A stretch of 64,000 nt of DNA from Aquisphaera giovannonii (GTDB lineage: Bacteria > Planctomycetota > Planctomycetia > Isosphaerales > Isosphaeraceae). The first letter of the stretch is position 1. Each line of letters begins with the position of its first letter. The notes under the pieces were generated by a model. That model did no database searches. It saw nothing but the letters and a program-made list of their open reading frames with translations, and had not been told where the DNA came from. This document shows, in pieces, positions 1 to 64,000 of this stretch. Location of the stretch: the NCBI RefSeq assembly GCF_008087625.1, contig NZ_CP042997.1, positions 2,542,001 to 2,606,000 on the forward strand. Reading direction: 5' to 3'. Made by a program: the position numbers and the translations under genes.

Positions 1-1685
1 GCTACTCGCCGACCCTCGCGGGTGCCCTGGTGGACGCCCTCCCCTACCTGGCCGACTACCCCTACGGCTGCACCGAGCAGACCCTGAATCGCTTCCTGCC
101 CACGGTCATCACCCAGCGCATCCTCATCGACATGGGCGTGGACCTGAAGTCGATCCGCGACAAGCGGACCAATCTCAACGCGCAGCAGCTCGGCGACGCG
201 AAGGAGCGGGCCGCACAATGGAGGCAATACGAGCATAACCCGGTCTACGACATCGACGAGGTCCGCAAGATGGCCTCCGCCGGCCTCCAGCGTCTGGCCG
301 ACATGCAACTCTCCGATGGCGGCTGGGGCTGGTTCTCCGGCTTCGGCGAGTATGCCTCGCCCCACACCACCGCGCTCGTGGTCCACGGCCTGCAGATCGC
401 CAGGGGCAACGACCTCGCCGTCCCCCCCGAGGCCCTCCAGCGCGGCGTCGCCTGGCTCCAGAAGCATCAGGCCGAGCAGGTCAAGCTGCTCCACAACGGC
501 ATCAGCGAGACCAGGCCCTACAAGCAGGCGGCGGACGACACGGACGCGCTGGTTTTCATGGTCCTGGCCGACGCCGGCCTCCGCGACGAGGCCATGCTCG
601 GCTTCCTCGATCGAGACCGGGTGCGCCTCTCGCTCTACGCACGGGGGCTGTTCGGCCTCGCGCTCGAGAAGCTCGGCGAGAAGGAGAAGCTGGCGGCGGT
701 CCTCCAGAACTTCCGGCAGTACGTCGTCGAGGACGCCGAGAATCAGACCGCCTACCTCAAGCTCCCGAATGAGGGGTACTGGTGGTGGTGGTACGGCTCG
801 GAGATCGAGACCCAGGCGTTCTACCTCAAGCTCCTGGCCCGGACCGAGCCGAAGGGCGAGCTCGCGCCCAGGCTGGTCAAGTATCTCCTCAATAATCGCC
901 AGCACGGGCACTACTGGAAGTCCACTCGGGACACCTCGTATTGCATCGAGGCGATGGCCGATTACCTCAAGGCCAGCGGCGAGGACCGGCCCGACATGAC
1001 GGTGACCATCTCCCTCGACGGCCGGCCCCGCAAGGAGGTGAAGATCACGCCGTCGAACCTCTTCGCCTTCGACAACGCGCTCGTCCTGGAGGGCAAGCAG
1101 CTCGAGTCGGGGGCCCACAAGCTGACGTTCGCGAGGCGGGGGACCGGCCCGCTTTACTTCAACGCCTACCTGACCAACTTCACGCTCGAGGATCCGATCG
1201 CCCGAGCGGGCCTCGAGGTGAAGGTCGGCCGCAAGGTCTACCGGCTGGTCCGCGAGGACAAGTCCGTGGACGTCGCCGGCGGCCGCGGCCAGGCGGTCTC
1301 CCAACGGGTCGAGAAGTACCGCCGCGAGCCGATCTCCGATGGCGCGGTGCTCAAGAGCGGCGAGCTCGTGGAGGTGGAGCTCGAGATCGACAGCAAGAAC
1401 GACTACGAGTACCTCCTCTTCGAGGACTACAAGGCGGCCGGATTCGAGCCCGTGGAGGTCCGAAGCGGCTACAACGGCAACGACCTGGGGGCGTACGTCG
1501 AATTCCGGGACGACCGCGTCGCCTTCTTCGCCCGGACGCTGGCCCGGGGCAAGCACAGCGTCTCCTACCGACTCCGGGCCGAGATCCCGGGCCGGTTCCA
1601 CGCGCTGCCAGCGCGCGCCCAGGCGATGTATGCCCCGGAGCTCAGGGGCAACTCGGACGAGATCCGGCTAGGCATCGAAGATTGA
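1..1685 (+). CDS. Alpha-2-macroglobulin family protein, C-terminal part (gene runs off the left edge)
   Basis: The reading frame is open from the first bases (codon phase starting at base 3), so the 5' end of the gene lies outside the window. A thioester motif, Y-G-C-T-E-Q, is encoded at about 63-80, the hallmark of thioester-containing bacterial alpha-2-macroglobulins. It is followed by the alpha-alpha-toroid thioester domain (Trp-rich segments near 320-350 and 775-795), then beta-rich domains resembling the MG10/receptor-binding end. Bacterial members are periplasmic or lipoprotein protease traps, usually 1500-1900 residues long. The visible 560 residues therefore cover roughly the last third. 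In many bacteria these genes pair with penicillin-binding protein 1C; none is visible downstream. The gene ends at TGA 1683-1685. Confidence 0.9.
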
Positions 1686-1695
1686 ATATGGGACC

Positions 1696-1878
1696 AACCA
1701 CAGAGGTACGGAGAGCACAGAGAAGAGAATTCGGACGTGCCTAGGAAGATGTTGCAGTGAAAGAAGAGAGCAGGAACGGACGGATGACTGCGAAATTGGA
1801 CTGGTTCCATTGCTCCCGTCTTGGCCTGCCTCAGAATTCTACTCCCGTCTTCTCTGTGTCCTCTGTGCCTCTGTGGTT
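1696..1878. repeat. Inverted-repeat-bounded element (MITE-like)
   Basis: Two 31-bp arms, 1696-1726 and 1848-1878, are inverted copies matching at 27 of 31 positions. They have the low-complexity CACAGAG/CTCTGTG pattern. Each arm has a GAATTC on its inner side (1727-1732 and 1834-1839). The 121 bp between the arms are less GC-rich than the flanking genes and hold no convincing gene. The element fills the gap between two convergent genes. CACAGAGG-type repeats are, to my knowledge, dispersed in several bacterial phyla; whether this one is mobile or a folded RNA or terminator cannot be told from one copy. Confidence 0.7.
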
Positions 1879-1889
1879 AGCTCCCAAGG

Positions 1890-2906
1890 TCAAGCAAGCG
1901 GGAGGCCGTAGGCTTCCTTCCATTCGGGGCGGGATGCGAGCTCCAGGCCCGTCCGGGCGAGCTCCAGGTCCTCCTCGGGCGAGAGCGGCTTCGCGTGGGC
2001 GACGACCGAAGCGGCCTTCTCCAGCTCGGGGATGTTCTCCAGGCCGATCACCGCGACCGACAGGCCCGGGATCGACAGGGCATAGCGGATGGCCTTTTCA
2101 TAGTGGGCCGGCTCCATCTTGAAGCCGGCCTCGGGACGGGCCGCGCCCCCGAGGACCTTCATGGCGACGAGGCCCAGGTTCAGGCTCTGGGCGCGGGCCC
2201 AGACCTTGTGCTCGAAGTCGTACGTGTGGCGGACCACGAAGTTGACCGCGTTCATGAGGACGTCGACCTCCCCCGAGTCGATGGCCTCGTGGAACCGCGT
2301 CGGATGGAGGTGGCCGCTGGCGCCGACGAACCGGACCACGCCCTGCTTCTTCGCCTCGCGGAGGGCCGCCATCGCGCCCCGGTCGCCGAAGACGAGCTTG
2401 CGGTCGCCCCAGAGCTTGGCGTCGCCGAAATTGTGCAGGTGGACCAGGTCGATCCGGTCGGTCCGCATCCGCTTCAGGCTCTGCCTGAGCAGCTTCAAGG
2501 TCCCCTCGTAGGTCGGCTCCTCGGTCTTGGTGACGAGGAAGAAGCGGTCGCGGAGCTCGCGGAGGCCGGGGCCCATCTTGACCTCGGCGGACGACTTCTC
2601 GTCGTTGCCGTAGACCGGGGCCGTGTCCAGGTAGTTGACCCGGAGCTCCAGGGCGCGATGCAGGGTCCGCGTGACGTCGTCCGGGGTGACCCGGTCGCGC
2701 TGGAAGTAGGCGCAGCCGATCCCCAGCCGGGAGACCTTCGCCCCGGTCCGGCCGAGGACCACCTGCGGCATGGGCGTGGCGCCGGGCGACGGCTCCTCGG
2801 CGCCGGACTTCGCACCGGGCGAAGCCGACAGCGCCAGGCCGCCCAGCACGGCGGAGCCGGATCGGACGAAGTCGCGACGCGAGACTCCGGAGGCGACGGG
2901 TTCCAT
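1890..2906 (-). CDS. Aldo/keto reductase, Tat-exported
   Basis: 338 residues. The N-terminus has a twin-arginine signal (S-R-R-D-F followed by a hydrophobic Ala/Gly/Leu stretch), so the protein is probably exported folded. The mature part is an aldo/keto reductase TIM barrel: D-T-A-P-V-Y-G carries the catalytic Asp and Tyr, V-T-K the Lys, and V-H-L-H-N the His of the AKR tetrad. Family members reduce carbonyls with NAD(P)H; the substrate is not predictable. A strong ribosome-binding site (AAGGAG, six bases before ATG) supports the start. It lies 31 bp downstream of the ThuA gene on the same strand, so the two are probably co-transcribed and may act together on sugar-derived substrates. Unlike the second reductase at 54115-55356 it has no C-terminal cysteine cluster. 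Confidence 0.88.
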   Translation of the reverse strand: MEPVASGVSRRDFVRSGSAVLGGLALSASPGAKSGAEEPSPGATPMPQVVLGRTGAKVSRLGIGCAYFQRDRVTPDDVTRTLHRALELRVNYLDTAPVYGNDEKSSAEVKMGPGLRELRDRFFLVTKTEEPTYEGTLKLLRQSLKRMRTDRIDLVHLHNFGDAKLWGDRKLVFGDRGAMAALREAKKQGVVRFVGASGHLHPTRFHEAIDSGEVDVLMNAVNFVVRHTYDFEHKVWARAQSLNLGLVAMKVLGGAARPEAGFKMEPAHYEKAIRYALSIPGLSVAVIGLENIPELEKAASVVAHAKPLSPEEDLELARTGLELASRPEWKEAYGLPLA

Positions 2907-2937
2907 GGGGTACTCCTTGGGGAGCTCGAGGGACGTT

Positions 2938-3747
2938 TCAGGGCCTGCGAGCCTCGTTCGCCGCGGCGGCCGGCTCCTTGCCGGCGGCGACCCAGTCGAC
3001 GCCCTGGAGGACCAGCCTCCCGAGGCTCGGGTTGCGGATCGGGTCGTCCTTCCCGGGGCCGAAGTCGCGGTGGCCGAAGACCAGGTGGAAGACGCGCCCG
3101 GAGCCGTACACGTTGGTCCAGGCGATCGGCCAGGTCTCGCCCTGGTACTCGACGGTCGCCAGCGGCTTCACGTCCTTCGCCATCTGCATGTGGTAGTAGA
3201 GCTCATCCTTGACCCGGAAGTCGTCCAGGCCGGCCGTGATCGGGCTCGACCGGTCGGCGATCTTGACCTGGTATTCGCCCTTCTTCGTCCGCCCGTCCGG
3301 GAGCCCGAAGTGGGAGAAGACGCCGCCGAGCATCGCCTTCCACTCGGGGAGCCAATCCGCCGCGGCGTTGTCGGCGCCGTGGATCGAGACGTACCCTCGC
3401 CCCGAGCGGACGAAGTCCAGGAGCGCCTCCTGCTGGGCCCTGGAGTACTTGAACTCGGGGTCGCGGCGGTCGGCGTTGGCGATGATGAGGTCATACTTGC
3501 GGATCGCCGGGGTCTCCAGGATCGCCGCGTCCTCGCCCATGGTGACCTCGTAGCGCCCGGTGTTCTCGAGCTGCTCCGCGAGGTAGAATGCCTGGTCGCG
3601 GTAGCCGTGATGTTGGCGCTTCCCGCCGGTGAGCAGGTAGACCTTGGCACCCCCCGGCGCCTCCTTCTGGGCGCGGGCCGGCGACATGGGGCCACTTATC
3701 ACGGCCATGGACATGTAGAGGCAGGCGAAAGCGATCCGGGTCCGCAT
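2938..3747 (-). CDS. ThuA domain-containing secreted protein
   Basis: 269 residues from the ATG at 3747. The open frame continues far upstream, but only this start gives a Sec signal peptide (M-R-T-R-I-A-F... ending A-R-A-Q). The mature protein shows the ThuA (trehalose-utilisation type) fold, related to class I glutamine amidotransferases: V-Y-L-L-T-G-G near the N-terminus, G-G-V-F-S-H-F in the middle, and a conserved W-T-N-V-Y-G-S-G-R-V-F block before F-G-H. ThuA proteins are common in planctomycetes and are linked to sugar or sugar-derivative catabolism; the reaction is not established. First gene of a probable two-gene operon with the aldo/keto reductase. Confidence 0.88.
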   Translation of the reverse strand: MRTRIAFACLYMSMAVISGPMSPARAQKEAPGGAKVYLLTGGKRQHHGYRDQAFYLAEQLENTGRYEVTMGEDAAILETPAIRKYDLIIANADRRDPEFKYSRAQQEALLDFVRSGRGYVSIHGADNAAADWLPEWKAMLGGVFSHFGLPDGRTKKGEYQVKIADRSSPITAGLDDFRVKDELYYHMQMAKDVKPLATVEYQGETWPIAWTNVYGSGRVFHLVFGHRDFGPGKDDPIRNPSLGRLVLQGVDWVAAGKEPAAAANEARRP

Positions 3748-3870
3748 GGCCGCGAGGCTCCTGTCGTGCCGAGGTCTCCTGGTTGCCGCCGATCCAGGTA
3801 GGTTAGTCGGCCGGTGGGATGCTCGCAAGCGACGGGCCGAATCCAGGATTCCCCAGGGAGACGACTCGCG

Positions 3871-4443
3871 ATGAACAGTCCGTGGATGAATCGACGACAG
3901 ATGCTCCTCACGCTTCCCGCGATGGCCGTGCTGGCGATCGCCCTCGGCGCGGACGACCCCAAGAGGTCGATCGACACCGGCGGGCTCACCTTCAAGGCGC
4001 CGGAGTCCTGGAAGTCGGTCCCGGTCAAGTCCTCGATGCGCCGCGCCCAGCTGAAGGTCGCCCCGGCGGAGGGGGACGACTTCCCGGCCGAGCTGGTGGT
4101 GTACGCCTTCCCCGGTGGCGCCGGGACGGTGGACCAGAATGTGAAGCGATGGCAGGCCCAGTTCAAGGGCGCCGACGGGAACCCGCCCAAGATCGAGAGC
4201 AAGACGCTCAAGGGGAAGAACGTCGAGGTCACGCGCGTCGAGACGGGCGGCCACTACTCCCCGTCGAACTTCCCCGGCATGGCCCCGGAGCCCGAGCGGG
4301 ACAACGCGCGGCTGCTCGGCGCCATCGTCGTCACGGACAAGGTCGGCTACTTCTTCAAGATGGTCGGCCCGGAGAAGACCATGAACGGGCTCAAGCCCGC
4401 CTTCGACGAGCTCATCGAGTCCATCGAAGTCGGGGAGAATTGA
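3871..4443 (+). CDS. Small exported protein of unknown function
   Basis: 190 residues. I chose the ATG at 3871 because AGGGAG lies ten bases upstream and because it yields a signal-like N-terminus (N-R-R-Q-M-L-L-T-L-P then Ala/Leu/Val). The mature part begins with F-K-A-P-E-S-W-K-S-V and has alternating polar/hydrophobic strands, which suggests a small alpha/beta domain. The F-x-x-P-x-x-W-K-x-V opening recurs in the lipoprotein at 62743-63330, so the two may be distant relatives. Divergent from the ThuA operon and followed by a strong hairpin. No function can be named. Confidence 0.72.
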   Translation: MNSPWMNRRQMLLTLPAMAVLAIALGADDPKRSIDTGGLTFKAPESWKSVPVKSSMRRAQLKVAPAEGDDFPAELVVYAFPGGAGTVDQNVKRWQAQFKGADGNPPKIESKTLKGKNVEVTRVETGGHYSPSNFPGMAPEPERDNARLLGAIVVTDKVGYFFKMVGPEKTMNGLKPAFDELIESIEVGEN

Positions 4444-4457
4444 GGCGATCCCTCGCG

Positions 4458-4496
4458 GGAGGCCGGCGGCCCGGTTGATGCCGGCCGCCGGCCTCC
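4458..4496 (+). terminator. Perfect 12-bp hairpin, probable terminator
   Basis: The arms 4458-4469 and 4485-4496 are perfectly complementary (GGAGGCCGGCGG / CCGCCGGCCTCC) around a 15-base loop. The hairpin starts 15 bp after the stop of the preceding gene. There is no T-run, so it could be a GC-type terminator or an RNA-stabilising stem. Confidence 0.5.
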
Positions 4497-4518
4497 CCGG
4501 CGACCCGAGTCGGGAATC

Positions 4519-5085
4519 ATGCCCACCATCACCATCATCTGTGCCCGGTGCACCCAGCCGAACATCCGCTCGGAGCGATTCTGCGCGAGCTGCGGCCTGC
4601 CCATGGGCGCCATGCAGGCCGATGCGGGCGCGGCGACCGAGGCCCTGGGGGCGTACGAGGCCCCGGAGCCCGCCGACCCGGACGTGGAGCGGATGATCCG
4701 CGACTTCGTGTCTCGCTCCGGCTTCGACGTCGTCCCATCCGGCCACGGCTGGCGGGTCACCGTGCCGCTGCGGCTGGACCGCAAGCAGGCCGTCTACATC
4801 GGGCCTTCGGGCACCGACGTCGAGGGCCGCCCCTTGCTGGGGCTCGTCTCGGTCTGCGGCCCGGCCAACGACCGCGACTGCCGCACGCTGCTCACCCACA
4901 ACGCCCGCATGACCGACGGCCATTTCGCCATCCGCGTCCTCCGCGGCGAGGAGTACTTCGTCGTCGTCGAGAACCTGGTCGCCGACGCGGTCTCCGCGCT
5001 CGACGCCTCCAACATCGTCCGCAAAGTCGCGGACCTCGCCGATGGCCTGGAGGATCGACTCTCCCGCGGCCGGGATCTGTATTAG
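4519..5085 (+). CDS. Zinc-ribbon protein of unknown function
   Basis: 188 residues. The N-terminus holds two CxxC knuckles, C8-x2-C11 and C22-x2-C25, typical of a small zinc ribbon. The rest (residues 55-188) reads as one alpha/beta domain with strands such as G-W-R-V-T-V-P-L-R and an amphipathic C-terminal helix. It loosely recalls YbjN/secretion-chaperone-like folds, but I do not recognise a family with confidence. No signal peptide, so cytoplasmic. It follows a hairpin and converges on the glycosyltransferase gene. A convincing ribosome-binding site is missing. Confidence 0.7.
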   Translation: MPTITIICARCTQPNIRSERFCASCGLPMGAMQADAGAATEALGAYEAPEPADPDVERMIRDFVSRSGFDVVPSGHGWRVTVPLRLDRKQAVYIGPSGTDVEGRPLLGLVSVCGPANDRDCRTLLTHNARMTDGHFAIRVLRGEEYFVVVENLVADAVSALDASNIVRKVADLADGLEDRLSRGRDLY

Positions 5086-5195
5086 GGCCCGGCCCGTCCC
5101 CGCACCGCGGGCCCCTCCCGGGCGTCCTGCACCCCGGGGCGACCTCACGGACCTCGCCCGGCGGGGTCGCCATCCGGGGCGCGTCTCGCGCGCCA

Positions 5196-6953
5196 TCACG
5201 GCTTCTCGCCGACCTTTATCCATAAATAGACCGCGATCGTCGTGTCATCGGTCAGGCAAGTCGGCCTCATCCCGTCCAGCTCCCGGAAGAAACCCTCCGG
5301 CCCCCACGGACCGTGCTGGAGCGAGGCGGACACCGCGACGTATCGCGTCCGGACCGTGCGCAAGGGCGGCAGGAGCGAGTGGTCGTCCACCGCGTTCACG
5401 ACGTGGAGCACGCCACTCACGCCGTAATACGCCGGGTTCGTGTCGCCGAAGTAGTAGAGGGTGAGGTCGCGCAATTCGGGCCGGTCTCGCTGGAGCCTCG
5501 CCAGGCCCCGGAGCCCCTGGCCCCAGTCGAGGTTCGAGTCCGCGAGGATCCGCCGGCCCCCGATCGGACCGCCCGCGATGGCGTTGAAATACGTCAGCTC
5601 GAACGGATGCGACGAGGCGACGGCGATCGCCTGGCCGAGTAATCCCAGGCCGACGATCGGGGTGCATCCGATCGCCGCGGGCGCGACCGCGACCTTCCCG
5701 GTCCCGCGGCCACCCGGAGTGTCGCCCAGGGACCTCGATGGACCGAGACCCGCCGAGAGGCCCGAGACCCAGACGATCGCCGCCGGGGCCATCGGCAGCA
5801 TGTAGCGGATGCCGTAGTTGCGCGTGGACCCGAGCGACGCGACCGTCACGAACAAGAGCACCATGACCGGCACGATGGCGTCGTGCGGATCGCGTCCGGC
5901 GGTGATCGTCCGGCGGCGAAGGCGCGGCTCCAGCGCGGCTCGTCCCGCGATCAACAGCCAGAACGTCGCGGGCACCTTGACGGCCATCGCGATCAGGTAG
6001 TACGACCGCCAGCCGGTCATCCGTCGCTCCCCGAGCAGGTAGCTCGGCCCGCCCGACATCTGATGGTGGACCTGGGTCGCGAAGCCGACCCAGTCCTGGG
6101 GCCAGCGGGCCTCGTAGATCGCCCGCAACAGGGGCCCAAGCCGGGCACCGAACCGGGCGGAGATGCTCGGGTGCTCGCCCGTCGAGCCGCTGAGGGGCAT
6201 CATCGCGAAGCCGGTGACGAGGACGTCGGCCGCGAGCATGACGGCGACGAAGCCGGCCATGGTGCAGGCGATCCGCGACGTCCTCGACGCGATGCCGACG
6301 CGCCCGGCCCGGAACAGTTCGTCAATCCACCACGCGGCGGCCAGGATTGGCGGGAGGAGGACCGCCGTGGACTTGCACGAGAACGCCAGGCCGGCGGCCG
6401 CGGCGGAGGCCCAGAGCCATCGCCGTCGTCCGGTCGCGCGGAACAGCCAGAAGAGCAGCAGGACGGCCGTCGTGCAGGCGACGATCGGCATCTCCATGGT
6501 CACGAGCCCGCCGTGCGCGAGCAGGTTGGGGCTGAGGGCGAAGAGCCAGGCCGACATCGCCATGGCCCGCTCGCCGTAGAGGGCGCGGCTCCAGCCCGCG
6601 GTGAGGAGCAGCCCGACCAGCCAGATCCACGCGGAGCCCATGCGGACGATCGGCAGCAACTCCGCCTGTCGGCGGATCGGATCGTCGATGAGGTCGCCGC
6701 GGCCGGCGAGGTCGAGGGCCCAGAAGACGGGGGCGTGCTGGATCTTCCAGAAGGTCAGGGGGGAGCCCATGCGGGTGATCTCGGCCTGCTCTCCGGTCCG
6801 CCACCAGCGGGCCGCCACGCGCAGGTACGTCGGCTCGTCGTAGGTCGCCGACGTCCTCCCGGCGGAGTCGAGGATCAGCGCGAGCCCGACGACCGCCGCG
6901 GCCGCGACGAGCCCCGGCCAGAGGATCGATCCGGGCGAACTTCCCATCGCCAT
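5196..6953 (-). CDS. Polytopic membrane glycosyltransferase-like protein (GT39/ArnT-like)
   Basis: 585 residues with about ten hydrophobic segments from residue 11 onward. The first outside loop has the acidic pair D39-E40 in Y-D-E-P-T-Y-L, as in the PMT/ArnT (GT-C) superfamily. The long loop after the last membrane segment carries D-S-N-L-D-W-G-Q, common in planctomycete GT-C-like proteins. Such enzymes transfer sugars from polyprenyl-phosphate donors to proteins or lipids on the outer face of the membrane; donor and acceptor are unknown. The gene starts 4 bp after the stop of the Gfo/Idh gene. The ATG at 6947 is better spaced from GAGGG than the ATG at 6953, so the protein may be two residues shorter. 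Confidence 0.8.
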   Translation of the reverse strand: MAMGSSPGSILWPGLVAAAAVVGLALILDSAGRTSATYDEPTYLRVAARWWRTGEQAEITRMGSPLTFWKIQHAPVFWALDLAGRGDLIDDPIRRQAELLPIVRMGSAWIWLVGLLLTAGWSRALYGERAMAMSAWLFALSPNLLAHGGLVTMEMPIVACTTAVLLLFWLFRATGRRRWLWASAAAAGLAFSCKSTAVLLPPILAAAWWIDELFRAGRVGIASRTSRIACTMAGFVAVMLAADVLVTGFAMMPLSGSTGEHPSISARFGARLGPLLRAIYEARWPQDWVGFATQVHHQMSGGPSYLLGERRMTGWRSYYLIAMAVKVPATFWLLIAGRAALEPRLRRRTITAGRDPHDAIVPVMVLLFVTVASLGSTRNYGIRYMLPMAPAAIVWVSGLSAGLGPSRSLGDTPGGRGTGKVAVAPAAIGCTPIVGLGLLGQAIAVASSHPFELTYFNAIAGGPIGGRRILADSNLDWGQGLRGLARLQRDRPELRDLTLYYFGDTNPAYYGVSGVLHVVNAVDDHSLLPPLRTVRTRYVAVSASLQHGPWGPEGFFRELDGMRPTCLTDDTTIAVYLWIKVGEKP

Positions 6954-6957
6954 GCCC

Positions 6958-8004
6958 TCAACGGCTCGGCTCCGCGAGCCCGATCACCCGGCCTTCCGAC
7001 AGGCTCCGCTCGATCTCCCGCACCAGGCCGGCGACGCGGACGGCGTCCCGGATCGTCGGGGCGGGCGAGGGCTCGCCGTGGACCAGGCGGTAGAACTGCT
7101 CGTTGAGCGCATCGCCGACGGTCGGCTCCATCGGGAGGCGTTCCTCGTGCGTGCCGGAGGCGTCCGACCACTGGATCCGCTCCGGCAGCTCCAGCCACGC
7201 CGCGCCACGCTCGGCGAAGACCTGGAAGCCCGAGGCGGGGAGGAACCGGCTGGCCTCTCCCCATCGCCCGCGGTCGTAACGCGCGAAGGAGACCTGGGCG
7301 GAGGCCCCGCCGGGGAACGCGGCGAGCAGGCTCACGAAATCGGGGTCCGAGCCCCGGGCCTCCGCGGCCGGGATCACCTGGGCCTTCGTCCCGATCACCG
7401 ACTCGGGCAGGGCGCCCATCAGGAAGCAGCACCAGTCCAGCAGGTAGCTCCCCGGGTCCACCAGCAAGGGCGCCGGGGCGAGCTGCGTCGTCGGGCCCGG
7501 GACGGCGTAGCGGTCGAACCCGAGGAGTCGGGACTGGCCCAGGATCAGGCGGGGCTCGCCCAGCGACGTCGCCAGCAACTCCTTCAGGCGGAGCGTCGCA
7601 GGGTAGCAGCGTCGGGCGAACTCCGGCATGAACGCGACGCCAGACTCGTCCACGCGCCTGGCAAGTTGTTCCAGCTCCTCGGGCGACGCGGCCAGGGGGA
7701 GGCCGCAATAGACCGGCTTCTTCGCGTCGCAGGCCAGCCCGGCGGGATGGAGCCCGAACCACTGCGGGCAGAGCAGGTAGACGACATCCACATCCGGCCG
7801 GGCGACGAGGGAAGTCAACCCCTCGCAGGCGACGCAGTTGAGGTTCGCCGCCTCCGTGCGGGCCCGCCGGTGGACCTGGTCGTAGACGGCGGTCACCCGG
7901 AAGCGGTCCTTGAGGCGGAGCAGCGACGGCTTGTGGCGGCTCTCCCAGAGGCGGCCCAGGCCGACGACTCCCACCCGGAGCCGGGCGTTCTGCGACTCTC
8001 CCAA
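6958..8004 (-). CDS. Gfo/Idh/MocA family oxidoreductase
   Basis: 348 residues if translation begins at the TTG at 8004, which has AGGAGG five bases upstream. A GTG at 8028 would add eight residues but lacks such a site. The Rossmann nucleotide-binding strand is [10 protein letters not shown], where the third glycine of the usual GxGxxG is replaced by Trp. The catalytic-Lys motif appears as A-K-K-P-V-Y. The C-terminal alpha/beta domain is of normal length. Family members oxidise or reduce sugars, inositols and related compounds with NAD(P). It is co-transcribed with the downstream GT39-like gene (4 bp apart), suggesting a role in making or modifying a surface glycan. Confidence 0.85.
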
Positions 8005-8197
8005 CGGCCCCTCCTGGCGCCCCTGCACGGACCCCGCGACCGGGCCGCCGACCGGCTGCCGGCGGCCGGAACCCCCACAGAAGGTAGCAATTCCGGCCCG
8101 CCCCGGCTACCCGGAAGAACACCCGGGCGGCGTGCCCTCCGCTCGGTTACCATGTCCCAAACGGTGCCGCGGCAAGGTGGGCCCGGGAAACAGCCTC

Positions 8198-8647
8198 ATG
8201 CGTGCAGTTGTCCAGCGCGTCTCGCGAGCTTCGGTCGAGGTCGACGGCGACACGGTCGGCCGGATCGGCGCCGGATTCGTGGTCCTCCTGGGCGTGGCCC
8301 GGGGCGACGCGGAGGCAGATGCGGCCTGGCTCGCCGAGAAGGTCCTGGGCCTGCGCGTGTTCGAGGACGACGGGGGGAAGATGAACCGGAGCGTCGTCGA
8401 TGTCCGCGGCGGCCTCCTCGTCGTGAGCCAGTTCACGCTCCTGGCGGACTGCCGCGCCGGTCGCCGGCCGAGCTTCGCCGGCGCGGCCGAGCCCGCGGAG
8501 GCCGAGCGGCTCTACGAGCGGTTCGTCGGGATCCTGCGGAGCTCGGACCTGGAGATCGCCACGGGCGTCTTCCGGGCGATGATGCAGGTCTCCCTCGTCA
8601 ATGACGGCCCCGTCACCCTGCTGCTGGACAGTCGCAAGGCGTTCTGA
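8198..8647 (+). CDS. dtd: D-aminoacyl-tRNA deacylase
   Basis: 149 residues, the usual size. It hydrolyses D-amino acids (and glycine from tRNA-Ala) off mischarged tRNAs. Diagnostic motifs are M-R-A-V-V-Q-R-V at the start, S-Q-F-T-L-L-A-D in the middle and N-D-G-P-V-T near the C-terminus, the two active-site signatures of the DTD1 family. The ATG at 8198 matches the family N-terminus exactly, although no strong ribosome-binding site precedes it. It lies 70 bp upstream of the sugar kinase gene on the same strand. Cytoplasmic. Confidence 0.95.
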
Positions 8648-8717
8648 CCCGCCCGACTCGACACGGCGACCGCACCGGGCATGCGGATACCCCGATACCT
8701 CTCAAGAGGCCTTCCCG

Positions 8718-10241
8718 ATGAGCAACGCACAGGCGACCGACCGACTGGTCCTGGGACTCGACATGGGCACGCAGAGCCTGCGGGCCGCGCTCGTGGACCT
8801 GAAGGGCCGCACCGTGGCCTACGGCGTGGAGCCGATCGAGACCACCTACCCGCGACCGGCCTGGGCCGAGCAGGAACCGAGGCAGTGGTGGGCCGCGACC
8901 AGATCGGCCATCGCGAAGGCCCTCGAGAAGTCCGGCGCCTCGCCGGGGCAGATCGCCGCGATCGGCCTGGACTGCACCGCCTGCACGGTCCTCGCCTGCG
9001 ACCTGGAGGGCAACCCGCTCCGGCCGGCCCTCCTCTGGATGGACCAGCGCTCCTACCGCGAGGCCGACGCCATCAGCGCGACGGCCGACCCGATCCTCCG
9101 CTACGTCTCCGGCCGCGTCTCCCCGGAGTGGATGCTGCCCAAGGCGCTCTGGCTCAAGAACAACGAGCCGGACACCTACCGCAAGGCGGGGCGGATCGTC
9201 GAGTGCACCAACTGGATGATGTACAAGTTGACGGGCCACTGGACGCTGTCGCTGAATCACGTCGCCGTGAAGTGGAATTACGCCCGCCCCGACGGAGGCT
9301 GGCCGCTGGCGATGATGGCGAAGGTCGGGCTGGACGACCTGCCGGGGAAATGGCCCGACGAGATCGTGCCCCTCGGCAAGGGCGACGACCGCCTGAGCGC
9401 CAGGGCGGCCGAGGAGCTCGGCCTTAAGGCCGGCACGCCCGTGGCCCAGGGCGGCATCGACGCCTACCTCGGGATGCTCGGGCTCGGGGCGACGAACGAC
9501 GGCGACGTCGCGGCGATCGTCGGCTCCAGCACCTGCCACCTGGCCCAGTGCAAGGACGGCGTGTTCGGCTCGGGCGCCGCGGGCTGCTATCCCGACGCGA
9601 CGGTCGAGGGGCTGTACACGATCGAGGCCGGCCAGACGGCCACCGGATCGATCCTCGATTGGTACCGCCGCCACTTCGCGGCCCGCGAGCAGGCCGAGGC
9701 GGACCGACGCGGCGTGAACGTCTACAGCGTCCTCGACGAGGAGGCGGCCAAGGTTCCGCCCGGCGCCGATGGGCTGGTCGTCCGCGACGACTTCCAGGGC
9801 AATCGTTCGCCCTACAAGAACCCGCAGGCCCGCGGCGCGATCGTCGGACTTTCGCTGGCGCATGGCCCGGGCCATATCTTTCGCGCCCTCTACGAGGCGA
9901 CCGCCTGCGGCACGCGGCACATCCTCGAGGACGCCTCGAAGCACGGCCTGAAGGTCCACCGCGTCTTCCTGGGCGGCGGCGGCGCCAAGTCCCCGCTCTG
10001 GCTCCAGATCCACGCCGACATCCTCAAGCGGCCCGTCCTCCTGACCCGCGAGAGCGAGTCCTGCGCCCTCGGCTCCGCCATGATCGCCGCCATCGCCGCC
10101 GGCGAGTTCGCCGACCTCGACGAGGCCGCCCGCGCGATGGTGGCCATCGAGAAGACCGTGGACCCGAATCCGGCGAACGCGGATGCCTACGACGAGCTCT
10201 TCGCGAAGTACGTGGATCTCTACTCGCGGCTGAATGCCTGA
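8718..10241 (+). CDS. FGGY-family carbohydrate kinase (ribulokinase/xylulokinase type)
   Basis: 507 residues. The start at 8718 has AAGAGG eight bases upstream. L-G-L-D-M-G-T-Q-S is the N-terminal phosphate-binding loop of the FGGY/actin-fold kinases, G-G-I-D-A-Y contains the likely catalytic Asp, and G-G-G-A-K-S-P-L-W is the adenosine-binding signature near the C-terminus. The I-G-L-D-C-T-A-C-T segment resembles ribulokinase-like members more than classical XylB. It phosphorylates a pentulose, pentitol or similar sugar with ATP; the exact substrate is not readable. No isomerase or transporter gene for a pentose pathway is next to it. Confidence 0.88.
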   Translation: MSNAQATDRLVLGLDMGTQSLRAALVDLKGRTVAYGVEPIETTYPRPAWAEQEPRQWWAATRSAIAKALEKSGASPGQIAAIGLDCTACTVLACDLEGNPLRPALLWMDQRSYREADAISATADPILRYVSGRVSPEWMLPKALWLKNNEPDTYRKAGRIVECTNWMMYKLTGHWTLSLNHVAVKWNYARPDGGWPLAMMAKVGLDDLPGKWPDEIVPLGKGDDRLSARAAEELGLKAGTPVAQGGIDAYLGMLGLGATNDGDVAAIVGSSTCHLAQCKDGVFGSGAAGCYPDATVEGLYTIEAGQTATGSILDWYRRHFAAREQAEADRRGVNVYSVLDEEAAKVPPGADGLVVRDDFQGNRSPYKNPQARGAIVGLSLAHGPGHIFRALYEATACGTRHILEDASKHGLKVHRVFLGGGGAKSPLWLQIHADILKRPVLLTRESESCALGSAMIAAIAAGEFADLDEAARAMVAIEKTVDPNPANADAYDELFAKYVDLYSRLNA

Positions 10242-10341
10242 TCGTCCAGGGGGCGGGTCGGAAGGCGGATGACAGGTCCGACCGCCCGGCCCGCTCCGAG
10301 GCGGCAAGGACGGTCGGCCAAAATGTCTTCGGGATGGATTC

Positions 10342-10370
10342 TTGACTCGGTCCAGAATTGGTCTTAGTCT
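10342..10370 (+). promoter_or_regulatory. Candidate promoter of the Fur-family gene
   Basis: TTGACT (10342-10347) and TAGTCT (10365-10370) are separated by 17 bp. The predicted start of transcription falls on or next to the ATG at 10377, so the mRNA would be leaderless or nearly so; this agrees with the absence of a ribosome-binding site. The -10 match is weak (three of six). No clear Per/Fur palindrome could be drawn across it. Confidence 0.4.
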
Positions 10371-10376
10371 ATTTTC

Positions 10377-13156
<2,780 letters not shown>

Positions 13157-13258
13157 GCATCGAGCGGAAAATGCTGCGGGCCCGCGGGGACGCGTCCGCG
13201 GAGGTCTGGGATGTCTTGACGGAAGCGGAGCGAAGATGGGGGAGAATCCCGCCGCTGG

Positions 13259-14740
13259 CTAGGCGTCGTGCCCGGCCTCCGTTTCGTTCTCGCGCAGGTC
13301 CGTAACGGGCTCGGTGGGCAGCCTGAGCGTGAAGAGGCAGCCGGGCCCCGGGCCGCTCGTGGCGGCGAGCGAGCCTCCCAGGGCGGCGGCGATCCGCCGG
13401 GCCACCGGCAACCCGAGGCCGACTCCCGGCCGGCCCTCCCGCCGGGCCTGGTCGGTGCGGTAGAAGGGGTCGAAGACCCGTGCCAGCTCCGCCGGTGACA
13501 GCCCCGGGCCCCGGTCCTCCACGCCCAGGACGACCACCCCGGGCTCGGACCAGCATCGGACGGCGACCGGCGACCCCGGCGGGCTGTACTTGAAGGCGTT
13601 CTCCAGCAGGTTGTCCAGGAGCTGGCCCAGCAGGTGCGGATTGACGCGGGCCGCGAGGCCTCCGCCTTCCCGGACCTCGACGCGAAGGTCTTTGCGACGC
13701 GTGTGATCCTCCCAGCAGGCCAGGTGCTCGGGGAGCCAGCGGGCCAGGTCCAACGTCCCCATCTCCACCGGCACGTCCTCGGGGTCGGCCAGGAAGAGGA
13801 GCGACTCGACGATGCCGCGGAGCCGGCCCCCTTCGTCGAGGACGCGGTCGAGGACACGCCGGTATTCCTCCGGCGATCGGTCGCGTCGCCTCGCCACCTG
13901 CACCTGGCCCAGCAGCGCCGCGAGCGGGGTCCGGAGCTGGTGCGAGGCCGCGCCGGCGAAGCGTCGCTGGTCGTCGAAGGCCCCGCTCAATCGCTCCAGG
14001 AGGCCGTTGAATGCGTCTCCCACCTCATCCAGCTCGTCCGCGGTCCCGGGGGTGGGGAGCCTCCGGCCCAGGTCCGCGGCCGTCATGGCGGTCGCCACGC
14101 GGGCCATCCGCCTGACCGGCGCGAGGGCCCGACGGGCCAGCACATGCCCGGCCGCGGCCGCCGCGACCCAGACCCCCGCAGAGAGCGTGACCAACGCCAG
14201 GCCGAGCCGGTTCAGCGCGGCCTCGACCGGGGCGGGGGAGAGGCCGGCGACCAGCACCAGCTCGGGATACTGGACCTCATAGCCCGGCTCGTCGTCCGGA
14301 TGCCCGCGCCCCTGCCGGAGCAGGTCGGCGAGGACCAGCTTCCGGCCGGCCATCCTCCACCCCGGCGCGTCGCCGAATCGCGTGGCCTCCGACCTCGGGG
14401 CCGACCAGGAGGCGGGGGCCCAGTCGCGCGGGAAGTCCGAGGCCATCGCGTTCGCCGAGAGGTCCACGCGCGAGCCTCCCCCGTCGCGGATGGACCACCT
14501 CACGGCGCTGATGCCCGAATCGACGCCCAGCGCGATCCTCCGGTCGGTCGGCTCCCATTCCAGGCCCCCCGGCTCGATGTCCACCGCCGCCTCCAGCGTG
14601 TCGAGCCCCCGTTGCAGCCGGTCGTCCAGCTGACGGACCAGGTACGTCCTCGCGAGCGCGTACAAGGTGCAGGAGAAGCCGGCGAGGACCAGCCCGAGGA
14701 GGACCAGGAAGAACGCCGAGATGCGAGTCGCGAGGCTCAT
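13259..14740 (-). CDS. Two-component sensor histidine kinase
   Basis: 493 residues. Order: membrane helix 7-29, a periplasmic sensor region of about 150 residues, a second membrane helix around 179-200, a HAMP linker to about 255, then a HisKA domain with phosphoacceptor H267 (A-S-H-Q-L-R-T-P-L) and an ATPase domain with D-N-L-L-E-N-A-F-K-Y (N box), E-D-R-G-P-G-L (G1) and G-V-G-L-G-L (G2). The start codon overlaps the regulator's stop (ATGA), so the two are translationally coupled. Placed opposite an RND efflux operon, it resembles CusS/PhoQ-type systems. The signal is unknown, and the periplasmic domain lacks an obvious His/Met-rich metal site. Confidence 0.93.
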   Translation of the reverse strand: MSLATRISAFFLVLLGLVLAGFSCTLYALARTYLVRQLDDRLQRGLDTLEAAVDIEPGGLEWEPTDRRIALGVDSGISAVRWSIRDGGGSRVDLSANAMASDFPRDWAPASWSAPRSEATRFGDAPGWRMAGRKLVLADLLRQGRGHPDDEPGYEVQYPELVLVAGLSPAPVEAALNRLGLALVTLSAGVWVAAAAAGHVLARRALAPVRRMARVATAMTAADLGRRLPTPGTADELDEVGDAFNGLLERLSGAFDDQRRFAGAASHQLRTPLAALLGQVQVARRRDRSPEEYRRVLDRVLDEGGRLRGIVESLLFLADPEDVPVEMGTLDLARWLPEHLACWEDHTRRKDLRVEVREGGGLAARVNPHLLGQLLDNLLENAFKYSPPGSPVAVRCWSEPGVVVLGVEDRGPGLSPAELARVFDPFYRTDQARREGRPGVGLGLPVARRIAAALGGSLAATSGPGPGCLFTLRLPTEPVTDLRENETEAGHDA

Positions 14741-15435
14741 GGGAGCTCGCCGTCGGCATCCGCGGCGGCCTCCAGGACGTAGCCCTGACCCCGTCGCGTG
14801 TGGATCAATCGCGGGCCGAGCGCCTCCAGCTTCCGCCTGAGCTCGAAGACGTGTACGTCCAGCGTCTTCGACATCCCGTCCGAATGGTCCTGCCAGACCT
14901 GACCGTAGATCCGGGTGCGGCTCAGGACGCGGCCGGGATTGCGGAGGAAGTAGACGAGAAGGGCGAACTCCTTGGCGGTGAGGTCGAGCGGCCGGCCCGC
15001 CCGCTCGGCCCGCTGGGATGCGAGGTCGGCCGCGACGCCCCCGTACTCCAGGACGGTCCCCGCGCCGTCGTCGCGGCGGCGGAGGAGGGCCCGGACGCGG
15101 GCCACCAGCTCGTCGAAGTCGAACGGCTTGCAGAGGTAGTCGTCCGCGCCGCTGTTGAGCCCCTGCACGCGGAACTGGACCTGGTGCCTGGCCGTCAGCA
15201 GGAGCACGGGCGTGCGGCGGTCCCTCTCGCGGAACTGGCGAAGGAGCGTGAGGCCCTCGACGCCGGGGAGCCACCAGTCGAGGAGCACGACGTCCCAGGG
15301 CCCCGACCGGAGGGCCTTCCCGCCCTCGACGCCATCGGCGGCGTGCTCCACGGTGAATCCTTCCTCCCGGAGCCCGCGCACGAGGTAATCCGCGATGTTC
15401 TCCTCGTCCTCGACGACCAGGACCCGGATGCCCAT
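14737..15435 (-). CDS. OmpR/PhoB-family response regulator
   Basis: 232 residues. The receiver domain (1-120) has the acidic pocket E9/D10, phosphoacceptor D53 (L-L-D-W-W-L-P), T81 and K103. The C-terminal winged-helix DNA-binding domain (about 135-225) carries the OmpR signature L-T-A-K-E-F-A-L-L and ends with R-R-G-Q-G-Y-V-L. The ATG at 15435 begins the first receiver strand (M-G-I-R-V-L-V-V-E-D). First gene of the regulator-kinase pair, transcribed away from the efflux operon. OmpR-type regulators bind tandem direct repeats about one helical turn apart; a matching array lies at 15550-15589. Confidence 0.95.
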   Translation of the reverse strand: MGIRVLVVEDEENIADYLVRGLREEGFTVEHAADGVEGGKALRSGPWDVVLLDWWLPGVEGLTLLRQFRERDRRTPVLLLTARHQVQFRVQGLNSGADDYLCKPFDFDELVARVRALLRRRDDGAGTVLEYGGVAADLASQRAERAGRPLDLTAKEFALLVYFLRNPGRVLSRTRIYGQVWQDHSDGMSKTLDVHVFELRRKLEALGPRLIHTRRGQGYVLEAAADADGELP

Positions 15436-15549
15436 TCCCAAGCCTCGCTCGTGTTGCGTGCCGCGCGTCACCTCCGGGGCCCGGCCGGATGATCCTCGCC
15501 CGCTCCAGACCTCAATTGCATCAACGGGGGCTCCGACCGACGAGGCGAC

Positions 15550-15612
15550 TTGCCCGAGTTTAGCCCGAATTAACCCTGGGCTAACCCTGAGCTTTCCGTC
15601 CGCCGCTACAAT
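15550..15612 (+). promoter_or_regulatory. Phased direct-repeat array plus -10 element upstream of the efflux operon
   Basis: Four related heptamers start at 15550 (TTGCCC), 15560 (TTAGCCC), 15570 (TTAACCC) and 15581 (CTAACCC), spaced 10, 10 and 11 bp, that is on one face of the helix. The third and fourth copies extend as AACCCTG. The array is followed by TACAAT at 15607-15612, a five-of-six -10 match with no good -35, as expected for an activator-dependent promoter. It lies between the response regulator and the membrane fusion protein genes, so it is probably the regulator's operator. Confidence 0.6.
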
Positions 15613-15697
15613 TCGGCTCCTCGCGGCGCATACTCCTCCCCGCCACCCGGTGTTCCCCGCTCGCCGCGGCCAATCCCCCCAGCCTGGAGGGTCGACC

Positions 15698-17095
15698 TTG
15701 TCTTCTCCTGCAACGCACGCCGGCGCGTCGAGGCTCGCCGGGCGGCGAGCCGTTCGACGTTGGGGCCTCGCACTGGCCCTCGTCGCCTCCATCGCGGCAC
15801 TGTACCGCCTCGGCGGATACGGGGCCGCAAGCGAGACTCGCCCCGCATCGCTTGCGCCGCGGCCGGACGCAACGTCCTCGCTCCCGCGCGTGGAGGTCGT
15901 GCGTCCGAAGGCAGGCGGCGTGGAGCGGCAGACGGTCCAGCCGGGCTCCGTCCACGCGTTCGAGACCGTGGACGTCTACGCGATGGTCTCGGGATACCTG
16001 AAGCGTCAGCCGGTCGACATCGGGACGCGCGTCCGGAAGGGCGACCTGCTGGCGGAGATCGACGTCCCGCGCGAGGCCGAGGCCGTCGCCGAGTCCGCCG
16101 CGCTGCTCGCGCAGGCCCGGGCCCGCGTCACGCAGGCCGCCGCGCAGCTCGCGACGGCGGAGGCCGACCGCACGGCCGCCGAGGCGGTCGCCGCCCAGGC
16201 GGAGGCGGACATCGACCGCTGCGTGGCCGACCGGTCGCTCGAGGAGAAGGCATTCGACCGCATCGGGCACCTGGTGCAGCGGAGCGCCGTGGAGCCCCGG
16301 CTGCTCGACGAGGAGCGGCATCGACTGGAATTGACCGTCGCGGCCGAGAAGGCGGCGCGGATCTCCCTGCGGGCGGCCAGGGCGAAGCTCCAGGCGGCGA
16401 CGGCCCGGATCGGGCAGGCGAGGGCCGACGTCGCGGAGGCCGAGGCCGCGGTAGGAGTCGCCGAGGCGAGGGTGGCCCGCGCGAAGGTCGATCTCGCCTA
16501 CGCGCGGATCGTCGCCCCGTTCGACGGCGTCATCACGAGCCGGAATTATCACCCGGGGGCGTTCATCAGCTCGGCGGCCGCGGGCGGCCGCGAGCCGCTG
16601 CTCACGGTCGCGCGGACGGATCTCATGCGGGTGGTCGTCCGCGTCCCGGACCGCGACGTCGCCCTGGCCCAGCCGGGCGACCGCGCGACCCTCGTGGTCG
16701 ATGCCCTGGGCAACCGGAGGTTCGAGGGTGCCGTCTCCCGCGTCGGCGAGTCGGAGGACCACGCCAGCCGCACCATGCGCGTCGAGATCGACCTGCCCAA
16801 CCCCGACGGAGCGCTCCGGGAGGGCATGTACGGCCGCGCGGTCATCGCGCTCGAGCCCTCGACCGGCCGCCTGAGCCTGCCGACCGCCTGCGTCCTCGAC
16901 CGGACCGGGAAGGGCCGCGGGGTGGTCCAGCTCGTCCGCGAAGGCAAGGTCGAGCGGGCCTCGGTGGAGCTCGGGGTGGACGACGGCAAGCTCGTCGAGG
17001 TCGTCTCCGGGGTCGGTGCAGGGGACCAGGTCGTGCTCCGCTCCGGCGCGTCGCTGGAGCCCGGGACGCCCGTCGCGACCAGGCCGGCCGGATGA
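15698..17095 (+). CDS. RND efflux membrane fusion protein (periplasmic adaptor)
   Basis: 465 residues from a TTG start at 15698, chosen because GGAGG lies seven bases upstream and an N-terminal membrane anchor (W-G-L-A-L-A-L-V-A-S-I-A-A-L) follows. The order is that of HlyD/AcrA-type adaptors: a first biotinyl-lipoyl half (V-D-I-G-T-R-V-R-K-G-D-L-L-A), a long Ala/Glu-rich coiled-coil hairpin (about residues 130-260), the second lipoyl half with I-V-A-P-F-D-G-V-I, then beta-barrel and membrane-proximal domains. It links an inner-membrane pump to an outer-membrane channel. The pump gene follows 133 bp downstream; no TolC-like gene is seen here. Confidence 0.93.
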   Translation: MSSPATHAGASRLAGRRAVRRWGLALALVASIAALYRLGGYGAASETRPASLAPRPDATSSLPRVEVVRPKAGGVERQTVQPGSVHAFETVDVYAMVSGYLKRQPVDIGTRVRKGDLLAEIDVPREAEAVAESAALLAQARARVTQAAAQLATAEADRTAAEAVAAQAEADIDRCVADRSLEEKAFDRIGHLVQRSAVEPRLLDEERHRLELTVAAEKAARISLRAARAKLQAATARIGQARADVAEAEAAVGVAEARVARAKVDLAYARIVAPFDGVITSRNYHPGAFISSAAAGGREPLLTVARTDLMRVVVRVPDRDVALAQPGDRATLVVDALGNRRFEGAVSRVGESEDHASRTMRVEIDLPNPDGALREGMYGRAVIALEPSTGRLSLPTACVLDRTGKGRGVVQLVREGKVERASVELGVDDGKLVEVVSGVGAGDQVVLRSGASLEPGTPVATRPAG

Positions 17096-17228
17096 AGGCC
17101 GTGCCCGCCACGCCTCATCGCTCTACGGACGCGTCCGGCCCCGCGACGGCCGGTCCGGATGAGGGAGCGACCGGACGTCCCTCCCGGGCGTGCCCGTGCG
17201 GACAACGAACGAAGGAGGACGCTCGCCG

Positions 17229-20200
17229 ATGAATGGCCTGATCCGCGCCTCGCTCGCGAACCCGATCGCCGTGACCGTGCTGTCGCTCGCGGTCGTGGTC
17301 CTCGGCACGCTCGCCGCCTGGGCCATCCCGGTCGACATCCTGCCGGTGTTCCGCAGCCCCGCCGTCCAGGTGCTGACGTTCTACGGGGGCATGCCCGCGG
17401 CGAGCATCGAGAAGAACATCACCGCGCGCATGGAACGCGGCGTCGTGCAGGCCTCGGGAGGCCGGCGGATCGAGTCGCGGTCGATCGTCGGCGTCAGCAT
17501 CGTCCGGGATTACTTCCGGAGCAACGTCGATCGGAGCGGGGCCCTCACGGAGACCAACTCGCTGGCCGGCTGGGAGTACCCGACGATGCCGCCCGGGACG
17601 CTCCCCCCGGTCGTCCTCCCCTATGACCCGACGAGCACGACGCCCGTGGCCCTGCTCGCCCTCGACAGCGAGACGCAGGGCGAGGCCGCGCTCTTCGACA
17701 CGGGCCGGTACGAGGTGCGTCCCCAGGTGATGTCGCAGCCGGGGGCGATCGCGCCGCTCGTCTACGGCGGCAAGGTCCGCGCGGTCATGCTCTACCTGGA
17801 CCGAATGCAGCTCCAGGCCCGCCACCTCTCGCCCCAGGACGTGATGCGTGCGGTGGACGATTACAACGTCTTCCTCCCCACCGGCAGCGCCAAGTTCGGC
17901 AAGACGGACTATGCGATCGATTCGAATTCCATGTTCGACGTCGTGGGGAACATGGCGGAGATCCCCCTCCACAACGAGCACGGCAACGCGGCCTACCTCG
18001 CGGACGTCGCGACGCCGAAGGACGCGAGCTACATCCAGACGAGCGTCGTCCGCGTCAACGGCAAGCGCCAGGTGTACGTCCCGGTCTTCCGGCAACTCGG
18101 GGCCAGCACCCTCCAGGTGGTCGATACGCTGCGGTCGTCGCTCGACTCGATGAAGGCGAAGCTCACCCGGGGCGGGATCGACCTGAAGCTCGTCATGGAC
18201 CAGTCGATCTACGTCCGCCGGTCGATCGAGAGCCTCGCGGAGGAGGGCGTCCTCGGCGCGGTCCTCTGCTCGCTCGTGATCCTGCTCTTCCTGGGCGAGT
18301 GGCGGATGACCGTCATCGCCGTCCTGACGATCCCCATCGCCGTGCTCGCCGCGCTGGTCGGGCTGTTCGCGACGGGGAACACCATCAACGTGATGACGCT
18401 CGCCGGGCTGTCGCTCGCCATCGGCCCGCTCGTCGATAGCGCGATCATCTGCCTGGAGAACACGCATCGCCACCTTGGCCTGGGCGCCTCGCCGGAGGAG
18501 GCGGCGTACCTCGGCGCGAGCGAGGTGGCGATGCCGGAGCTCGTCGCGAGCCTCTGCACGCTGCTCGTGCTCGCGCCGCTCGCGCTCATGCCGGGCCTGG
18601 GCGAATTCCTCTATCGGCCGATGGCCGCGGCGGTGGCCTTCGCGATGGCCTCGGCCTATCTCCTCTCCCGCACGTTCGTGCCGGCGAGGGCGGCCCGCTG
18701 GCTGCGACCCCACGCGCGGCGTGATCACGGCTCCGACGAGCCGGGGTCGGACGAGGTCGGGGCCGGCGGCACGGCGTCCCGCGGGGCCGCGTGGCGTCGG
18801 CTCGCCTCCGGGGCCTTCGCCCGCTGGGAAGCCGGGATCGAGGCCGGCATCCGCTGGTACGCCCGCCAGCTCGACCGCGCCATGCGGGCGAGGCTCCTCG
18901 TCGTGCTCGGCTCGGCGGCCGTGCTGGCCGCGGTGCTGGTGCTGCTCGGCAGCCAGCTCCGCCGCGAGTTCTTCCCGGAGGTCGACGCCGGCGCCTTCGA
19001 GATCTACGTCCGCGCCGCGAGCGGGACGCGCGTGGAGGAGACCGAGAAGCGGGTGGCCGAGGTGGAGGCCTTCGTCCGGAAGGTCGTGGGCGACGACGTC
19101 GAGATCCTCATCTCGGAGCTGGGCGTCGTCCCGGACCTGTCCGCCGCGTACACGCCCAACGCCGGGCCGATGGACGCGGTGCTGAGGGTCCAGCTCACCG
19201 AACACCGGGCCCGCTCGGCCCAGGAATACGTGCACGAGCTTCGCACGGGGTTCGCGGCGGACCCCGACTTCGCCGACCTGGAGTTCGCCTTCGACGCGGG
19301 CGGCATGATCCGCTCGGCGATGAACGAGGGGAAGTCGTCGCCGATCAACGTCCGGATCTCGGGCAAGGACACGGCGCAGTGCCGTCGCGTCGGGGAGGCG
19401 ATCAAGGCGAGGGTCGCCAGCGTCCCCGGCGTCGTGGACGCGCGCATCCTCCAAAGGCTGGACTATCCCGAGTACATCATCGACGTGGACCGGGCCAAGG
19501 CCGCCGACCTCGGGCTGAACCAGGCCGAGGTGATGAAGAACGTGGTGGCGGCCCTCAATTCCAGCATCCAGTTCCACAAGAGGAATTTCTGGATCGATCC
19601 GGTCAGCAAGAACCAGTACTTCGTCGGCGTGCAGTACTCCGAGGAGGACATCGACTCCGTGGACACGCTGCTCGACGTCCCGATCACGAGCCCGAAGCAA
19701 TCCCAGCCGATCCCGCTCCGGAACCTCGCGACGCTCCGCCCCGGCACCGTCCCCACGGAGATCACGCACAGCAACCTCCAGACGACGATCGACCTCACGA
19801 TGGGCGTCCACGGACGCGACCTGGGCCACGTGGCGGACGACGTGACGCGCGTGGTGGCCGAGTTCGGCGAGGCGCAGGGCGGCGGCACCTGGGCCCCGTA
19901 CGACCCGGCGGACCGGTCGGAAGGCCGGCGACCGATCAAGGGGGCCACGATCGAGCTGAGCGGCGAATACTCGCGGATGGAGGAGACCTTCCGGAGCCTC
20001 GGCATCGGCCTGGTCCTGGCGACGCTGCTGATCTACTTCCTCATGGCGGCGCTGCTGCGGTCGTACGTGACGCCGCTGGTGATCCTGCTCGCCGTGCCGC
20101 TCGGCCTGATCGGCGTGGTGGCGATGCTGTACCTGACCGACACGGCGGTGAACGTGCAATCTCTCCTCGGCGTCATCTTCATGGTGGGGATCGTCGTGTC

Positions 20201-20516
20201 CAACGCGGTGCTGCTCGTCGACTTCGCCGAGAACCTGCGCCTTCGCGAGGGGCTCCCCCCGGATGAAGCGATCCGCAGGGCGGCGTCGCTCCGGGTGAGG
20301 CCGGTGGTCATGACGGCCCTGGCGGCCTTCTTCGCGCTGATCCCGATGGCCCTGGCCCTCGGCCGCGGCAGCGAGGCCAACGGCCCGCTGGGCCGCGCCG
20401 TCATCGGCGGCATCCTCGCCGGCCTGGTCACGACGCTCTTCGTCGTGCCGTCGCTCTACTCGCTCCTGGTGAGGGACGCGGCCGGCGTTTCAAACGCCGA
20501 GGCGACCGCCGGCTGA
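17229..20516 (+). CDS. RND-family efflux transporter permease
   Basis: 1095 residues. The start at 17229 has AGGAGG about ten bases upstream. It shows the internal twofold repeat of RND pumps: an N-terminal helix (A-N-P-I-A-V-T-V-L), a large periplasmic loop, a block of six helices from about residue 340, a second periplasmic loop, and a final helix block to the end. In the fourth helix the proton-relay site reads G-P-L-V-D-S-A-I-I rather than the D-D pair of AcrB, so only one of the two aspartates is present. This is closer to heavy-metal-type pumps, though substrates are not decided by that alone. It forms an operon with the adaptor and is probably activated by the divergent two-component system. 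Confidence 0.92.
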   Translation: MNGLIRASLANPIAVTVLSLAVVVLGTLAAWAIPVDILPVFRSPAVQVLTFYGGMPAASIEKNITARMERGVVQASGGRRIESRSIVGVSIVRDYFRSNVDRSGALTETNSLAGWEYPTMPPGTLPPVVLPYDPTSTTPVALLALDSETQGEAALFDTGRYEVRPQVMSQPGAIAPLVYGGKVRAVMLYLDRMQLQARHLSPQDVMRAVDDYNVFLPTGSAKFGKTDYAIDSNSMFDVVGNMAEIPLHNEHGNAAYLADVATPKDASYIQTSVVRVNGKRQVYVPVFRQLGASTLQVVDTLRSSLDSMKAKLTRGGIDLKLVMDQSIYVRRSIESLAEEGVLGAVLCSLVILLFLGEWRMTVIAVLTIPIAVLAALVGLFATGNTINVMTLAGLSLAIGPLVDSAIICLENTHRHLGLGASPEEAAYLGASEVAMPELVASLCTLLVLAPLALMPGLGEFLYRPMAAAVAFAMASAYLLSRTFVPARAARWLRPHARRDHGSDEPGSDEVGAGGTASRGAAWRRLASGAFARWEAGIEAGIRWYARQLDRAMRARLLVVLGSAAVLAAVLVLLGSQLRREFFPEVDAGAFEIYVRAASGTRVEETEKRVAEVEAFVRKVVGDDVEILISELGVVPDLSAAYTPNAGPMDAVLRVQLTEHRARSAQEYVHELRTGFAADPDFADLEFAFDAGGMIRSAMNEGKSSPINVRISGKDTAQCRRVGEAIKARVASVPGVVDARILQRLDYPEYIIDVDRAKAADLGLNQAEVMKNVVAALNSSIQFHKRNFWIDPVSKNQYFVGVQYSEEDIDSVDTLLDVPITSPKQSQPIPLRNLATLRPGTVPTEITHSNLQTTIDLTMGVHGRDLGHVADDVTRVVAEFGEAQGGGTWAPYDPADRSEGRRPIKGATIELSGEYSRMEETFRSLGIGLVLATLLIYFLMAALLRSYVTPLVILLAVPLGLIGVVAMLYLTDTAVNVQSLLGVIFMVGIVVSNAVLLVDFAENLRLREGLPPDEAIRRAASLRVRPVVMTALAAFFALIPMALALGRGSEANGPLGRAVIGGILAGLVTTLFVVPSLYSLLVRDAAGVSNAEATAG

Positions 20517-20612
20517 CCCGGCGGCCAGCAAGGCACGGCCCGCTTCCCTTGTCCGAGGCACGCCGCGGTGGCCCCTGTCTACGACGTATGTCATTGACGG
20601 GCCGGCGGGGGC

Positions 20613-21755
20613 ATGTTCTCTTTGGTATTCGACCGTGGTGATGTGCGGATGTCGCCCCGCGGGAAGAACTACCATTGGGATCTGCTCATGACAACTCGTG
20701 CCCGCGCGAATCGAGATGAGTCCTGGATCCTGTTCCTGTCGCATCGCTCCGGGAACAACCTGCTCTACAGGATGCGTCCGGACGGCAGCGAGCTGACTCC
20801 CATCTTCGGCGGGGAGCTCAAGGACGTCCCCGGAATGGAGGCGGGGAGGACGCTCTACAGGCAGCCGCACTGGTCGCGACAGAGCCCGGATCGTGCGTAT
20901 TTCCTGAGTTGGGCGACTGACACGAACGTTGAATCCGGGCAGATGTCGGGGCCCATCGGTTATGTGATCCATCTCGGCCGGACCGACGGGGGCGCCACGC
21001 GGATCATGACCAACAGGGCCGGTGAGGTATTCACCTGGGCTCGCAGCTCCGAGGCCTTCGCTTATTCTCGCTTCGCCGGTCGGAATCCGAGGAGGGATGG
21101 CGGCCAGGAGCCGGCCCTGCCCAGCACACAGATCGTCATCGCCCAGATCGACGGCTCAGGCGAGGCTACCGTCCTGGAGAAGCCGGGATACTGGACCGCC
21201 TGCGATTGGTCGCCCGACGGCAACAAACTCCTGCTCCTCTACTGGGGGATGCAGTCGATGCGATACGGCAGGACGGATTTGATCGAGTTGGACCTGGCCC
21301 GGGCCGAGCAAGCCCGCATCAAGACGATGGAGCTCCGGCCGGGCATGGACTTCCCGAGCAGTTCCGACGTGGAATATTGCCTGAATAGTCTGACGGACGG
21401 TCTGCCGATCGCCTGGTTCGCCGACGGCAGGTACTCGCCCGACGGGACGCGGATCGCCACGACGGTCAGGCGCCGGGCCCGGCTGGACGACCCGGGATTT
21501 CATGAACTGGCGTTGTTCGACCTTGCGAGCGAGACCCTCTCCGTGATCGCCGACTATCCCCATCCATCGCGCATCCACGGACCTTTGAGCTGGTCCCCGG
21601 ACGGGGAGGAAATCCTCTTCTCCCGTCCCCTGGAGCCGGACGATCGTCGGGAAAACCTGCCGGCCGACGTGACGGGGCTGGGCATCTGGGCCATCAAGAG
21701 CGACGGAAGCTCAGCCCGCTTCCTGACGACCGGTTGGGCACCCGATTGGCAGTGA
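20613..21755 (+). CDS. TolB-like beta-propeller protein
   Basis: Up to 380 residues. Repeated propeller blades are visible: R-M-R-P-D-G-S-E-L, C-D-W-S-P-D-G-N-K-L, R-Y-S-P-D-G-T-R-I-A and L-S-W-S-P-D-G-E-E-I-L-F-S, the PD40/TolB type. It ends with A-I-K-S-D-G-S-S followed by G-W-A-P-D-W, a common final blade. No signal peptide is evident from this start. ATGs at 20649 and 20688 are alternatives, and the propeller begins just after the latter, so the true start may be later. The gene is less GC-rich than the efflux genes before it and seems monocistronic. Likely a binding or sensor-like propeller; no enzyme activity is predicted. Confidence 0.75.
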   Translation: MFSLVFDRGDVRMSPRGKNYHWDLLMTTRARANRDESWILFLSHRSGNNLLYRMRPDGSELTPIFGGELKDVPGMEAGRTLYRQPHWSRQSPDRAYFLSWATDTNVESGQMSGPIGYVIHLGRTDGGATRIMTNRAGEVFTWARSSEAFAYSRFAGRNPRRDGGQEPALPSTQIVIAQIDGSGEATVLEKPGYWTACDWSPDGNKLLLLYWGMQSMRYGRTDLIELDLARAEQARIKTMELRPGMDFPSSSDVEYCLNSLTDGLPIAWFADGRYSPDGTRIATTVRRRARLDDPGFHELALFDLASETLSVIADYPHPSRIHGPLSWSPDGEEILFSRPLEPDDRRENLPADVTGLGIWAIKSDGSSARFLTTGWAPDWQ

Positions 21756-21947
21756 TGTCGCCGCGTATACGGGAGCCGTCGGGTCCGCAATCGGTCCAGA
21801 CGGACGCTGCCGTCGCCCCGGGACTGGCGAGAAGGCAGAGGGGCGATGAAGGAGTTGTAACACGGGAGGTCTTCTGGGTTGAAGACGCCTCCCGCGGCAT
21901 CGTCGCTGTCTCGCTGGGACGGCCCGGAGCGGATCACTGAAGCAGAA

Positions 21948-21995
21948 CGCCCCGCCCGGTCACGGTTCGCGATGCGACGTGGCCGGGTCGGGGCG
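21948..21995 (-). terminator. GC-rich hairpin between convergent genes
   Basis: Arms 21948-21964 and 21978-21995 pair almost completely (CGCCCCG-CCCGG-TCACG against its inverse, with one bulge and one G-U pair) around a 13-base loop. On the minus strand it is followed by TTCTGCTTC. It probably ends transcription of the minus-strand ccsA gene, and perhaps of the plus-strand propeller gene as well. The remaining bases of the 21756-22017 gap show nothing else. Confidence 0.5.
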
Positions 21996-22017
21996 TGCAT
22001 CGGGAGATCAGCCTCGG

Positions 22018-24681
22018 TCAGGCCATGCGATATCCCAGCGTCCGCCTCCACGCGGCGGCGAGGGGGATGGCGAGGACGGCGAAGATGATCACGCTCATCG
22101 CGCCCTGGGAGCCGCCTTCCACGAAGCCGTAGCTGTGCAGGCCCACGCCAAGGACGAAGTTCACGCCGTACCAGGCCATGATCACCGAGAGGAAGCATAC
22201 GACCGACGCGCAGACCAGGCCGAAGGTATTGACCCAGCCGGCGAAGCGGCCGTGCAGCGGGACGAGGTAGACCAGCAGGGTGATCAGCGCCCAGACCTCC
22301 TTCGCGTCCCAGCCCCAGAACCGGCCCCAGGAGTAATCGGCCCAGACGCCGCCTAGGATCGTCCCGGCGGCGACGAGCAGGACGCCGACCTGCATGGCCC
22401 GGTACATCAGGTTGGAGATCGGCTTGATCGTCGCGGCCGTCTCCTGCATGGCCAGGCCGCGGGCGTCCAGCTTGCCCCAGGCCGTCTTCTCCGTGGCGAA
22501 GATCTGCGCGGCGGTCGGCCTCGCCAGGGTCGCCACGCCGCCACCGGCCGAGGCCATCGCGGAGGCGCGGGAACCCGCGTACGCCGGGCCGCGGGCCTCG
22601 TCCGCGAGCTCGCCGTGCAACTCGGCCGCCGCCGCGTCCCGGAGTGCATCGCGGAACACTCGACGGTTCAGGAACTCGCCCGCCATCGCCAGCAGGCCCG
22701 CGAGGGCGACCATCCCGCCGATCTCCGCCACGAAGGCGCAGATGTAATAGAAGATGTCGCTCGCGCCCCAGTTGGAACCGGTGCTCATGGAGGCCGCCGC
22801 GACGCCGAGGATGCCCGCGGCGAGCAGGCCGATGCCCGGCACGAGCGGCATGGCCAGCTCGCGATAGGTCGGCGAACGCTTGTAGACGGCGGTGAGGTAA
22901 TATGTGGTGGCGATCAGCCCGAGCATCCACGCCAGTCCGAACGCCGCGTAGCTGGAGACGATCGTCAGGACGTGGATCGTCAGCCAGAAGTTGCTCCGCA
23001 GCACGGGCATCAGGCTGCCGATGCTCGGATCGAGGAGCGGCACGTTCACCGCCGTGAGCGTCCCCAGCAGCGCCACGGCCGACCCGCCCAGGGCGGCGAA
23101 GACCTTGCGGTAGATGCCTTCGAGGACCACGGACAGCACGGCGGACACGAGTGCCACCCAGATGACGGTCTCGTACATGTTCGTGACCGGGGCCCAGCCG
23201 GAGATCCGGATGCGGAGGTAGAAGCCGTAGATCTCCATGGCGATGCCGCCCACCAGGGCGGCCACGCCGGCCGCATACAACCCCTTGCCGACCTTCGACG
23301 CCGCGCCCGGGCGGAAGGCCCCGGAGACGATGGTCAGGATCAGCAGCACGAACGCCGCGCCGTAGCCGAAGGGGGCCAGCCAGAACGGGTTCATGGCGTT
23401 GAAGTGGGTCTCCCGCTCGATGGCGGCGACCGTCGCATAATGGCCGGCGGCGACCGCCTCTCCGAGCTTGCGCGAGGAGTCCAGCATCGCCGCGGCGAGC
23501 GGCTCGGCCAGGTGCCCGGGCTCACGGTCCTCCGCCTGGGTCATCTCCTTGTAGGCCGCGAGGAAGGCCCGCGTCTCCGCCTCCGGGTAGCCGGCTGCGA
23601 TCAGGTCCTCCGCGCCCGACTTCACGAAGGCCTTCAGCGGGACCCAGGCGGAATTCTCGCGGAGCCAGGCGCCGAACCGCTCGTCGAACTTCGGATCCTC
23701 GCCGGGGTCGCGACGCTGGTCGCGGGGGATGGCGTCCCAGTAAGTATCCAGCGCCTTGAGGACGTCGAACTCCAGCGGAGAGAGCGACCGCACGTCCTTC
23801 GACTCGCGGGCTTTCTTGATCACCCCGGCGAGGTAGCCCATCGCCTTCGCGGAGGAGGGCCGCGGCATGACGCGGATCATCGTCGCGGATCGCGTTTCGT
23901 CGCCGCTCACGGCCTTGTACGTCATGAGACGGCGGGCGACCTCAAGGGCCCTCCGCTCGGTCTCCGAAAGCTTGGCCGCGGACTTGGGGTTGGCGTCGTA
24001 ACGCTCCTTCTGCTCGTTCAGCTCGGAGGCCCACTGCATGAACGGCTCGGGATCGCCGTGGCCGGCGATCTTCGCGTCCTCGATCTCGCGGGGAGAGAGC
24101 CACTTGGCCTCCTCGCCGAGCCGGTGGGCGATCGCGGCGACGGCCTTCTTGCCGGCATCGTCGAGGCGGCCGGAGCGCACATAGTCGTTCACGGCCGCGG
24201 CCGTCAGCTCGGGGCCCGCGGCGAGCGCCTGGAGCGCCGGGCGTTCAGACTCGGGGGCCCTGGAGGCGATGTCCTTGAGCTGCTGCTTCAGCGCGCCGTC
24301 GAGGACCTTCTGGCGGAGCGGGCCGTAATCCACCAGGATGAACGGCTGATCGTCCCAGAATTCGGGGCGGACCATCCAGTCGAGGAAGGCGGCCACGGGG
24401 CCCCAGGAGGCGACCACTCGTCCCTCGGCGTCCCGGAGCTTGATCGACTCGCGGCCGAAGACCGCCTTGATCTCCTCGCGGGCGACGGTGTCCAGCGGCT
24501 TGATGCGGCCGGCGTGCATCACCGCGAGCTCGCCCACGCGGGCGTAGGCCGGGCCCCGGCCCAGGTCCTCGACCTTCGGTTCGGCCGCCCGGGCCGGTGT
24601 CGCGGTCGCGGCGGCGACCGCCAGGCCCGCGGCGACCCAGCGCCATGCGGACAGGGACAGGACCGCTCGTCTACCTTCCAT
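22018..24681 (-). CDS. ccsA: Cytochrome c biogenesis protein CcsA (ResC), large planctomycete-type form
   Basis: 887 residues, more than twice the usual CcsA. After a signal peptide, a periplasmic N-terminal region of about 420 residues starts with A-G-R-I-K-P-L-D-T, a motif also seen in long CcsA proteins of Bacteroidetes. The C-terminal half is the polytopic haem-handling domain with the Trp-rich signature W-G-R-F-W-G-W-D-A-K-E-V-W and conserved membrane histidines. A soluble insert of about 90 residues lies before that signature. CcsA with ResB exports haem and attaches it to CxxCH sites of apocytochromes outside the cytoplasmic membrane (system II). GGAGA precedes the start. Lies 99 bp downstream of resB. 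Confidence 0.9.
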   Translation of the reverse strand: MEGRRAVLSLSAWRWVAAGLAVAAATATPARAAEPKVEDLGRGPAYARVGELAVMHAGRIKPLDTVAREEIKAVFGRESIKLRDAEGRVVASWGPVAAFLDWMVRPEFWDDQPFILVDYGPLRQKVLDGALKQQLKDIASRAPESERPALQALAAGPELTAAAVNDYVRSGRLDDAGKKAVAAIAHRLGEEAKWLSPREIEDAKIAGHGDPEPFMQWASELNEQKERYDANPKSAAKLSETERRALEVARRLMTYKAVSGDETRSATMIRVMPRPSSAKAMGYLAGVIKKARESKDVRSLSPLEFDVLKALDTYWDAIPRDQRRDPGEDPKFDERFGAWLRENSAWVPLKAFVKSGAEDLIAAGYPEAETRAFLAAYKEMTQAEDREPGHLAEPLAAAMLDSSRKLGEAVAAGHYATVAAIERETHFNAMNPFWLAPFGYGAAFVLLILTIVSGAFRPGAASKVGKGLYAAGVAALVGGIAMEIYGFYLRIRISGWAPVTNMYETVIWVALVSAVLSVVLEGIYRKVFAALGGSAVALLGTLTAVNVPLLDPSIGSLMPVLRSNFWLTIHVLTIVSSYAAFGLAWMLGLIATTYYLTAVYKRSPTYRELAMPLVPGIGLLAAGILGVAAASMSTGSNWGASDIFYYICAFVAEIGGMVALAGLLAMAGEFLNRRVFRDALRDAAAAELHGELADEARGPAYAGSRASAMASAGGGVATLARPTAAQIFATEKTAWGKLDARGLAMQETAATIKPISNLMYRAMQVGVLLVAAGTILGGVWADYSWGRFWGWDAKEVWALITLLVYLVPLHGRFAGWVNTFGLVCASVVCFLSVIMAWYGVNFVLGVGLHSYGFVEGGSQGAMSVIIFAVLAIPLAAAWRRTLGYRMA

Positions 24682-24780
24682 AATGGGTCTCCGCGGCTCG
24701 TCGTGACGGGCAGTGCCCGGTTTTCTCGGGGAAGTCCTGGGATTCCGTTGCGTCGTTCGGGTCGCCGGCCCGGATCCAGA

Positions 24781-26973
24781 TCAGAGCCGTTCCGGCTCGT
24801 CGCGGCCCGCCGCACCGTCTCCGGCCGGGCCTCGGAGCCTTCGCGTGGCCTGCTCCATCTTCCGCCGGGCCGTGTCGCTGAAGACGCCGGCCTTCATGGT
24901 GAACTGGAGGAAGATGCCGAGCACCAGCAGCAGGCAGCCGGCGTACTTGACGGGCCGGCCGGGGTCCACGCCCACGTGCAGCACGGACTGGTAGAGCCCG
25001 GTCTTCTGGCCGGTCTCGGGGTCGGACACCGGCGAGTATCGCATCTGATAGAACGTGAACCCCCGGTGCGACATGGGGTCGTTCATGGAGATCAGGTGCG
25101 GACGCTCCTTGATCCCCTGGCTGTCGTCGGTCAGCCTCACCTGGCTCTCGAACTTCGTCGCGTTCTCGGTGCCCGGCATGAAGCCGACATCGAACTTGTC
25201 CAGCTTTAGCTGGAAGCCCAGCGGCTGCCGGTCCACGTCGTAGGCGACCTGGTACGTCCGGTCGCCCAGCTGCACGGGCCGGAACGCGGGGGTGTCGGTC
25301 GAGTCGTCGCGGCGGACCCAGACCTCGCGGGAGGCGTCCCCGGTCGAGAGCTCCAGGAGCACGGCCGGGATGCCCTGGTCCATCTGCGCCTTGGGCAGGT
25401 AGAGGGGCTCGTAGACCTGGCGGGTGACGCCCGCGGGGAGGTAGTCGTCGACCCGAAAGTTGATGAACATGGGCATGTCCCCGCCGCCCAGGGCCGGGAT
25501 CGCCTTCCCGGTGGCCACCTGGCCAGAGGAGCGGAGCACCGTCTTGCCGTCCTTGCCCCGGCCGAAAACTCGGTACGAGAGCTTGCCGTCCGGGCCGGCG
25601 AGGACCTCGATCTGCCCCATCCGGCCCGACAGCTTCGGGTCCAGGTCGGGCACGACCATCAGATTGATGGAGGCCAGCGGCTGCGGCGGAGTCGCGGACG
25701 GATCGTCGGGGTTGGGGGCCACGTTCGGGATCATCGGCAGCGAGGCGAGCGCCCAGTGCTTGACGGCGGGGCCGTCCCCCTTGCGGATCTCGAAGATGCC
25801 CACCGGCACGGCGGCCTCGCCCAGGACCCGGAAGAGGCCGCCGTCGCTGGTCGGGAAGTCCGCGACCTTCTCGACCGTCACCGACAGGTCACTTTCCGGC
25901 AGCGTGATGGTCTTGCCTTCCTGGTCACGGAGGGGCAGGTCATGCACGCGGGTCTTGCCCGATTTGTCGGCGTAGCGGAACCGCGCCAGGCCGCGGGGGC
26001 CTGCGTCCATCGGCGGCTTCAGGAAGTCCTCGATGAGCTCGGGCCGATCCACGTACCCGAAGGCGATCAGGGCGGGTGCCTCGCGGCCGCCGATCTCGGA
26101 ACGGGCGACCCGGTGGAACCGCCGGTCCAGGGCGAACCACTGCTCGTCCTCCGACGCGAAGGCCTCGCGCGCCTGCGGCATCCCGGGGGCCTTGAACTCG
26201 AGCTGCATCCGCGCCATGGGCGTGCCCGACGGGTCGGCCTCGTGGACCGTGGACGGGGCGGCGGCGGGATAGAAGGTCTTGATCGCGACCCGCACCGGGT
26301 CGCCGGGCTGGCTCAGGACCTCGCCGGAGGACGAGGGGGTCGGGAGGCGGCCGTCGGTGAGGCCACTCAGGGTGAAATCGAGCAGGTTGTTCAGCCGGGC
26401 CTGCCCGTTGCCCCAGGCGAAGGGCCCCGGGGCGAAGTGGAAGTCCCGGGTCGCCCCCGGCTCGCCGGTCCTGGCATCGACCTCGCGGAGGCGGATCACC
26501 GAGTCCTGGAGCCGCAGGAGCTGGGACTTGGTCTCGCCCTCGAGCATGACGACCTCGCCCTCGTCGGCGGTCCGGAAGCTGATGTAGGAGCCGGCGATCA
26601 GGACCAGCAGGCCCAGGTGGGTGACCACGAAGCCGGTCTGCCGCCTCTTCCACGGGAACCGGATCGCCGCCGCGCAGAAGATGTTGATCGCGAGGAACCC
26701 GAGAAGGAGGGCGAACCAGGTGCTCCGGTAGACGAAGTCCTGGACCGTCGCCGTGCTGTAACGCGACTCCAGCCACGTGGCGAAGGCGAGCGAGGCGGCG
26801 AGCGAGCCCAGGCCGAGCACGGCGAGCTTCAGCGAGGCCAGGAACCGGTAGATCGCCATCAGGACGCCGACGAGGCCGCCCCGGGTCGCGGGCCGGCCGG
26901 GCGGCCGTTTCGACCCCGGGCCCCGCGCGGCCGACGAGTCGATCACCGAAGCCTTCTTCGCGGCGGTCGCCAT
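24781..26973 (-). CDS. resB: ResB-like cytochrome c biogenesis protein
   Basis: 730 residues. Three membrane helices lie in the first 150 residues (F-L-A-S-L-K-L-A-V-L-G-L-G-S; W-F-A-L-L-L-G-F-L-A-I-N-I-F; T-H-L-G-L-L-V-L-I-A-G-S). A large periplasmic domain and a last helix near residue 680 follow (Y-A-G-C-L-L-L-V-L-G-I-F). L-A-S-L-K-L-A-V and T-H-L-G-L-L-V are typical ResB/Ccs1 segments. ResB partners CcsA in system II cytochrome c synthesis, which fits the multiheme cytochrome at 59473-62628. The upstream gap of 186 bp separates it from the ECF-cytochrome fusion gene on the same strand. Confidence 0.9.
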   Translation of the reverse strand: MATAAKKASVIDSSAARGPGSKRPPGRPATRGGLVGVLMAIYRFLASLKLAVLGLGSLAASLAFATWLESRYSTATVQDFVYRSTWFALLLGFLAINIFCAAAIRFPWKRRQTGFVVTHLGLLVLIAGSYISFRTADEGEVVMLEGETKSQLLRLQDSVIRLREVDARTGEPGATRDFHFAPGPFAWGNGQARLNNLLDFTLSGLTDGRLPTPSSSGEVLSQPGDPVRVAIKTFYPAAAPSTVHEADPSGTPMARMQLEFKAPGMPQAREAFASEDEQWFALDRRFHRVARSEIGGREAPALIAFGYVDRPELIEDFLKPPMDAGPRGLARFRYADKSGKTRVHDLPLRDQEGKTITLPESDLSVTVEKVADFPTSDGGLFRVLGEAAVPVGIFEIRKGDGPAVKHWALASLPMIPNVAPNPDDPSATPPQPLASINLMVVPDLDPKLSGRMGQIEVLAGPDGKLSYRVFGRGKDGKTVLRSSGQVATGKAIPALGGGDMPMFINFRVDDYLPAGVTRQVYEPLYLPKAQMDQGIPAVLLELSTGDASREVWVRRDDSTDTPAFRPVQLGDRTYQVAYDVDRQPLGFQLKLDKFDVGFMPGTENATKFESQVRLTDDSQGIKERPHLISMNDPMSHRGFTFYQMRYSPVSDPETGQKTGLYQSVLHVGVDPGRPVKYAGCLLLVLGIFLQFTMKAGVFSDTARRKMEQATRRLRGPAGDGAAGRDEPERL

Positions 26974-27159
26974 GTTCTCTCACCTGGCCAGGAGGGACGT
27001 ACGACGAGGAGGGACCGGGCTCTCGGGAGGAAGGACGTCGCCCCCTCCGGGACCTCGCCCGGTTGACGATTTCATTGTATACGCGGCATCCGGCGGCAGC
27101 CAGACGCGCCCTGATGCGGGCGACGGGAGATCCCGGCGACGCACGAACTCCAGGCCGGC

Positions 27160-28188
27160 TCAGCGCCGGAAGGCCATGTGGCAGGAGACGCAGGTGGACT
27201 CCAGCCGGCGTGCGGCCTCGACGGCCGACGCCCGATCTCCCGCGCGACCGGCCTCCGCCAGCGAGCGGGCCTCGGTGAACATGCCCGCGGCGAGCCCCCG
27301 CCAGAGCACCCGGCCCGGCGGCAGGCCGGGCGACTGAGCGGACGCGACCAGCGCGACCTCCTCCACATTACGTGCCAGCGTTTCGATCTGTTCGCCCGTC
27401 GGCGGCTCTCCGCGGACCCCGGCGACCCAGGCGGCGATCGCGGGCTCGCGACGGCCGATCCCGCGTATCCCGGCCAGGGAGTGCATCGCCGGGCGAAGCA
27501 GGGCGCGGCCCTCGGCCGCCGGCCCATCCGCCGGGCCGACCCTCCAGGCGATCCCCGCCGCGAGGAGCGAGGCCAGGACGCCCGAGTGGACGAGCCGCTT
27601 CCGGAGGAGGGCCCGGGCCCGCTCGAGCCGGCGGGACATCGACCCGGTCGGCCAGCCGAGCCGCCTCGCGGCCTCGTCGTTGGTCATCCCCTCCAGGTAG
27701 CAGAGGACGATCGGCTCGCGGTACTTGTCCGGGAGCTCGCCGAGAGCGTCGTCCAGGATCTTCCGCAGCTCGGCCCGCTCCAGGTGGTCCTCGGGGGCGG
27801 TCGACAGGGCGGCCTGGTCGGGCCGGGCATCGCCCCCGCCGGGGAGCGACGAGATCGTCCGCTCGCGGGCGTGCCGCCGGGAAAGGCCCCCGCGAGCGTG
27901 CATCGCCAGCCGCCGGGCGACGGCTGCCAGCCAGGGGCCCGCGGACCCCGTCCAGGAGACGCGACCCGCCTTCCGGGCCAGGGTGAGGAAGGTGGCCTGG
28001 AAGGCATCCTGGGCGTCATGCTCGCAAGGGAGCAGCCGCCGGCAGATCCGGAGGACGCGGGGCCCGTGGCGCTCGACCAGCTCGCGGAACGCCGCCTCCT
28101 CGCGGCGGCGGGCGAACCGTTCGAGCAGGCGGGCATCGCTGTCCGTTTCGGTGATCAAGTCCGCGCCCCCCGGGAGATCGGTCGTCAC
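27160..28188 (-). CDS. ECF sigma factor fused to a cytochrome c'-like haem-binding domain
   Basis: 342 residues. Residues 20-200 are a complete ECF sigma factor: region 2 (F-R-E-L-V-E-R-H-G-P-R-V through D-A-Q-D-A-F-Q-A-T-F-L) and region 4 (L-P-D-K-Y-R-E-P-I-V-L-C-Y-L-E-G, then D-E-A-A-R-R-L-G-W). A short hydrophobic stretch at 199-217 may cross the membrane. The last ~105 residues are helical and end in C333-V-S-C336-H337-M-A-F-R, the CxxCH-x2-[FY]-R ending of cytochrome c'. Haem attachment needs export of this end, which fits a membrane-spanning topology. The gene precedes resB and ccsA. The start is a GTG with a poor ribosome-binding site; a TTG at codon 11 is an alternative. The sigma assignment is firm, the haem domain likely. 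Confidence 0.85.
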   Translation of the reverse strand: MTTDLPGGADLITETDSDARLLERFARRREEAAFRELVERHGPRVLRICRRLLPCEHDAQDAFQATFLTLARKAGRVSWTGSAGPWLAAVARRLAMHARGGLSRRHARERTISSLPGGGDARPDQAALSTAPEDHLERAELRKILDDALGELPDKYREPIVLCYLEGMTNDEAARRLGWPTGSMSRRLERARALLRKRLVHSGVLASLLAAGIAWRVGPADGPAAEGRALLRPAMHSLAGIRGIGRREPAIAAWVAGVRGEPPTGEQIETLARNVEEVALVASAQSPGLPPGRVLWRGLAAGMFTEARSLAEAGRAGDRASAVEAARRLESTCVSCHMAFRR

Positions 28189-28255
28189 TCCGCAACCTAA
28201 TGTCCCGGGGCGGCCCCGGCGAATGCAAGAATCTCCGGGAAAAGGCGGCGGCGGT

Positions 28256-29167
28256 TCACGCCATCTGGAGGACCTCGTTCATCCGGCGGACAACGTCCTT
28301 CATGGCGGCCAGGTCGCCGAATCCGACCTCGGCCGTGATCCAGCCGTCATAGCCGACGTCCACGAGCGCCTTGCGGACGGCCGGCCAGTCGATCTCGCCC
28401 TCGCCGAGCCGGTAGTCGAACCGCTTGGACTTGCCGTACTCCTTGACGTGGATCTTGAGGATCCTCTTGCCGAGCTCGCGGATCCACTCCTCCGGGAACC
28501 CGTACTCGACCACGTTGCCGACGTCGAAGTACGCGCCCACGACCGGGCTGTCGAACTCGTCGATGTAGCGGGCGAACTCGGGCGGGCTGAGCAGGAACTT
28601 GTTCCAGACCTCCTCGATGGCGAGCTTGACGCCCGCGGCCTCGGCGACCGGGATGAGCTTGCGGATCTGCTCCTGGGAGCGGGCGTAGGCCTCGCGGTAC
28701 GACACCTTCTTGTTGACCACGGCCGGGACGACGAGGACGGTCGTGCCGCCGTACGCCTTGCAGTCGGCGATCTCCTGCTTGATCGCCAGCAGCCCGCGCT
28801 CCACGACGAGCGCGTCGGGGTCGGAGAGGGGCTCCTGCCAGTGCCGCCCGCCGCTGACCCCGTGGATCACCAGGCCGGTCTTCTCCTTGGCGGCGAGGAC
28901 CTCTTTCATGTCGAGCTGATTGGGGCTGATCAGCTCGACCCCCTCGAAGCCGGCCTCCTTGAGGAGCTGGAACGTCGGGAGGACGGGCCCCTTGGTGACG
29001 TGGCCCAGCATGTAGGCCCGCTTCCACCTCGCGGGAGCGGCCGCCGGCGGGGGCTGGGCCGCCTGGGCCTGGCCGGCCTCCTTCGCGGGAGAGGCCCCCG
29101 CGAGTCCCGCGCCCGCGAGGAGTCCGCCGGCGGCCGTCACGAAGGTCCTGCGATCGATGCGGTCCAT
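28256..29167 (-). CDS. Tat-exported sugar phosphate isomerase/epimerase (xylose-isomerase-like TIM barrel)
   Basis: 303 residues. The N-terminus D-R-R-T-F-V-T followed by an Ala/Gly/Leu core is a twin-arginine signal. The mature protein is an AP-endonuclease-2/xylose-isomerase-like barrel: G-F-E-G-V-E-L-I early, I-E-E-V-W-N carrying a metal-ligand Glu, V-G-A-Y-F-D-V-G-N with the Asp, H-V-K-E-Y with the His, and W-I-T-A-E-V-G with the last Glu. Relatives include hydroxypyruvate isomerase and inosose or tagatose epimerases. Exported forms are frequent in planctomycetes; the substrate is unknown. A strong AGGGAGA sits seven bases before ATG. Same strand as gatB (80 bp upstream) and the sigma gene (67 bp downstream). 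Confidence 0.85.
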   Translation of the reverse strand: MDRIDRRTFVTAAGGLLAGAGLAGASPAKEAGQAQAAQPPPAAAPARWKRAYMLGHVTKGPVLPTFQLLKEAGFEGVELISPNQLDMKEVLAAKEKTGLVIHGVSGGRHWQEPLSDPDALVVERGLLAIKQEIADCKAYGGTTVLVVPAVVNKKVSYREAYARSQEQIRKLIPVAEAAGVKLAIEEVWNKFLLSPPEFARYIDEFDSPVVGAYFDVGNVVEYGFPEEWIRELGKRILKIHVKEYGKSKRFDYRLGEGEIDWPAVRKALVDVGYDGWITAEVGFGDLAAMKDVVRRMNEVLQMA

Positions 29168-29247
29168 GGTCGCGTCTCCCTGGCTGTTCGCGCTCGTTCC
29201 GCCTCACTTCGCGGGCCCCGATTGGGGGCCGCGACGGCTTCAATGCA

Positions 29248-30729
29248 TCAGGCCTGCATCGCGGCGAGCTTCGCCTCGAGCAGCTCGCCGACGAGGGCCG
29301 GGTTGGCCTTCCCGCCGGTCTGCTTCATCACCTGGCCGCGGAGGAAGCCCTTGACCGCCTCCGGCTTCTTCTTGCCCTTCTTGAGGTCCTCGAGCGCCTG
29401 GGGATTGGCGGCGATGGCGGCCTCGACGGCCTCCGCGATGGCGTCGCGGTCCGAGACCATCCGGTAGCCGCCCATGGCAATGATGACCTCGGCCGGGTCG
29501 CCGGTCTCGATCATGCGGCCGAGGACCTCGCGCCCCTGATTCGTGTTCAGCTCCCCGCGCTTCACCCGGTTGATCAGGTCGGCGAGGCCGTCCGGCTTCA
29601 CGGGGAAGTCGGAGATCGCCTGCTTCTTCTCCTTGATCGTCCGGAGGACGTCCTGCTGGATCCAGTTGCTGGCGAGCTTGTATTCGCCCGTGGCGCCCGC
29701 GACCTGGTCGTAGTAGTCCGCCACGTCCTGCCCCTGCTCGACGAGCACGTTCGCGTCGTAGGGGGGGAGCCCATACTGGGTTTCGAACCGCTCGCGACGG
29801 GCGGCGGGGAGCTCGCCGATCGAGGCGCGAACCCGTTCCAGCCAGGCGTCGTCCACGACCACGGGGACGAGGTCGGGCTCCGGGAAGTAGCGGTAATCGG
29901 CCGCCGTCTCCTTCTCGCGCTGGGGCTTGGTGACCTCCTCGACGTCGTTCCAGCCGCGGGTCGTCTTGGGGGCGTCCTTGATCGTCTTGCCGTCCTCCTG
30001 CCACTTCCTGTACTGGCGCTCGGCCTCGTAGTGGAGGGCCTTCTCGACGGCGCGGAAGCTGTTCAGGTTCTTGATCTCGGCGATCGGCGTGGCGATCGTC
30101 TGCCCGTCCTTGCGGATGTGCAGGTTCACGTTGGCGTCGCAGCGGAGCGAGCCCTCCTGCATCTCGCAGTCGGAGACGCCGAGGTAGCGGAGCGTGAGCC
30201 GCAGCTCCTCCAGGCACCCGCGGGCGTCGGCCGGGCTGCGGATCTCGGGCTCGGAGACGATCTCCAGCAGCGGGATCCCGGCGCGGTTCAGGTCCACCTC
30301 CGAGAGCCCGCCGGCCGCGTGAGTGAGCTTGCCGGTGTCCTCCTCGAGGTGCACGCGGGTGAGCGCGCACCGGCCGCCCCCGCCGCCGTCCTTCCGCTTG
30401 GGGATGTCGAGCCAGCCGCCGGTGGAGAAGGGGAGGTCGTACTGGCTGATCTGGTAGTTCTTGGGCAGGTCCGGGTAGTAGTAGTTCTTCCGGTCCCACT
30501 TCGTGAACGGCGTGATCTCGGCGTGCAGCGCCACGGCCGTCTTGAGCGCCAGGTCGAACGCCTTGCGGTTCATCACCGGCAGCGTCCCCGGCAGCCCGAG
30601 CGACACGGGGTCGCACTGCGTGTTCGGCGGCAGGCCGAACTCGGTGCCGCACCAGGAGAACATCTTGCTCTCGGTCTGGAGCTGGACGTGGATCTCGAGG
30701 CCGATGACGATGTCGTATTCCATGCTCAT
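29248..30729 (-). CDS. gatB: Asp-tRNA(Asn)/Glu-tRNA(Gln) amidotransferase subunit B
   Basis: 493 residues, normal length. GatB activates the misacylated tRNA carboxylate with ATP and receives ammonia from GatA. Y-D-I-V-I-G-L-E-I-H-V-Q-L near the start is the family signature, P-V-M-N and F-D-R-K-N-Y-Y-Y-type sequence (here W-D-R-K-N-Y-Y-Y-P-D) follow, and the C-terminal YqeY-like tRNA-binding tail ends at 29248. Unusually, it is separated from gatA by two small genes, and its ATG overlaps the stop of the nearer one (ATGA), so its translation is coupled to that gene. The second ATG (30723) is better spaced from GAGG. Confidence 0.97.
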   Translation of the reverse strand: MSMEYDIVIGLEIHVQLQTESKMFSWCGTEFGLPPNTQCDPVSLGLPGTLPVMNRKAFDLALKTAVALHAEITPFTKWDRKNYYYPDLPKNYQISQYDLPFSTGGWLDIPKRKDGGGGGRCALTRVHLEEDTGKLTHAAGGLSEVDLNRAGIPLLEIVSEPEIRSPADARGCLEELRLTLRYLGVSDCEMQEGSLRCDANVNLHIRKDGQTIATPIAEIKNLNSFRAVEKALHYEAERQYRKWQEDGKTIKDAPKTTRGWNDVEEVTKPQREKETAADYRYFPEPDLVPVVVDDAWLERVRASIGELPAARRERFETQYGLPPYDANVLVEQGQDVADYYDQVAGATGEYKLASNWIQQDVLRTIKEKKQAISDFPVKPDGLADLINRVKRGELNTNQGREVLGRMIETGDPAEVIIAMGGYRMVSDRDAIAEAVEAAIAANPQALEDLKKGKKKPEAVKGFLRGQVMKQTGGKANPALVGELLEAKLAAMQA

Positions 30730-31079
30730 CCTCGTGGCCTATTCAGCAACTCGGTCATGTCCTGCGCGTCCTCGGAATCGGAGGTGTCCCAGTAAACCTC
30801 GTCGAGATTCTTGACCTTGCGAACGACGAGTCCGATGAAATACGTGATCGTCGGGTCTTCCGGGAAGGCCTGCCGGATCTCGTTCATCGCGTCGGCGAAC
30901 CAGCGTCGATCATCGATCTGGCGATCCGTACCGACTCGCAGGCTGATTCGATCTGAGTCGTCGTAGTAAATCCCGGCGAGGGCATAGTCGCCTTCCGCAA
31001 GGCCCTGTCGTGCAGCAGCCCTGCGGACGGAATCCGAAATCCGGCGGGCGATGAGGCTCAAGGATGTCTTGATAGCCAT
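30726..31079 (-). CDS. Small protein of unknown function, partner of the HEPN-like gene
   Basis: 117 residues, soluble. The N-terminal 25 residues are a basic amphipathic helix (S-L-I-A-R-R-I-S-D-S-V-R-R-A-A-A-R); the rest is alpha/beta and ends very acidic (D-T-S-D-S-E-D-A-Q-D). It starts 22 bp inside the end of the HEPN-like gene, and its stop overlaps the gatB start by 4 bp. It is visibly less GC-rich than gatA and gatB, which suggests that the two small genes were inserted together into the gat operon. The tight overlap fits a toxin-antitoxin-like pair, with this protein as the possible antidote; that is inference from layout only. Confidence 0.7.
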   Translation of the reverse strand: MAIKTSLSLIARRISDSVRRAAARQGLAEGDYALAGIYYDDSDRISLRVGTDRQIDDRRWFADAMNEIRQAFPEDPTITYFIGLVVRKVKNLDEVYWDTSDSEDAQDMTELLNRPRG

Positions 31080-31477
31080 GTCCAGACTCCGTCCTTCGGG
31101 TCGTCGAGGGCACTCAAATACAGGGCGAGGTCGTCCCCATCCAGTGCGCCCGCCGGCAGATATCGTATACCATTCAGTCGATTCCGGGCAAAATCCACGA
31201 GCAGTTCCCAGTTCTGCCGTATGCCGGCGTTCGCCGGATCATCCAGCTCGGAGGAGAAGCCCGTGAAGACGATGAGCTCGTCGATCGCGTGGGTCTTGCA
31301 TTGCCTGGGAAGGAAGGGGATCGCCAGCGTCTTGCAGATCAGAGTCTTGAGGCGGATCTCCAGGGCGTAGATCCGAAGGGCCAGGCCAGTGGAAGGGTGA
31401 TCCGCGACGAGTTTGGCCGCTTCGATCTCCCGTTCTCGCCACGCGGCCTCCAGATCCATCAAGCGGGTGTCACTCAT
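31058..31477 (-). CDS. HEPN-like small protein (candidate RNase/toxin) inside the gat operon
   Basis: 139 residues, mostly helical. Three features match HEPN-domain proteins. The first is the long helix A-L-R-I-Y-A-L-E-I-R-L-K. The second is C-K-T-H-A-I-D-E-L, like the K-T-H-D-L of the PF05168 group. The third is a closing N-W-E-L-L-V-D-F-A with R-Y-L-P. R58-Q-C-K-T-H63 fits the R-x4-6-H active-site motif of HEPN ribonucleases. The start at 31477 lies 32 bp after the gatA stop; a GGAGGA is present but about 20 bases away, so M7 is also possible. It overlaps the next gene by 22 bp. Composition is lower in GC than its gat neighbours. The HEPN assignment is by eye and moderate. Confidence 0.65.
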   Translation of the reverse strand: MSDTRLMDLEAAWREREIEAAKLVADHPSTGLALRIYALEIRLKTLICKTLAIPFLPRQCKTHAIDELIVFTGFSSELDDPANAGIRQNWELLVDFARNRLNGIRYLPAGALDGDDLALYLSALDDPKDGVWTWLSRHP

Positions 31478-31509
31478 CAACGGGCTGCCGCCGCCCTTTC
31501 CTCCACTGC

Positions 31510-32997
31510 TCACGATCCTATCCCCGGCCGCCTCAGGTGCCAGTCGGTGGCCCGCTCGAACACCCTGGCGGTGCGCAGGAGCTTCTCCTCGGCGAAGGCC
31601 GGGGCCAGGAGCTGGAGGCCGATCGGCAGGCCGGACTTCGTGAGGCCGCAGGGGACGCTCAGGCCGGGGATGCCGGCGAGGTTGGCGGTGATCGTGTAGA
31701 TGTCCGAGAGGTACATCGCGAGCGGGTCGTCGGTCCGCTCGCCGAGCCTGAACGCCGGGGTCGGGGAGGTCGGGCCCAGGATCACGTCCACGTCCTTGAA
31801 GGCGGCGTCGAAGTCGTTGCGGATCAGGCGGCGGACCTTCAGGGCCTTGTTGTAGAACTGGTCGGCGTAGCCGGCGGAGAGGGCGAACGTCCCCAGCATG
31901 ATCCGCCGCTTGACCTCGGGGCCGAAGCCCTCGGCCCGGCTGACCATCATCATCCGGACGAGCGGGGCGATGTCCTCCTCGCCCGGGTACTTCGGGGAGA
32001 AGTCCTCGGCGCGGTGGCCGTAGATCGTGCCGTCGTAGCGGGCGAGGTTGCTGGAGCACTCGGCCGGGGCCACGATGTAGTAGGCGGCGACCCCGACCTT
32101 CGAGGTCGGCAGGGAGACGTCCTTGATCGTCGCGCCGGCCCGCTCGTAGACGCGGATCGCCTCGCGGACGGACGCCTCGACCTCGGGGTCGAGCCCTTCG
32201 CCGAAGAACTCGCGAGCGATGCCGATGCGGAGCGACTCCGGCGGGGTGTCCAGCGTCGCTGCGTAATCCGGGACCGGCGAGTCCACGCTCGTGGAGTCCT
32301 TCGGGTCGCGGCCGGAGAGGACGTTCATGAGGAGCGCGGTGTCGGCCAGGTCGTGGGCGAACGGGCCGATCTGGTCGAGCGAGCTGGCGAACGCGATCAG
32401 CCCGTAGCGGCTGACGCGTCCGTACGTCGGCTTGAGGCCCACGATGCCGCAGACGGCGGCCGGCTGGCGGATCGACCCGCCGGTGTCGGAGCCGAGGGAC
32501 AGCGGGGCCAGGTCCGCCGCGACGGCCGCGGCCGAGCCGCCCGAGGAGCCGCCCGGGATCCGGGACTCGTCCCAGGGGTTGAGGGTCGGGCCGTACGCGC
32601 TGTTCTCCGTGGAGGAGCCCATCGCGAACTCGTCCATGTTCGTCTTGCCGAAGAGGATCGCGCCGGCGTCCCTCAGCCTCGCGATCACGGTGGCGTCGTA
32701 GGGCGGCCGGAAGTTCCTGAGCATCCGGCTGCCGCAGGTCGTGGGCTCGCCCTGGACGCAGAGCACGTCCTTGATCGCGACCGGCACGCCCGCGAGCGGG
32801 CCCAGCGGCTCGCCGGCCTTTCGCCTCGCGTCCGCGTCGCGGGCGGCCGAGAGCACCCGGTCGGGGTCCAGGTGCACGAAAACGTTCAGCCGCTTCAGCC
32901 GCTCGGCCCGGTCGAGGAGGCCCTTAACCACCTCCTCGGAGGTCGTCTCCCCCTTCTTCATGGACGTCAGGAGTGAGGTCGCTGTGGGACTGTTCAT
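31510..32997 (-). CDS. gatA: Asp-tRNA(Asn)/Glu-tRNA(Gln) amidotransferase subunit A
   Basis: 495 residues, normal length. It is the amidase that releases ammonia from glutamine or asparagine for GatB. The Ser-cisSer-Lys triad is visible: Lys in V-A-I-K-D-V-L, the cis-Ser in the G-S-S-G-G-S-A-A-A loop, and the nucleophile in S-D-T-G-G-S-I-R-Q-P. Cytoplasmic, part of the GatCAB complex that makes Gln-tRNA(Gln) and/or Asn-tRNA(Asn) by the indirect route. It lies 142 bp downstream of gatC and is followed by the two inserted small genes before gatB. Confidence 0.97.
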   Translation of the reverse strand: MNSPTATSLLTSMKKGETTSEEVVKGLLDRAERLKRLNVFVHLDPDRVLSAARDADARRKAGEPLGPLAGVPVAIKDVLCVQGEPTTCGSRMLRNFRPPYDATVIARLRDAGAILFGKTNMDEFAMGSSTENSAYGPTLNPWDESRIPGGSSGGSAAAVAADLAPLSLGSDTGGSIRQPAAVCGIVGLKPTYGRVSRYGLIAFASSLDQIGPFAHDLADTALLMNVLSGRDPKDSTSVDSPVPDYAATLDTPPESLRIGIAREFFGEGLDPEVEASVREAIRVYERAGATIKDVSLPTSKVGVAAYYIVAPAECSSNLARYDGTIYGHRAEDFSPKYPGEEDIAPLVRMMMVSRAEGFGPEVKRRIMLGTFALSAGYADQFYNKALKVRRLIRNDFDAAFKDVDVILGPTSPTPAFRLGERTDDPLAMYLSDIYTITANLAGIPGLSVPCGLTKSGLPIGLQLLAPAFAEEKLLRTARVFERATDWHLRRPGIGS

Positions 32998-33139
32998 CGG
33001 TCGGCATCCTGTCGCGGGAAAGGGCGCCTGGCCGGTCCGCGCGGGCCTTTCACGCGGATCGGAGGCTGGAGGCTGGCGGGGCCGAGGGGGGAGGCTTGGC
33101 GGGCCGGGGCCGTCGGCGCGGCCCGGCCTCGCGTGCGGG

Positions 33140-33427
33140 TCACTCGAGGACGGCGGGCACGAGGAAGCTGTCCTGGTTCCGCTTCGGCGCGTTGGACAGC
33201 GCCGCCTCGCGGGGCAGGGCCTCGCCGCGGACGTCGTCGCGGAAGACGTTGCGCACCTCGACCCCGTGGGCGAGCGGCTCCACGCCCTCGGTCTCCAGCT
33301 CCTGGAGCTGGTTCACGTAGTCCATGATCGAGTTCAACTGGCCCGTGAACATCTGGAGCTCATCGGGGCTGACCCGGAGCCGGGCCAGGATCGCCACCTT
33401 GGCCACATCTTCGATCGTCAACGACAT
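33140..33427 (-). CDS. gatC: Asp-tRNA(Asn)/Glu-tRNA(Gln) amidotransferase subunit C
   Basis: 95 residues, the usual size. GatC is the small belt that holds GatA and GatB together. The family pattern is clear: M-S-L-T-I-E-D-V-A-K-V-A-I-L-A-R-L at the start, L-N-S-I-M-D-Y-V-N-Q-L in the middle, and R-N-V-F-R-D-D-V followed by L-S-N-A-P in the second half. The ATG at 33427 gives the family N-terminus; the open frame continues upstream without homology. First gene of the minus-strand gat operon, divergent from glmU. Confidence 0.95.
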   Translation of the reverse strand: MSLTIEDVAKVAILARLRVSPDELQMFTGQLNSIMDYVNQLQELETEGVEPLAHGVEVRNVFRDDVRGEALPREAALSNAPKRNQDSFLVPAVLE

Positions 33428-33592
33428 GGAGATACCAGCCCTCGCCGCGCCCCGTCCCGGCCTCGCGCTCCGCCCGGCCCGCTCGTGGCGCAGGGCGTGC
33501 CCACGCCCCGGGATCGGTGCATGGACGACGCCAGTCTGACAGATTCCCCCCGGCCGTTCAAGGTTCGGTGCGCCCGCCGGCCCGCGCGAGGT

Positions 33593-33622
33593 TTGACGCC
33601 GGGCCCGCAAGCCTCCTATGAT
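33593..33622 (+). promoter_or_regulatory. Candidate sigma-70 promoter of glmU
   Basis: TTGACG (33593-33598) and TATGAT (33617-33622) are each five of six to consensus and are 18 bp apart. They lie in the divergent gatC-glmU spacer, reading toward glmU. Expected leader about 75 nt. Confidence 0.6.
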
Positions 33623-33705
33623 ACGCGATCGCGCCGCCCGCGACGGCCGGCCCGCGGCGGGGCGGCGAGGCGAGCCGGCCGGCCTGGAAGCAAAGTCGAT
33701 CCCCC

Positions 33706-34983
33706 ATGAGCGTCAACGGTCCGGTCGCGATCATCCTGGCCGCGGGGCACGGCAAGCGGATGAAGTCCGAGAAGGCCAAGGTGCTGCACGAGGTCTGCGG
33801 CCGGCCGATGATCCGGTACGTCGTCGATGCCGCCCGGGGCGCCGGGGCGAAGACCATCATCGTGGTCGTCGGCTACGCGGCGGACCAGGTGCTGCAGGCC
33901 CTCTCGGGAGAGCCGGACATCCAGTTCGCGTTCCAGACGGAGCAGCTGGGGACCGGCCACGCGGCGAAGGTCTGCCGCCCCCTCCTGGACGGGTACGAGG
34001 GCCCGGTGATGATCCTCGTCGGCGACGAGCCCTTGCTCCGCCCCGAGCCCCTGGCCGACCTGTTCGAGCGGCAGGCCCAGGAGCAGGCGGCCTGCCTCCT
34101 CGGCACGGCCAAGGTCCACGACCCGATGGGCTTCGGCCGCATCCTCAGGGACTCCGCGGGCCGATTCCTCCGCATCGTCGAGGAGCGCGACTGCACGCCC
34201 GAGGAGAGGGCCATCCGCGAGGTCAACCCGAGCTGCTACGTCTTCGAGCTCCCCGTCCTCTGGGAGGCCCTGGAGCGGATCGGTACGAGCAACGCCCAGA
34301 ACGAATACTACCTCACGGACGCCCCCGAGCGGCTCGCCGCCATGGGACGGAAGGTCATCGCCCTGAACGTGCTGAGGGGCGACGACATCCTTGGGGTCAA
34401 CACCCGCCAGCACCTCGCCCAGGCCGACAAGGTCATGCAGGGCCGGATCCAGGACCACTGGATGACCGAGGGCGTCACCATCGTCGATCCGCTGAACACC
34501 TACATCGACGGCAGGGCCACCATCGGACCGGACACGGTGATCTACCCGTTCACGGTGATATCCGGCTCGGTCCAAATCGGCGCCCGCTGCCGGATCGGGC
34601 CGCTCGCCCACCTGCGCGACGGCAGCGTGCTGGAGGACGGGGTCGAGGTCGGCGCCTTCGTCGAGATCAGCCGCTCGAGCCTGGCGACCGGCACCGTCGC
34701 GCGGCACCTCGCCTACCTCGGGAACGCCTCGGTCGGGCGCGACGTGAACATCGGCGCCGGGACGATCACCGCCAATTTCGACGGCACGGCGAAGAGCGAG
34801 ACCCGGATCGGCGAACGCGCCTTCGTCGGCTCGGGCTCGATCATGGTCGCCCCGGTCACCATCGGCGAGGGGGCCGTCGTGGGCGCCGGGGCCGTCATCA
34901 CCCGTGGCACGGAAGTCCCCGCCGGCCAGACCGTCGTCGGCGTCCCGGCTCGCGCGATCGGCGAGCGGAAACCATCGAGCTGA
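33706..34983 (+). CDS. glmU: GlmU-like bifunctional UDP-GlcNAc pyrophosphorylase / GlcN-1-P acetyltransferase
   Basis: 425 residues, about 30 fewer than E. coli GlmU. The N-terminal uridylyltransferase domain starts with I-L-A-A-G-H-G-K-R-M, where the usual GxGTRM has Lys for Thr. G-T-G-H-A and the G-D-E-P motif follow; the last corresponds to the usual GD-x-P. The C-terminal left-handed beta-helix has H-L-A-Y-L-G, N-I-G-A-G-T-I-T-A-N and the final V-G-A-G-A-V-I repeats. The Lys that binds the uridyl/sugar phosphate in the acetyltransferase site (E. coli F-V-E-M-K-K) appears as F-V-E-I-S-R. The protein should make UDP-GlcNAc precursors for envelope polymers in the cytoplasm; acetyltransferase activity is less certain than pyrophosphorylase activity. 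Confidence 0.85.
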   Translation: MSVNGPVAIILAAGHGKRMKSEKAKVLHEVCGRPMIRYVVDAARGAGAKTIIVVVGYAADQVLQALSGEPDIQFAFQTEQLGTGHAAKVCRPLLDGYEGPVMILVGDEPLLRPEPLADLFERQAQEQAACLLGTAKVHDPMGFGRILRDSAGRFLRIVEERDCTPEERAIREVNPSCYVFELPVLWEALERIGTSNAQNEYYLTDAPERLAAMGRKVIALNVLRGDDILGVNTRQHLAQADKVMQGRIQDHWMTEGVTIVDPLNTYIDGRATIGPDTVIYPFTVISGSVQIGARCRIGPLAHLRDGSVLEDGVEVGAFVEISRSSLATGTVARHLAYLGNASVGRDVNIGAGTITANFDGTAKSETRIGERAFVGSGSIMVAPVTIGEGAVVGAGAVITRGTEVPAGQTVVGVPARAIGERKPSS

Positions 34984-35077
34984 GCGCGAGGCGCGGGCGG
35001 AAGCCGTGCGGCCCCGCCCGAAGGCCGGGCTAGCCGGGATGTCGCGGGCACGACGCCGGTCGTTGGGCGGAATTCCC

Positions 35078-36547
35078 CTACCGCTTCGCCGCACGGCCCC
35101 CGGCCCCTGCGACGGCCTCGTTCATGAGCGTGCGCCAGGGCAGGAACAGGCGTGCCGTATCGCTCGCCGTGGTGCCAGGTCGGACGGCGGATGCGTCGAA
35201 ATCCTGGTAGAGGGGCCGGGCCAGCCGGATATCGTAGTCGGGATTCGGCTCGTTCGGCTGGGCGTCGACCGAGGCACGCCACGCGGCGAGCCGCGACTGC
35301 ATCTGTCGGGCTCGATCGGGGTGCCTGGCGGCGAGGTCCACTCGCTCCCCGATGTCCGCGTCCAGGTCGTAGAGCTCGAGGCGACGGTCGTCGTAGTATT
35401 CGATCAGCTTCCAGTCCCCCTCCCGCAGAGACCCGGCCGGGCGGCTGCCCTGGTTCGTGTAGTGGGGGAAATGGAAGGCGAAGGATCGAATCGGACCGGC
35501 CGGCCCGCCCTCGAGCCGAGTCGCGAGGCTCACTCCCTCGAGGTCACGCTCGGCCGGCTCGGGGAGCCCGCACAATCCCATCAAGGTCGGCGTCAGGTCC
35601 ATGTTGACCATCGGCTCGTCGATCCGGGCCGGGGGGATGCGGCCGGGCCAGGAGACGATCAGCGGGACGCGAAGGCCTCCCTCGTACAGGTAGCCCTTGC
35701 CCGCCCGGAACGGCGAGTTGTGCGTGGGCACGTCGCCGCCTTCCAGGACGTGCAGCCCGCCGTTGTCGGACATGAACACCACGATCGTCCGGCGCGTCAG
35801 GCCGTGCGCCTCCAGGGACGCAAGGAGCAGGCCGATCGTGTCGTCGAGGGTCTCGATCATCCCGGCGTAGACGGGGTTGAAGGCCTCCGGATGCCTCGCG
35901 ACCAGCTCCGGCTTCGCGGCCAGGCGGATGTGGGGGTTGTGGTGGGCGACGTAGAGGAAGAACGGGCCTTCCTTTCGCCGGTCGATGAAATCGATCGCCC
36001 GCCTCGTGATGGCGTATTCGTTCTTCCCGCCCTCGGTCGCCGACGGCGTGGAATCGGTCGGCGGCAGGAACGCCTCGTCGAATCCCTGGTCCTCGGGCCT
36101 CGACCCGGGGGCGTCACCCAGGTGCCACTTGCCGAAGATCCCGGTCGCGTAGCCGGCCGACCGGAACCGCTCCGCCAGCGTGACCTCCGAAGGGGGCAGG
36201 CCCGTGATGATCCGCGGATGGAGCAGCTTCTGGGAGGGCGCATCGGGCCGGCCCGGGAGGTAAGTCGTCAGGTGGAGCCTCGCCGACGACTTCCCCGTCA
36301 TCAAGGCCGCACGCGAGGCCGAGCAGATCGACAGCCCGCAATAGGCGGACGTGAATCGGGCCCCGCCGGAGGCGAGTCGATCCAGGTTCGGGGTCGCGTG
36401 CTCCTTGCGCCCGTAGCAGACCAGGTCGTTGATCCCCAGGTCGTCCGCGAGGATCAGCACGACGTTGGGCCGCGTCTCCTCCCCCGCGCCCGCCGGTGCG
36501 AGCACGAGGCCGAAGAGGACGAAGAACAGCAATCGGCCCGGGCGCAT
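35078..36547 (-). CDS. Secreted sulfatase (formylglycine type)
   Basis: 489 residues from the ATG at 36547, which has GGAGG six bases upstream and yields a clean signal peptide (R-L-L-F-F-V-L-F-G-L-V-L-A). Metal-binding Asp pair D35-D36 lies in L-I-L-A-D-D-L-G. The modified-cysteine motif is C75-S-A-S-R79, followed by A-A-L-M-T-G, so Cys75 would become formylglycine. F-G-K-W-H-L-G and F-M-S-D-N-G-G complete the active site. Family members remove sulfate esters from polysaccharides or glycosaminoglycans in the periplasm; planctomycetes carry many. Substrate unknown. The next gene upstream on the same strand is the serine hydrolase, 93 bp away. Confidence 0.95.
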   Translation of the reverse strand: MRPGRLLFFVLFGLVLAPAGAGEETRPNVVLILADDLGINDLVCYGRKEHATPNLDRLASGGARFTSAYCGLSICSASRAALMTGKSSARLHLTTYLPGRPDAPSQKLLHPRIITGLPPSEVTLAERFRSAGYATGIFGKWHLGDAPGSRPEDQGFDEAFLPPTDSTPSATEGGKNEYAITRRAIDFIDRRKEGPFFLYVAHHNPHIRLAAKPELVARHPEAFNPVYAGMIETLDDTIGLLLASLEAHGLTRRTIVVFMSDNGGLHVLEGGDVPTHNSPFRAGKGYLYEGGLRVPLIVSWPGRIPPARIDEPMVNMDLTPTLMGLCGLPEPAERDLEGVSLATRLEGGPAGPIRSFAFHFPHYTNQGSRPAGSLREGDWKLIEYYDDRRLELYDLDADIGERVDLAARHPDRARQMQSRLAAWRASVDAQPNEPNPDYDIRLARPLYQDFDASAVRPGTTASDTARLFLPWRTLMNEAVAGAGGRAAKR

Positions 36548-36640
36548 GGCATTCCTCCACGGCGAAATCATCCGCGTCGGCCGGCGGGGGGCCTCGCGTG
36601 GGCCATCCCCCGCCCGGCCGGCTCACGGGCCATCCTCTCC

Positions 36641-38128
36641 TCAGGGCTTGTGCTCGGCCTTGCCCACGAGCTCGGGGGCCCTGGTCGCTCCGAATCCGAC
36701 GTTGTTCGAGGCGTTGAGACGGACCTCATCCCCGGAAAATTTCAGCCGGAAGGTGGCGATGAACGGGGTCTCGATGAAGCAGGCCTTGACCGTGAGGGTC
36801 TCGTCGGCCGTCCAGGCGGAGGCGGCCCCGACGAGCCAGTCGGACTTGCCTCCCGAGAGGGCCGACATCGGGCCGATGGCGGCCGGCCCCGTGGTCCAGT
36901 CTCCATGCCCCGCGCGGATCCGCCCCTCCTTACCCGCGGCGCGGATGACCAGAGTGTCGCCGCGTTCGTCCGCCTGGATGCTCAGGGATTCCAACTTCAT
37001 CGGATTGGCGTCGAAGGCGAACATCCTGCCCGCGACGTTGGCGGGCTTGCCGGTGCCCTGAGGATATTCGACGTGGAGGCCCTTGAGGGCGCTGGCGAGC
37101 TTGCCATACGCGTCATCGTCACGCGGTTGGGCGTCGGTCCGGAAGGCCGGGAGGAGCTTCTCCCAGACGACGTTCAGGACGGCCTGCATGTCCTTCACGC
37201 CGCTCGTGATGGCCACGACGGCGTCCTGCTCCGGGAGGACGACGCAATACTGGCCGAATGCGCCGTCGCCGCGGAAGGCGCCGTGGCGGCATCGCCAGAA
37301 CTGGTAGCCGTAGCCCTGGTCCCAGTCGCTCGTCGGGCTGCTCCCGTTCGACGTCTGCCGGGCCGTCGCCGCCTCGATCCACTCCGCGGGGACGAGCTGC
37401 TTGCCGTGCCACTTGCCCTTCTGGAGCAGGAGCTGGCCGAACTTCGCGATGTCCTCGGTCCGGATGCTCAGGCCGTATCCGCCGGCGTCGACGCCCTGCG
37501 GGCTCTGCTCCCAGGTCGGATGCTCGATGCCGAGCGGCTCGAACAGCCGGGGCGTGAGGTAGTCGAGGACTCTCTGCCCCGTCACCTTCTGAACGATGGC
37601 CGACAGCATGTACGTGGCCGACGTGTTGTACAGGAAGTGCGTCCCGGGCTTGAAGGGGACGGGATGTGCCAGGAACGACTTCGTCCAGGGCTCATCCTTC
37701 GTCCGCTGCGGCTCGGTCTGGTGGCCGGTGGACATCCGCAGCAGGTCGCTGATCCGCATCGCTTTCAAGTTCGGCCCCGGGTTGGTCGGAGCGTCCTCGG
37801 GGAAGAACTTGAGGATTGGGTCGTCCAGGCTGAGCTTCCCCTCCGAGATAGCAAGGCCGACGGCCGTCGAGGTGAAGCTCTTGCTGAGCGAGTAGAGCGA
37901 GTGCGGGGTCTCCGCCGAATAGGGCGCCCACCACCCCTCCGCGACGATCTGACCGTGGCGGAAGACCATCACGCTATTCATCGTCTCGATCCGATTCGCC
38001 GCCTCGACGAAACCGAGCAAGGCCGCGGTCGAGACGCCTTGGTCCTCGGGCCGGCTCCGAGGAAGGTCCGAGGCCCCGGCGAACGAGGGTAGCAGGATGA
38101 CGAAGGCGAGGAGGGATGCGGCTCTCAT
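36641..38128 (-). CDS. Secreted serine hydrolase, class C beta-lactamase fold
   Basis: 495 residues. The ATG at 38128 gives a signal peptide (A-A-S-L-L-A-F-V-I-L-L-P-S-F-A-G-A). The active-site motif is S80-L-S-K83, with a Tyr-based second motif at G-G-Y-G-L-S-I-R-T-E-D-I-A-K-F-G, as in esterases and D-alanyl aminopeptidase-like relatives of AmpC/PBPs. Residues beyond about 370 form an extra beta-rich domain. Most such proteins are esterases or peptidases acting on cell-wall or small ester substrates rather than true antibiotic-degrading enzymes; nothing in the sequence indicates resistance. Periplasmic. It probably shares a transcript with the sulfatase. Confidence 0.88.
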   Translation of the reverse strand: MRAASLLAFVILLPSFAGASDLPRSRPEDQGVSTAALLGFVEAANRIETMNSVMVFRHGQIVAEGWWAPYSAETPHSLYSLSKSFTSTAVGLAISEGKLSLDDPILKFFPEDAPTNPGPNLKAMRISDLLRMSTGHQTEPQRTKDEPWTKSFLAHPVPFKPGTHFLYNTSATYMLSAIVQKVTGQRVLDYLTPRLFEPLGIEHPTWEQSPQGVDAGGYGLSIRTEDIAKFGQLLLQKGKWHGKQLVPAEWIEAATARQTSNGSSPTSDWDQGYGYQFWRCRHGAFRGDGAFGQYCVVLPEQDAVVAITSGVKDMQAVLNVVWEKLLPAFRTDAQPRDDDAYGKLASALKGLHVEYPQGTGKPANVAGRMFAFDANPMKLESLSIQADERGDTLVIRAAGKEGRIRAGHGDWTTGPAAIGPMSALSGGKSDWLVGAASAWTADETLTVKACFIETPFIATFRLKFSGDEVRLNASNNVGFGATRAPELVGKAEHKP

Positions 38129-38680
38129 CGATGGCTCCGAGCGAGTGGTCGGGCGTTGCGCGTCCAGGGGGCACATCTTCGCGGGTCCCAGGGCGACTCG
38201 CAAGGCTCCGCCCTGCGCCTGGAGAGAGCGGATCTCGTCGTCTCGAGCGGCTCGCACTCTCGTCCCGTCCATCGACCGGCTCACGTGGGGCCATCAATTC
38301 CCGATTCGAGCCGGCCGGCGCCTCGAGGCCCTCGGGGCAAGCCAGCCCGAGGCGGTTCGTCGCGATTTCCGGAGTACCGCCCCACGAGTCGATCGCGGGC
38401 CGCCGGCCGGCCCGCCTGAGGGATTCAAAGCCGGCACCCATTCGGCTCCACGTCCTGCCTCGGATGGCCCTTCTGTTATGCCACGAAAAGCGGCATGAGT
38501 CGTGCGGCGTCGGTCCAAGATCCGAATGACGCCGCGACTCGGGACAGAAGGCCACGACTTGTCATCCGGGTTGCACCTTCGTAACGTCGAACCTTCCGCG
38601 GGCCGGCATCTGTACCGGTCCGGTCGCGTCTAGCCATCACCGCATCGACCGCTCGATGCCCCTCGCACTTAGGACATGCC
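38129..38680. other. 552-bp intergenic region with one candidate promoter
   Basis: Spacer between divergent genes. Short open frames here look like GC-driven noise: no ribosome-binding sites, and a composition of Arg, Pro and Ala. TTGTCA (38559-38564) and TAACGT (38582-38587), 17 bp apart, could be the promoter of the isochorismatase gene at 38681; the -10 is weak. No tRNA or repeat was seen. Confidence 0.35.
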
Positions 38681-39304
38681 ATGAGTGACGCCGTCCCCTA
38701 TCGCCGCCTGGAGAAGAACGACGCCGCGGTGCTGCTGGTGGACCATCAGACGGGCCTCTGCAACCTGGTGCGGGACTTCTCGGACGACGACTTCAAGAAC
38801 TGCGTGCTCGCCCTGGCCGACTCGGCGAAGTACTTCAAGCTGCCGACCATCCTCACGACCAGCTTCGAGAATGGCCCCAACGGCCCGCTCGTGCCGGAAA
38901 TCAAGGAACTGTTCCCCGACGCGCCCTACATCGCGCGCCCCGGGAACATCAACGCCTGGGATAACGAGGACTTCGTCAAGGCCGTGAAGGCGACCGGCAA
39001 GAAGCAGCTCATCATCGCGGGCGTCGTGACCGAGGTCTGCGTCGCCTTCCCTGCGCTCTCGGCCCGGGCCGAGGGCTACGAGGTCTTCGTCGTGACGGAC
39101 GCCTCGGGGACGTTCAACAAGACCACCCGGGACGCCGCCTGGCTCCGCATGCAGGCCGCGGGCGTCCAGCTCATGACCTGGTTCGGCATGGCCTGCGAGC
39201 TCCATCGCGACTGGCGGAATGACATCGAGGGACTCGGCCAGCTCTTCTCGAATCACCTGCCGGCATACCGGAATCTCATGAACAGCTACGGTGCCCGACG
39301 CTGA
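38681..39304 (+). CDS. Isochorismatase-family cysteine hydrolase (YcaC-like)
   Basis: 207 residues. The catalytic triad of the family is visible: D21 (L-L-V-D-H-Q-T-G), a Lys in the central region (K107/K108 zone before L-I-I-A-G) and nucleophile C120 in G-V-V-T-E-V-C-V. The length and the strings H-Q-T-G-L, T-S-F-E-N-G-P-N-G-P and T-W-F-G-M-A-C-E-L match E. coli YcaC-type hydrolases rather than true isochorismatases. Those are octameric enzymes of uncertain physiological substrate, probably acting on amides or related nitrogen compounds. Cytoplasmic; 194 bp upstream of the phosphatase gene. Confidence 0.92.
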   Translation: MSDAVPYRRLEKNDAAVLLVDHQTGLCNLVRDFSDDDFKNCVLALADSAKYFKLPTILTTSFENGPNGPLVPEIKELFPDAPYIARPGNINAWDNEDFVKAVKATGKKQLIIAGVVTEVCVAFPALSARAEGYEVFVVTDASGTFNKTTRDAAWLRMQAAGVQLMTWFGMACELHRDWRNDIEGLGQLFSNHLPAYRNLMNSYGARR

Positions 39305-39498
39305 GGGGCACTCGCGGGAGAGGTCCCGCTCGGCGACCGGAGGATCGCGGCCGGCAGGGCCTCGCGAGGTGGTCCGGCCGTGTCGGCTTCCGCGCGTGAG
39401 ATCGATCGCCGGGAGGGATGTCGCCCCGGGATGGCGTGGGTCTCGGATGGGTCCGGGGCGGGCGGTGGACAGGGATTGAGCGGAGACGAGTGACCAAG

Positions 39499-40092
39499 AT
39501 GTCGCGGATCTACCTGTTGCGTCACGGCGAGACGGAGTGGTCGGCTTCGGGGCGGCATACGAGCGACTCAGACATCCCGCTCACTCCCCGGGGGGAGGAC
39601 GAGGCCCGGGCCCTCGGGGCCCTGGCGCGGAACTGGCGGTGCGCCATCGTGCTGACGAGCCCGCTCCAGAGGGCCCGCCGCACCTGCGAGCTGGCCGGGT
39701 TCGGCGACCTGGCGGAGGTCGATCCCGACCTCGTCGAGTACCGCTACGGGGCGTACGAGGGGCGGACCACCGCCGAGATCCGCGAGCAGCATCCCGGCTG
39801 GAACGTCTTCCGGGACGGCTGCCCGGGAGGCGAGTCGGTCCGCGAGGTCACGGAGCGTGCCGATCGTGTCGTGGCCCGGCTCCGCGGGGCCACGTGCGAC
39901 GTCCTGATCTTCTCGCACGCCCACTTCCTCCGCTGCCTGGCCGTGCGGTGGCTGGGCCTGGATCTCTCGGCCGGGGCCATGCTGCTGCTTTCCACGGCTT
40001 CCGTCAGCATCCTGGGCTACGACCACGGGCCGGAGGAGCCCGCCATCCTGCGCTGGAATGATGTCTCGCTGCGGGACGCGGCGATGGGATGA
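39499..40092 (+). CDS. Histidine phosphatase family protein
   Basis: 197 residues from the ATG at 39499, where the family N-terminus M-S-R-I-Y-L-L-R-H-G-E-T-E-W begins; a GTG nine bases earlier is possible. R8-H9-G10 is the phosphohistidine motif of branch 1 of the superfamily. T-S-P-L-Q-R-A-R-R-T supplies the second Arg, Y-R-Y-G-A-Y-E-G-R-T the acid/base Glu, and F-S-H-A-H-F-L-R the second catalytic His. Substrates range from phosphoglycerate to small sugar phosphates, and the specificity cannot be read. Cytoplasmic. The gene ends before a strong hairpin at 40166-40214. Confidence 0.92.
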   Translation: MSRIYLLRHGETEWSASGRHTSDSDIPLTPRGEDEARALGALARNWRCAIVLTSPLQRARRTCELAGFGDLAEVDPDLVEYRYGAYEGRTTAEIREQHPGWNVFRDGCPGGESVREVTERADRVVARLRGATCDVLIFSHAHFLRCLAVRWLGLDLSAGAMLLLSTASVSILGYDHGPEEPAILRWNDVSLRDAAMG

Positions 40093-40165
40093 CGGGCCGG
40101 CCGTGCGGGCAATGACGTGTCGAGGGGCGTTGACGCGGGAGCTGGGTCGCCCATTCGAAAACAAG

Positions 40166-40214
40166 ACGAGAGGACTCCCGACCGCACCGGGGGGTCGGGA
40201 TGATCCTCTCTCGT
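40166..40214 (-). terminator. Rho-independent terminator of the fasciclin gene
   Basis: A long imperfect hairpin with outer arms ACGAGAGGA / TCCTCTCTCGT and an inner perfect stem TCCCGACC / GGTCGGGA. On the minus strand it is followed directly by CTTGTTTTC, a T-rich tail. It lies 35 bp past the stop of the fasciclin gene and may also stop plus-strand transcription from the phosphatase gene. Confidence 0.75.
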
Positions 40215-40248
40215 TGGCTTGCTTTCGCAGACCGGGGATTCTTCCGCG

Positions 40249-40734
40249 TCACTCGGCCGGGGGCAGGATGACGGTGTCGATCACGTGGATGACGCCGTTG
40301 CTCGCCTCGATGTCCGTCTTGACGACCTTGGCCCCGTTGATCATGACGCTGCCGTCCTTGACCGCGACCTTGACGCTCTTGCCCTCCGCGGTCTTCACCT
40401 TCTCGCCGTCCAGCTTCACGACGTCCGCCGCCATCGCCTTCCCGGGGATGACGTGATACTTCAGGATCGCGACCAGCTTCTCCTTATTCTCCGGCTTCAG
40501 CAGGCTCTCGACCGTGCCCTCGGGCAGCTTGGCGAAGGCCTCGTCGGTCGGGGCCAGCACGGTGAAGGGCCCCTCGCCCTTGAGGGTGTCAACCAGCCCC
40601 GCGGCCTTCACGGCGGCGACGAGCGTCTTGAACGAATCGGCCGCGACGGCCGTGTCCACGATGTCCTTCTTGTCGTCGGCGAAGGCGGGCGCGGCGAGGG
40701 CCATCGAGGCGGCAACGGCGAAAAGAATGCGCAT
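40249..40734 (-). CDS. Secreted fasciclin-domain protein
   Basis: 161 residues: a Sec signal peptide ([18 protein letters not shown]) and a single FAS1 domain. Both conserved FAS1 boxes are present: [10 protein letters not shown] at about residue 59, and the Y-H-V-I-P-G-K block followed by [13 protein letters not shown] near the end. Bacterial one-domain fasciclins are extracellular or periplasmic adhesion-like proteins of uncertain role. It is monocistronic with its own terminator. Confidence 0.95.
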
Positions 40735-41456
40735 GACGTTTCCCCTGGGTTCGAATCATGTGATGGAACATCGATCGACGAGAAGTCCCGCGTCCCTGGG
40801 AGGCGTGCTGGCCATCTCCGGCCGCCGGTGTTTTAGACCGGGCCGAGGCAGTGTCCAGGGCGCCTCGAGAATTTCCGGCGACTTGCGACGGCCGGCGTCT
40901 CGACGCGACTCGCGAGCCGAGACGCGGCGAGCCGCCCGGGCCGCTGGGCGGCGAGTTCCACACGAGTCCGCGCCTTCGCCTCACGCCGCTGACCACGAAG
41001 GAACGACATCGCGCGGGGGCGTGCCGTTCGCGCCCGAGGCTCGCGGCGCCGCCGCTATTGGGGGTCTGCGGCGAGATCCCCGTATCGCAAGGCGAGGGGG
41101 CCTCGCGATCGACTGGCGCCGCCGGAGTCTACCGCGGATACCTGTGCACACCTGGGATTCGCTGGGCGCATGTCCCGTCGCCTATCGGACCGCAAGCAAC
41201 CGAGGCAGGGGCAGCACGGTTGAGGATGGCCGGCCCGTTTTGGCTCTCGGTGATCCCTGCTGTAGGATGGGTTGATGCGGACGGTCCCGCGAAAGGCCAG
41301 GCGACGGGAGGACCAGGAGCCGATCCCGGCGATCGGCTCCGGCAGTCACTCGCCCGATGGAGCCCTGCCCGGCGGGCCTGGGTATGGCGGGACCGGAGTG
41401 GACCAGCGGTCCCGGTGCCTGCGGGGCCGTCGCGGGAAGGGAAAGGCAGCGACTCA
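40735..41456. other. 722-bp upstream region of the double-propeller gene: promoter and hairpin
   Basis: The frame of the downstream gene stays open through much of this region, but the translation is Arg/Pro/Gly noise, so I treat it as non-coding. TTGGCT (41240-41245) and TAGGAT (41263-41268), 17 bp apart, form a plausible promoter. The resulting leader would contain a perfect 10-bp hairpin, GGAGCCGATC (41316-41325) / GATCGGCTCC (41331-41340), with a 5-base loop. Nothing else was recognised. Confidence 0.45.
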
Positions 41457-43472
41457 ATGCCCGAGATGAGCGGTCGGAGCTCGACGAAGCTGGAGCCGGA
41501 GCAGGCGTGGACGGTCCTCACGGAGTCGCCGCTGAAAGGGCTCGCGTTCGCCTACGAGGCCGGTCGCATCCTGGCCTGGGATGAGGGGAGCCAACTCTAC
41601 CTGCTGAACGCGCAGGGGGAGACGCTCTGCATGTCGCGCGCCCCGCAGCAAATCGTCGCCGGGGCGGTGAGCGCCGAGGGGTCGTTGATCGCCCTGGTCG
41701 GGGAAGGCGGGGACGGGAGCCTCGTGCTGCTGAACGCGGACTTCGAGATCGAGGTCGAGCGGCCCGCACCCTTCGAGGCGACGTTCCTCGCGATCGACCC
41801 GCACGGACGCTTCGTGGCGGTCGGCTCGCGGGGCGGGGCGGTGAGCTTCCTCAATCGGTATGGCGGCCCGGCGGGCAGGCTGGAGACGATCCAGCCGGTG
41901 GCCCACCTGGCCTTCGTCCCCGACCGGCCGTTCCTGGTCGGTGCGGCGGCCTTCGGCATGCTCGCGGGCGTGGAACTCAACGACGCCAGGGGGCCGGGCC
42001 GGCTGGATCCGGAGATCGCCTGGCAGGACCGCCTGCTCTCCAACGTCGGCCGGCTCGCCGTGAGCGGCGACGGCTCCATGGTCCTGGCCAGCTGCTTCAC
42101 GCACGGCATCCAGCGGTTCGACCTCAGGGGGCGGAACGAAGGTTCGTATCACCTCGGGGGCACGGTCTCCCACGCGGTGCCCGACTTCCCCGGCCGGACG
42201 ATCGCGGCGGCGACGCTCGAGGGCGAGATCGCCATCATGAACTCGGCGGGGAACGTCCGCTGGCGGGATCGCCTCGCCCGCCCGCCCATCGCGCTGGAGA
42301 TCGACCCGCTGGGGCGATACGTGATCTACGGCCATTCGACGGGCGAGATCGTCCGCCTGGACCTCTTCGGCGCAGGGCCGGGTTCGGGCAAGGGGCGAAC
42401 GGGGTCGGCCGCCGGGGATGGGGGACGTCGGGCCGGCGGGGGCACGACGGCCCCGAGGACCGCCACGGGCTCCGTCCGTCGCCCGGACTGGACGACGCGT
42501 GCGGTTTCCTCCGAGGAGCAGGCCGAGACGGCGGTCATGGCGATCACCGAGGACCCGCCGTGCGTGGCGATGTTCACGAGCCCCCACCGGCTCGAGCTCT
42601 TCAGCGCGACGGGCGAGAAGCTGGGCCGGGGCCCCGAAGTGACGGGGGTAGGGCGGATCCTGCGCACGGCGCCGGGATGGCTGGCGGCCGCCACGGATCG
42701 GTCCATCGCCTTGATGGACCTGAGGCGTAGCACGCAGCGGCGGGTGGATGTGAGCCTGGTTGAGCTCACGCATCTCGTGATCCGGCCCGACTCATTCGGC
42801 CTGGCGACCGTCCAGGAGAGGGATCGAGTCGGGCGGCTGACCCCATCCGGCCGATGGATCTGGAAGCAGGAGCTGAGGTCCCCGGTGGAAGATCTTGCGA
42901 TCGGCCCGGAGGGCTTCGCGGCACTGACCACGAATGAAGGCGAGCTGTTGATCTTCGACCCGGCCGGCGAATCCTCGGTGGGGGCGAGGTTCGACCCCGC
43001 GGATCCGCCCCTCCTGATCGAGGCTCCAGACGCATCCCAGTCCGGCGTGGTCTGGATCTCCCTCTGCCGACGCTCGCAGACGCTCAGCGGCCACGAGCTC
43101 CGGGGACGAGTCGTCTGGACACGCAATCTTGCATGGGAAGGTTGGTCCCTGTCCCGATCCGGCCCCTTCGCATTCGCCGCGGCGGCGGACGGGCGGGTCC
43201 AGGCGTTCGACCGTACCGGGACCGTCGCCGCGGAGGGGGCAGCGAGCGGGACCGCCAACGAGGCGTTCACGATCGACGAGCGCAACGTCCCGCTGCGGAT
43301 CATACGGAAGGGGGTCCATTTGATCTGCATGACCCTGGATGGCCGGGTCCGCTGGCGGGCCGTCGGCGAAGAAACCCTGGGCCCATTCACCGCCGGGACG
43401 GCGGGCGTGGCGGCCCTCTTCGGCCAGTCGCTCGCCTGGTTCGCGACCGGCAAGGAGCCCGCCCAGCGATGA
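41457..43472 (+). CDS. Double beta-propeller (WD40/PQQ-like) protein of unknown function
   Basis: 671 residues from the ATG at 41457. Residues 15-300 contain repeated strands of the type L-L-N-A-D-F-E-I, F-V-A-V-G-S-R-G-G-A-V-S-F-L and I-A-A-A-T-L-E-G-E-I-A-I-M-N, which make a WD40/PQQ-like propeller. A Gly/Ala/Thr-rich linker of about 35 residues follows (around 305-340). A second propeller then has V-A-M-F-T-S-P-H-R-L-E-L-F-S, L-L-I-F-D-P-A-G-E and C-M-T-L-D-G-R-V-R-W. No signal peptide or membrane helix, so probably a cytoplasmic interaction or sensor protein. Upstream in-frame sequence gives no propeller and is left out. No partner gene is adjacent. Confidence 0.8.
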   Translation: MPEMSGRSSTKLEPEQAWTVLTESPLKGLAFAYEAGRILAWDEGSQLYLLNAQGETLCMSRAPQQIVAGAVSAEGSLIALVGEGGDGSLVLLNADFEIEVERPAPFEATFLAIDPHGRFVAVGSRGGAVSFLNRYGGPAGRLETIQPVAHLAFVPDRPFLVGAAAFGMLAGVELNDARGPGRLDPEIAWQDRLLSNVGRLAVSGDGSMVLASCFTHGIQRFDLRGRNEGSYHLGGTVSHAVPDFPGRTIAAATLEGEIAIMNSAGNVRWRDRLARPPIALEIDPLGRYVIYGHSTGEIVRLDLFGAGPGSGKGRTGSAAGDGGRRAGGGTTAPRTATGSVRRPDWTTRAVSSEEQAETAVMAITEDPPCVAMFTSPHRLELFSATGEKLGRGPEVTGVGRILRTAPGWLAAATDRSIALMDLRRSTQRRVDVSLVELTHLVIRPDSFGLATVQERDRVGRLTPSGRWIWKQELRSPVEDLAIGPEGFAALTTNEGELLIFDPAGESSVGARFDPADPPLLIEAPDASQSGVVWISLCRRSQTLSGHELRGRVVWTRNLAWEGWSLSRSGPFAFAAAADGRVQAFDRTGTVAAEGAASGTANEAFTIDERNVPLRIIRKGVHLICMTLDGRVRWRAVGEETLGPFTAGTAGVAALFGQSLAWFATGKEPAQR

Positions 43473-43792
43473 AGTCTTGCAAGTACGAGCGGGATCTTGC
43501 TTCGCCGAAAGGCGTGAGGTTTCTTCACCCCGAGCGGGACAATGGCTCCGGAGTTGCTCGAGCAGGTGGAATCGGGGAAGTCGCTTGTGAAGAGAGCGTG
43601 TATGAACTATCCTCTACTGGTCGAGAATTTTCCGAGAAAACCTGAGGCGGCGTTCACGAGCGGCCGGCTTGGAAGCAGATCATGTATGCTCAGTGCAGCC
43701 TGGATGCTGACGAGTCCCAGGACGTCATGGATTGAAGCGGGGCGGCTCATCGCCCCGGCGATACGGTGCCGGTCTCTTCCCCGGAGGTATCG
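43473..43792. other. 320-bp lower-GC spacer
   Basis: Between two plus-strand genes. Less GC-rich than the rest of the window, with no credible gene. The last ten bases hold the ribosome-binding site GGAGG (43783-43787) of the next gene. I see no clear promoter or terminator. Confidence 0.3.
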
Positions 43793-44266
43793 ATGACCGC
43801 TGCGAGGTCCAAACCGACGTTTAGCATCTTCCCGGAATTGCAAAGGAGCCTGCAACTCTGCGGGAGGGAGGAGGCGAATCGGTTCAAGTGGATTCGAAGC
43901 GAGCAGGCGGGGTATGACCTGGGCGACCCGGCGATCCGCGAGTGGATCTATCTCCACTGGAATGGTTTCCTGCGGCACGCGTGGCTAGAGCATCTCCAGG
44001 GTAAGGTATATTGGCTCGAGCTCCAGGAGACGGACTTCGGGCTCTTGCAACGCGAATTCCAGAATTCGCCGCTGCTGAATCCCATCCTCGATCGATTGAT
44101 CGTCCTCAAGGAGAACCTGGACATCATCCTGTGGGCGCAGGAGGTCTTCACCAGGGACCAGATGGACGAGGTGATTGATATCCTCGAGGCGCTGAACGTG
44201 AACGCGTGTCGACTGAAGTGCGAATTCGAGCCCGATTTGCAGAGGGCGCTGTTCGCCGTCGCCTGA
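43793..44266 (+). CDS. Orphan small protein of unknown function
   Basis: 157 residues. A strong ribosome-binding site (GGAGG five bases before ATG) supports the start and that the gene is real. The sequence is helical and rich in aromatic and acidic residues, with W-I-Y-L-H-W-N-G-F-L-R-H-A-W-L-E-H-L in the middle and an amphipathic C-terminal half containing two cysteines (N-A-C-R-L-K-C). No signal, no membrane helix, no known motif; I do not recognise a family. The gene and its upstream region are less GC-rich than the neighbours, consistent with recent acquisition. It converges on the aminopeptidase gene, whose stop is only 4 bp away. Confidence 0.65.
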   Translation: MTAARSKPTFSIFPELQRSLQLCGREEANRFKWIRSEQAGYDLGDPAIREWIYLHWNGFLRHAWLEHLQGKVYWLELQETDFGLLQREFQNSPLLNPILDRLIVLKENLDIILWAQEVFTRDQMDEVIDILEALNVNACRLKCEFEPDLQRALFAVA

Positions 44267-44270
44267 GCCG

Positions 44271-45761
44271 TCAGCTCCCCGAGCCCTCCAGGAATTTCAC
44301 GAGCGTCTGCACGAAGCAGCCGGTGCCGCCTGCGTCCCTGGTCACGGAGTCCGAGTCGCTCCAGGCCGGCCCCGCGATGTCCAGGTGGGCCCAGGGGATA
44401 TCCCCGACGAATTGCTCGAGAAATTTCGCCGCGGTGATGGCGCCGCCCCACTTCCCGCCCACGTTCTTGAGGTCGGCGACGTTCGACTTGAGTGCCTCCC
44501 TGACGTCTTCGTCCAGCGGGAGTTGCCAGGCTCGCTCCCCGGTGGCGGAGCAGGCGGCGAGGATCTCGTCACGCAGGCGGTCATCATTGCCGAGCAGTCC
44601 GGCGACCTTGAGCCCGAGCGCGACCATGCAGGCCCCGGTTAGCGTCGCCAGGTCGATGATCCGCGAGGGCGACCGCTCGGACGCATAGCTGAGGACGTCG
44701 GCGAGGATGAGCCGGCCCTCGGCGTCGGTGTTGAGGACCTCCACGGTCTTGCCGTTACGCATGGTCAGGACGTCGCCGAGCTTCATCGCCTCCCCGCCCG
44801 TCATGTTCTCGCACAGGGCCATGTAGGCGGTGACGTTGACGGGCAGCTTGAGCAGCGCCGCGGCGCGGACGCTCGCCGCGACGACGGCGGCCCCCGTCAT
44901 GTCGCATTTCATGTCCTCCATCGAGGCGCTCGGCTTGAGGCTGAGGCCGCCGGAGTCGAACGTCACGCCCTTGCCGACCAGGGCGATGTGGGGGCCCTCT
45001 CCCGCGCCGCGGTATTCCAGGATGACGACCGCGGGGGCATGGCTCGACCCCGCGGCCACGCCGAGAAGCCCCCCGAATCGCTCGGACCGGATGCGGGCCA
45101 GATCCCAGACCTCGGCCGAGACCTCCGCCTCCTGGGCGACCTCGCGAATCCTCGCGGCGAGCGCCTCCGGGCGTTTGTCGGCCGGGGGGGTGTTGACCAG
45201 GTCGCGTGCGAGGTTCACGGCCTGGCCGACGATCTCTCCGCGGCGGATTTGCGACTCGAGGGCCTCGAGGCGGCCCGCGACCTCGCCCTCCTCGGGCACC
45301 ACGTTCAGCGTGCCGAACGCGTACCGGCCCGGCTCCGACTTCCTCAGCCCGGGCCCTCGGGTACCGGCCGTGATGCCTTCGATGAGGGCCGAGATCCTCT
45401 CGTCCGGGAAGTCGGTCGCGACGGCCGGCAGGATCAGGGCGACCTCGTCGCGCGGCTGGCCCGCCAGCCGCTTCGAAGCCGCGAAGCCGGCCGTGAACGC
45501 CGCCCCCGCGTCCCACTTCTCGAGGGGCCCGAGGCCGACCAGCAGGGCGGAGGCTGCGGCGAAGCCCGCCGGCTCGTGGATGGCCGTCAGCTCGCCGAGC
45601 GAGCCGGTGAGCTCCTTCCGGTCGCGGAGCCGGCCGACCAGCGTCGCCAGCCCGGTGTCACCGGCGCCCGCGGGGGGATTCGGCGAATTCTCGAAGACCG
45701 GCAGGATCACCCAGGGGCTGAGGATCTGCGTGGGACGATCGCGGAGGAGTCGGATCTTCAT
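44271..45761 (-). CDS. pepA: Leucyl aminopeptidase (M17 family)
   Basis: 496 residues from the ATG at 45761. An in-frame TTG seven codons upstream exists but has no ribosome-binding site. The N-terminal macro-like domain covers about residues 1-160. The catalytic domain has V-G-K-G-V-T-F-D-S-G-G-L-S-L-K (metal-binding Lys and Asp) and the family signature N344-T-D346-A-E348-G-R350-L, with the metal ligands Asp346 and Glu348 and the catalytic Arg350. It removes N-terminal amino acids from peptides in the cytoplasm as a hexamer with two metal ions per subunit. It appears monocistronic, divergent from the PEGA lipoprotein. Confidence 0.96.
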   Translation of the reverse strand: MKIRLLRDRPTQILSPWVILPVFENSPNPPAGAGDTGLATLVGRLRDRKELTGSLGELTAIHEPAGFAAASALLVGLGPLEKWDAGAAFTAGFAASKRLAGQPRDEVALILPAVATDFPDERISALIEGITAGTRGPGLRKSEPGRYAFGTLNVVPEEGEVAGRLEALESQIRRGEIVGQAVNLARDLVNTPPADKRPEALAARIREVAQEAEVSAEVWDLARIRSERFGGLLGVAAGSSHAPAVVILEYRGAGEGPHIALVGKGVTFDSGGLSLKPSASMEDMKCDMTGAAVVAASVRAAALLKLPVNVTAYMALCENMTGGEAMKLGDVLTMRNGKTVEVLNTDAEGRLILADVLSYASERSPSRIIDLATLTGACMVALGLKVAGLLGNDDRLRDEILAACSATGERAWQLPLDEDVREALKSNVADLKNVGGKWGGAITAAKFLEQFVGDIPWAHLDIAGPAWSDSDSVTRDAGGTGCFVQTLVKFLEGSGS

Positions 45762-45865
45762 GAGGTCGCTGCCGTCCAGCAAGAGCGTCGCGGTCCGTGA
45801 GTCGGGCCGTTGTCGGCCTCGGGAGTGTTGATGGTGACACCGTCCGGCCGACGCGCCAAGCCGTC

Positions 45866-45894
45866 TTGCCGAGTCGGGAGGTCGTCGCTACAAT
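45866..45894 (+). promoter_or_regulatory. Candidate sigma-70 promoter of the PEGA lipoprotein gene
   Basis: TTGCCG (45866-45871) and TACAAT (45889-45894, five of six) with a 17-bp spacer. The expected leader is about 155 nt to the ATG at 46056. It reads away from the aminopeptidase gene. Confidence 0.6.
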
Positions 45895-46055
45895 CCCCGC
45901 GCTCGCTGGACTTCGCGCACCTCCGAACCCTCCCCCTCGACGATCCGCCCCGGGACTCGAAGCGACGCCCACGCCGGCCGGTACGGCGCCGGGCCGTCGC
46001 GTCGCGTCCCGGCGTTGGTGCGAAGCGCACACCCCGCGGGCGGGGAGAGGCAGGG

Positions 46056-46520
46056 ATGGGGAACAAGCTCCGGACAGATCGCCGCCGTGCGGTCGCGACG
46101 ATCCTCCTCGGCCTGGCCGCGGCGTCGGGATGCGTGGAACGCCGGTACACGATCCGGACGGATCCCCCCGGCGCCACGGCGGTCGTGAACGGGCAGGAGG
46201 TCGGCCCGACGCCGGTCTCGCAGCCGTTCACCTACTACGGCGACCGCGAGATCACGCTCATCCAGGATGGCTACGAGACGCGGACGATCATCCAGCCGAT
46301 CAAGGCCCCCTGGTGGGACAACATGCTGACCGAGTTCTTCACGGAGAACCTCGTCCCGTTCCACCTACGCGACGAGCGTGAATACACCTATGCCATGGCC
46401 CCGGCGACGTCGCCCAATGCCGGCGACCTCCGCAACCGGGCCGAGCAGCTCCGCGGCGAGTCCCAGGCGGTGCCCGCCCCCAGGCGAGGGGGCATCCTGG
46501 GCTGGCTCGGGTTCCCCTGA
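46056..46520 (+). CDS. PEGA-domain lipoprotein
   Basis: 154 residues. GGGGAGAGG five bases before the ATG at 46056 fixes the start. The N-terminus is a lipoprotein-like signal (A-V-A-T-I-L-L-G-L-A-A-A-S-G-C26), with the lipidated cysteine at 26. It is followed directly by a PEGA-type repeat: T-D-P-P-G-A-T-A-V-V-N-G, then G-P-T-P-V, ending with the G-Y-E-T strand. PEGA domains are small surface modules thought to bind cell-envelope components. The last 40 residues are a flexible tail. Envelope-associated role inferred from the lipobox. Confidence 0.82.
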   Translation: MGNKLRTDRRRAVATILLGLAAASGCVERRYTIRTDPPGATAVVNGQEVGPTPVSQPFTYYGDREITLIQDGYETRTIIQPIKAPWWDNMLTEFFTENLVPFHLRDEREYTYAMAPATSPNAGDLRNRAEQLRGESQAVPAPRRGGILGWLGFP

Positions 46521-46689
46521 GGCAAGGAGCCGGCCCGATCGTGCCGACGAAGGTACGTGCCTCGCGAAATTCAAGAAGGTTCACGACGTCACAGCCGATG
46601 GATAGACGACAGCCCGACGGACGCACGCGACGTCGGGCCGGCCATCGACCGCGGCCTGCCGCCATCGACCCGTTGGGAGACGAACGCGA

Positions 46690-47550
46690 ATGAAGATCCA
46701 GGCGGCAGCCATCCAGATGCGGAGCGACATCCTCGACCTGGATGCCAACCTGCAGCGAGCCGATGCGCTCTTGCGCTCGGCCAGGGAGCAGGGCGCGGAG
46801 CTCGCGGTCTTCCCCGAGCTCTTCAACACGGGGTACAGCCTCTGCCCGGACTTCGGCCCGTTCAGCGAGTCCGCCGACGGGCCGACGCTGTCCTACCTGA
46901 GGCAGCGGAGCCGGGCGTGGAATATGGTGATCGCGGGCGGCTACGTGGAGCGGGAGGGGCGGCACCTCTACGACTCGCTCGCGGTGTGCACGCCCGACGG
47001 CGGCCTGAAGGTCTACCGCAAGCGGAACCTGGTGTTCTGGGAGCGGTTCCGGTTCCGGCCGGGTGACTCGCCCCTCGTCGTCCCGACTCGGTTCGGCCGG
47101 ATCGGGTTCGCCATCTGCGCGGACATGATCTATCGCCGCGTGTGGGAAGATTACCGCGGCCGGATCGACCTGGCCGTCGTCTCCGCGGCCTGGCCCGACT
47201 TCGCGTGCCGCCAGACGGGGCGGCGGCACTGGCTCCTGGGCCACGTCGGCCCCCTCTCCCACGCGATCCCCGCCAAGGTGGCGCGGGACCTCGGCGTGCC
47301 GGTCGTCTTCGCGAATCAGTGCGGCGAGACGAAGACGACCATCCCGGTCCTCCGCGCCACGATCCTCGACCGCTTCGCCGGCCAGAGCAGCATCTGCGAC
47401 GGCCGCCACGGCGTGCCCGTCCACGCCGACCGCGAGGAATCGGTGCTCGTCGCGCCCGTCACCATTCACAATCAGAGGGGGCTGAAGTCGTGGAGTTTTA
47501 CGTCCCACTCGGCTGCCGCGGGTTCCTCTTCCGCCTCGGCACGTTCGTGA
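46690..47550 (+). CDS. Carbon-nitrogen hydrolase (nitrilase superfamily)
   Basis: 286 residues. The Glu-Lys-Cys triad is complete: E43 (V-F-P-E-L), K111 (V-Y-R-K-R-N-L) and C143 (F-A-I-C-A-D-M). The enzyme should hydrolyse an amide or carbamoyl-amine such as an omega-amide or N-carbamoylputrescine; the substrate is open. GGGAG precedes ATG by ten bases. The C-terminal 22 residues (after T-I-H-N-Q-R-G) are Ser/Ala-rich and unlike the family, while the +1 frame from a G5 run at 47477-47481 reads on as a clean, hydrophobic sequence to 47660. The annotated end may therefore be a frameshift product; see the overlapping small gene. It lies upstream of an AsnB-type gene. Confidence 0.85.
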   Translation: MKIQAAAIQMRSDILDLDANLQRADALLRSAREQGAELAVFPELFNTGYSLCPDFGPFSESADGPTLSYLRQRSRAWNMVIAGGYVEREGRHLYDSLAVCTPDGGLKVYRKRNLVFWERFRFRPGDSPLVVPTRFGRIGFAICADMIYRRVWEDYRGRIDLAVVSAAWPDFACRQTGRRHWLLGHVGPLSHAIPAKVARDLGVPVVFANQCGETKTTIPVLRATILDRFAGQSSICDGRHGVPVHADREESVLVAPVTIHNQRGLKSWSFTSHSAAAGSSSASARS

Positions 47551-47660
47551 TCGGCATCGTCGGCGGGGCCGTCTACCGCAAGGCCGCCCAGCGTCGCAGC
47601 CCGGAGGCGGGGGACCCGGCGGTCTCGCTCGCGCTCCTGGACCTCCTGGCGGCCGAATGA
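47490..47660 (+). CDS. Small overlapping ORF, single-span membrane protein, or the true C-terminus of the nitrilase
   Basis: 56 residues from a GTG at 47490, overlapping the end of the nitrilase frame by 61 bp. AGAGGGGG eight bases upstream could serve as a ribosome-binding site. The sequence has a glycine/phenylalanine/isoleucine-rich segment (F-L-F-R-L-G-T-F-V-I-G-I-V-G-G-A-V-Y) that could cross a membrane, then a basic, polar tail ending L-L-A-A-E. If one extra G were present in the G5 run at 47477-47481, this sequence would join the nitrilase in frame. I cannot choose between an independent small gene, a natural frameshift and a sequencing error. Confidence 0.5.
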   Translation: MEFYVPLGCRGFLFRLGTFVIGIVGGAVYRKAAQRRSPEAGDPAVSLALLDLLAAE

Positions 47661-47696
47661 TCCCCGCCCACGGCCCCGGCCTCCCCCGGGCCGAGC

Positions 47697-47726
47697 TTTC
47701 CCAGGGCCGGCACCGCGGGCTATGAT
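47697..47726 (+). promoter_or_regulatory. Candidate promoter of the AsnB-type gene
   Basis: TATGAT (47721-47726), a five-of-six -10, with a poor -35 TTTCCC (47697-47702) 18 bp upstream. It lies in the 128-bp gap before the asparagine synthetase gene. Confidence 0.35.
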
Positions 47727-47788
47727 CGGAGGCCCGTCGGCCCATCGCCACCGCCAGCCCGACGCGACGGGCGCATCGAGGTCCCAGC

Positions 47789-49774
47789 ATGTGCGGCATC
47801 GCCGGCGCCATCGACCTGACCGGGAACCGGACCTTCCCCGCCGATCGCCTCCTGGCGATGACGGCGGCCATCGCGCATCGCGGGCCGGATGACGAGCAGG
47901 TCCACGTCGAGCCCGGGGTCGCCCTGGGGGCGAGGCGACTCTCCATCATCGACCTCGCCGGCGGGCGACAGCCCATCGCGAACGAGGACGGCTCCGTCTG
48001 GGTCGCGTTCAACGGCGAGCTGTTCGAGTATCCCGAGCTGCGCCAGGAGCTGCTCGCCCGGGGGCACAGGCTGGCGACCCGCTGCGACACCGAGGCCTGG
48101 GTGCACCTCTACGAGGATCACCGCGAGGGGATGTTCGAGAAGGCCCGCGGCCAGTTCGCGGTCTCGCTCTGGGACCGGGCGAACCGGACCCTGATCCTGG
48201 GCCGCGACAGGGTGGGCATCTGCCCGCTCTACTACGCGGAGGCGGACGGCTGGCTCCTCTGGGGCTCGGAGGTGAAGGCCATCCTCGCCTCCGGCCTGGT
48301 CCCCGCCAGGCCGGACGTGCGAGGGATCGATCACCTCTTCACGTTCTTCTGCGCGGGGACGACGCGGACCTTCTTCGAGGGCATCACGTCCATCCCGCCC
48401 GGGCACTACCTGCGGATCCGAGGCGGCCGGGTCGAGCGGCGGCTCTACTGGGACTTCGACTTCCCCGACGCGGGCCAGGAGCGTCGGATGGCCGACCCGG
48501 CCCCGCTCGTCGGGGAGCTCGAAGGGCTCCTCCAGCAGGCCGTCGAGCGCCGGCTGCGGAGCGACGTGCCGGTCGTGACGTACATCAGCGGCGGGCTCGA
48601 TTCGACGGTCATCCTCGGCCTCTGCAGCCGGCATCGCGGCGAGCCGATCCCGGCGTTCACGATCGGCTTCGACGGAGCCGGGCCGGACGAGCGGGCGCAC
48701 TCGGAGGAGGCCGCCCGGATCCTGGGCTCGCCCCTGACCACCGTGACGATGGACCGCGCCGGGATCGGCGCGACGTTTCCGGAGCTCGTGCGAGCCGCCG
48801 AGGGCCCCGTGCTCGACACGTCCTGCGCCGCACTCCTGCGGCTGGCCCAGGCGGTCCATCAGCAGGGCTACAAGGTCGTCCTCACGGGGGAGGGGGCCGA
48901 CGAGGCCCTGGCGGGCTACGTCTGGTACAAGACGCAGAAGCTCCGGGACGCGGCGTACGGGACCATCGGCCGCGCGATCCCCCGGGCCGTCCGGAACCTG
49001 GCGGCGTGGACGGTCGCCGGCCGCCGGATGGTGATCCCGCCGGAGCAGGCGATCGGCGGGGTCCGCCCCGCGCAGCAGGACATGTACGAGATGATCAGCC
49101 AGTCCAAGCCGATCCTCTACTCGTCCTCGATGTGGCAGCGGCTCGGCGACCACAACCCGTACGACGACCTGGATATCTCCGCCGCCGAGCGGATGGGGCG
49201 CTGGCACCCGCTGAACCAGTCGCTCTACGTCGGCTACAAGGTCATGCTCGCGGGCCTCCTGATGATCTCGAAGGGCGACCGGATCGCCATGAATGCGTCG
49301 GTCGAGTCGCGCTATCCGTACCTCGACGACGACGTCATCGCCTTCGCCTCGGGGATCTCGCCGGAGTACAAGCTGCACGGCCTGACCGAGAAGTGGATCC
49401 TCCGCCAGGTCGCCGGCCGGATCCTCCCCAAGGCCATCGCGAACCGCCCCAAGACGATGTTCCGGGCGAGCCTGGCGCAGACCTTCCTCGGCCCCCAGCG
49501 GCCCGCCTGGGTGGACCAGCTCCTGAGCCCCGAGTCCCTCCGAGCGACGGGCTATTTCGACGTCGATTCCGTCCTCGCCCAGCGGAAGCTCCAGTCTCGC
49601 CTGCCGCGGATCACCCCCGCGCGGTTCATCTTCGACGTGGCGCTCACGTGCGTGGCATCGACCCAGCTCTGGCACCACATCTTCTGCGGCGGGGGCCTGT
49701 GTGATCTCCCACCATGGGAGCCGCCGCGACGCGAGCCCGTCGCCACCGGCGAGGTGGCCGCGGAGTCCGTATAG
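47789..49774 (+). CDS. asnB: Asparagine synthetase, glutamine-hydrolysing (AsnB type)
   Basis: 661 residues. The N-terminal class II glutaminase domain starts M-C-G-I-A-G with Cys2 as nucleophile; A-H-R-G-P-D-D and F-N-G-E-L-F complete its glutamine pocket. The C-terminal synthetase domain carries the ATP-binding PP-loop S-G-G-L-D-S-T and G-E-G-A-D-E. The C-terminal part is of the longer type seen in AsnB paralogues that amidate natural products or polysaccharides rather than only making asparagine, so the acceptor is uncertain. It follows the nitrilase gene, giving an amide-forming and an amide-cleaving enzyme side by side. Cytoplasmic. Confidence 0.92.
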   Translation: MCGIAGAIDLTGNRTFPADRLLAMTAAIAHRGPDDEQVHVEPGVALGARRLSIIDLAGGRQPIANEDGSVWVAFNGELFEYPELRQELLARGHRLATRCDTEAWVHLYEDHREGMFEKARGQFAVSLWDRANRTLILGRDRVGICPLYYAEADGWLLWGSEVKAILASGLVPARPDVRGIDHLFTFFCAGTTRTFFEGITSIPPGHYLRIRGGRVERRLYWDFDFPDAGQERRMADPAPLVGELEGLLQQAVERRLRSDVPVVTYISGGLDSTVILGLCSRHRGEPIPAFTIGFDGAGPDERAHSEEAARILGSPLTTVTMDRAGIGATFPELVRAAEGPVLDTSCAALLRLAQAVHQQGYKVVLTGEGADEALAGYVWYKTQKLRDAAYGTIGRAIPRAVRNLAAWTVAGRRMVIPPEQAIGGVRPAQQDMYEMISQSKPILYSSSMWQRLGDHNPYDDLDISAAERMGRWHPLNQSLYVGYKVMLAGLLMISKGDRIAMNASVESRYPYLDDDVIAFASGISPEYKLHGLTEKWILRQVAGRILPKAIANRPKTMFRASLAQTFLGPQRPAWVDQLLSPESLRATGYFDVDSVLAQRKLQSRLPRITPARFIFDVALTCVASTQLWHHIFCGGGLCDLPPWEPPRREPVATGEVAAESV

Positions 49775-49849
49775 AGCGGCGTCGGGCGCATGGCTATGCT
49801 GCACATGTTGCCGTGTGCCGATCGTTCTTCCCCGGCTGGGAACACGTCC

Positions 49850-50617
49850 ATGCCGTCGCCGTTTCCGGGCATGAATCCGTGGCTGGAGCAGGAAGACTCC
49901 TGGCCGGACTTCCATACGAAGTTCCTGGTCGCATTGAACGAGCAACTCGTGCCGTCGCTCGCGGGCGGCTACTACGTCGTCCTGGAGCGGTACATCTACG
50001 TCCATGAGCCCGAGAGAAAGGTGCAGAGGTCGCGGGCAAGTCTCGTCGTGGCACATCCGGGTGAAGGATCTGGCGGGGGCAGGGAGCCCGGGGTGGGCCT
50101 GCTCGAAGCACCCTCGGAGATCGGGCATACGTTGGAGGAGACCGAGGAGGTACCGTACCTGGCGATCAGGCGAGCCTCTGTCGGAGAGCTCGTCACGGTC
50201 CTGGAGATGCTCAGTCCGTCGAATAAACAGGGCAAGGACCGGCGGCAGTATCTCGACCGCCGCAACCAGATCCTCGCCAGCCATACCCACCTCGTGGAGA
50301 TCGACCTCCTGAGGGGCGGGGAGCCGATGCCCGACGAGGACCGGCCCCCGTGCGATTACTCGGTGATGGTCAGCCGCCGGGAGCACCGGCCGCGGGCCGG
50401 ATTCTGGCCCATCGGCCTCCGGGACCGCCTGCCCGAGATCCCCATCCCGCTCCGGAGCCCCGACGGGGACGCACGCGTCGATCTCGGCGCGGCGCTTCAT
50501 CAGGTCTACGATCGCTCCGGCTACGAGACGTTCCTCTATCGGGGCCGTCCGTCGCCTCCGCTGCGGCCCGCGGACGAGGAATGGGCCAGGGGGCTCGTGC
50601 CGCCGAGTCGGGCGTAG
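49850..50617 (+). CDS. DUF4058 family protein
   Basis: 255 residues from the ATG at 49850. The family's characteristic opening M-P-S-P-F-P-G-M-N-P-W-L-E decides the start over the ATG at 49790. Also typical are V-T-V-L-E-M-L-S-P-S-N-K (residues ~117-128) followed by a Y-L-D-R-R-N-Q-I-L helix, and V-E-I-D-L-L-R-G-G, a pattern that recalls nuclease-like cores. No function is established for the family, which is common in cyanobacteria and planctomycetes and often present in several copies. Follows asnB by 75 bp; converges with the next gene at a 10-bp gap. Confidence 0.9.
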   Translation: MPSPFPGMNPWLEQEDSWPDFHTKFLVALNEQLVPSLAGGYYVVLERYIYVHEPERKVQRSRASLVVAHPGEGSGGGREPGVGLLEAPSEIGHTLEETEEVPYLAIRRASVGELVTVLEMLSPSNKQGKDRRQYLDRRNQILASHTHLVEIDLLRGGEPMPDEDRPPCDYSVMVSRREHRPRAGFWPIGLRDRLPEIPIPLRSPDGDARVDLGAALHQVYDRSGYETFLYRGRPSPPLRPADEEWARGLVPPSRA

Positions 50618-50627
50618 CCCCGTTCAT

Positions 50628-52040
50628 TCAATCGGGCACGAGCGTCCTCAAGAGCAGCCCATGCACCGCGGTCATCGGCAGCGGCCCGTCCCCATCCGGC
50701 GGGGGGCCGTCGCCGATCAGGACCGGCTTGTCCCCGAGGGCCTGAGCGGGCAGGCCGTGGCTGCCTCGGACGAGCGACGGATCGAGGGGGATCACGTCGA
50801 AGAGGGTCCGGAACCCCAGCTTCTTCCGGACCAGGCGGCGGATGATGCGGCCCTTCGGCCAGGCAAGGTTCGGGTCCAGGAACAGCTCGCACGGGTCGTA
50901 GCCGGGCTTGCGGTGGATGTCCACGGTCCGGGCGAAGTCCGGGGCCCGGTCGTCGTCCGACCAGTAGGGGTACGCGAACCACGAATCCGGCTCCGATAGC
51001 GCGACGAGCTCCCCCGATCGGGGATGATCCAGCCCGACCTCGGCTCGCTCCTCGCCGGCCAGGACGCGGGCCACGCCGGGCTCCGAGAGGAGCAGGTCGC
51101 GGACCGGCTCCGTCGGCTGGTCCCGGCGGACGTAGACGTGGGCGAGCTGGTGATCGCAGACGGCGAACGCCCTGGACCGGAAGGTGTCCAGGGTCTGGCC
51201 GAACGGGCCGTCCCGAACGGTCAGCAGGTTGCGGCCCGCGAGGACGCGATTGAGGGCGACGGCCCGCCGGACGTCGCAGTGGCCGTACTCGCTGACGACC
51301 CAGACCGAGCCGTCGACCCTCCTGGTCGCGTCGATCAGCACGGCGCATGCGGCGTCCAGCTCGGCGACGAGGCGGGGCATGTCCGATCCCGAAGGGCCGA
51401 GGCGTTGGGGGTCGTAGTCGAGGTGCGGCAGGTAGACGAGCGTCAGGTCCGGCCGCTCCGCCTCGACGACGCCGGCGGCGGCCCGGGCGATCCAGTCGGT
51501 GCAGGGGAGGCCGGCGCCGGGGCCCCAGAAGGTATGGAACGGGAACTTGCCGTGCGACTGCTCGAGCCGCTCGCAGAGCCCCTCCGGCTCGCCGGTGATG
51601 CCGAAGACCTTGTTGCCGTCGGCGCCGTAGTACGGCTTGGGCGTGACGCTGATTTCGACGTCCGCCCCCTGGTTGAACCACCAGAAGAGCTTCGCGGCCC
51701 GGAAGTCCCGCCCGCGTTCCCGCGCGAGCCGCCGCGCCGTGGTATAGACGGGCTCCGCCTGGATCAGGGCATTGGATTGCTGCCAGAACCGGAACTCGCC
51801 CGTCTCGCGGAAGAGCCAACCGTTGCCGACCACGCCGTGCTCTCGAGGAAGTTTCCCGGTGAGCAGCGTCGCCTGGGCGGAGCAGGTCACGGCCGGTACG
51901 ATCTCCTCCAGGGGGCGCAACCAGCCGCCCTCCGCCAGGCGCCGGAGGTTCGGGGCGTGGCCCAGCCATCGCGAGGTCAGCCCCACCGCGTTGACCAGGA
52001 CGAGGGGGCGATTGTTCCGGGGGCTCTCGTTCGTGACCAT
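50628..52040 (-). CDS. Alkaline-phosphatase-fold phosphodiesterase/nucleotide pyrophosphatase family protein
   Basis: 470 residues from the ATG at 52040. The fold is that of type I phosphodiesterases: L-V-L-V-N-A-V-G-L at the start replaces the usual metal-binding Asp strand. V-T-C-S-A-Q-A-T-L-L-T-G contains the nucleophile Thr, G-V-V-G-N-G-W marks the next loop, and the later metal motifs are Y-L-P-H-L-D-Y-D and S-E-Y-G-H. No signal peptide is evident, so it is probably cytoplasmic. Members cleave phosphodiester or phosphonate bonds; the early strand lacks the normal D-G pair, so metal binding may differ. It is divergent from the DUF309 gene (71 bp between starts). Confidence 0.85.
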   Translation of the reverse strand: MVTNESPRNNRPLVLVNAVGLTSRWLGHAPNLRRLAEGGWLRPLEEIVPAVTCSAQATLLTGKLPREHGVVGNGWLFRETGEFRFWQQSNALIQAEPVYTTARRLARERGRDFRAAKLFWWFNQGADVEISVTPKPYYGADGNKVFGITGEPEGLCERLEQSHGKFPFHTFWGPGAGLPCTDWIARAAAGVVEAERPDLTLVYLPHLDYDPQRLGPSGSDMPRLVAELDAACAVLIDATRRVDGSVWVVSEYGHCDVRRAVALNRVLAGRNLLTVRDGPFGQTLDTFRSRAFAVCDHQLAHVYVRRDQPTEPVRDLLLSEPGVARVLAGEERAEVGLDHPRSGELVALSEPDSWFAYPYWSDDDRAPDFARTVDIHRKPGYDPCELFLDPNLAWPKGRIIRRLVRKKLGFRTLFDVIPLDPSLVRGSHGLPAQALGDKPVLIGDGPPPDGDGPLPMTAVHGLLLRTLVPD

Positions 52041-52111
52041 CGACGGCGCTCGCGATCCGCATTGACCAGGGCCAGGACGAAGCGACCAGGATAACAGGAG
52101 CGTGCCACCGC

Positions 52112-52678
52112 ATGTCCACCCGGGACCCGTCCGACCTGCCGCCGTACGCCTACGTCCCGGGCGGCCCCTGGCCCCACCCCACGGCCTCGCCCCGGGGGCA
52201 CTCGTGGAAGGCCCGGCGAGAGGAGGTGCCGCCGGTCGTCGGCGACGACTGGGCCTCGTCATGGCCCTATCTCCGCGGGGTCGCCCTCTTCAACGCCGGC
52301 TATTACTGGGAGGCCCACGAGGCCTGGGAGGGCCTCTGGCTCGTCCACGGCCGGAGGGGGCCGGTCGCCGGCACCATCCAGGCCCTCATCAAGCTGGCCG
52401 CGGCGGGGGTGAAGGTACGCGAGCGGCAGCCCGCGGGCGTCAGGACCCACGCCTCCGGTGCGGCCAGGCTCTTCGAGGCCGCGCGGGACATGGCCGGCGA
52501 CCACATCCTCGGCCTCGACCTTCGCCGGTGGGCCGCGATCGCCCGCGACGTCGCCGTAAGTCCTCCGGAAGACGCCGCACCTGCCGGCGAGGCCGTCTCC
52601 CGCGTCTTCTCGTTCCGGATCGAGCCTGGCACCGCGCCGCAGGAGGGTCCGCGGACGGTCTTCGACGACGCGGGATGA
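52112..52678 (+). CDS. DUF309 domain-containing protein
   Basis: 188 residues. The core signature, F-N-A-G-Y-Y-W-E-A-H-E-A-W-E-G-L-W, lies at about residues 60-76, followed by a helix A-G-T-I-Q-A-L-I-K-L-A-A-A-G-V-K, as in DUF309 (PF03745), a small helical fold. An N-terminal extension (P-Y-A-Y-V-P-G-G-P-W-P-H-P) has the Pro/Tyr pattern I associate with planctomycete and cyanobacterial members. The conserved His/Glu pair suggests a metal or acid-base site, but no reaction is known. Cytoplasmic, apparently monocistronic. Confidence 0.88.
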   Translation: MSTRDPSDLPPYAYVPGGPWPHPTASPRGHSWKARREEVPPVVGDDWASSWPYLRGVALFNAGYYWEAHEAWEGLWLVHGRRGPVAGTIQALIKLAAAGVKVRERQPAGVRTHASGAARLFEAARDMAGDHILGLDLRRWAAIARDVAVSPPEDAAPAGEAVSRVFSFRIEPGTAPQEGPRTVFDDAG

Positions 52679-52836
52679 CGAGGTCGGCGAGATCAGGCGT
52701 CCGGGGCCATCCACTATCGAGGGCCGTGGCATTCGGTTTGCCTAATGGGTGACCACCGCCGTCGCGGACAGCGGCCGGAGTGTCTCCGCCTTCGGGTCCT
52801 CACGCGGCGGTCCTCGAATCCAGCCAGGGGGCTCGC

Positions 52837-54090
52837 ATGCACAGGACCATCGTGTTGGGGACGCTCTGCGCGGCCGGACTCGCCGCCGGCCTGGGGATGG
52901 CACCGACATTCGGCCAGGACACGAAGGATGCAGCGGCCGCGCCAGCGGGGAGTGGAGCCCTGATCGGCCATGCTCTGTCGATGGCCATCGAGAGCAGCGG
53001 ACTGGCCGCCACCGCGGCTGCCGCCGGTGCGACGGCCCCGTCCGCGACGCCCTCGACGGCCCCGAGTGCCGCCGCGGCGACGACAAGCGGCCGGCCCGCC
53101 CTGCGTGACATCGAGGCTCGCAACGCCGCCGCGGACGCTCAGAGATCGGCGGCCAGCACGACCGACGAGCACAGGCCCGGCAGCGGCACAGCCGCCGCGG
53201 CGAACGACCGGAGGCCCGCCAATGAGGCCCAGCCGCCGGGTGGCACCACTGTCGAGCCCTACGGATCGGGTCGGACGGTGGGCGAGATCGAGAAGGCGGC
53301 CGCCCGGGATTCCGGCGTGGCGGCCGCGACCCGCCCCGACGCGACGCCTCGCACGGCCGCGACCGACCGCCCGGAGATGGCGACTCGTCCCGAGCCCGCG
53401 GCCGCGACGACTCGCCCCGACCCGATGTCGGCCTTCGCCCAGGGCCAGCTCCGGCAGCATGCCATGCGGGGCTTCGAGGAGAGCAACGCCCTCTTCGAGC
53501 AGGCCGCCCGGAACATGTCCGGGACCACGCCGGAGATGAACCAGTTCCTGACCCACGCCAGGAGTTACGCGAGGATCCTCCAGGCCCTTTCGCAGGGGAA
53601 GTCGGCCGCCGCAACCGGCGCGACGGACAACGTCCTCAGCTCGCCGACCGTCCCGCTCGGGCAGGGCGAGATCCAGGCCGTGAGGCTCGTCAACCATGGG
53701 GTGACCGAGGCCCTCGACTCCTGGAAGCTGAACGCACTGCCCGACTCCCAGGGCCAGAATGAAGCGTCGGCGGTGCTCCGCCGCCACGCCCAGGACATGA
53801 AGGCCGAGAGCAGGAGGCTGCTGGAGGCGGTCGCGGCCCAGTATCCCTCGGCGGCGACCCGCGCGGCGAACGCCACCGCAGCGGGAACGACGACCGGAGG
53901 GCCCAGCCTGGCCGACGCCGTGACCGCCGGGGCCGGCCAGCGCACGACGGCTGCCAACGGTGCCGGGGTCTCGAACGCGACCGCAGGCGCCAGGCCCGCG
54001 GTGGAGTCGAACACGGGCAACGAGTCGGTCGCCATGCTCATCCAGGAAGCTCGGGAGCTGATCCAGATCCTGGACCACATCGGCGGCTGA
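52837..54090 (+). CDS. Ala/Thr-rich secreted protein of unknown function
   Basis: 417 residues. The ATG at 52837 begins a Sec signal peptide (T-I-V-L-G-T-L-C-A-A-G-L-A-A-G-L ending near T-F-G-Q). Residues 30-200 are low-complexity, Ala/Thr/Pro-rich and presumably disordered. A helical domain occupies about 205-350 (M-R-G-F-E-E-S-N-A-L-F-E-Q-A-A-R-N-M, then H-A-Q-D-M-K-A-E-S-R-R-L), possibly coiled coil, with a second disordered stretch before a short C-terminal helix. It has no recognised domain. It may be a surface or stress-related structural protein. It ends 24 bp from the convergent aldo/keto reductase gene. Confidence 0.7.
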   Translation: MHRTIVLGTLCAAGLAAGLGMAPTFGQDTKDAAAAPAGSGALIGHALSMAIESSGLAATAAAAGATAPSATPSTAPSAAAATTSGRPALRDIEARNAAADAQRSAASTTDEHRPGSGTAAAANDRRPANEAQPPGGTTVEPYGSGRTVGEIEKAAARDSGVAAATRPDATPRTAATDRPEMATRPEPAAATTRPDPMSAFAQGQLRQHAMRGFEESNALFEQAARNMSGTTPEMNQFLTHARSYARILQALSQGKSAAATGATDNVLSSPTVPLGQGEIQAVRLVNHGVTEALDSWKLNALPDSQGQNEASAVLRRHAQDMKAESRRLLEAVAAQYPSAATRAANATAAGTTTGGPSLADAVTAGAGQRTTAANGAGVSNATAGARPAVESNTGNESVAMLIQEARELIQILDHIGG

Positions 54091-54114
54091 GGCCGAGGGC
54101 CTGCGCCCGCGGGT

Positions 54115-55356
54115 TCAGGAGAGGAGACGCTCGGCCTCCGGGAGCAGGCGGGCGAAGTCCAGCCGATTGGGGCATGCGGCGCGGGCCGCTTCGAGGTCCG
54201 CGCCGCTCCAGTCGCGGGCCTCGGAAGAGAGCCGGCCGAACTGGCGGCGCGCCTCGGCGCGATCGCCGTGGTGCTCGTGATAGGTGAGGAACCGCGTGAT
54301 GTTCCCGAGCTCCGCCGCCGTCCCGCCGGCGGCCGAGCAGCGGCCGTCGCAGTCCGCGCACATCGTCGGGCCGGCCGCGAGGAGCACGTCGCGGAGCCGC
54401 TCGATCTCCGCGGCCTTCACCGGCTCGTAGCGCCGGGCGGCGTCGATGTTCTGGCGGATCTGGTCCGTGTTCCGCATGGACGTGCAGACGCAGGCGATCC
54501 GCTCGTCCGTCCAGATGGCGTGCAGGAGCCCCTGGAAGGGGGACAGGTTGCGCTCCTTGAGCATCGGCACCTTGGCGACCACGTCCTTCAGGATGTCCCC
54601 CTTGGGGGCGTCGCCGAAATTGTGGCTGGCGATCTGCTTCATCGAGATGAGGCCGATGTCCTTCTTCCAGCAGGCGTCGATGGCCTTGTTCAGCGCCGAC
54701 TCCCGGTCGAGCCAGGGGTGATACTGGAGCATGATCGCGTCCACGATCCCCCCCCCGGCCGCGGCCTGGAGGATCGCGGCGCGGTCCTTGTGGTGCGTCG
54801 AGAAGCCGATGAAGCGGGCCTTGCCGGACTTCCGCAGGGCATCGGCCGTCTCCGCGAGCTCCTTGCTCTTGACCATCGCGATGGCCTGGTCCAGCGGATG
54901 CTCGTCGCCGAGGCCGTGGATCAGGTACAGGTCGATGTAATCCGTGCCCAGGTCGGAGAGCCGCTCGTCCACGGTCTTCCGCATCTGCGAGGGGGTGCGG
55001 ACCATGTCCTTGGTCACGAGGAAGATCTGCTTGCGGACCTCGGGGGCCTGGGCGAACCACTTCTTGAAGAGGGGCTCGGAGCGGTACACCTTGGCGGTGT
55101 CGAAGGCGCGGACGCCCCCGGCGTAGCTGGTCCGCATGATCCGGTCGAAGCCCGGCCCCAGGACCGTACCTTGCTCCAGTATGGTGACCTCGACGCCCGT
55201 CTTGCCGAGCTTCCGCCGCGGCAGGTCCTCGGGCCGGTCGGCGGCCGGCTGCTGGGCGGCCTCGCCGAACGTGGTCACGGCGGAGCCCGCAGCCGCGAGT
55301 GCGCCCGCCTGGAGGAACGCACGGCGATCGGTACCTCGGCCCTGAGCTTCGGCCAT
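54115..55356 (-). CDS. Aldo/keto reductase with C-terminal cysteine cluster, Tat-exported
   Basis: 413 residues. GGGAGAG seven bases before the ATG at 55356 sets the start. The signal is twin-arginine: D-R-R-A-F-L-Q-A-G-A-L-A-A-A-G. The AKR barrel has F-D-T-A-K-V-Y (catalytic Asp and Tyr), L-V-T-K-D-M (Lys) and L-I-H-G-L-G (His). After residue ~340 a cluster C-A-D-C-D-G-R-C is followed about 50 residues later by A-C-P-N, a pattern resembling a single [4Fe-4S] site, as in AKR-like proteins with a ferredoxin tail. That would add an electron-transfer partner to the barrel. Export of the folded, cofactor-loaded enzyme through Tat fits this reading. Confidence 0.85.
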   Translation of the reverse strand: MAEAQGRGTDRRAFLQAGALAAAGSAVTTFGEAAQQPAADRPEDLPRRKLGKTGVEVTILEQGTVLGPGFDRIMRTSYAGGVRAFDTAKVYRSEPLFKKWFAQAPEVRKQIFLVTKDMVRTPSQMRKTVDERLSDLGTDYIDLYLIHGLGDEHPLDQAIAMVKSKELAETADALRKSGKARFIGFSTHHKDRAAILQAAAGGGIVDAIMLQYHPWLDRESALNKAIDACWKKDIGLISMKQIASHNFGDAPKGDILKDVVAKVPMLKERNLSPFQGLLHAIWTDERIACVCTSMRNTDQIRQNIDAARRYEPVKAAEIERLRDVLLAAGPTMCADCDGRCSAAGGTAAELGNITRFLTYHEHHGDRAEARRQFGRLSSEARDWSGADLEAARAACPNRLDFARLLPEAERLLS

Positions 55357-55559
55357 GGCGGCACTCTCCCGGTACTCAGGCCGCCGCGACGGCGGGCCCG
55401 GTGAGATTGGAAGCGGTTCGATGCGAGGCCCCGGCCGGCCCGGGGCGATGCCGGAGGATCCTAATCGATCGTCGGCGAGCCCGACCAGTGAAATCGAGCT
55501 CACTCCGCGACCCGACGCCCGAGAAAGTCGACCGGCATCAAGATCCGCCGAGGGGTCGA

Positions 55560-57266
55560 TCAGCGGGCGGCCTGGCTCCCGCTCCGCGAGGCGCGGACGG
55601 CGGCGGCGAGGACCGGGTCCAGGCTGGGGTCGCCGAGGACGGCCTCGTCGATCCGGTCGTCGTCCCTTTCCTGGCCGGCGGCGGGCCGGGCGGCGATGCG
55701 GGCCTTGACGGGCAGGTCGGGGGAGACGCCCTGCTCGCTGTACGGGCGATTGTTCGGCGAGTAGAACTTCGCGGTCGTCAGCTTCAGCCCGGCGGGCGCC
55801 GCCCGCAGGGAGAAGATGCTCTGGACCGATCCCTTGCCGTAGCTCCGCTCGCCCACGATCACCGCGCGGTGATGGTCCTGGAGGGCGCCGGCGAGGATCT
55901 CGCTGGCGCTCGCGCTGTCGTGATCGACGAGCACGTACATCGGCATCCGCCAGCGGGGCTGGCCCCCGGCCCGCATCACCTGCGTCTGGCCGCTGGCGCG
56001 GCCCCGGGTGGAGACGATCACCCCCTCCTCGATGAAGCGGTCGGCCATCTCCACGGCCACGTTCAGCAGTCCGCCGGGGTTGCCGCGGAGGTCCAGCACG
56101 AGCGTCCTCATGCCCAGGGCCTGGAGGCCGGAGATCGCCTGGTCCAGCTCCTCGGTCGAGGACTTCTGGAAGCCCGTGAGCTGCACGTAGCCGATCCCCT
56201 CGACCGGGTCGATGATCTTGGCCCGCGTGATGCTCTCCACGTCGACGTGCCGGCGGACCAGGCGGACCAGCCGGTGCTCACCGTCACGCCGAACGACCTC
56301 GAGGTCGATGGTCGTGCCCTCGGCGCCCTGGAGCCGGTTGGCGGCCTCGTCCAGGCTGAGGCCCTTGACCGCCTTGCCCCCGACGCCCGCGATCCGGTCG
56401 CCCGCGACCAGGCCCGCCTCCCAGGCGGGGCCGCCGCGGATCACGCCGACGAGGCGCAGGCCCTGCGGGTCGCTCTTGAGCTCGACCCCCAGGCCCACGA
56501 AATTGCCGTCGATCATGGCGTAGAGGTCTTCCAGCTTGTCCGGCGTGAGGTAGCTGGTGAAGTCGTCCAGGGCGTCGCAGGCGCCGCAGGTGAACTCCAG
56601 GAGCACCGGGGTCGCCGGCATGTCCAGGGCCTCCCGGGCGAGCTCGCAGGCGGCGAGCACCTGGCGAGAGGCGGCGTCGCGGTCCGGGACCGAGAGCCGG
56701 GACCGCTGCTCCCGGAGCCGCTCGCGGAGCCAGGTGACGCGATCGGCGGCCGGCTCGCCGACGTTCGCCCGGAGGAAGCTCGGGTCGCGGAGGGCCACCT
56801 CCATGTTGTCCAGGCCGTGCCGGACGAGCGGCTCCAGGGGGACCGGGTCGACGTAGTGGGACTGGATCCGCTCGATGACCTCGGCGTAGAGCTCGGTCGC
56901 CTGCTCCGTGGGCAGCTTGAGGAGTACGTTGCGGAAGCTGGCATCCTGGTAGCGGCGGACGAGCTTGAAGTGCAGCTCGCAGAGGCGGAGCCGGCGGGAG
57001 AAGTCGGACCGGCTGGGCCACCGCTCGATGGCCTTCCGGTAGGTCTCGATGGCCGCCGCCCAGCTCCGCCCCCGCTCCTGGTCCAGGCCCTTCTGGAGGG
57101 CCGCTTCGGCCTCGTCCAGGGATGTCGGGGACGCCTGGGCCTTGGGGGATGCATCCGACGGCGGCTCCGCCTCGAGCGGGCGGGCCCAGGTCGGGTTCGC
57201 GGCCGTCGTCCAGGCGAGCGCGGCCGCGATCGCCCAGGTCAGGGGAGTCGAAACCAGGCGGCGCAT
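55560..57266 (-). CDS. C-terminal processing peptidase (S41 family)
   Basis: 568 residues from the ATG at 57266 (GGGAGGA nine bases upstream), with a signal peptide. Residues ~40-110 look like a TPR-like helical region (A-L-Q-K-G-L-D-Q-E-R-G). A PDZ domain follows (G-L-G-V-E-L-K, then R-G-G-P-A-W-E-A-G-L-V-A-G-D), and then the S41 core L-D-L-R-G-N-P-G-G-L. Catalytic Ser453 (S-A-S-A-S-E) and Lys478 (S-Y-G-K-G-S-V-Q) are 25 residues apart, the spacing of CtpB-type proteases. It cleaves exported proteins at non-polar C-termini, in the periplasm. A 300-nt leader separates it from its promoter. Confidence 0.93.
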   Translation of the reverse strand: MRRLVSTPLTWAIAAALAWTTAANPTWARPLEAEPPSDASPKAQASPTSLDEAEAALQKGLDQERGRSWAAAIETYRKAIERWPSRSDFSRRLRLCELHFKLVRRYQDASFRNVLLKLPTEQATELYAEVIERIQSHYVDPVPLEPLVRHGLDNMEVALRDPSFLRANVGEPAADRVTWLRERLREQRSRLSVPDRDAASRQVLAACELAREALDMPATPVLLEFTCGACDALDDFTSYLTPDKLEDLYAMIDGNFVGLGVELKSDPQGLRLVGVIRGGPAWEAGLVAGDRIAGVGGKAVKGLSLDEAANRLQGAEGTTIDLEVVRRDGEHRLVRLVRRHVDVESITRAKIIDPVEGIGYVQLTGFQKSSTEELDQAISGLQALGMRTLVLDLRGNPGGLLNVAVEMADRFIEEGVIVSTRGRASGQTQVMRAGGQPRWRMPMYVLVDHDSASASEILAGALQDHHRAVIVGERSYGKGSVQSIFSLRAAPAGLKLTTAKFYSPNNRPYSEQGVSPDLPVKARIAARPAAGQERDDDRIDEAVLGDPSLDPVLAAAVRASRSGSQAAR

Positions 57267-57667
57267 GCTCGACCGTCCTCCCGCTGCGGGTGCGGGGCCC
57301 GGCCTGGAAGCCACCTGGAACGCGAGCGGTCGGTCAACTCAGGAGCGAATCGGGGTCGCGTCGTGTCGAGCGGTCGAGACCGGTGTTCGTCCTGGCAGCG
57401 AAGCCCGCGAGAGCAGTGAGGATCCTGGCCGTGCGCACCGCTCCGTCGTTGCACTCTCAGTGATGGCAGTTTCGAGTTAGCGGTCACGACGGCCGGGGGC
57501 AACTCGCTGGAGGCGCCCGATCGGGGTCGGTCCGGGGCGGGGTCCCGCTTCCAACGAAGCCCCGCTCGATCGGAATTATAGCACGGCGAGGCCGGGGGCA
57601 AGCCGGCCGAATCCGGCCCGCCCCGCGCCCCCTCCGCAACGTCGGAACGACCCGCCGATCCGGCGGC
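57267..57667. other. 401-bp spacer containing the promoter and leader of the S41 protease
   Basis: Minus-strand TATAAT at 57575-57580 is a perfect -10, with a TTGCCC (57596-57601) 15 bp upstream of it; the short spacing makes the -35 doubtful. The leader of about 300 nt to the ATG at 57266 contains no gene I can support; it shows no strong stem. The last 66 bp (57602-57667) before the CRTAC1 stop show nothing. Confidence 0.5.
57575..57601 (-). promoter_or_regulatory. Candidate sigma-70 promoter of the S41 protease gene
   Basis: A perfect TATAAT (57575-57580, read on the minus strand) with TTGCCC (57596-57601) 15 bp upstream. It is the only TATAAT I noticed in an intergenic region here. Confidence 0.5.
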
Positions 57668-59476
57668 TCAGGGCGTGGGCTTGCCCTCCTCGATTTTGTA
57701 AATCTTACCGGCGACGAGGTCCTTGCGCGTGGTCGTCTTCCCGGACGGCCAGGTCACCGTCAGCTCGTCCGCCTTCTCGGCCTGGCCCAGGCCGAATGTC
57801 AGCGGCAGCTCCATGGACGACAGGTAGCTCTTGGCGGGGAAGAGCTGCCGACGGCAGTCCTGCCCCCCGGCCTTCACCTCGAGCTTCGCACCGATCGCCG
57901 AGCGGTTCGAGCCCTTGCCGTCACCTTCCAGGACGACGCGGATCCAGCGGTTCGCGTTGCCGCCCTCGTTGCGGAAGAGGCGGGCGGGGCCGTTGTTCAC
58001 CGTGACCACGACGTCCAGGTCGCCGTCGCCGTCGATGTCCGCATACGCGCTGCCGCGACCGACCATCGGCTTGAACAGGTCCGGGCCGGCCGCCTGGGGT
58101 CCGACCTTCACGAACATCTGCCGACCCGGCTTGCCGGAGTTCCAGAAGAGCTGCATCGGCTGCTCGTAGGACTCGCTCGCCTGCACCTTGGAGATGTCCG
58201 GCTCGAGGTGGCCGTTGGCCGACAGCAGGTCGAGCCGGCCGTCGTTGTCGTAGTCGAAGAAGAAGAGCCCGAACTTCAGCGGCGGCTGCGTGGGTGCTCC
58301 CAGGCCGTAGATGTTCGCCAGGTCGGAGAACTGGATGTTGTCCGGGCGGTCGCACACGTACAACGCGGTCATCTCGTTGGCGAAGTTGCCGACCGCCAGC
58401 GCGAGCCGCTGGTCGTTGGCGAAGCAGCCCCAGTCGCAGCCCATGCCGCCGCGGGGCGAGCCGGTCGAGTCGAAGGCCACCCCGGAGAGGATGGCGACCT
58501 CCTCGAACTTCCCGCCGCCCTTGTTGTGGAAGAGGAAGTTCTGGACCGTGTCGTTGGCCACGGCGATGTCCACCAGCCCGTCGCCGTCCACGTCGAACGG
58601 TGCCACGCCCAGGGACTTGCCGAGCGGCACCTTCAGGTCGGGCGTGCGGACCTGGATCCCGGAGGCCTCGCTGACGTCGGTGAACCGGCCGCCGTCGTTG
58701 CGGAGCAGGACGCAGAGCGAGCCGTTGAACGAGGTGGGCGGCCCGTAGGCCCGCCCCAGGCCCGTGAGCTGGAAGCCCTGGACCTTGTCGATCTCGGGGT
58801 TCCACGTCACGTAGTTGCAGATGAACAGGTCCAGGTCCCCGTCGTTCTCGATGTCCACGAACGCCGCGCCGGTGAGCCAGCCGTCGGAGCCCTTCGCGTT
58901 GGCCGCGGCGGTGACGTCCTCGAAGTGCCCCTTGCCGTCGTTGCGGAACAGGTGGCCGCCGCCCACGGCCGTGACGTACACGTCCAGGTCGCCGTCGTTG
59001 TCGTAGTCGCCGACGGCCACGCCCTGGCCGTAGAAGGTCTTGTCGAGCCCGGCCTCCTTCGTCACGTCCGCGAAGTGCCCCTTGCCGTCGTTGCGGTAGA
59101 GGGCCTGGGTGGGGGGCGATGCGGACTCGTGGCCCGGCCACGGGCAGGAGTTGACGAACAGCAGGTCGGGGTCGCCGTCGTTGTCGTAGTCCAGGAACGC
59201 GACGCCCGCGCCCATGGTCTCGGGCAGCAGCTTGTCGCCGAAGGCGCCGTTGGAGTGGGTGAACCGGATCCCGGCCTCGGACGTGGCATCCACGAACTTG
59301 ACCGGAGGCAGGGTGGCCGGCTTCACCTCGGGCGGGCGGACCGGCGCGACCGGCTCGGCGACGACCGCCTTCTCGGCCGCGGGGCCGCAACCAGGCAGGC
59401 CGGTCGCGGCGATCGCCATGGCGATGCCGACGGGGCCCAGGAGCGAGGTCCGCAAGATTTCTCGGGGCACGGTCAC
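57668..59476 (-). CDS. CRTAC1/FG-GAP repeat lipoprotein with ASPIC domain
   Basis: 602 residues. The lipobox L-P-G-C30 indicates an exported lipoprotein. The body is a seven-bladed integrin-like propeller: at least six VCBS/FG-GAP calcium-binding loops of the type D-Y-D-N-D-G-D-x-D recur between residues ~90 and 470. The C-terminal ~80 residues (S-A-I-G-A-K-L-E-V, then P-S-G-K) are an ASPIC/UnbV domain. In planctomycetes and related phyla CRTAC1 proteins often accompany multiheme cytochromes and TPR proteins, probably as envelope scaffolds. Its ATG overlaps the stop of the upstream cytochrome gene by 4 bp, so translation is coupled. Confidence 0.93.
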   Translation of the reverse strand: MTVPREILRTSLLGPVGIAMAIAATGLPGCGPAAEKAVVAEPVAPVRPPEVKPATLPPVKFVDATSEAGIRFTHSNGAFGDKLLPETMGAGVAFLDYDNDGDPDLLFVNSCPWPGHESASPPTQALYRNDGKGHFADVTKEAGLDKTFYGQGVAVGDYDNDGDLDVYVTAVGGGHLFRNDGKGHFEDVTAAANAKGSDGWLTGAAFVDIENDGDLDLFICNYVTWNPEIDKVQGFQLTGLGRAYGPPTSFNGSLCVLLRNDGGRFTDVSEASGIQVRTPDLKVPLGKSLGVAPFDVDGDGLVDIAVANDTVQNFLFHNKGGGKFEEVAILSGVAFDSTGSPRGGMGCDWGCFANDQRLALAVGNFANEMTALYVCDRPDNIQFSDLANIYGLGAPTQPPLKFGLFFFDYDNDGRLDLLSANGHLEPDISKVQASESYEQPMQLFWNSGKPGRQMFVKVGPQAAGPDLFKPMVGRGSAYADIDGDGDLDVVVTVNNGPARLFRNEGGNANRWIRVVLEGDGKGSNRSAIGAKLEVKAGGQDCRRQLFPAKSYLSSMELPLTFGLGQAEKADELTVTWPSGKTTTRKDLVAGKIYKIEEGKPTP

Positions 59477-62400
59477 TGTCCTCCCTCCTGGGCGTGAGTC
59501 GGAGCCTGCATCGCGGGTGCGGTCGTCGGGGCCGCGGTCGCGGCCGTCGAGGTCGAAGCCGCGGGGGCGTCGATCCCGGGGGCGCCGGGGCGTTGCAGGG
59601 GATGAATGACGATCGATTGCGCGTTCATGTTGGCCGCGGGGCTGTCCTTGCGGGCGAGGGCGAAGGCGCGGCCCTCGGCCGTCTCGTCCGGCTTGAGCCG
59701 CTCGTGAAGCGCCTTGTGCGTGGCCTCCAGGGCCCGCCCGATGGCCACCTGCGTCTCGCCGTTCCCTTCGCGCTCCCAGACGGGCCCGAGCGTCGTCGAG
59801 AGGTCGTGGAGCGGCTCCAGGAGCGACTGGAAGCGCGGGCGCGGCGTCCTCATATAACGACCGACGGCACCCGCCAGTTCGATCGCCTTCTCCTTCCGCT
59901 CGGCCGCGGGCCGCTTGAGGTCGGCGACCGCCGCGCCCAGCCTGGCCAGCTCATCCGGGGGCACGGCCGGGGGCTTCTCCGTCGCTGCCCCGTCGGCCGG
60001 CTGGTCGGCCGGGCGGCTGCCCCAGGCCGGGTCGCCGAAGGCCAGGCCGAGGCCGTAGTGGGCGTTCGCGTCCTCGGAATCGACGGCCAGGCTCTTATGG
60101 TAGGTCACGATGGCCTTCTTCAGCCACTCCTTCCGCTCGGGCCCGTCCACGGGAAAGCCCCGCGCCATGGCGTACTGGTTGGTCGCCAGCGCGTTGAGGA
60201 CCAGGAAGTCGAGCCCGAAGTCGAACTTCCGCTCGGGGATCCTGGTCTTCAACACCGACTCGTAGCTGGCGATCGCCTCCTCGGTCATGCCGTTGGCCGC
60301 GTTGATCTCGCCGGTCAGCCAGTTGATGACCCAGGGCGCCGCGGGCTCCTTGTGCGTCGCGGCCTTCTCCAGGACCCCGAGCGCCTCGTCGATGCGGCCT
60401 TCCCGCTGATAGACGCGGCCCAGGTTCACCCAGCCGTCGGCCTTGCCCAGGTCGGCGACCTTGCGGAAGACCTCCTCGGCCTGCCGCAGCTCGCCCTTCT
60501 GGCCGCCCTTGGTGCTTCCCTCCAGCAGCAGCCCGATCCCGTAGTCATTCCATCGCTGCCACTCGTCCTTGATCGGCGAGGGCTCGTTCGTCGCCGCCGG
60601 GCCGCCGGCCACGGCGACCTGCACCTTGTCGCTCGCCATGTCCACGATCGGCAGCTTCGGGCCCTGCCCCTTGCCGAAGATGTAGTCCATGTAGGTGCGG
60701 TCGAACTTGCGGTAGCGGAGGTTGGCCTCCAGGGTGATCGGCCCGGTCGCCTTCGGCGCATCGAGAGCGAAGTGGACGACCTGCCCGGCACCCGGCGGGA
60801 TCTGCTTGTTGTAGAGCGGCACGAAGATGTCCTGCGGGTTCCGCCGGTCGATCCGCTTGCCGTTGCGGTCGAGCATGTACACGTTGATGAAGTGGGAGTA
60901 GGGATCGACCGCCCCGTCCTCGCCGATGCCCCCCGACCGCCCGATCACCTTGCCGTCCTGGCGGGCGACGAGCTCGACCCAGATCTCGTTCGAGTCCACC
61001 GTCCCCTGGGTGAGCGGGTGGCCCACGTTGAGGGTCCGGACGACGACCTCGACCAGGTACTTGCCGCCGGGCTTCAGCACCGGGGCCTCCGGCCGCAGCG
61101 GGGCGATCAGCTTGCCGTCGATCTCGCCCCCCTCGCGGAGCCCGAAGACGTCGATGCGGACCTTCTTGTCCTTGAGGAACTTCGCGTGCTCCTCCATCGC
61201 CTTCTCGTCCCCGCGCATGGCGGCGAGGCCCGTGTTGGCGCTCGGGAAGAAATGGCTGTGGATCTGCCGCTGGCCCTTGCCGTCGAAGTCCTTCGCCCCG
61301 AAGTCGGACGAGGCGGTCAAATCCATGTGGCACTCGGCGCAGTTGCTCTTGGCCTGCGGCGGGTAGTAGAAGCTCCTCGCCCCGTGTCCGGAGACCCCGG
61401 AGAGCAGGTAGGTGTTGTAGTGATCCTGCCCGCGGACGAAGTCCTTGTAGTGGTTCAGCGCGAAGGGCAGCCCGACCTTGTGGCACGTCGAGCAGAACTC
61501 GGCGCTGCGGATGACCGGCTTCAGGAACGTCTTCTTGTGCATCTCCGGCTTCGCCTTGACCAGCGTGGTGTTGACCCACTTCAGGATGGGGTTGTCGCTG
61601 TAGGCGAACGGATAGTGCTGGGACTCCTCGATGGTGTACGCCGCGTTGCCCCGCGTGTTGTTCACCGACGTGATCGCGTGGCAGGTCGTGCACGTGATGC
61701 CGGCCTGGCTCGTGGGATTGTTCACGTCGTCATAGTTCGGGTCGTCGAACTCGCCCGAGAAGAAGGGGACCGGGTCGTGGCAGCCGGCGCACCAGCGGGC
61801 GGCCTGCGTGGAACCGTCCCGCTCCAGGGCCACCTTGCGCGTCTCGCGGACGCTCATCAGGTAGGCCTTGTTGTTGAACGAGCTGTTGTGGTGCGAGGAG
61901 TGGAACCAGCCCTTGTACGCGTCCTGGTGGCACTCCATGCAGTACCTGTCCATCATCAGCGTCTCGGCCGGGATGAACTTGCCGTTGGCCGTGACCGCCT
62001 CGGACGGATAGAAGTACTGCTTGCCCTCCTTGGGGCCCTTCACGCCCAGCGTCCGCGGGTCCTGGAAGTGGAGCAGCCCCATCGCGGCGACGAAGCCGAC
62101 GACGGGGATCGCGAACCGGCGTGCCCAGTGCCAGCGGATGAGCGGCCCGGCCAGCCTGTGCTTGACGTAGAGGGCCACCGCGGCGAACGGCGCGACCACG
62201 TGGAACCAGTACCCCACGTTGCGGACCCGCGTGTCCCGGACCTCGAACCCGCCGATCCGGACGAGGATGAACCCGGAAACCAGCGTGATCACGCCCGCGG
62301 CCAGCAGGACGAGCCCGTAGTTGACCGCCGCCTTGTTGGGACGCTTCCACGACGTGAAGAGGTGCGCGAATCCGAAGACGAGGAACGGGATGACGAGGAC

Positions 62401-62628
62401 CAGTCCCAGGAACAGGTGGAGCGCCACCATCAGCATGTAGAAGAACGTCTGCTGGGTCGTGCCCAGGTACCAGGTGAGTGCCGTCACGCTGGACAGGTAG
62501 AACCCGTTGGCCGCCAGGAGGGCGAAGCCGACGAGGATGATCCACAGCAGCGGGCGCAGGCCCTTGCCGATGGCGGGCTTGTAGACCCGCCCGGCGCGGT
62601 CGCGCGTGGGCAGGACGGGGGTGGACAT
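59473..62628 (-). CDS. Membrane-bound pentaheme cytochrome c fused to a b-type-like membrane domain and TPRs
   Basis: 1051 residues. AAGGAG seven bases before the ATG at 62628 supports the start. Five membrane helices lie between about 25 and 190; H71 and H89 in the second and H143 and H157 in the fourth are placed as in bis-His b-type haem domains. Five CxxCH sites follow at C230, C280, C313, C379 and C430, so up to five c-type haems. A beta-rich region reaches about 680, then TPR-like helices to ~880, and a low-complexity Ala/Thr tail. The likely role is electron transfer between a membrane quinone and a periplasmic partner; the direction is unknown. It needs ResB/CcsA for haem attachment. 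Coupled to the CRTAC1 gene. Confidence 0.88.
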   Translation of the reverse strand: MSTPVLPTRDRAGRVYKPAIGKGLRPLLWIILVGFALLAANGFYLSSVTALTWYLGTTQQTFFYMLMVALHLFLGLVLVIPFLVFGFAHLFTSWKRPNKAAVNYGLVLLAAGVITLVSGFILVRIGGFEVRDTRVRNVGYWFHVVAPFAAVALYVKHRLAGPLIRWHWARRFAIPVVGFVAAMGLLHFQDPRTLGVKGPKEGKQYFYPSEAVTANGKFIPAETLMMDRYCMECHQDAYKGWFHSSHHNSSFNNKAYLMSVRETRKVALERDGSTQAARWCAGCHDPVPFFSGEFDDPNYDDVNNPTSQAGITCTTCHAITSVNNTRGNAAYTIEESQHYPFAYSDNPILKWVNTTLVKAKPEMHKKTFLKPVIRSAEFCSTCHKVGLPFALNHYKDFVRGQDHYNTYLLSGVSGHGARSFYYPPQAKSNCAECHMDLTASSDFGAKDFDGKGQRQIHSHFFPSANTGLAAMRGDEKAMEEHAKFLKDKKVRIDVFGLREGGEIDGKLIAPLRPEAPVLKPGGKYLVEVVVRTLNVGHPLTQGTVDSNEIWVELVARQDGKVIGRSGGIGEDGAVDPYSHFINVYMLDRNGKRIDRRNPQDIFVPLYNKQIPPGAGQVVHFALDAPKATGPITLEANLRYRKFDRTYMDYIFGKGQGPKLPIVDMASDKVQVAVAGGPAATNEPSPIKDEWQRWNDYGIGLLLEGSTKGGQKGELRQAEEVFRKVADLGKADGWVNLGRVYQREGRIDEALGVLEKAATHKEPAAPWVINWLTGEINAANGMTEEAIASYESVLKTRIPERKFDFGLDFLVLNALATNQYAMARGFPVDGPERKEWLKKAIVTYHKSLAVDSEDANAHYGLGLAFGDPAWGSRPADQPADGAATEKPPAVPPDELARLGAAVADLKRPAAERKEKAIELAGAVGRYMRTPRPRFQSLLEPLHDLSTTLGPVWEREGNGETQVAIGRALEATHKALHERLKPDETAEGRAFALARKDSPAANMNAQSIVIHPLQRPGAPGIDAPAASTSTAATAAPTTAPAMQAPTHAQEGGQ

Positions 62629-62742
62629 CGGCGAGCTCCTTGCCGGCCCGGCCCCGAGGCCGCCGGCGTGAATGGTCCGGATCGATGGAGGATGATGGAG
62701 ACGGGATGACGATTCGCGTCGCGGGATCGGCGACGGACGGGA

Positions 62743-63330
62743 TCAATAACCCTGCGACGATCGACGGCGGTCGGGGCCGATGGCCAGGCCCTTGAGCGTG
62801 GCCTCCACGTCCTGCAACAGCCGGGCGCTCGAGCTCTCCGGCGCATGCCAGGCGAGGAAGACCGGGCCGTCCGAGCGTGGGAATCCGACCACGACGCGGT
62901 GCGTGGGGATGAGGGTTTCGCCGGAGGCCGCGACGGGCTTGCCGATGCCGCTGGGCGCGAACGCGGCGCCCGACCCCGGGGCGACCGCCTCCACCCTCGA
63001 CGCGGCCTGGCCGGCGATGGTCTCCGTGCGCTTCGCGGTCAGGGTCAGCTCCGGGAGGTTCATCAGCCGGTTGGCCATCGCCTCGGCCAGCACCTCCGCG
63101 GTGTCCGACGGGGCGGGCAGGGTCTGGTACACGACCAGCGAGGAATTATCCGGGCCGGCCCAGGCCGCCAGCGGCGTCCCGGGCGCGAGCCATCGCGACC
63201 GCTCCACGGCCTTCCAGCCGTCCGGCGGCTTGACCTGGAATCCCGCCTTCTCGATCGGCTCGATCACTCCGCATCCCGATAGCGTCATCGCCATCGCGCA
63301 CGCCGCCCCCGCTCTCAGGAGCGCGCTCAT
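62743..63330 (-). CDS. Small lipoprotein of unknown function
   Basis: 195 residues from the ATG at 63330. The N-terminus ends in a lipobox, L-S-G-C20. The mature part is a single alpha/beta domain with F-Q-V-K-P-P-D-G-W-K-A-V near its start, like the F-K-A-P-E-S-W-K-S-V of the protein at 3871-4443. It resembles small envelope lipoproteins found next to redox operons, but no family is certain. It is in line with the cytochrome gene (114 bp downstream) and the small secreted gene (112 bp upstream), so probably in the same operon. Confidence 0.75.
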   Translation of the reverse strand: MSALLRAGAACAMAMTLSGCGVIEPIEKAGFQVKPPDGWKAVERSRWLAPGTPLAAWAGPDNSSLVVYQTLPAPSDTAEVLAEAMANRLMNLPELTLTAKRTETIAGQAASRVEAVAPGSGAAFAPSGIGKPVAASGETLIPTHRVVVGFPRSDGPVFLAWHAPESSSARLLQDVEATLKGLAIGPDRRRSSQGY

Positions 63331-63442
63331 TCGCCCTGCCAGAACCACAGGCCAAGCCCTCGCCAGGATGATCCGATCCGACGCGCCACCACCGGCCCGC
63401 CCCGCGAAAGCAGGGAGGGCCGCCCACAAGTGAAAGTCGCGA

Positions 63443-63856
63443 TCAGGAGGCGCGAGGAGGGCGATCGAGGGGGGCCGGAGCGGGCCCGGATGATACGACC
63501 AGGGACGGGACGCGCAGGATCTCGCGAGGCCTCGGCGCCTCGATCCGACCGAGGGAGCTCAACCCGGCCCCGAGGGGATCGCTCGCGGGCTGGGAAGTCG
63601 TGGAGACGTCCTTGTGGCAGGGGATCGCCGCATAGGCGGGCAGGGGAGGCGCCGGCAGCCGGACCGCGGCGGGCTTCTGCCTCTCACTCTCCACGCCCTG
63701 CCAGTGGTCCCAGGAGAGGCCGGAGAAGAGAGCGGGGCGATCCGAGACGTGGCAGCCCGCGGCGCGCACCGGCGTCTGGCCGAACAGCAAGGACGCTGCC
63801 CAGGCCAGTGCGAACAGTCGGAGGATGTCTCCGCGCCAGGTGGCCCGCTTCCGCAC
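63443..63856 (-). CDS. Small secreted protein, first gene of the cytochrome operon
   Basis: 137 residues from a GTG at 63856 (GGGAG ten bases upstream). A signal peptide is visible: basic start K-R, hydrophobic I-L-R-L-F-A-L-A-W-A-A-S-L-L-F, cut after P-V-R-A-A. The mature part has two cysteines (G-C-H and P-C-H) and is Pro/Ala-rich. C-H pairs do not form CxxCH, so no haem site is predicted. No family recognised. The gene lies about 50 nt downstream of a strong promoter and opens the run of genes that ends with CRTAC1. Confidence 0.65.
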   Translation of the reverse strand: MRKRATWRGDILRLFALAWAASLLFGQTPVRAAGCHVSDRPALFSGLSWDHWQGVESERQKPAAVRLPAPPLPAYAAIPCHKDVSTTSQPASDPLGAGLSSLGRIEAPRPREILRVPSLVVSSGPAPAPLDRPPRAS

Positions 63857-63910
63857 GACCGACGATCTCCCGTCCTCAGAGGCGATCCGACACGATGGGG
63901 AGTTAGCATC

Positions 63911-63939
63911 ATTTAAGGTGGTTGCTGCGGCGTTGTCAA
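63911..63939 (-). promoter_or_regulatory. Strong sigma-70 promoter of the multiheme cytochrome operon
   Basis: On the minus strand a perfect TTGACA (63934-63939) and TTAAAT (63911-63916, four of six) are 17 bp apart. Transcription would start near 63904, giving a leader of about 48 nt before the GTG at 63856. The sequence to the right edge (63940-64000) holds no other feature I can support. Confidence 0.7.
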
Positions 63940-64000
63940 TGGACGCTCATGGGCCGCACGGCCGGGCCGGCGATGGATGCTGACCCGGCCATGCGACATC

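Follow-up and report, generated by a model that had tools for sequence, protein, structure and literature searches.

How does a bacterium gauge whether its cytochrome-making machinery is working? The locus examined here raises this question because an ECF sigma factor ending in a cytochrome-like tail is encoded next to the genes of a cytochrome c synthase. To our knowledge, little is understood about how bacteria adjust the capacity of cytochrome c synthase to demand, and the position of a sigma factor gene beside genes for a haem-attachment enzyme suggests such a check by the cell. The window, that is, the whole stretch of 64,000 nucleotides analyzed in this work, is part of a single contig in a genome of 10.5 Mb from the family Isosphaeraceae. 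Under our best reading, attachment of haem to the tail would report maturation capacity, and the sigma factor would adjust its own operon in response; in this reading, we infer the presence of haem, the topology of the tail and the direction of the signal.

Domain organization of the sigma factor

The open reading frame described in the sequence-only reading (positions 27160-28188, minus strand, GTG start, 342 amino acids) is present in the window. The alignment with the orthologues begins at a TTG codon located 10 codons inside this frame ("MITETDSD..." compared to "MIDHASDA" and "MVETPSDA"), and therefore, the likely gene spans 27160-28158 on the minus strand and encodes a protein of 332 amino acids. 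Residues 1-188 of the 332-aa form (27595-28158, minus strand) comprise the sigma2-linker-sigma4 core. The claim that this is a complete ECF core was borne out by Pfam matches to sigma region 2 (PF04542, 3.1e-13) and region 4_2 (PF08281, 9e-15), and TIGR02937 was matched with 101.8 bits against a cut-off of 42.9, so that the protein is an ECF sigma factor with both sigma2 and sigma4. Two cysteines, C39 in sigma2 and C153 in sigma4, are invariant across the 13 rows of alignment A1.

The core is followed by a hydrophobic, probably membrane-spanning segment, LVHSGVLASLLAAGIAW (27544-27594, minus strand), and then by a helical, c'-like domain that is predicted to reside outside the membrane (27163-27543, minus strand). 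Close to its end, this domain contains the putative haem-attachment motif CVSCH (27178-27192, minus strand; C323, C326 and H327 in the 332-aa form). Both the hydrophobic segment and the terminal sequence C-V-S-C-H-M-A-F-R-R agree with the earlier description of the protein.

Orthologues and conservation of the CxxCH motif

A search of 59 related genomes identified 13 full-length relatives, including that of the window, and CxxCH is present in the tails of all 13. In a profile search of 45 genomes of the family, 17 full-length members scored 385-494 bits, with the next match at 226 bits; the eighteenth family member comes from genome G064, where the sigma gene is interrupted by Ns. Class-wide, among the five best candidates in each of 397 genomes, a single full-length match outside the family was detected at E <= 1e-70, in genome G290, bringing the total to 19 orthologues, 18 in the family of the window and one in another family. 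Among at most 23 candidates per genome, no second out-of-family orthologue was found in the 95 genomes of the G290 family, and among the five best candidates per genome, 392 genomes of the phylum yielded none outside the window's family at E <= 1e-80; given the scoring of the best candidates only, members could be missed in these wider searches.

The sequence-only reading had tied its proposed haem site to retention of the motif wherever the extension occurs, and this is what we observed: CxxCH is found in all 19 orthologues, including that of G290, where the tail ends in CQHCHLAFRH, and the gap from 385 to 226 bits separates these proteins from other ECF sigma factors. By contrast, none of the 26 tails of ECF paralogues contains CxxCH (27 paralogues, 26 with any tail, 9,254 residues, with 7 of the 26 tails cut by the end of the fetched stretch), which rules out a chance occurrence of the motif. 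In 14 of the 19 orthologues, CxxCH is located at most 10 residues from the C-terminus; in the remaining five (L036, L037, L041, L105 and L106), the protein extends for about 98-109 residues beyond it.

In a tree built from the sigma core alone, 18 orthologues (G064 left out) are on one side of a branch (97/88) that separates them from 28 paralogues, and therefore, these sequences likely have a single origin. The sigma gene was detected in 18 of the 45 family genomes, compared with 43 of 45 for ResB, and is thus a dispensable accessory.

Similarity of the tail to cytochrome c'

The tail is less conserved than the core, with the mean pairwise identity of 0.30 compared to 0.59. Only five of its 144 positions are invariant among the 18 aligned orthologues (G064 left out), namely, L189 and G193 at the start of the tail and C323, C326 and H327 of the motif. 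A methionine in the first helix (VRxAM and similar) occurs in Aquisphaera, Singulisphaera and others, but several orthologues lack it, and there is variation after CxxCH as well (AFR, AFH, VLH, ASR, ACR, LFG).

In the window protein, residues 301-341 (41 residues, 342-aa numbering) match the Pfam cytochrome c' family PF01322 with an E-value of 8.7e-5 and 23.9 bits, below the curated cut-off of 26.5 bits. This cut-off is exceeded by the G290 orthologue (27.5 bits), and matches with E <= 0.05 were obtained for 9 of 13 orthologues. An AlphaFold2 model of the tail built from 11 sequences (m75c29f90543c; pLDDT 77.2, pTM 0.70) consists of a low-confidence first helix at the membrane segment followed by four long helices (26-41, 67-86, 94-118 and 121-143 in the numbering of the tail construct), with CxxCH (135-139) on the last one; the model of the full-length protein was poor (pTM 0.38). 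The structural resemblance to a four-helix haem bundle that had been anticipated from the sequence was thus recovered in the predicted tail, for which Foldseek placed cytochromes c' and cb562 at the top of the PDB matches (best E 0.023, none at or below 0.001; TM by query length about 0.5-0.6), bearing in mind that helical bundles match each other easily. VIA ranked the Kuenenia proteins Kusta0087/Kusta0088 first, among other helical bundles, with a Z of 12.0, a value within reach of bundles without kinship. A search with the tail sequence against solved structures retrieved mostly designed helical proteins and cytochrome b562 variants, with the best cytochrome c' at E 0.18, and was dropped as evidence. 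Because the window protein scores under the Pfam cut-off and the bundle matches are not decisive, we refer to the tail as c'-like rather than as a member of PF01322; taken together, the model and the profile matches suggest a c'-like four-helix domain.

The hydrophobic segment that precedes this domain was apparent in all 19 orthologues, with KD17 values from 1.66 to 2.63, whereas the paralogues range from -0.29 to 1.58, with a mean of 0.85 (14 scorable of the 26 given). By the Wimley-White octanol scale, the values run from -8.5 to +0.5 in orthologues and from -3.4 to +9.6 in paralogues and hence overlap, so that a membrane segment between the sigma core and the outer domain is predicted less clearly on this scale. 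With a short segment of 17 uncharged residues and KD17 of 1.69, the window protein falls among the weakest of the orthologues. It contains seven lysines and arginines in the 15 residues before the segment and two in the 15 residues after it; across 18 aligned rows, the corresponding numbers are 4-7 and 0-3. Because the positive residues are located before rather than after the segment, the tail side is predicted to lie outside the membrane.

Linkage to System II cytochrome c synthase genes

The genomic neighborhood of the sigma gene was not noticed in the sequence-only reading. Separated from the sigma gene by 186 nt, the window contains a gene for ResB of the CcsB/Ccs1 type (24781-26973, minus strand; PF05140, 9.7e-21), followed by a gene for CcsA with a tryptophan-rich (WWD) domain, WGWDAKEVWALI (22018-24681, minus strand; PF01578, 3.9e-24). 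By these Pfam matches, the two downstream genes encode both subunits of a System II cytochrome c synthase, ResB-CcsA (CcsBA).

The sigma-ResB-CcsA arrangement, in the same order and on the same strand, is found in the window and in 10 of the 12 fetched loci. In the loci added later (L059 and L105-L108), ResB is the next gene in all five and CcsA was seen in four, the contig of L106 ending before CcsA. Overall, ResB adjoins the sigma gene in 16 of the 18 family members, in 15 of which CcsA was seen as well. In G290, a lipoprotein-like ORF (L140:2153-3223) separates the sigma gene from an ORF that matches ResB in Pfam and, by eye, continues into a CcsA-like part, at which point the contig ends; with this case of an intervening ORF, the sigma gene is upstream of ResB in 17 of the 19 orthologues. 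The exceptions are both Singulisphaera genomes (L038/L039, from G027 and G010), where the sigma gene is located among unrelated, oxidoreductase-like genes. A scan starting from ResB covered 29 loci in named genomes; the flanks of 11 of these encode an ECF core, in each case with CxxCH. These 11 loci come from genomes already counted and hence are not independent, and some of the flanks are short. The closest named relative in the scan was Aquisphaera insulae, with 84% identity in ResB.

Many of these loci also retain genes for a TIM-barrel protein and GatB close to the sigma gene, and therefore, part of the ResB-CcsA linkage may reflect shared descent. The linkage is kept in L036 and L037, for which no upstream TIM-barrel and GatB genes were detected, and in L108, where the TIM-barrel gene is 5.4 kb away. 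In a further locus, from a genome of the same genus as the window (L055:1-860), the TIM-barrel gene is directly followed by ResB, with no sigma gene between them.

The window's genome encodes one ResB at E <= 1e-20 and one strong CcsA. A second, weaker PF01578 protein (G000:C1:345888-346559, locus L154) is encoded beside an ORF that by eye resembles glutamyl-tRNA reductase, and we take this protein to be HemX-like; a search of the same genome for CcmE gave no match. Therefore, the synthase linked to the sigma factor is probably the only cytochrome c synthase in this genome.

A promoter-like motif upstream of the sigma genes

Upstream of the sigma gene, on the minus strand, the window contains a promoter-like motif (28197-28232) that consists of GCATTC followed, about 20 nt on, by ACATTA, with the first base of GCAT 68 nt before the TTG codon. 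The motif GCAT-N19/20-CA[TA] precedes all 18 sigma genes of the family, with GCAT 65-89 nt before the start, and is itself mostly preceded by A-rich sequence. These 18 sites were picked by eye and define the scoring matrix, such that the scores of 23.7-36.0 obtained for them are those of a training set. The G290 gene did not contribute to the matrix; it is preceded by TTGCATTC and GGCATAAT, equally spaced, with a score of 30.7, compared to a maximum of 19.4 in 540 shuffles.

We considered whether this motif could be a general planctomycete ECF promoter and rejected this possibility: 28 upstream stretches of paralogues (27 genes, one counted twice) scored 4.7 on average, with one at 19.1, compared to 23.7-36.0 for the orthologues. 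Four paralogues (L018, L031, L097 and L104) show a similar upstream layout with GTAT in place of GCAT, perhaps a related ECF promoter code.

When 11 loci of 15-19 kb were scored on both strands, the best site in each was the sigma promoter (all training members), and the next independent site scored 17.9. We also rejected the possibility that resB has a similar promoter of its own because the 16 sigma-resB gaps score at most 6.3; the gap in the window contains no terminator-like site on the minus strand. The presence of the motif before all 19 sigma genes and its absence from the 16 gaps suggest a single self-controlled operon, in which the sigma factor would drive its own gene, and resB and ccsA would follow by read-through. 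In Singulisphaera, the promoter-like motif is kept upstream of both sigma genes (L038, L039). The resB of this genus, now unlinked, has no good site (best score 15.0), which speaks against its control by the sigma factor there.

A wide regulon did not emerge from the search, either. A strict form of the pattern, which misses the site of the window itself, gave 42 matches over 17 genomes, compared to 4 for the backward control. Among the 30 of these 42 for which loci were scored, five reached 30.9-35.3, all of them sigma promoters, and the other 25 scored at most 26.5. Most of the 25 are located inside ORFs of more than 200 codons, but so are the five sigma promoters, and thus, position within an ORF does not separate the sigma promoters from the other matches. 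The excess of matches over the control may be due to coding sequence.

A possible role of the tail in cytochrome c maturation

The fusion, the conserved CxxCH, the linkage to ResB-CcsA and the common promoter-like motif can be combined in a model to which we assign middling confidence. The protein would be a membrane-tethered ECF sigma factor with an outer c'-like apocytochrome that serves as a built-in test substrate of the adjacent ResB-CcsA. The tail would cross the membrane, and ResB-CcsA would attach haem to its CxxCH; the haem-bearing tail would then fold as a c'-like bundle and keep the sigma factor inactive through retention at the membrane and protection from proteolysis. When the synthase, haem or reductant is in short supply, the tail would stay apo and unfolded and would be either cleaved, as is the case for IutY, or change shape, so that the sigma domain becomes active. 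The active sigma factor would transcribe from its own promoter and read through into resB-ccsA, and the synthase level would rise until the tail is matured again, a negative feedback on cytochrome c maturation. The sign may also be the opposite, with the holo tail being the active form. That the initiation factor is itself a cytochrome c, its activity set through haem attachment by the synthase of its own operon in a closed product-sensing loop, is a proposal we put forward tentatively. If this is true, the covalent attachment of haem would itself count as a regulatory signal, and the cell would have in the tail a natural reporter of synthase activity.

The sequence-only reading had proposed a one-component sensor, in which a domain outside the membrane binds NO, CO or O2, or reports the redox state. 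Prediction and conservation support the joining of a sigma factor of the ECF type to a membrane segment and an outer c'-like haem-attachment domain. The proposed signal found no such support, given that the residues of the ligand pocket are little conserved and the gene is tied to those of a cytochrome c synthase, which suggests that what is sensed is the attachment of haem. Ligand sensing by a haem c' domain that controls the sigma factor would be in line with the cytochrome c' fold matches of the tail and with the known gas binding by cytochromes c', and the first-helix methionine of Aquisphaera, Singulisphaera and others could ligate or cover the haem. However, neither this methionine nor the residues following CxxCH are kept across the orthologues, and the linked genes make cytochromes instead of using or removing a gas. 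We consider a ligand sensor unlikely, and the same applies to its extension whereby the sigma factor would set the synthase level to respiratory demand, which is less likely than the tail being a test substrate. Because the outer part of the tail retains just C, C and H, selection appears to maintain it as a substrate of the synthase rather more than for ligand binding.

CxxC motifs commonly have redox or metal-binding functions, and hence C-x-x-C-H might alternatively be a disulfide or a Zn/Cu site that reports periplasmic oxidation independently of haem; the synthase, too, depends on periplasmic oxidation because it needs reduced CxxC. There is a parallel in the ECF sigma factor CorE, for which PMC8999054 describes a C-terminal extension responsive to the redox state of copper. 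Such a thiol or metal switch nevertheless seems improbable to us: the histidine is invariant along with the cysteines, the motif is located in the final helix, as it is in cytochrome c', the out-of-family orthologue scores above the threshold of PF01322, and the synthase would be expected to encounter any CxxCH that is exposed outside the membrane. The poor conservation of the tail and the retention of TIM-barrel and GatB genes near the sigma gene would also be compatible with a c-type domain or membrane anchor that senses nothing, the linkage to ResB-CcsA being synteny by descent. We rate this explanation the least probable because the linkage holds without TIM-barrel and GatB genes, with the TIM-barrel gene at a distance and in another family, and because CxxCH was kept while the rest of the tail changed.

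Relationship to known sigma factors and cytochromes

ECF sigma factors with C-terminal extensions are known; what sets the present one apart is a c'-like CxxCH tail tied to System II genes. According to PMC8999054, the planctomycete group ECF57 has C-terminal extensions, some of them WD40-like, and one conserved cysteine each in sigma2 and sigma4, which may link the two domains. The window protein resembles this group in its long extension and in C39 and C153, a feature that is not specific to ECF57 because similar cysteine motifs occur in many planctomycete ECF paralogues, and differs from it in that the extension is a membrane segment with a c'-like CxxCH domain instead of a WD40-like one. 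Membrane-tethered sigma factors covered in the same source include IutY (ECF243), SCO4117 (ECF52), ECF48 and ECF53, among which IutY, a membrane sigma/anti-sigma fusion that becomes active upon proteolysis, sets a precedent for the release of the sigma domain (PMC8999054). As in these proteins, the sigma factor studied here continues at its C-terminus into a membrane segment and further regulatory or outer parts. As described there, the known ones carry anti-sigma/zinc-finger or carbohydrate-binding parts, whereas the outer part in the window protein is c'-like; no anti-sigma domain was matched by Pfam in the window protein or its orthologues.

Our literature search found no CxxCH-bearing sigma factor associated with a System II synthase and no c-type haem domain on any sigma factor, although for both, an earlier mention in the ECF classification or in planctomycete surveys is possible; the main text of the ECF reviews searched does not contain the words heme or cytochrome.

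With cytochrome c' (PF01322), cb562 and Kusta0087/Kusta0088, the tail shares four helices with CxxCH on the last one, as predicted here. Unlike these proteins, it is fused to a sigma factor, scores below the Pfam cut-off, and does not conserve the ligand-pocket residues. Elsewhere in the window's genome, three other proteins match PF01322 above the cut-off (L001, L002 and L003).
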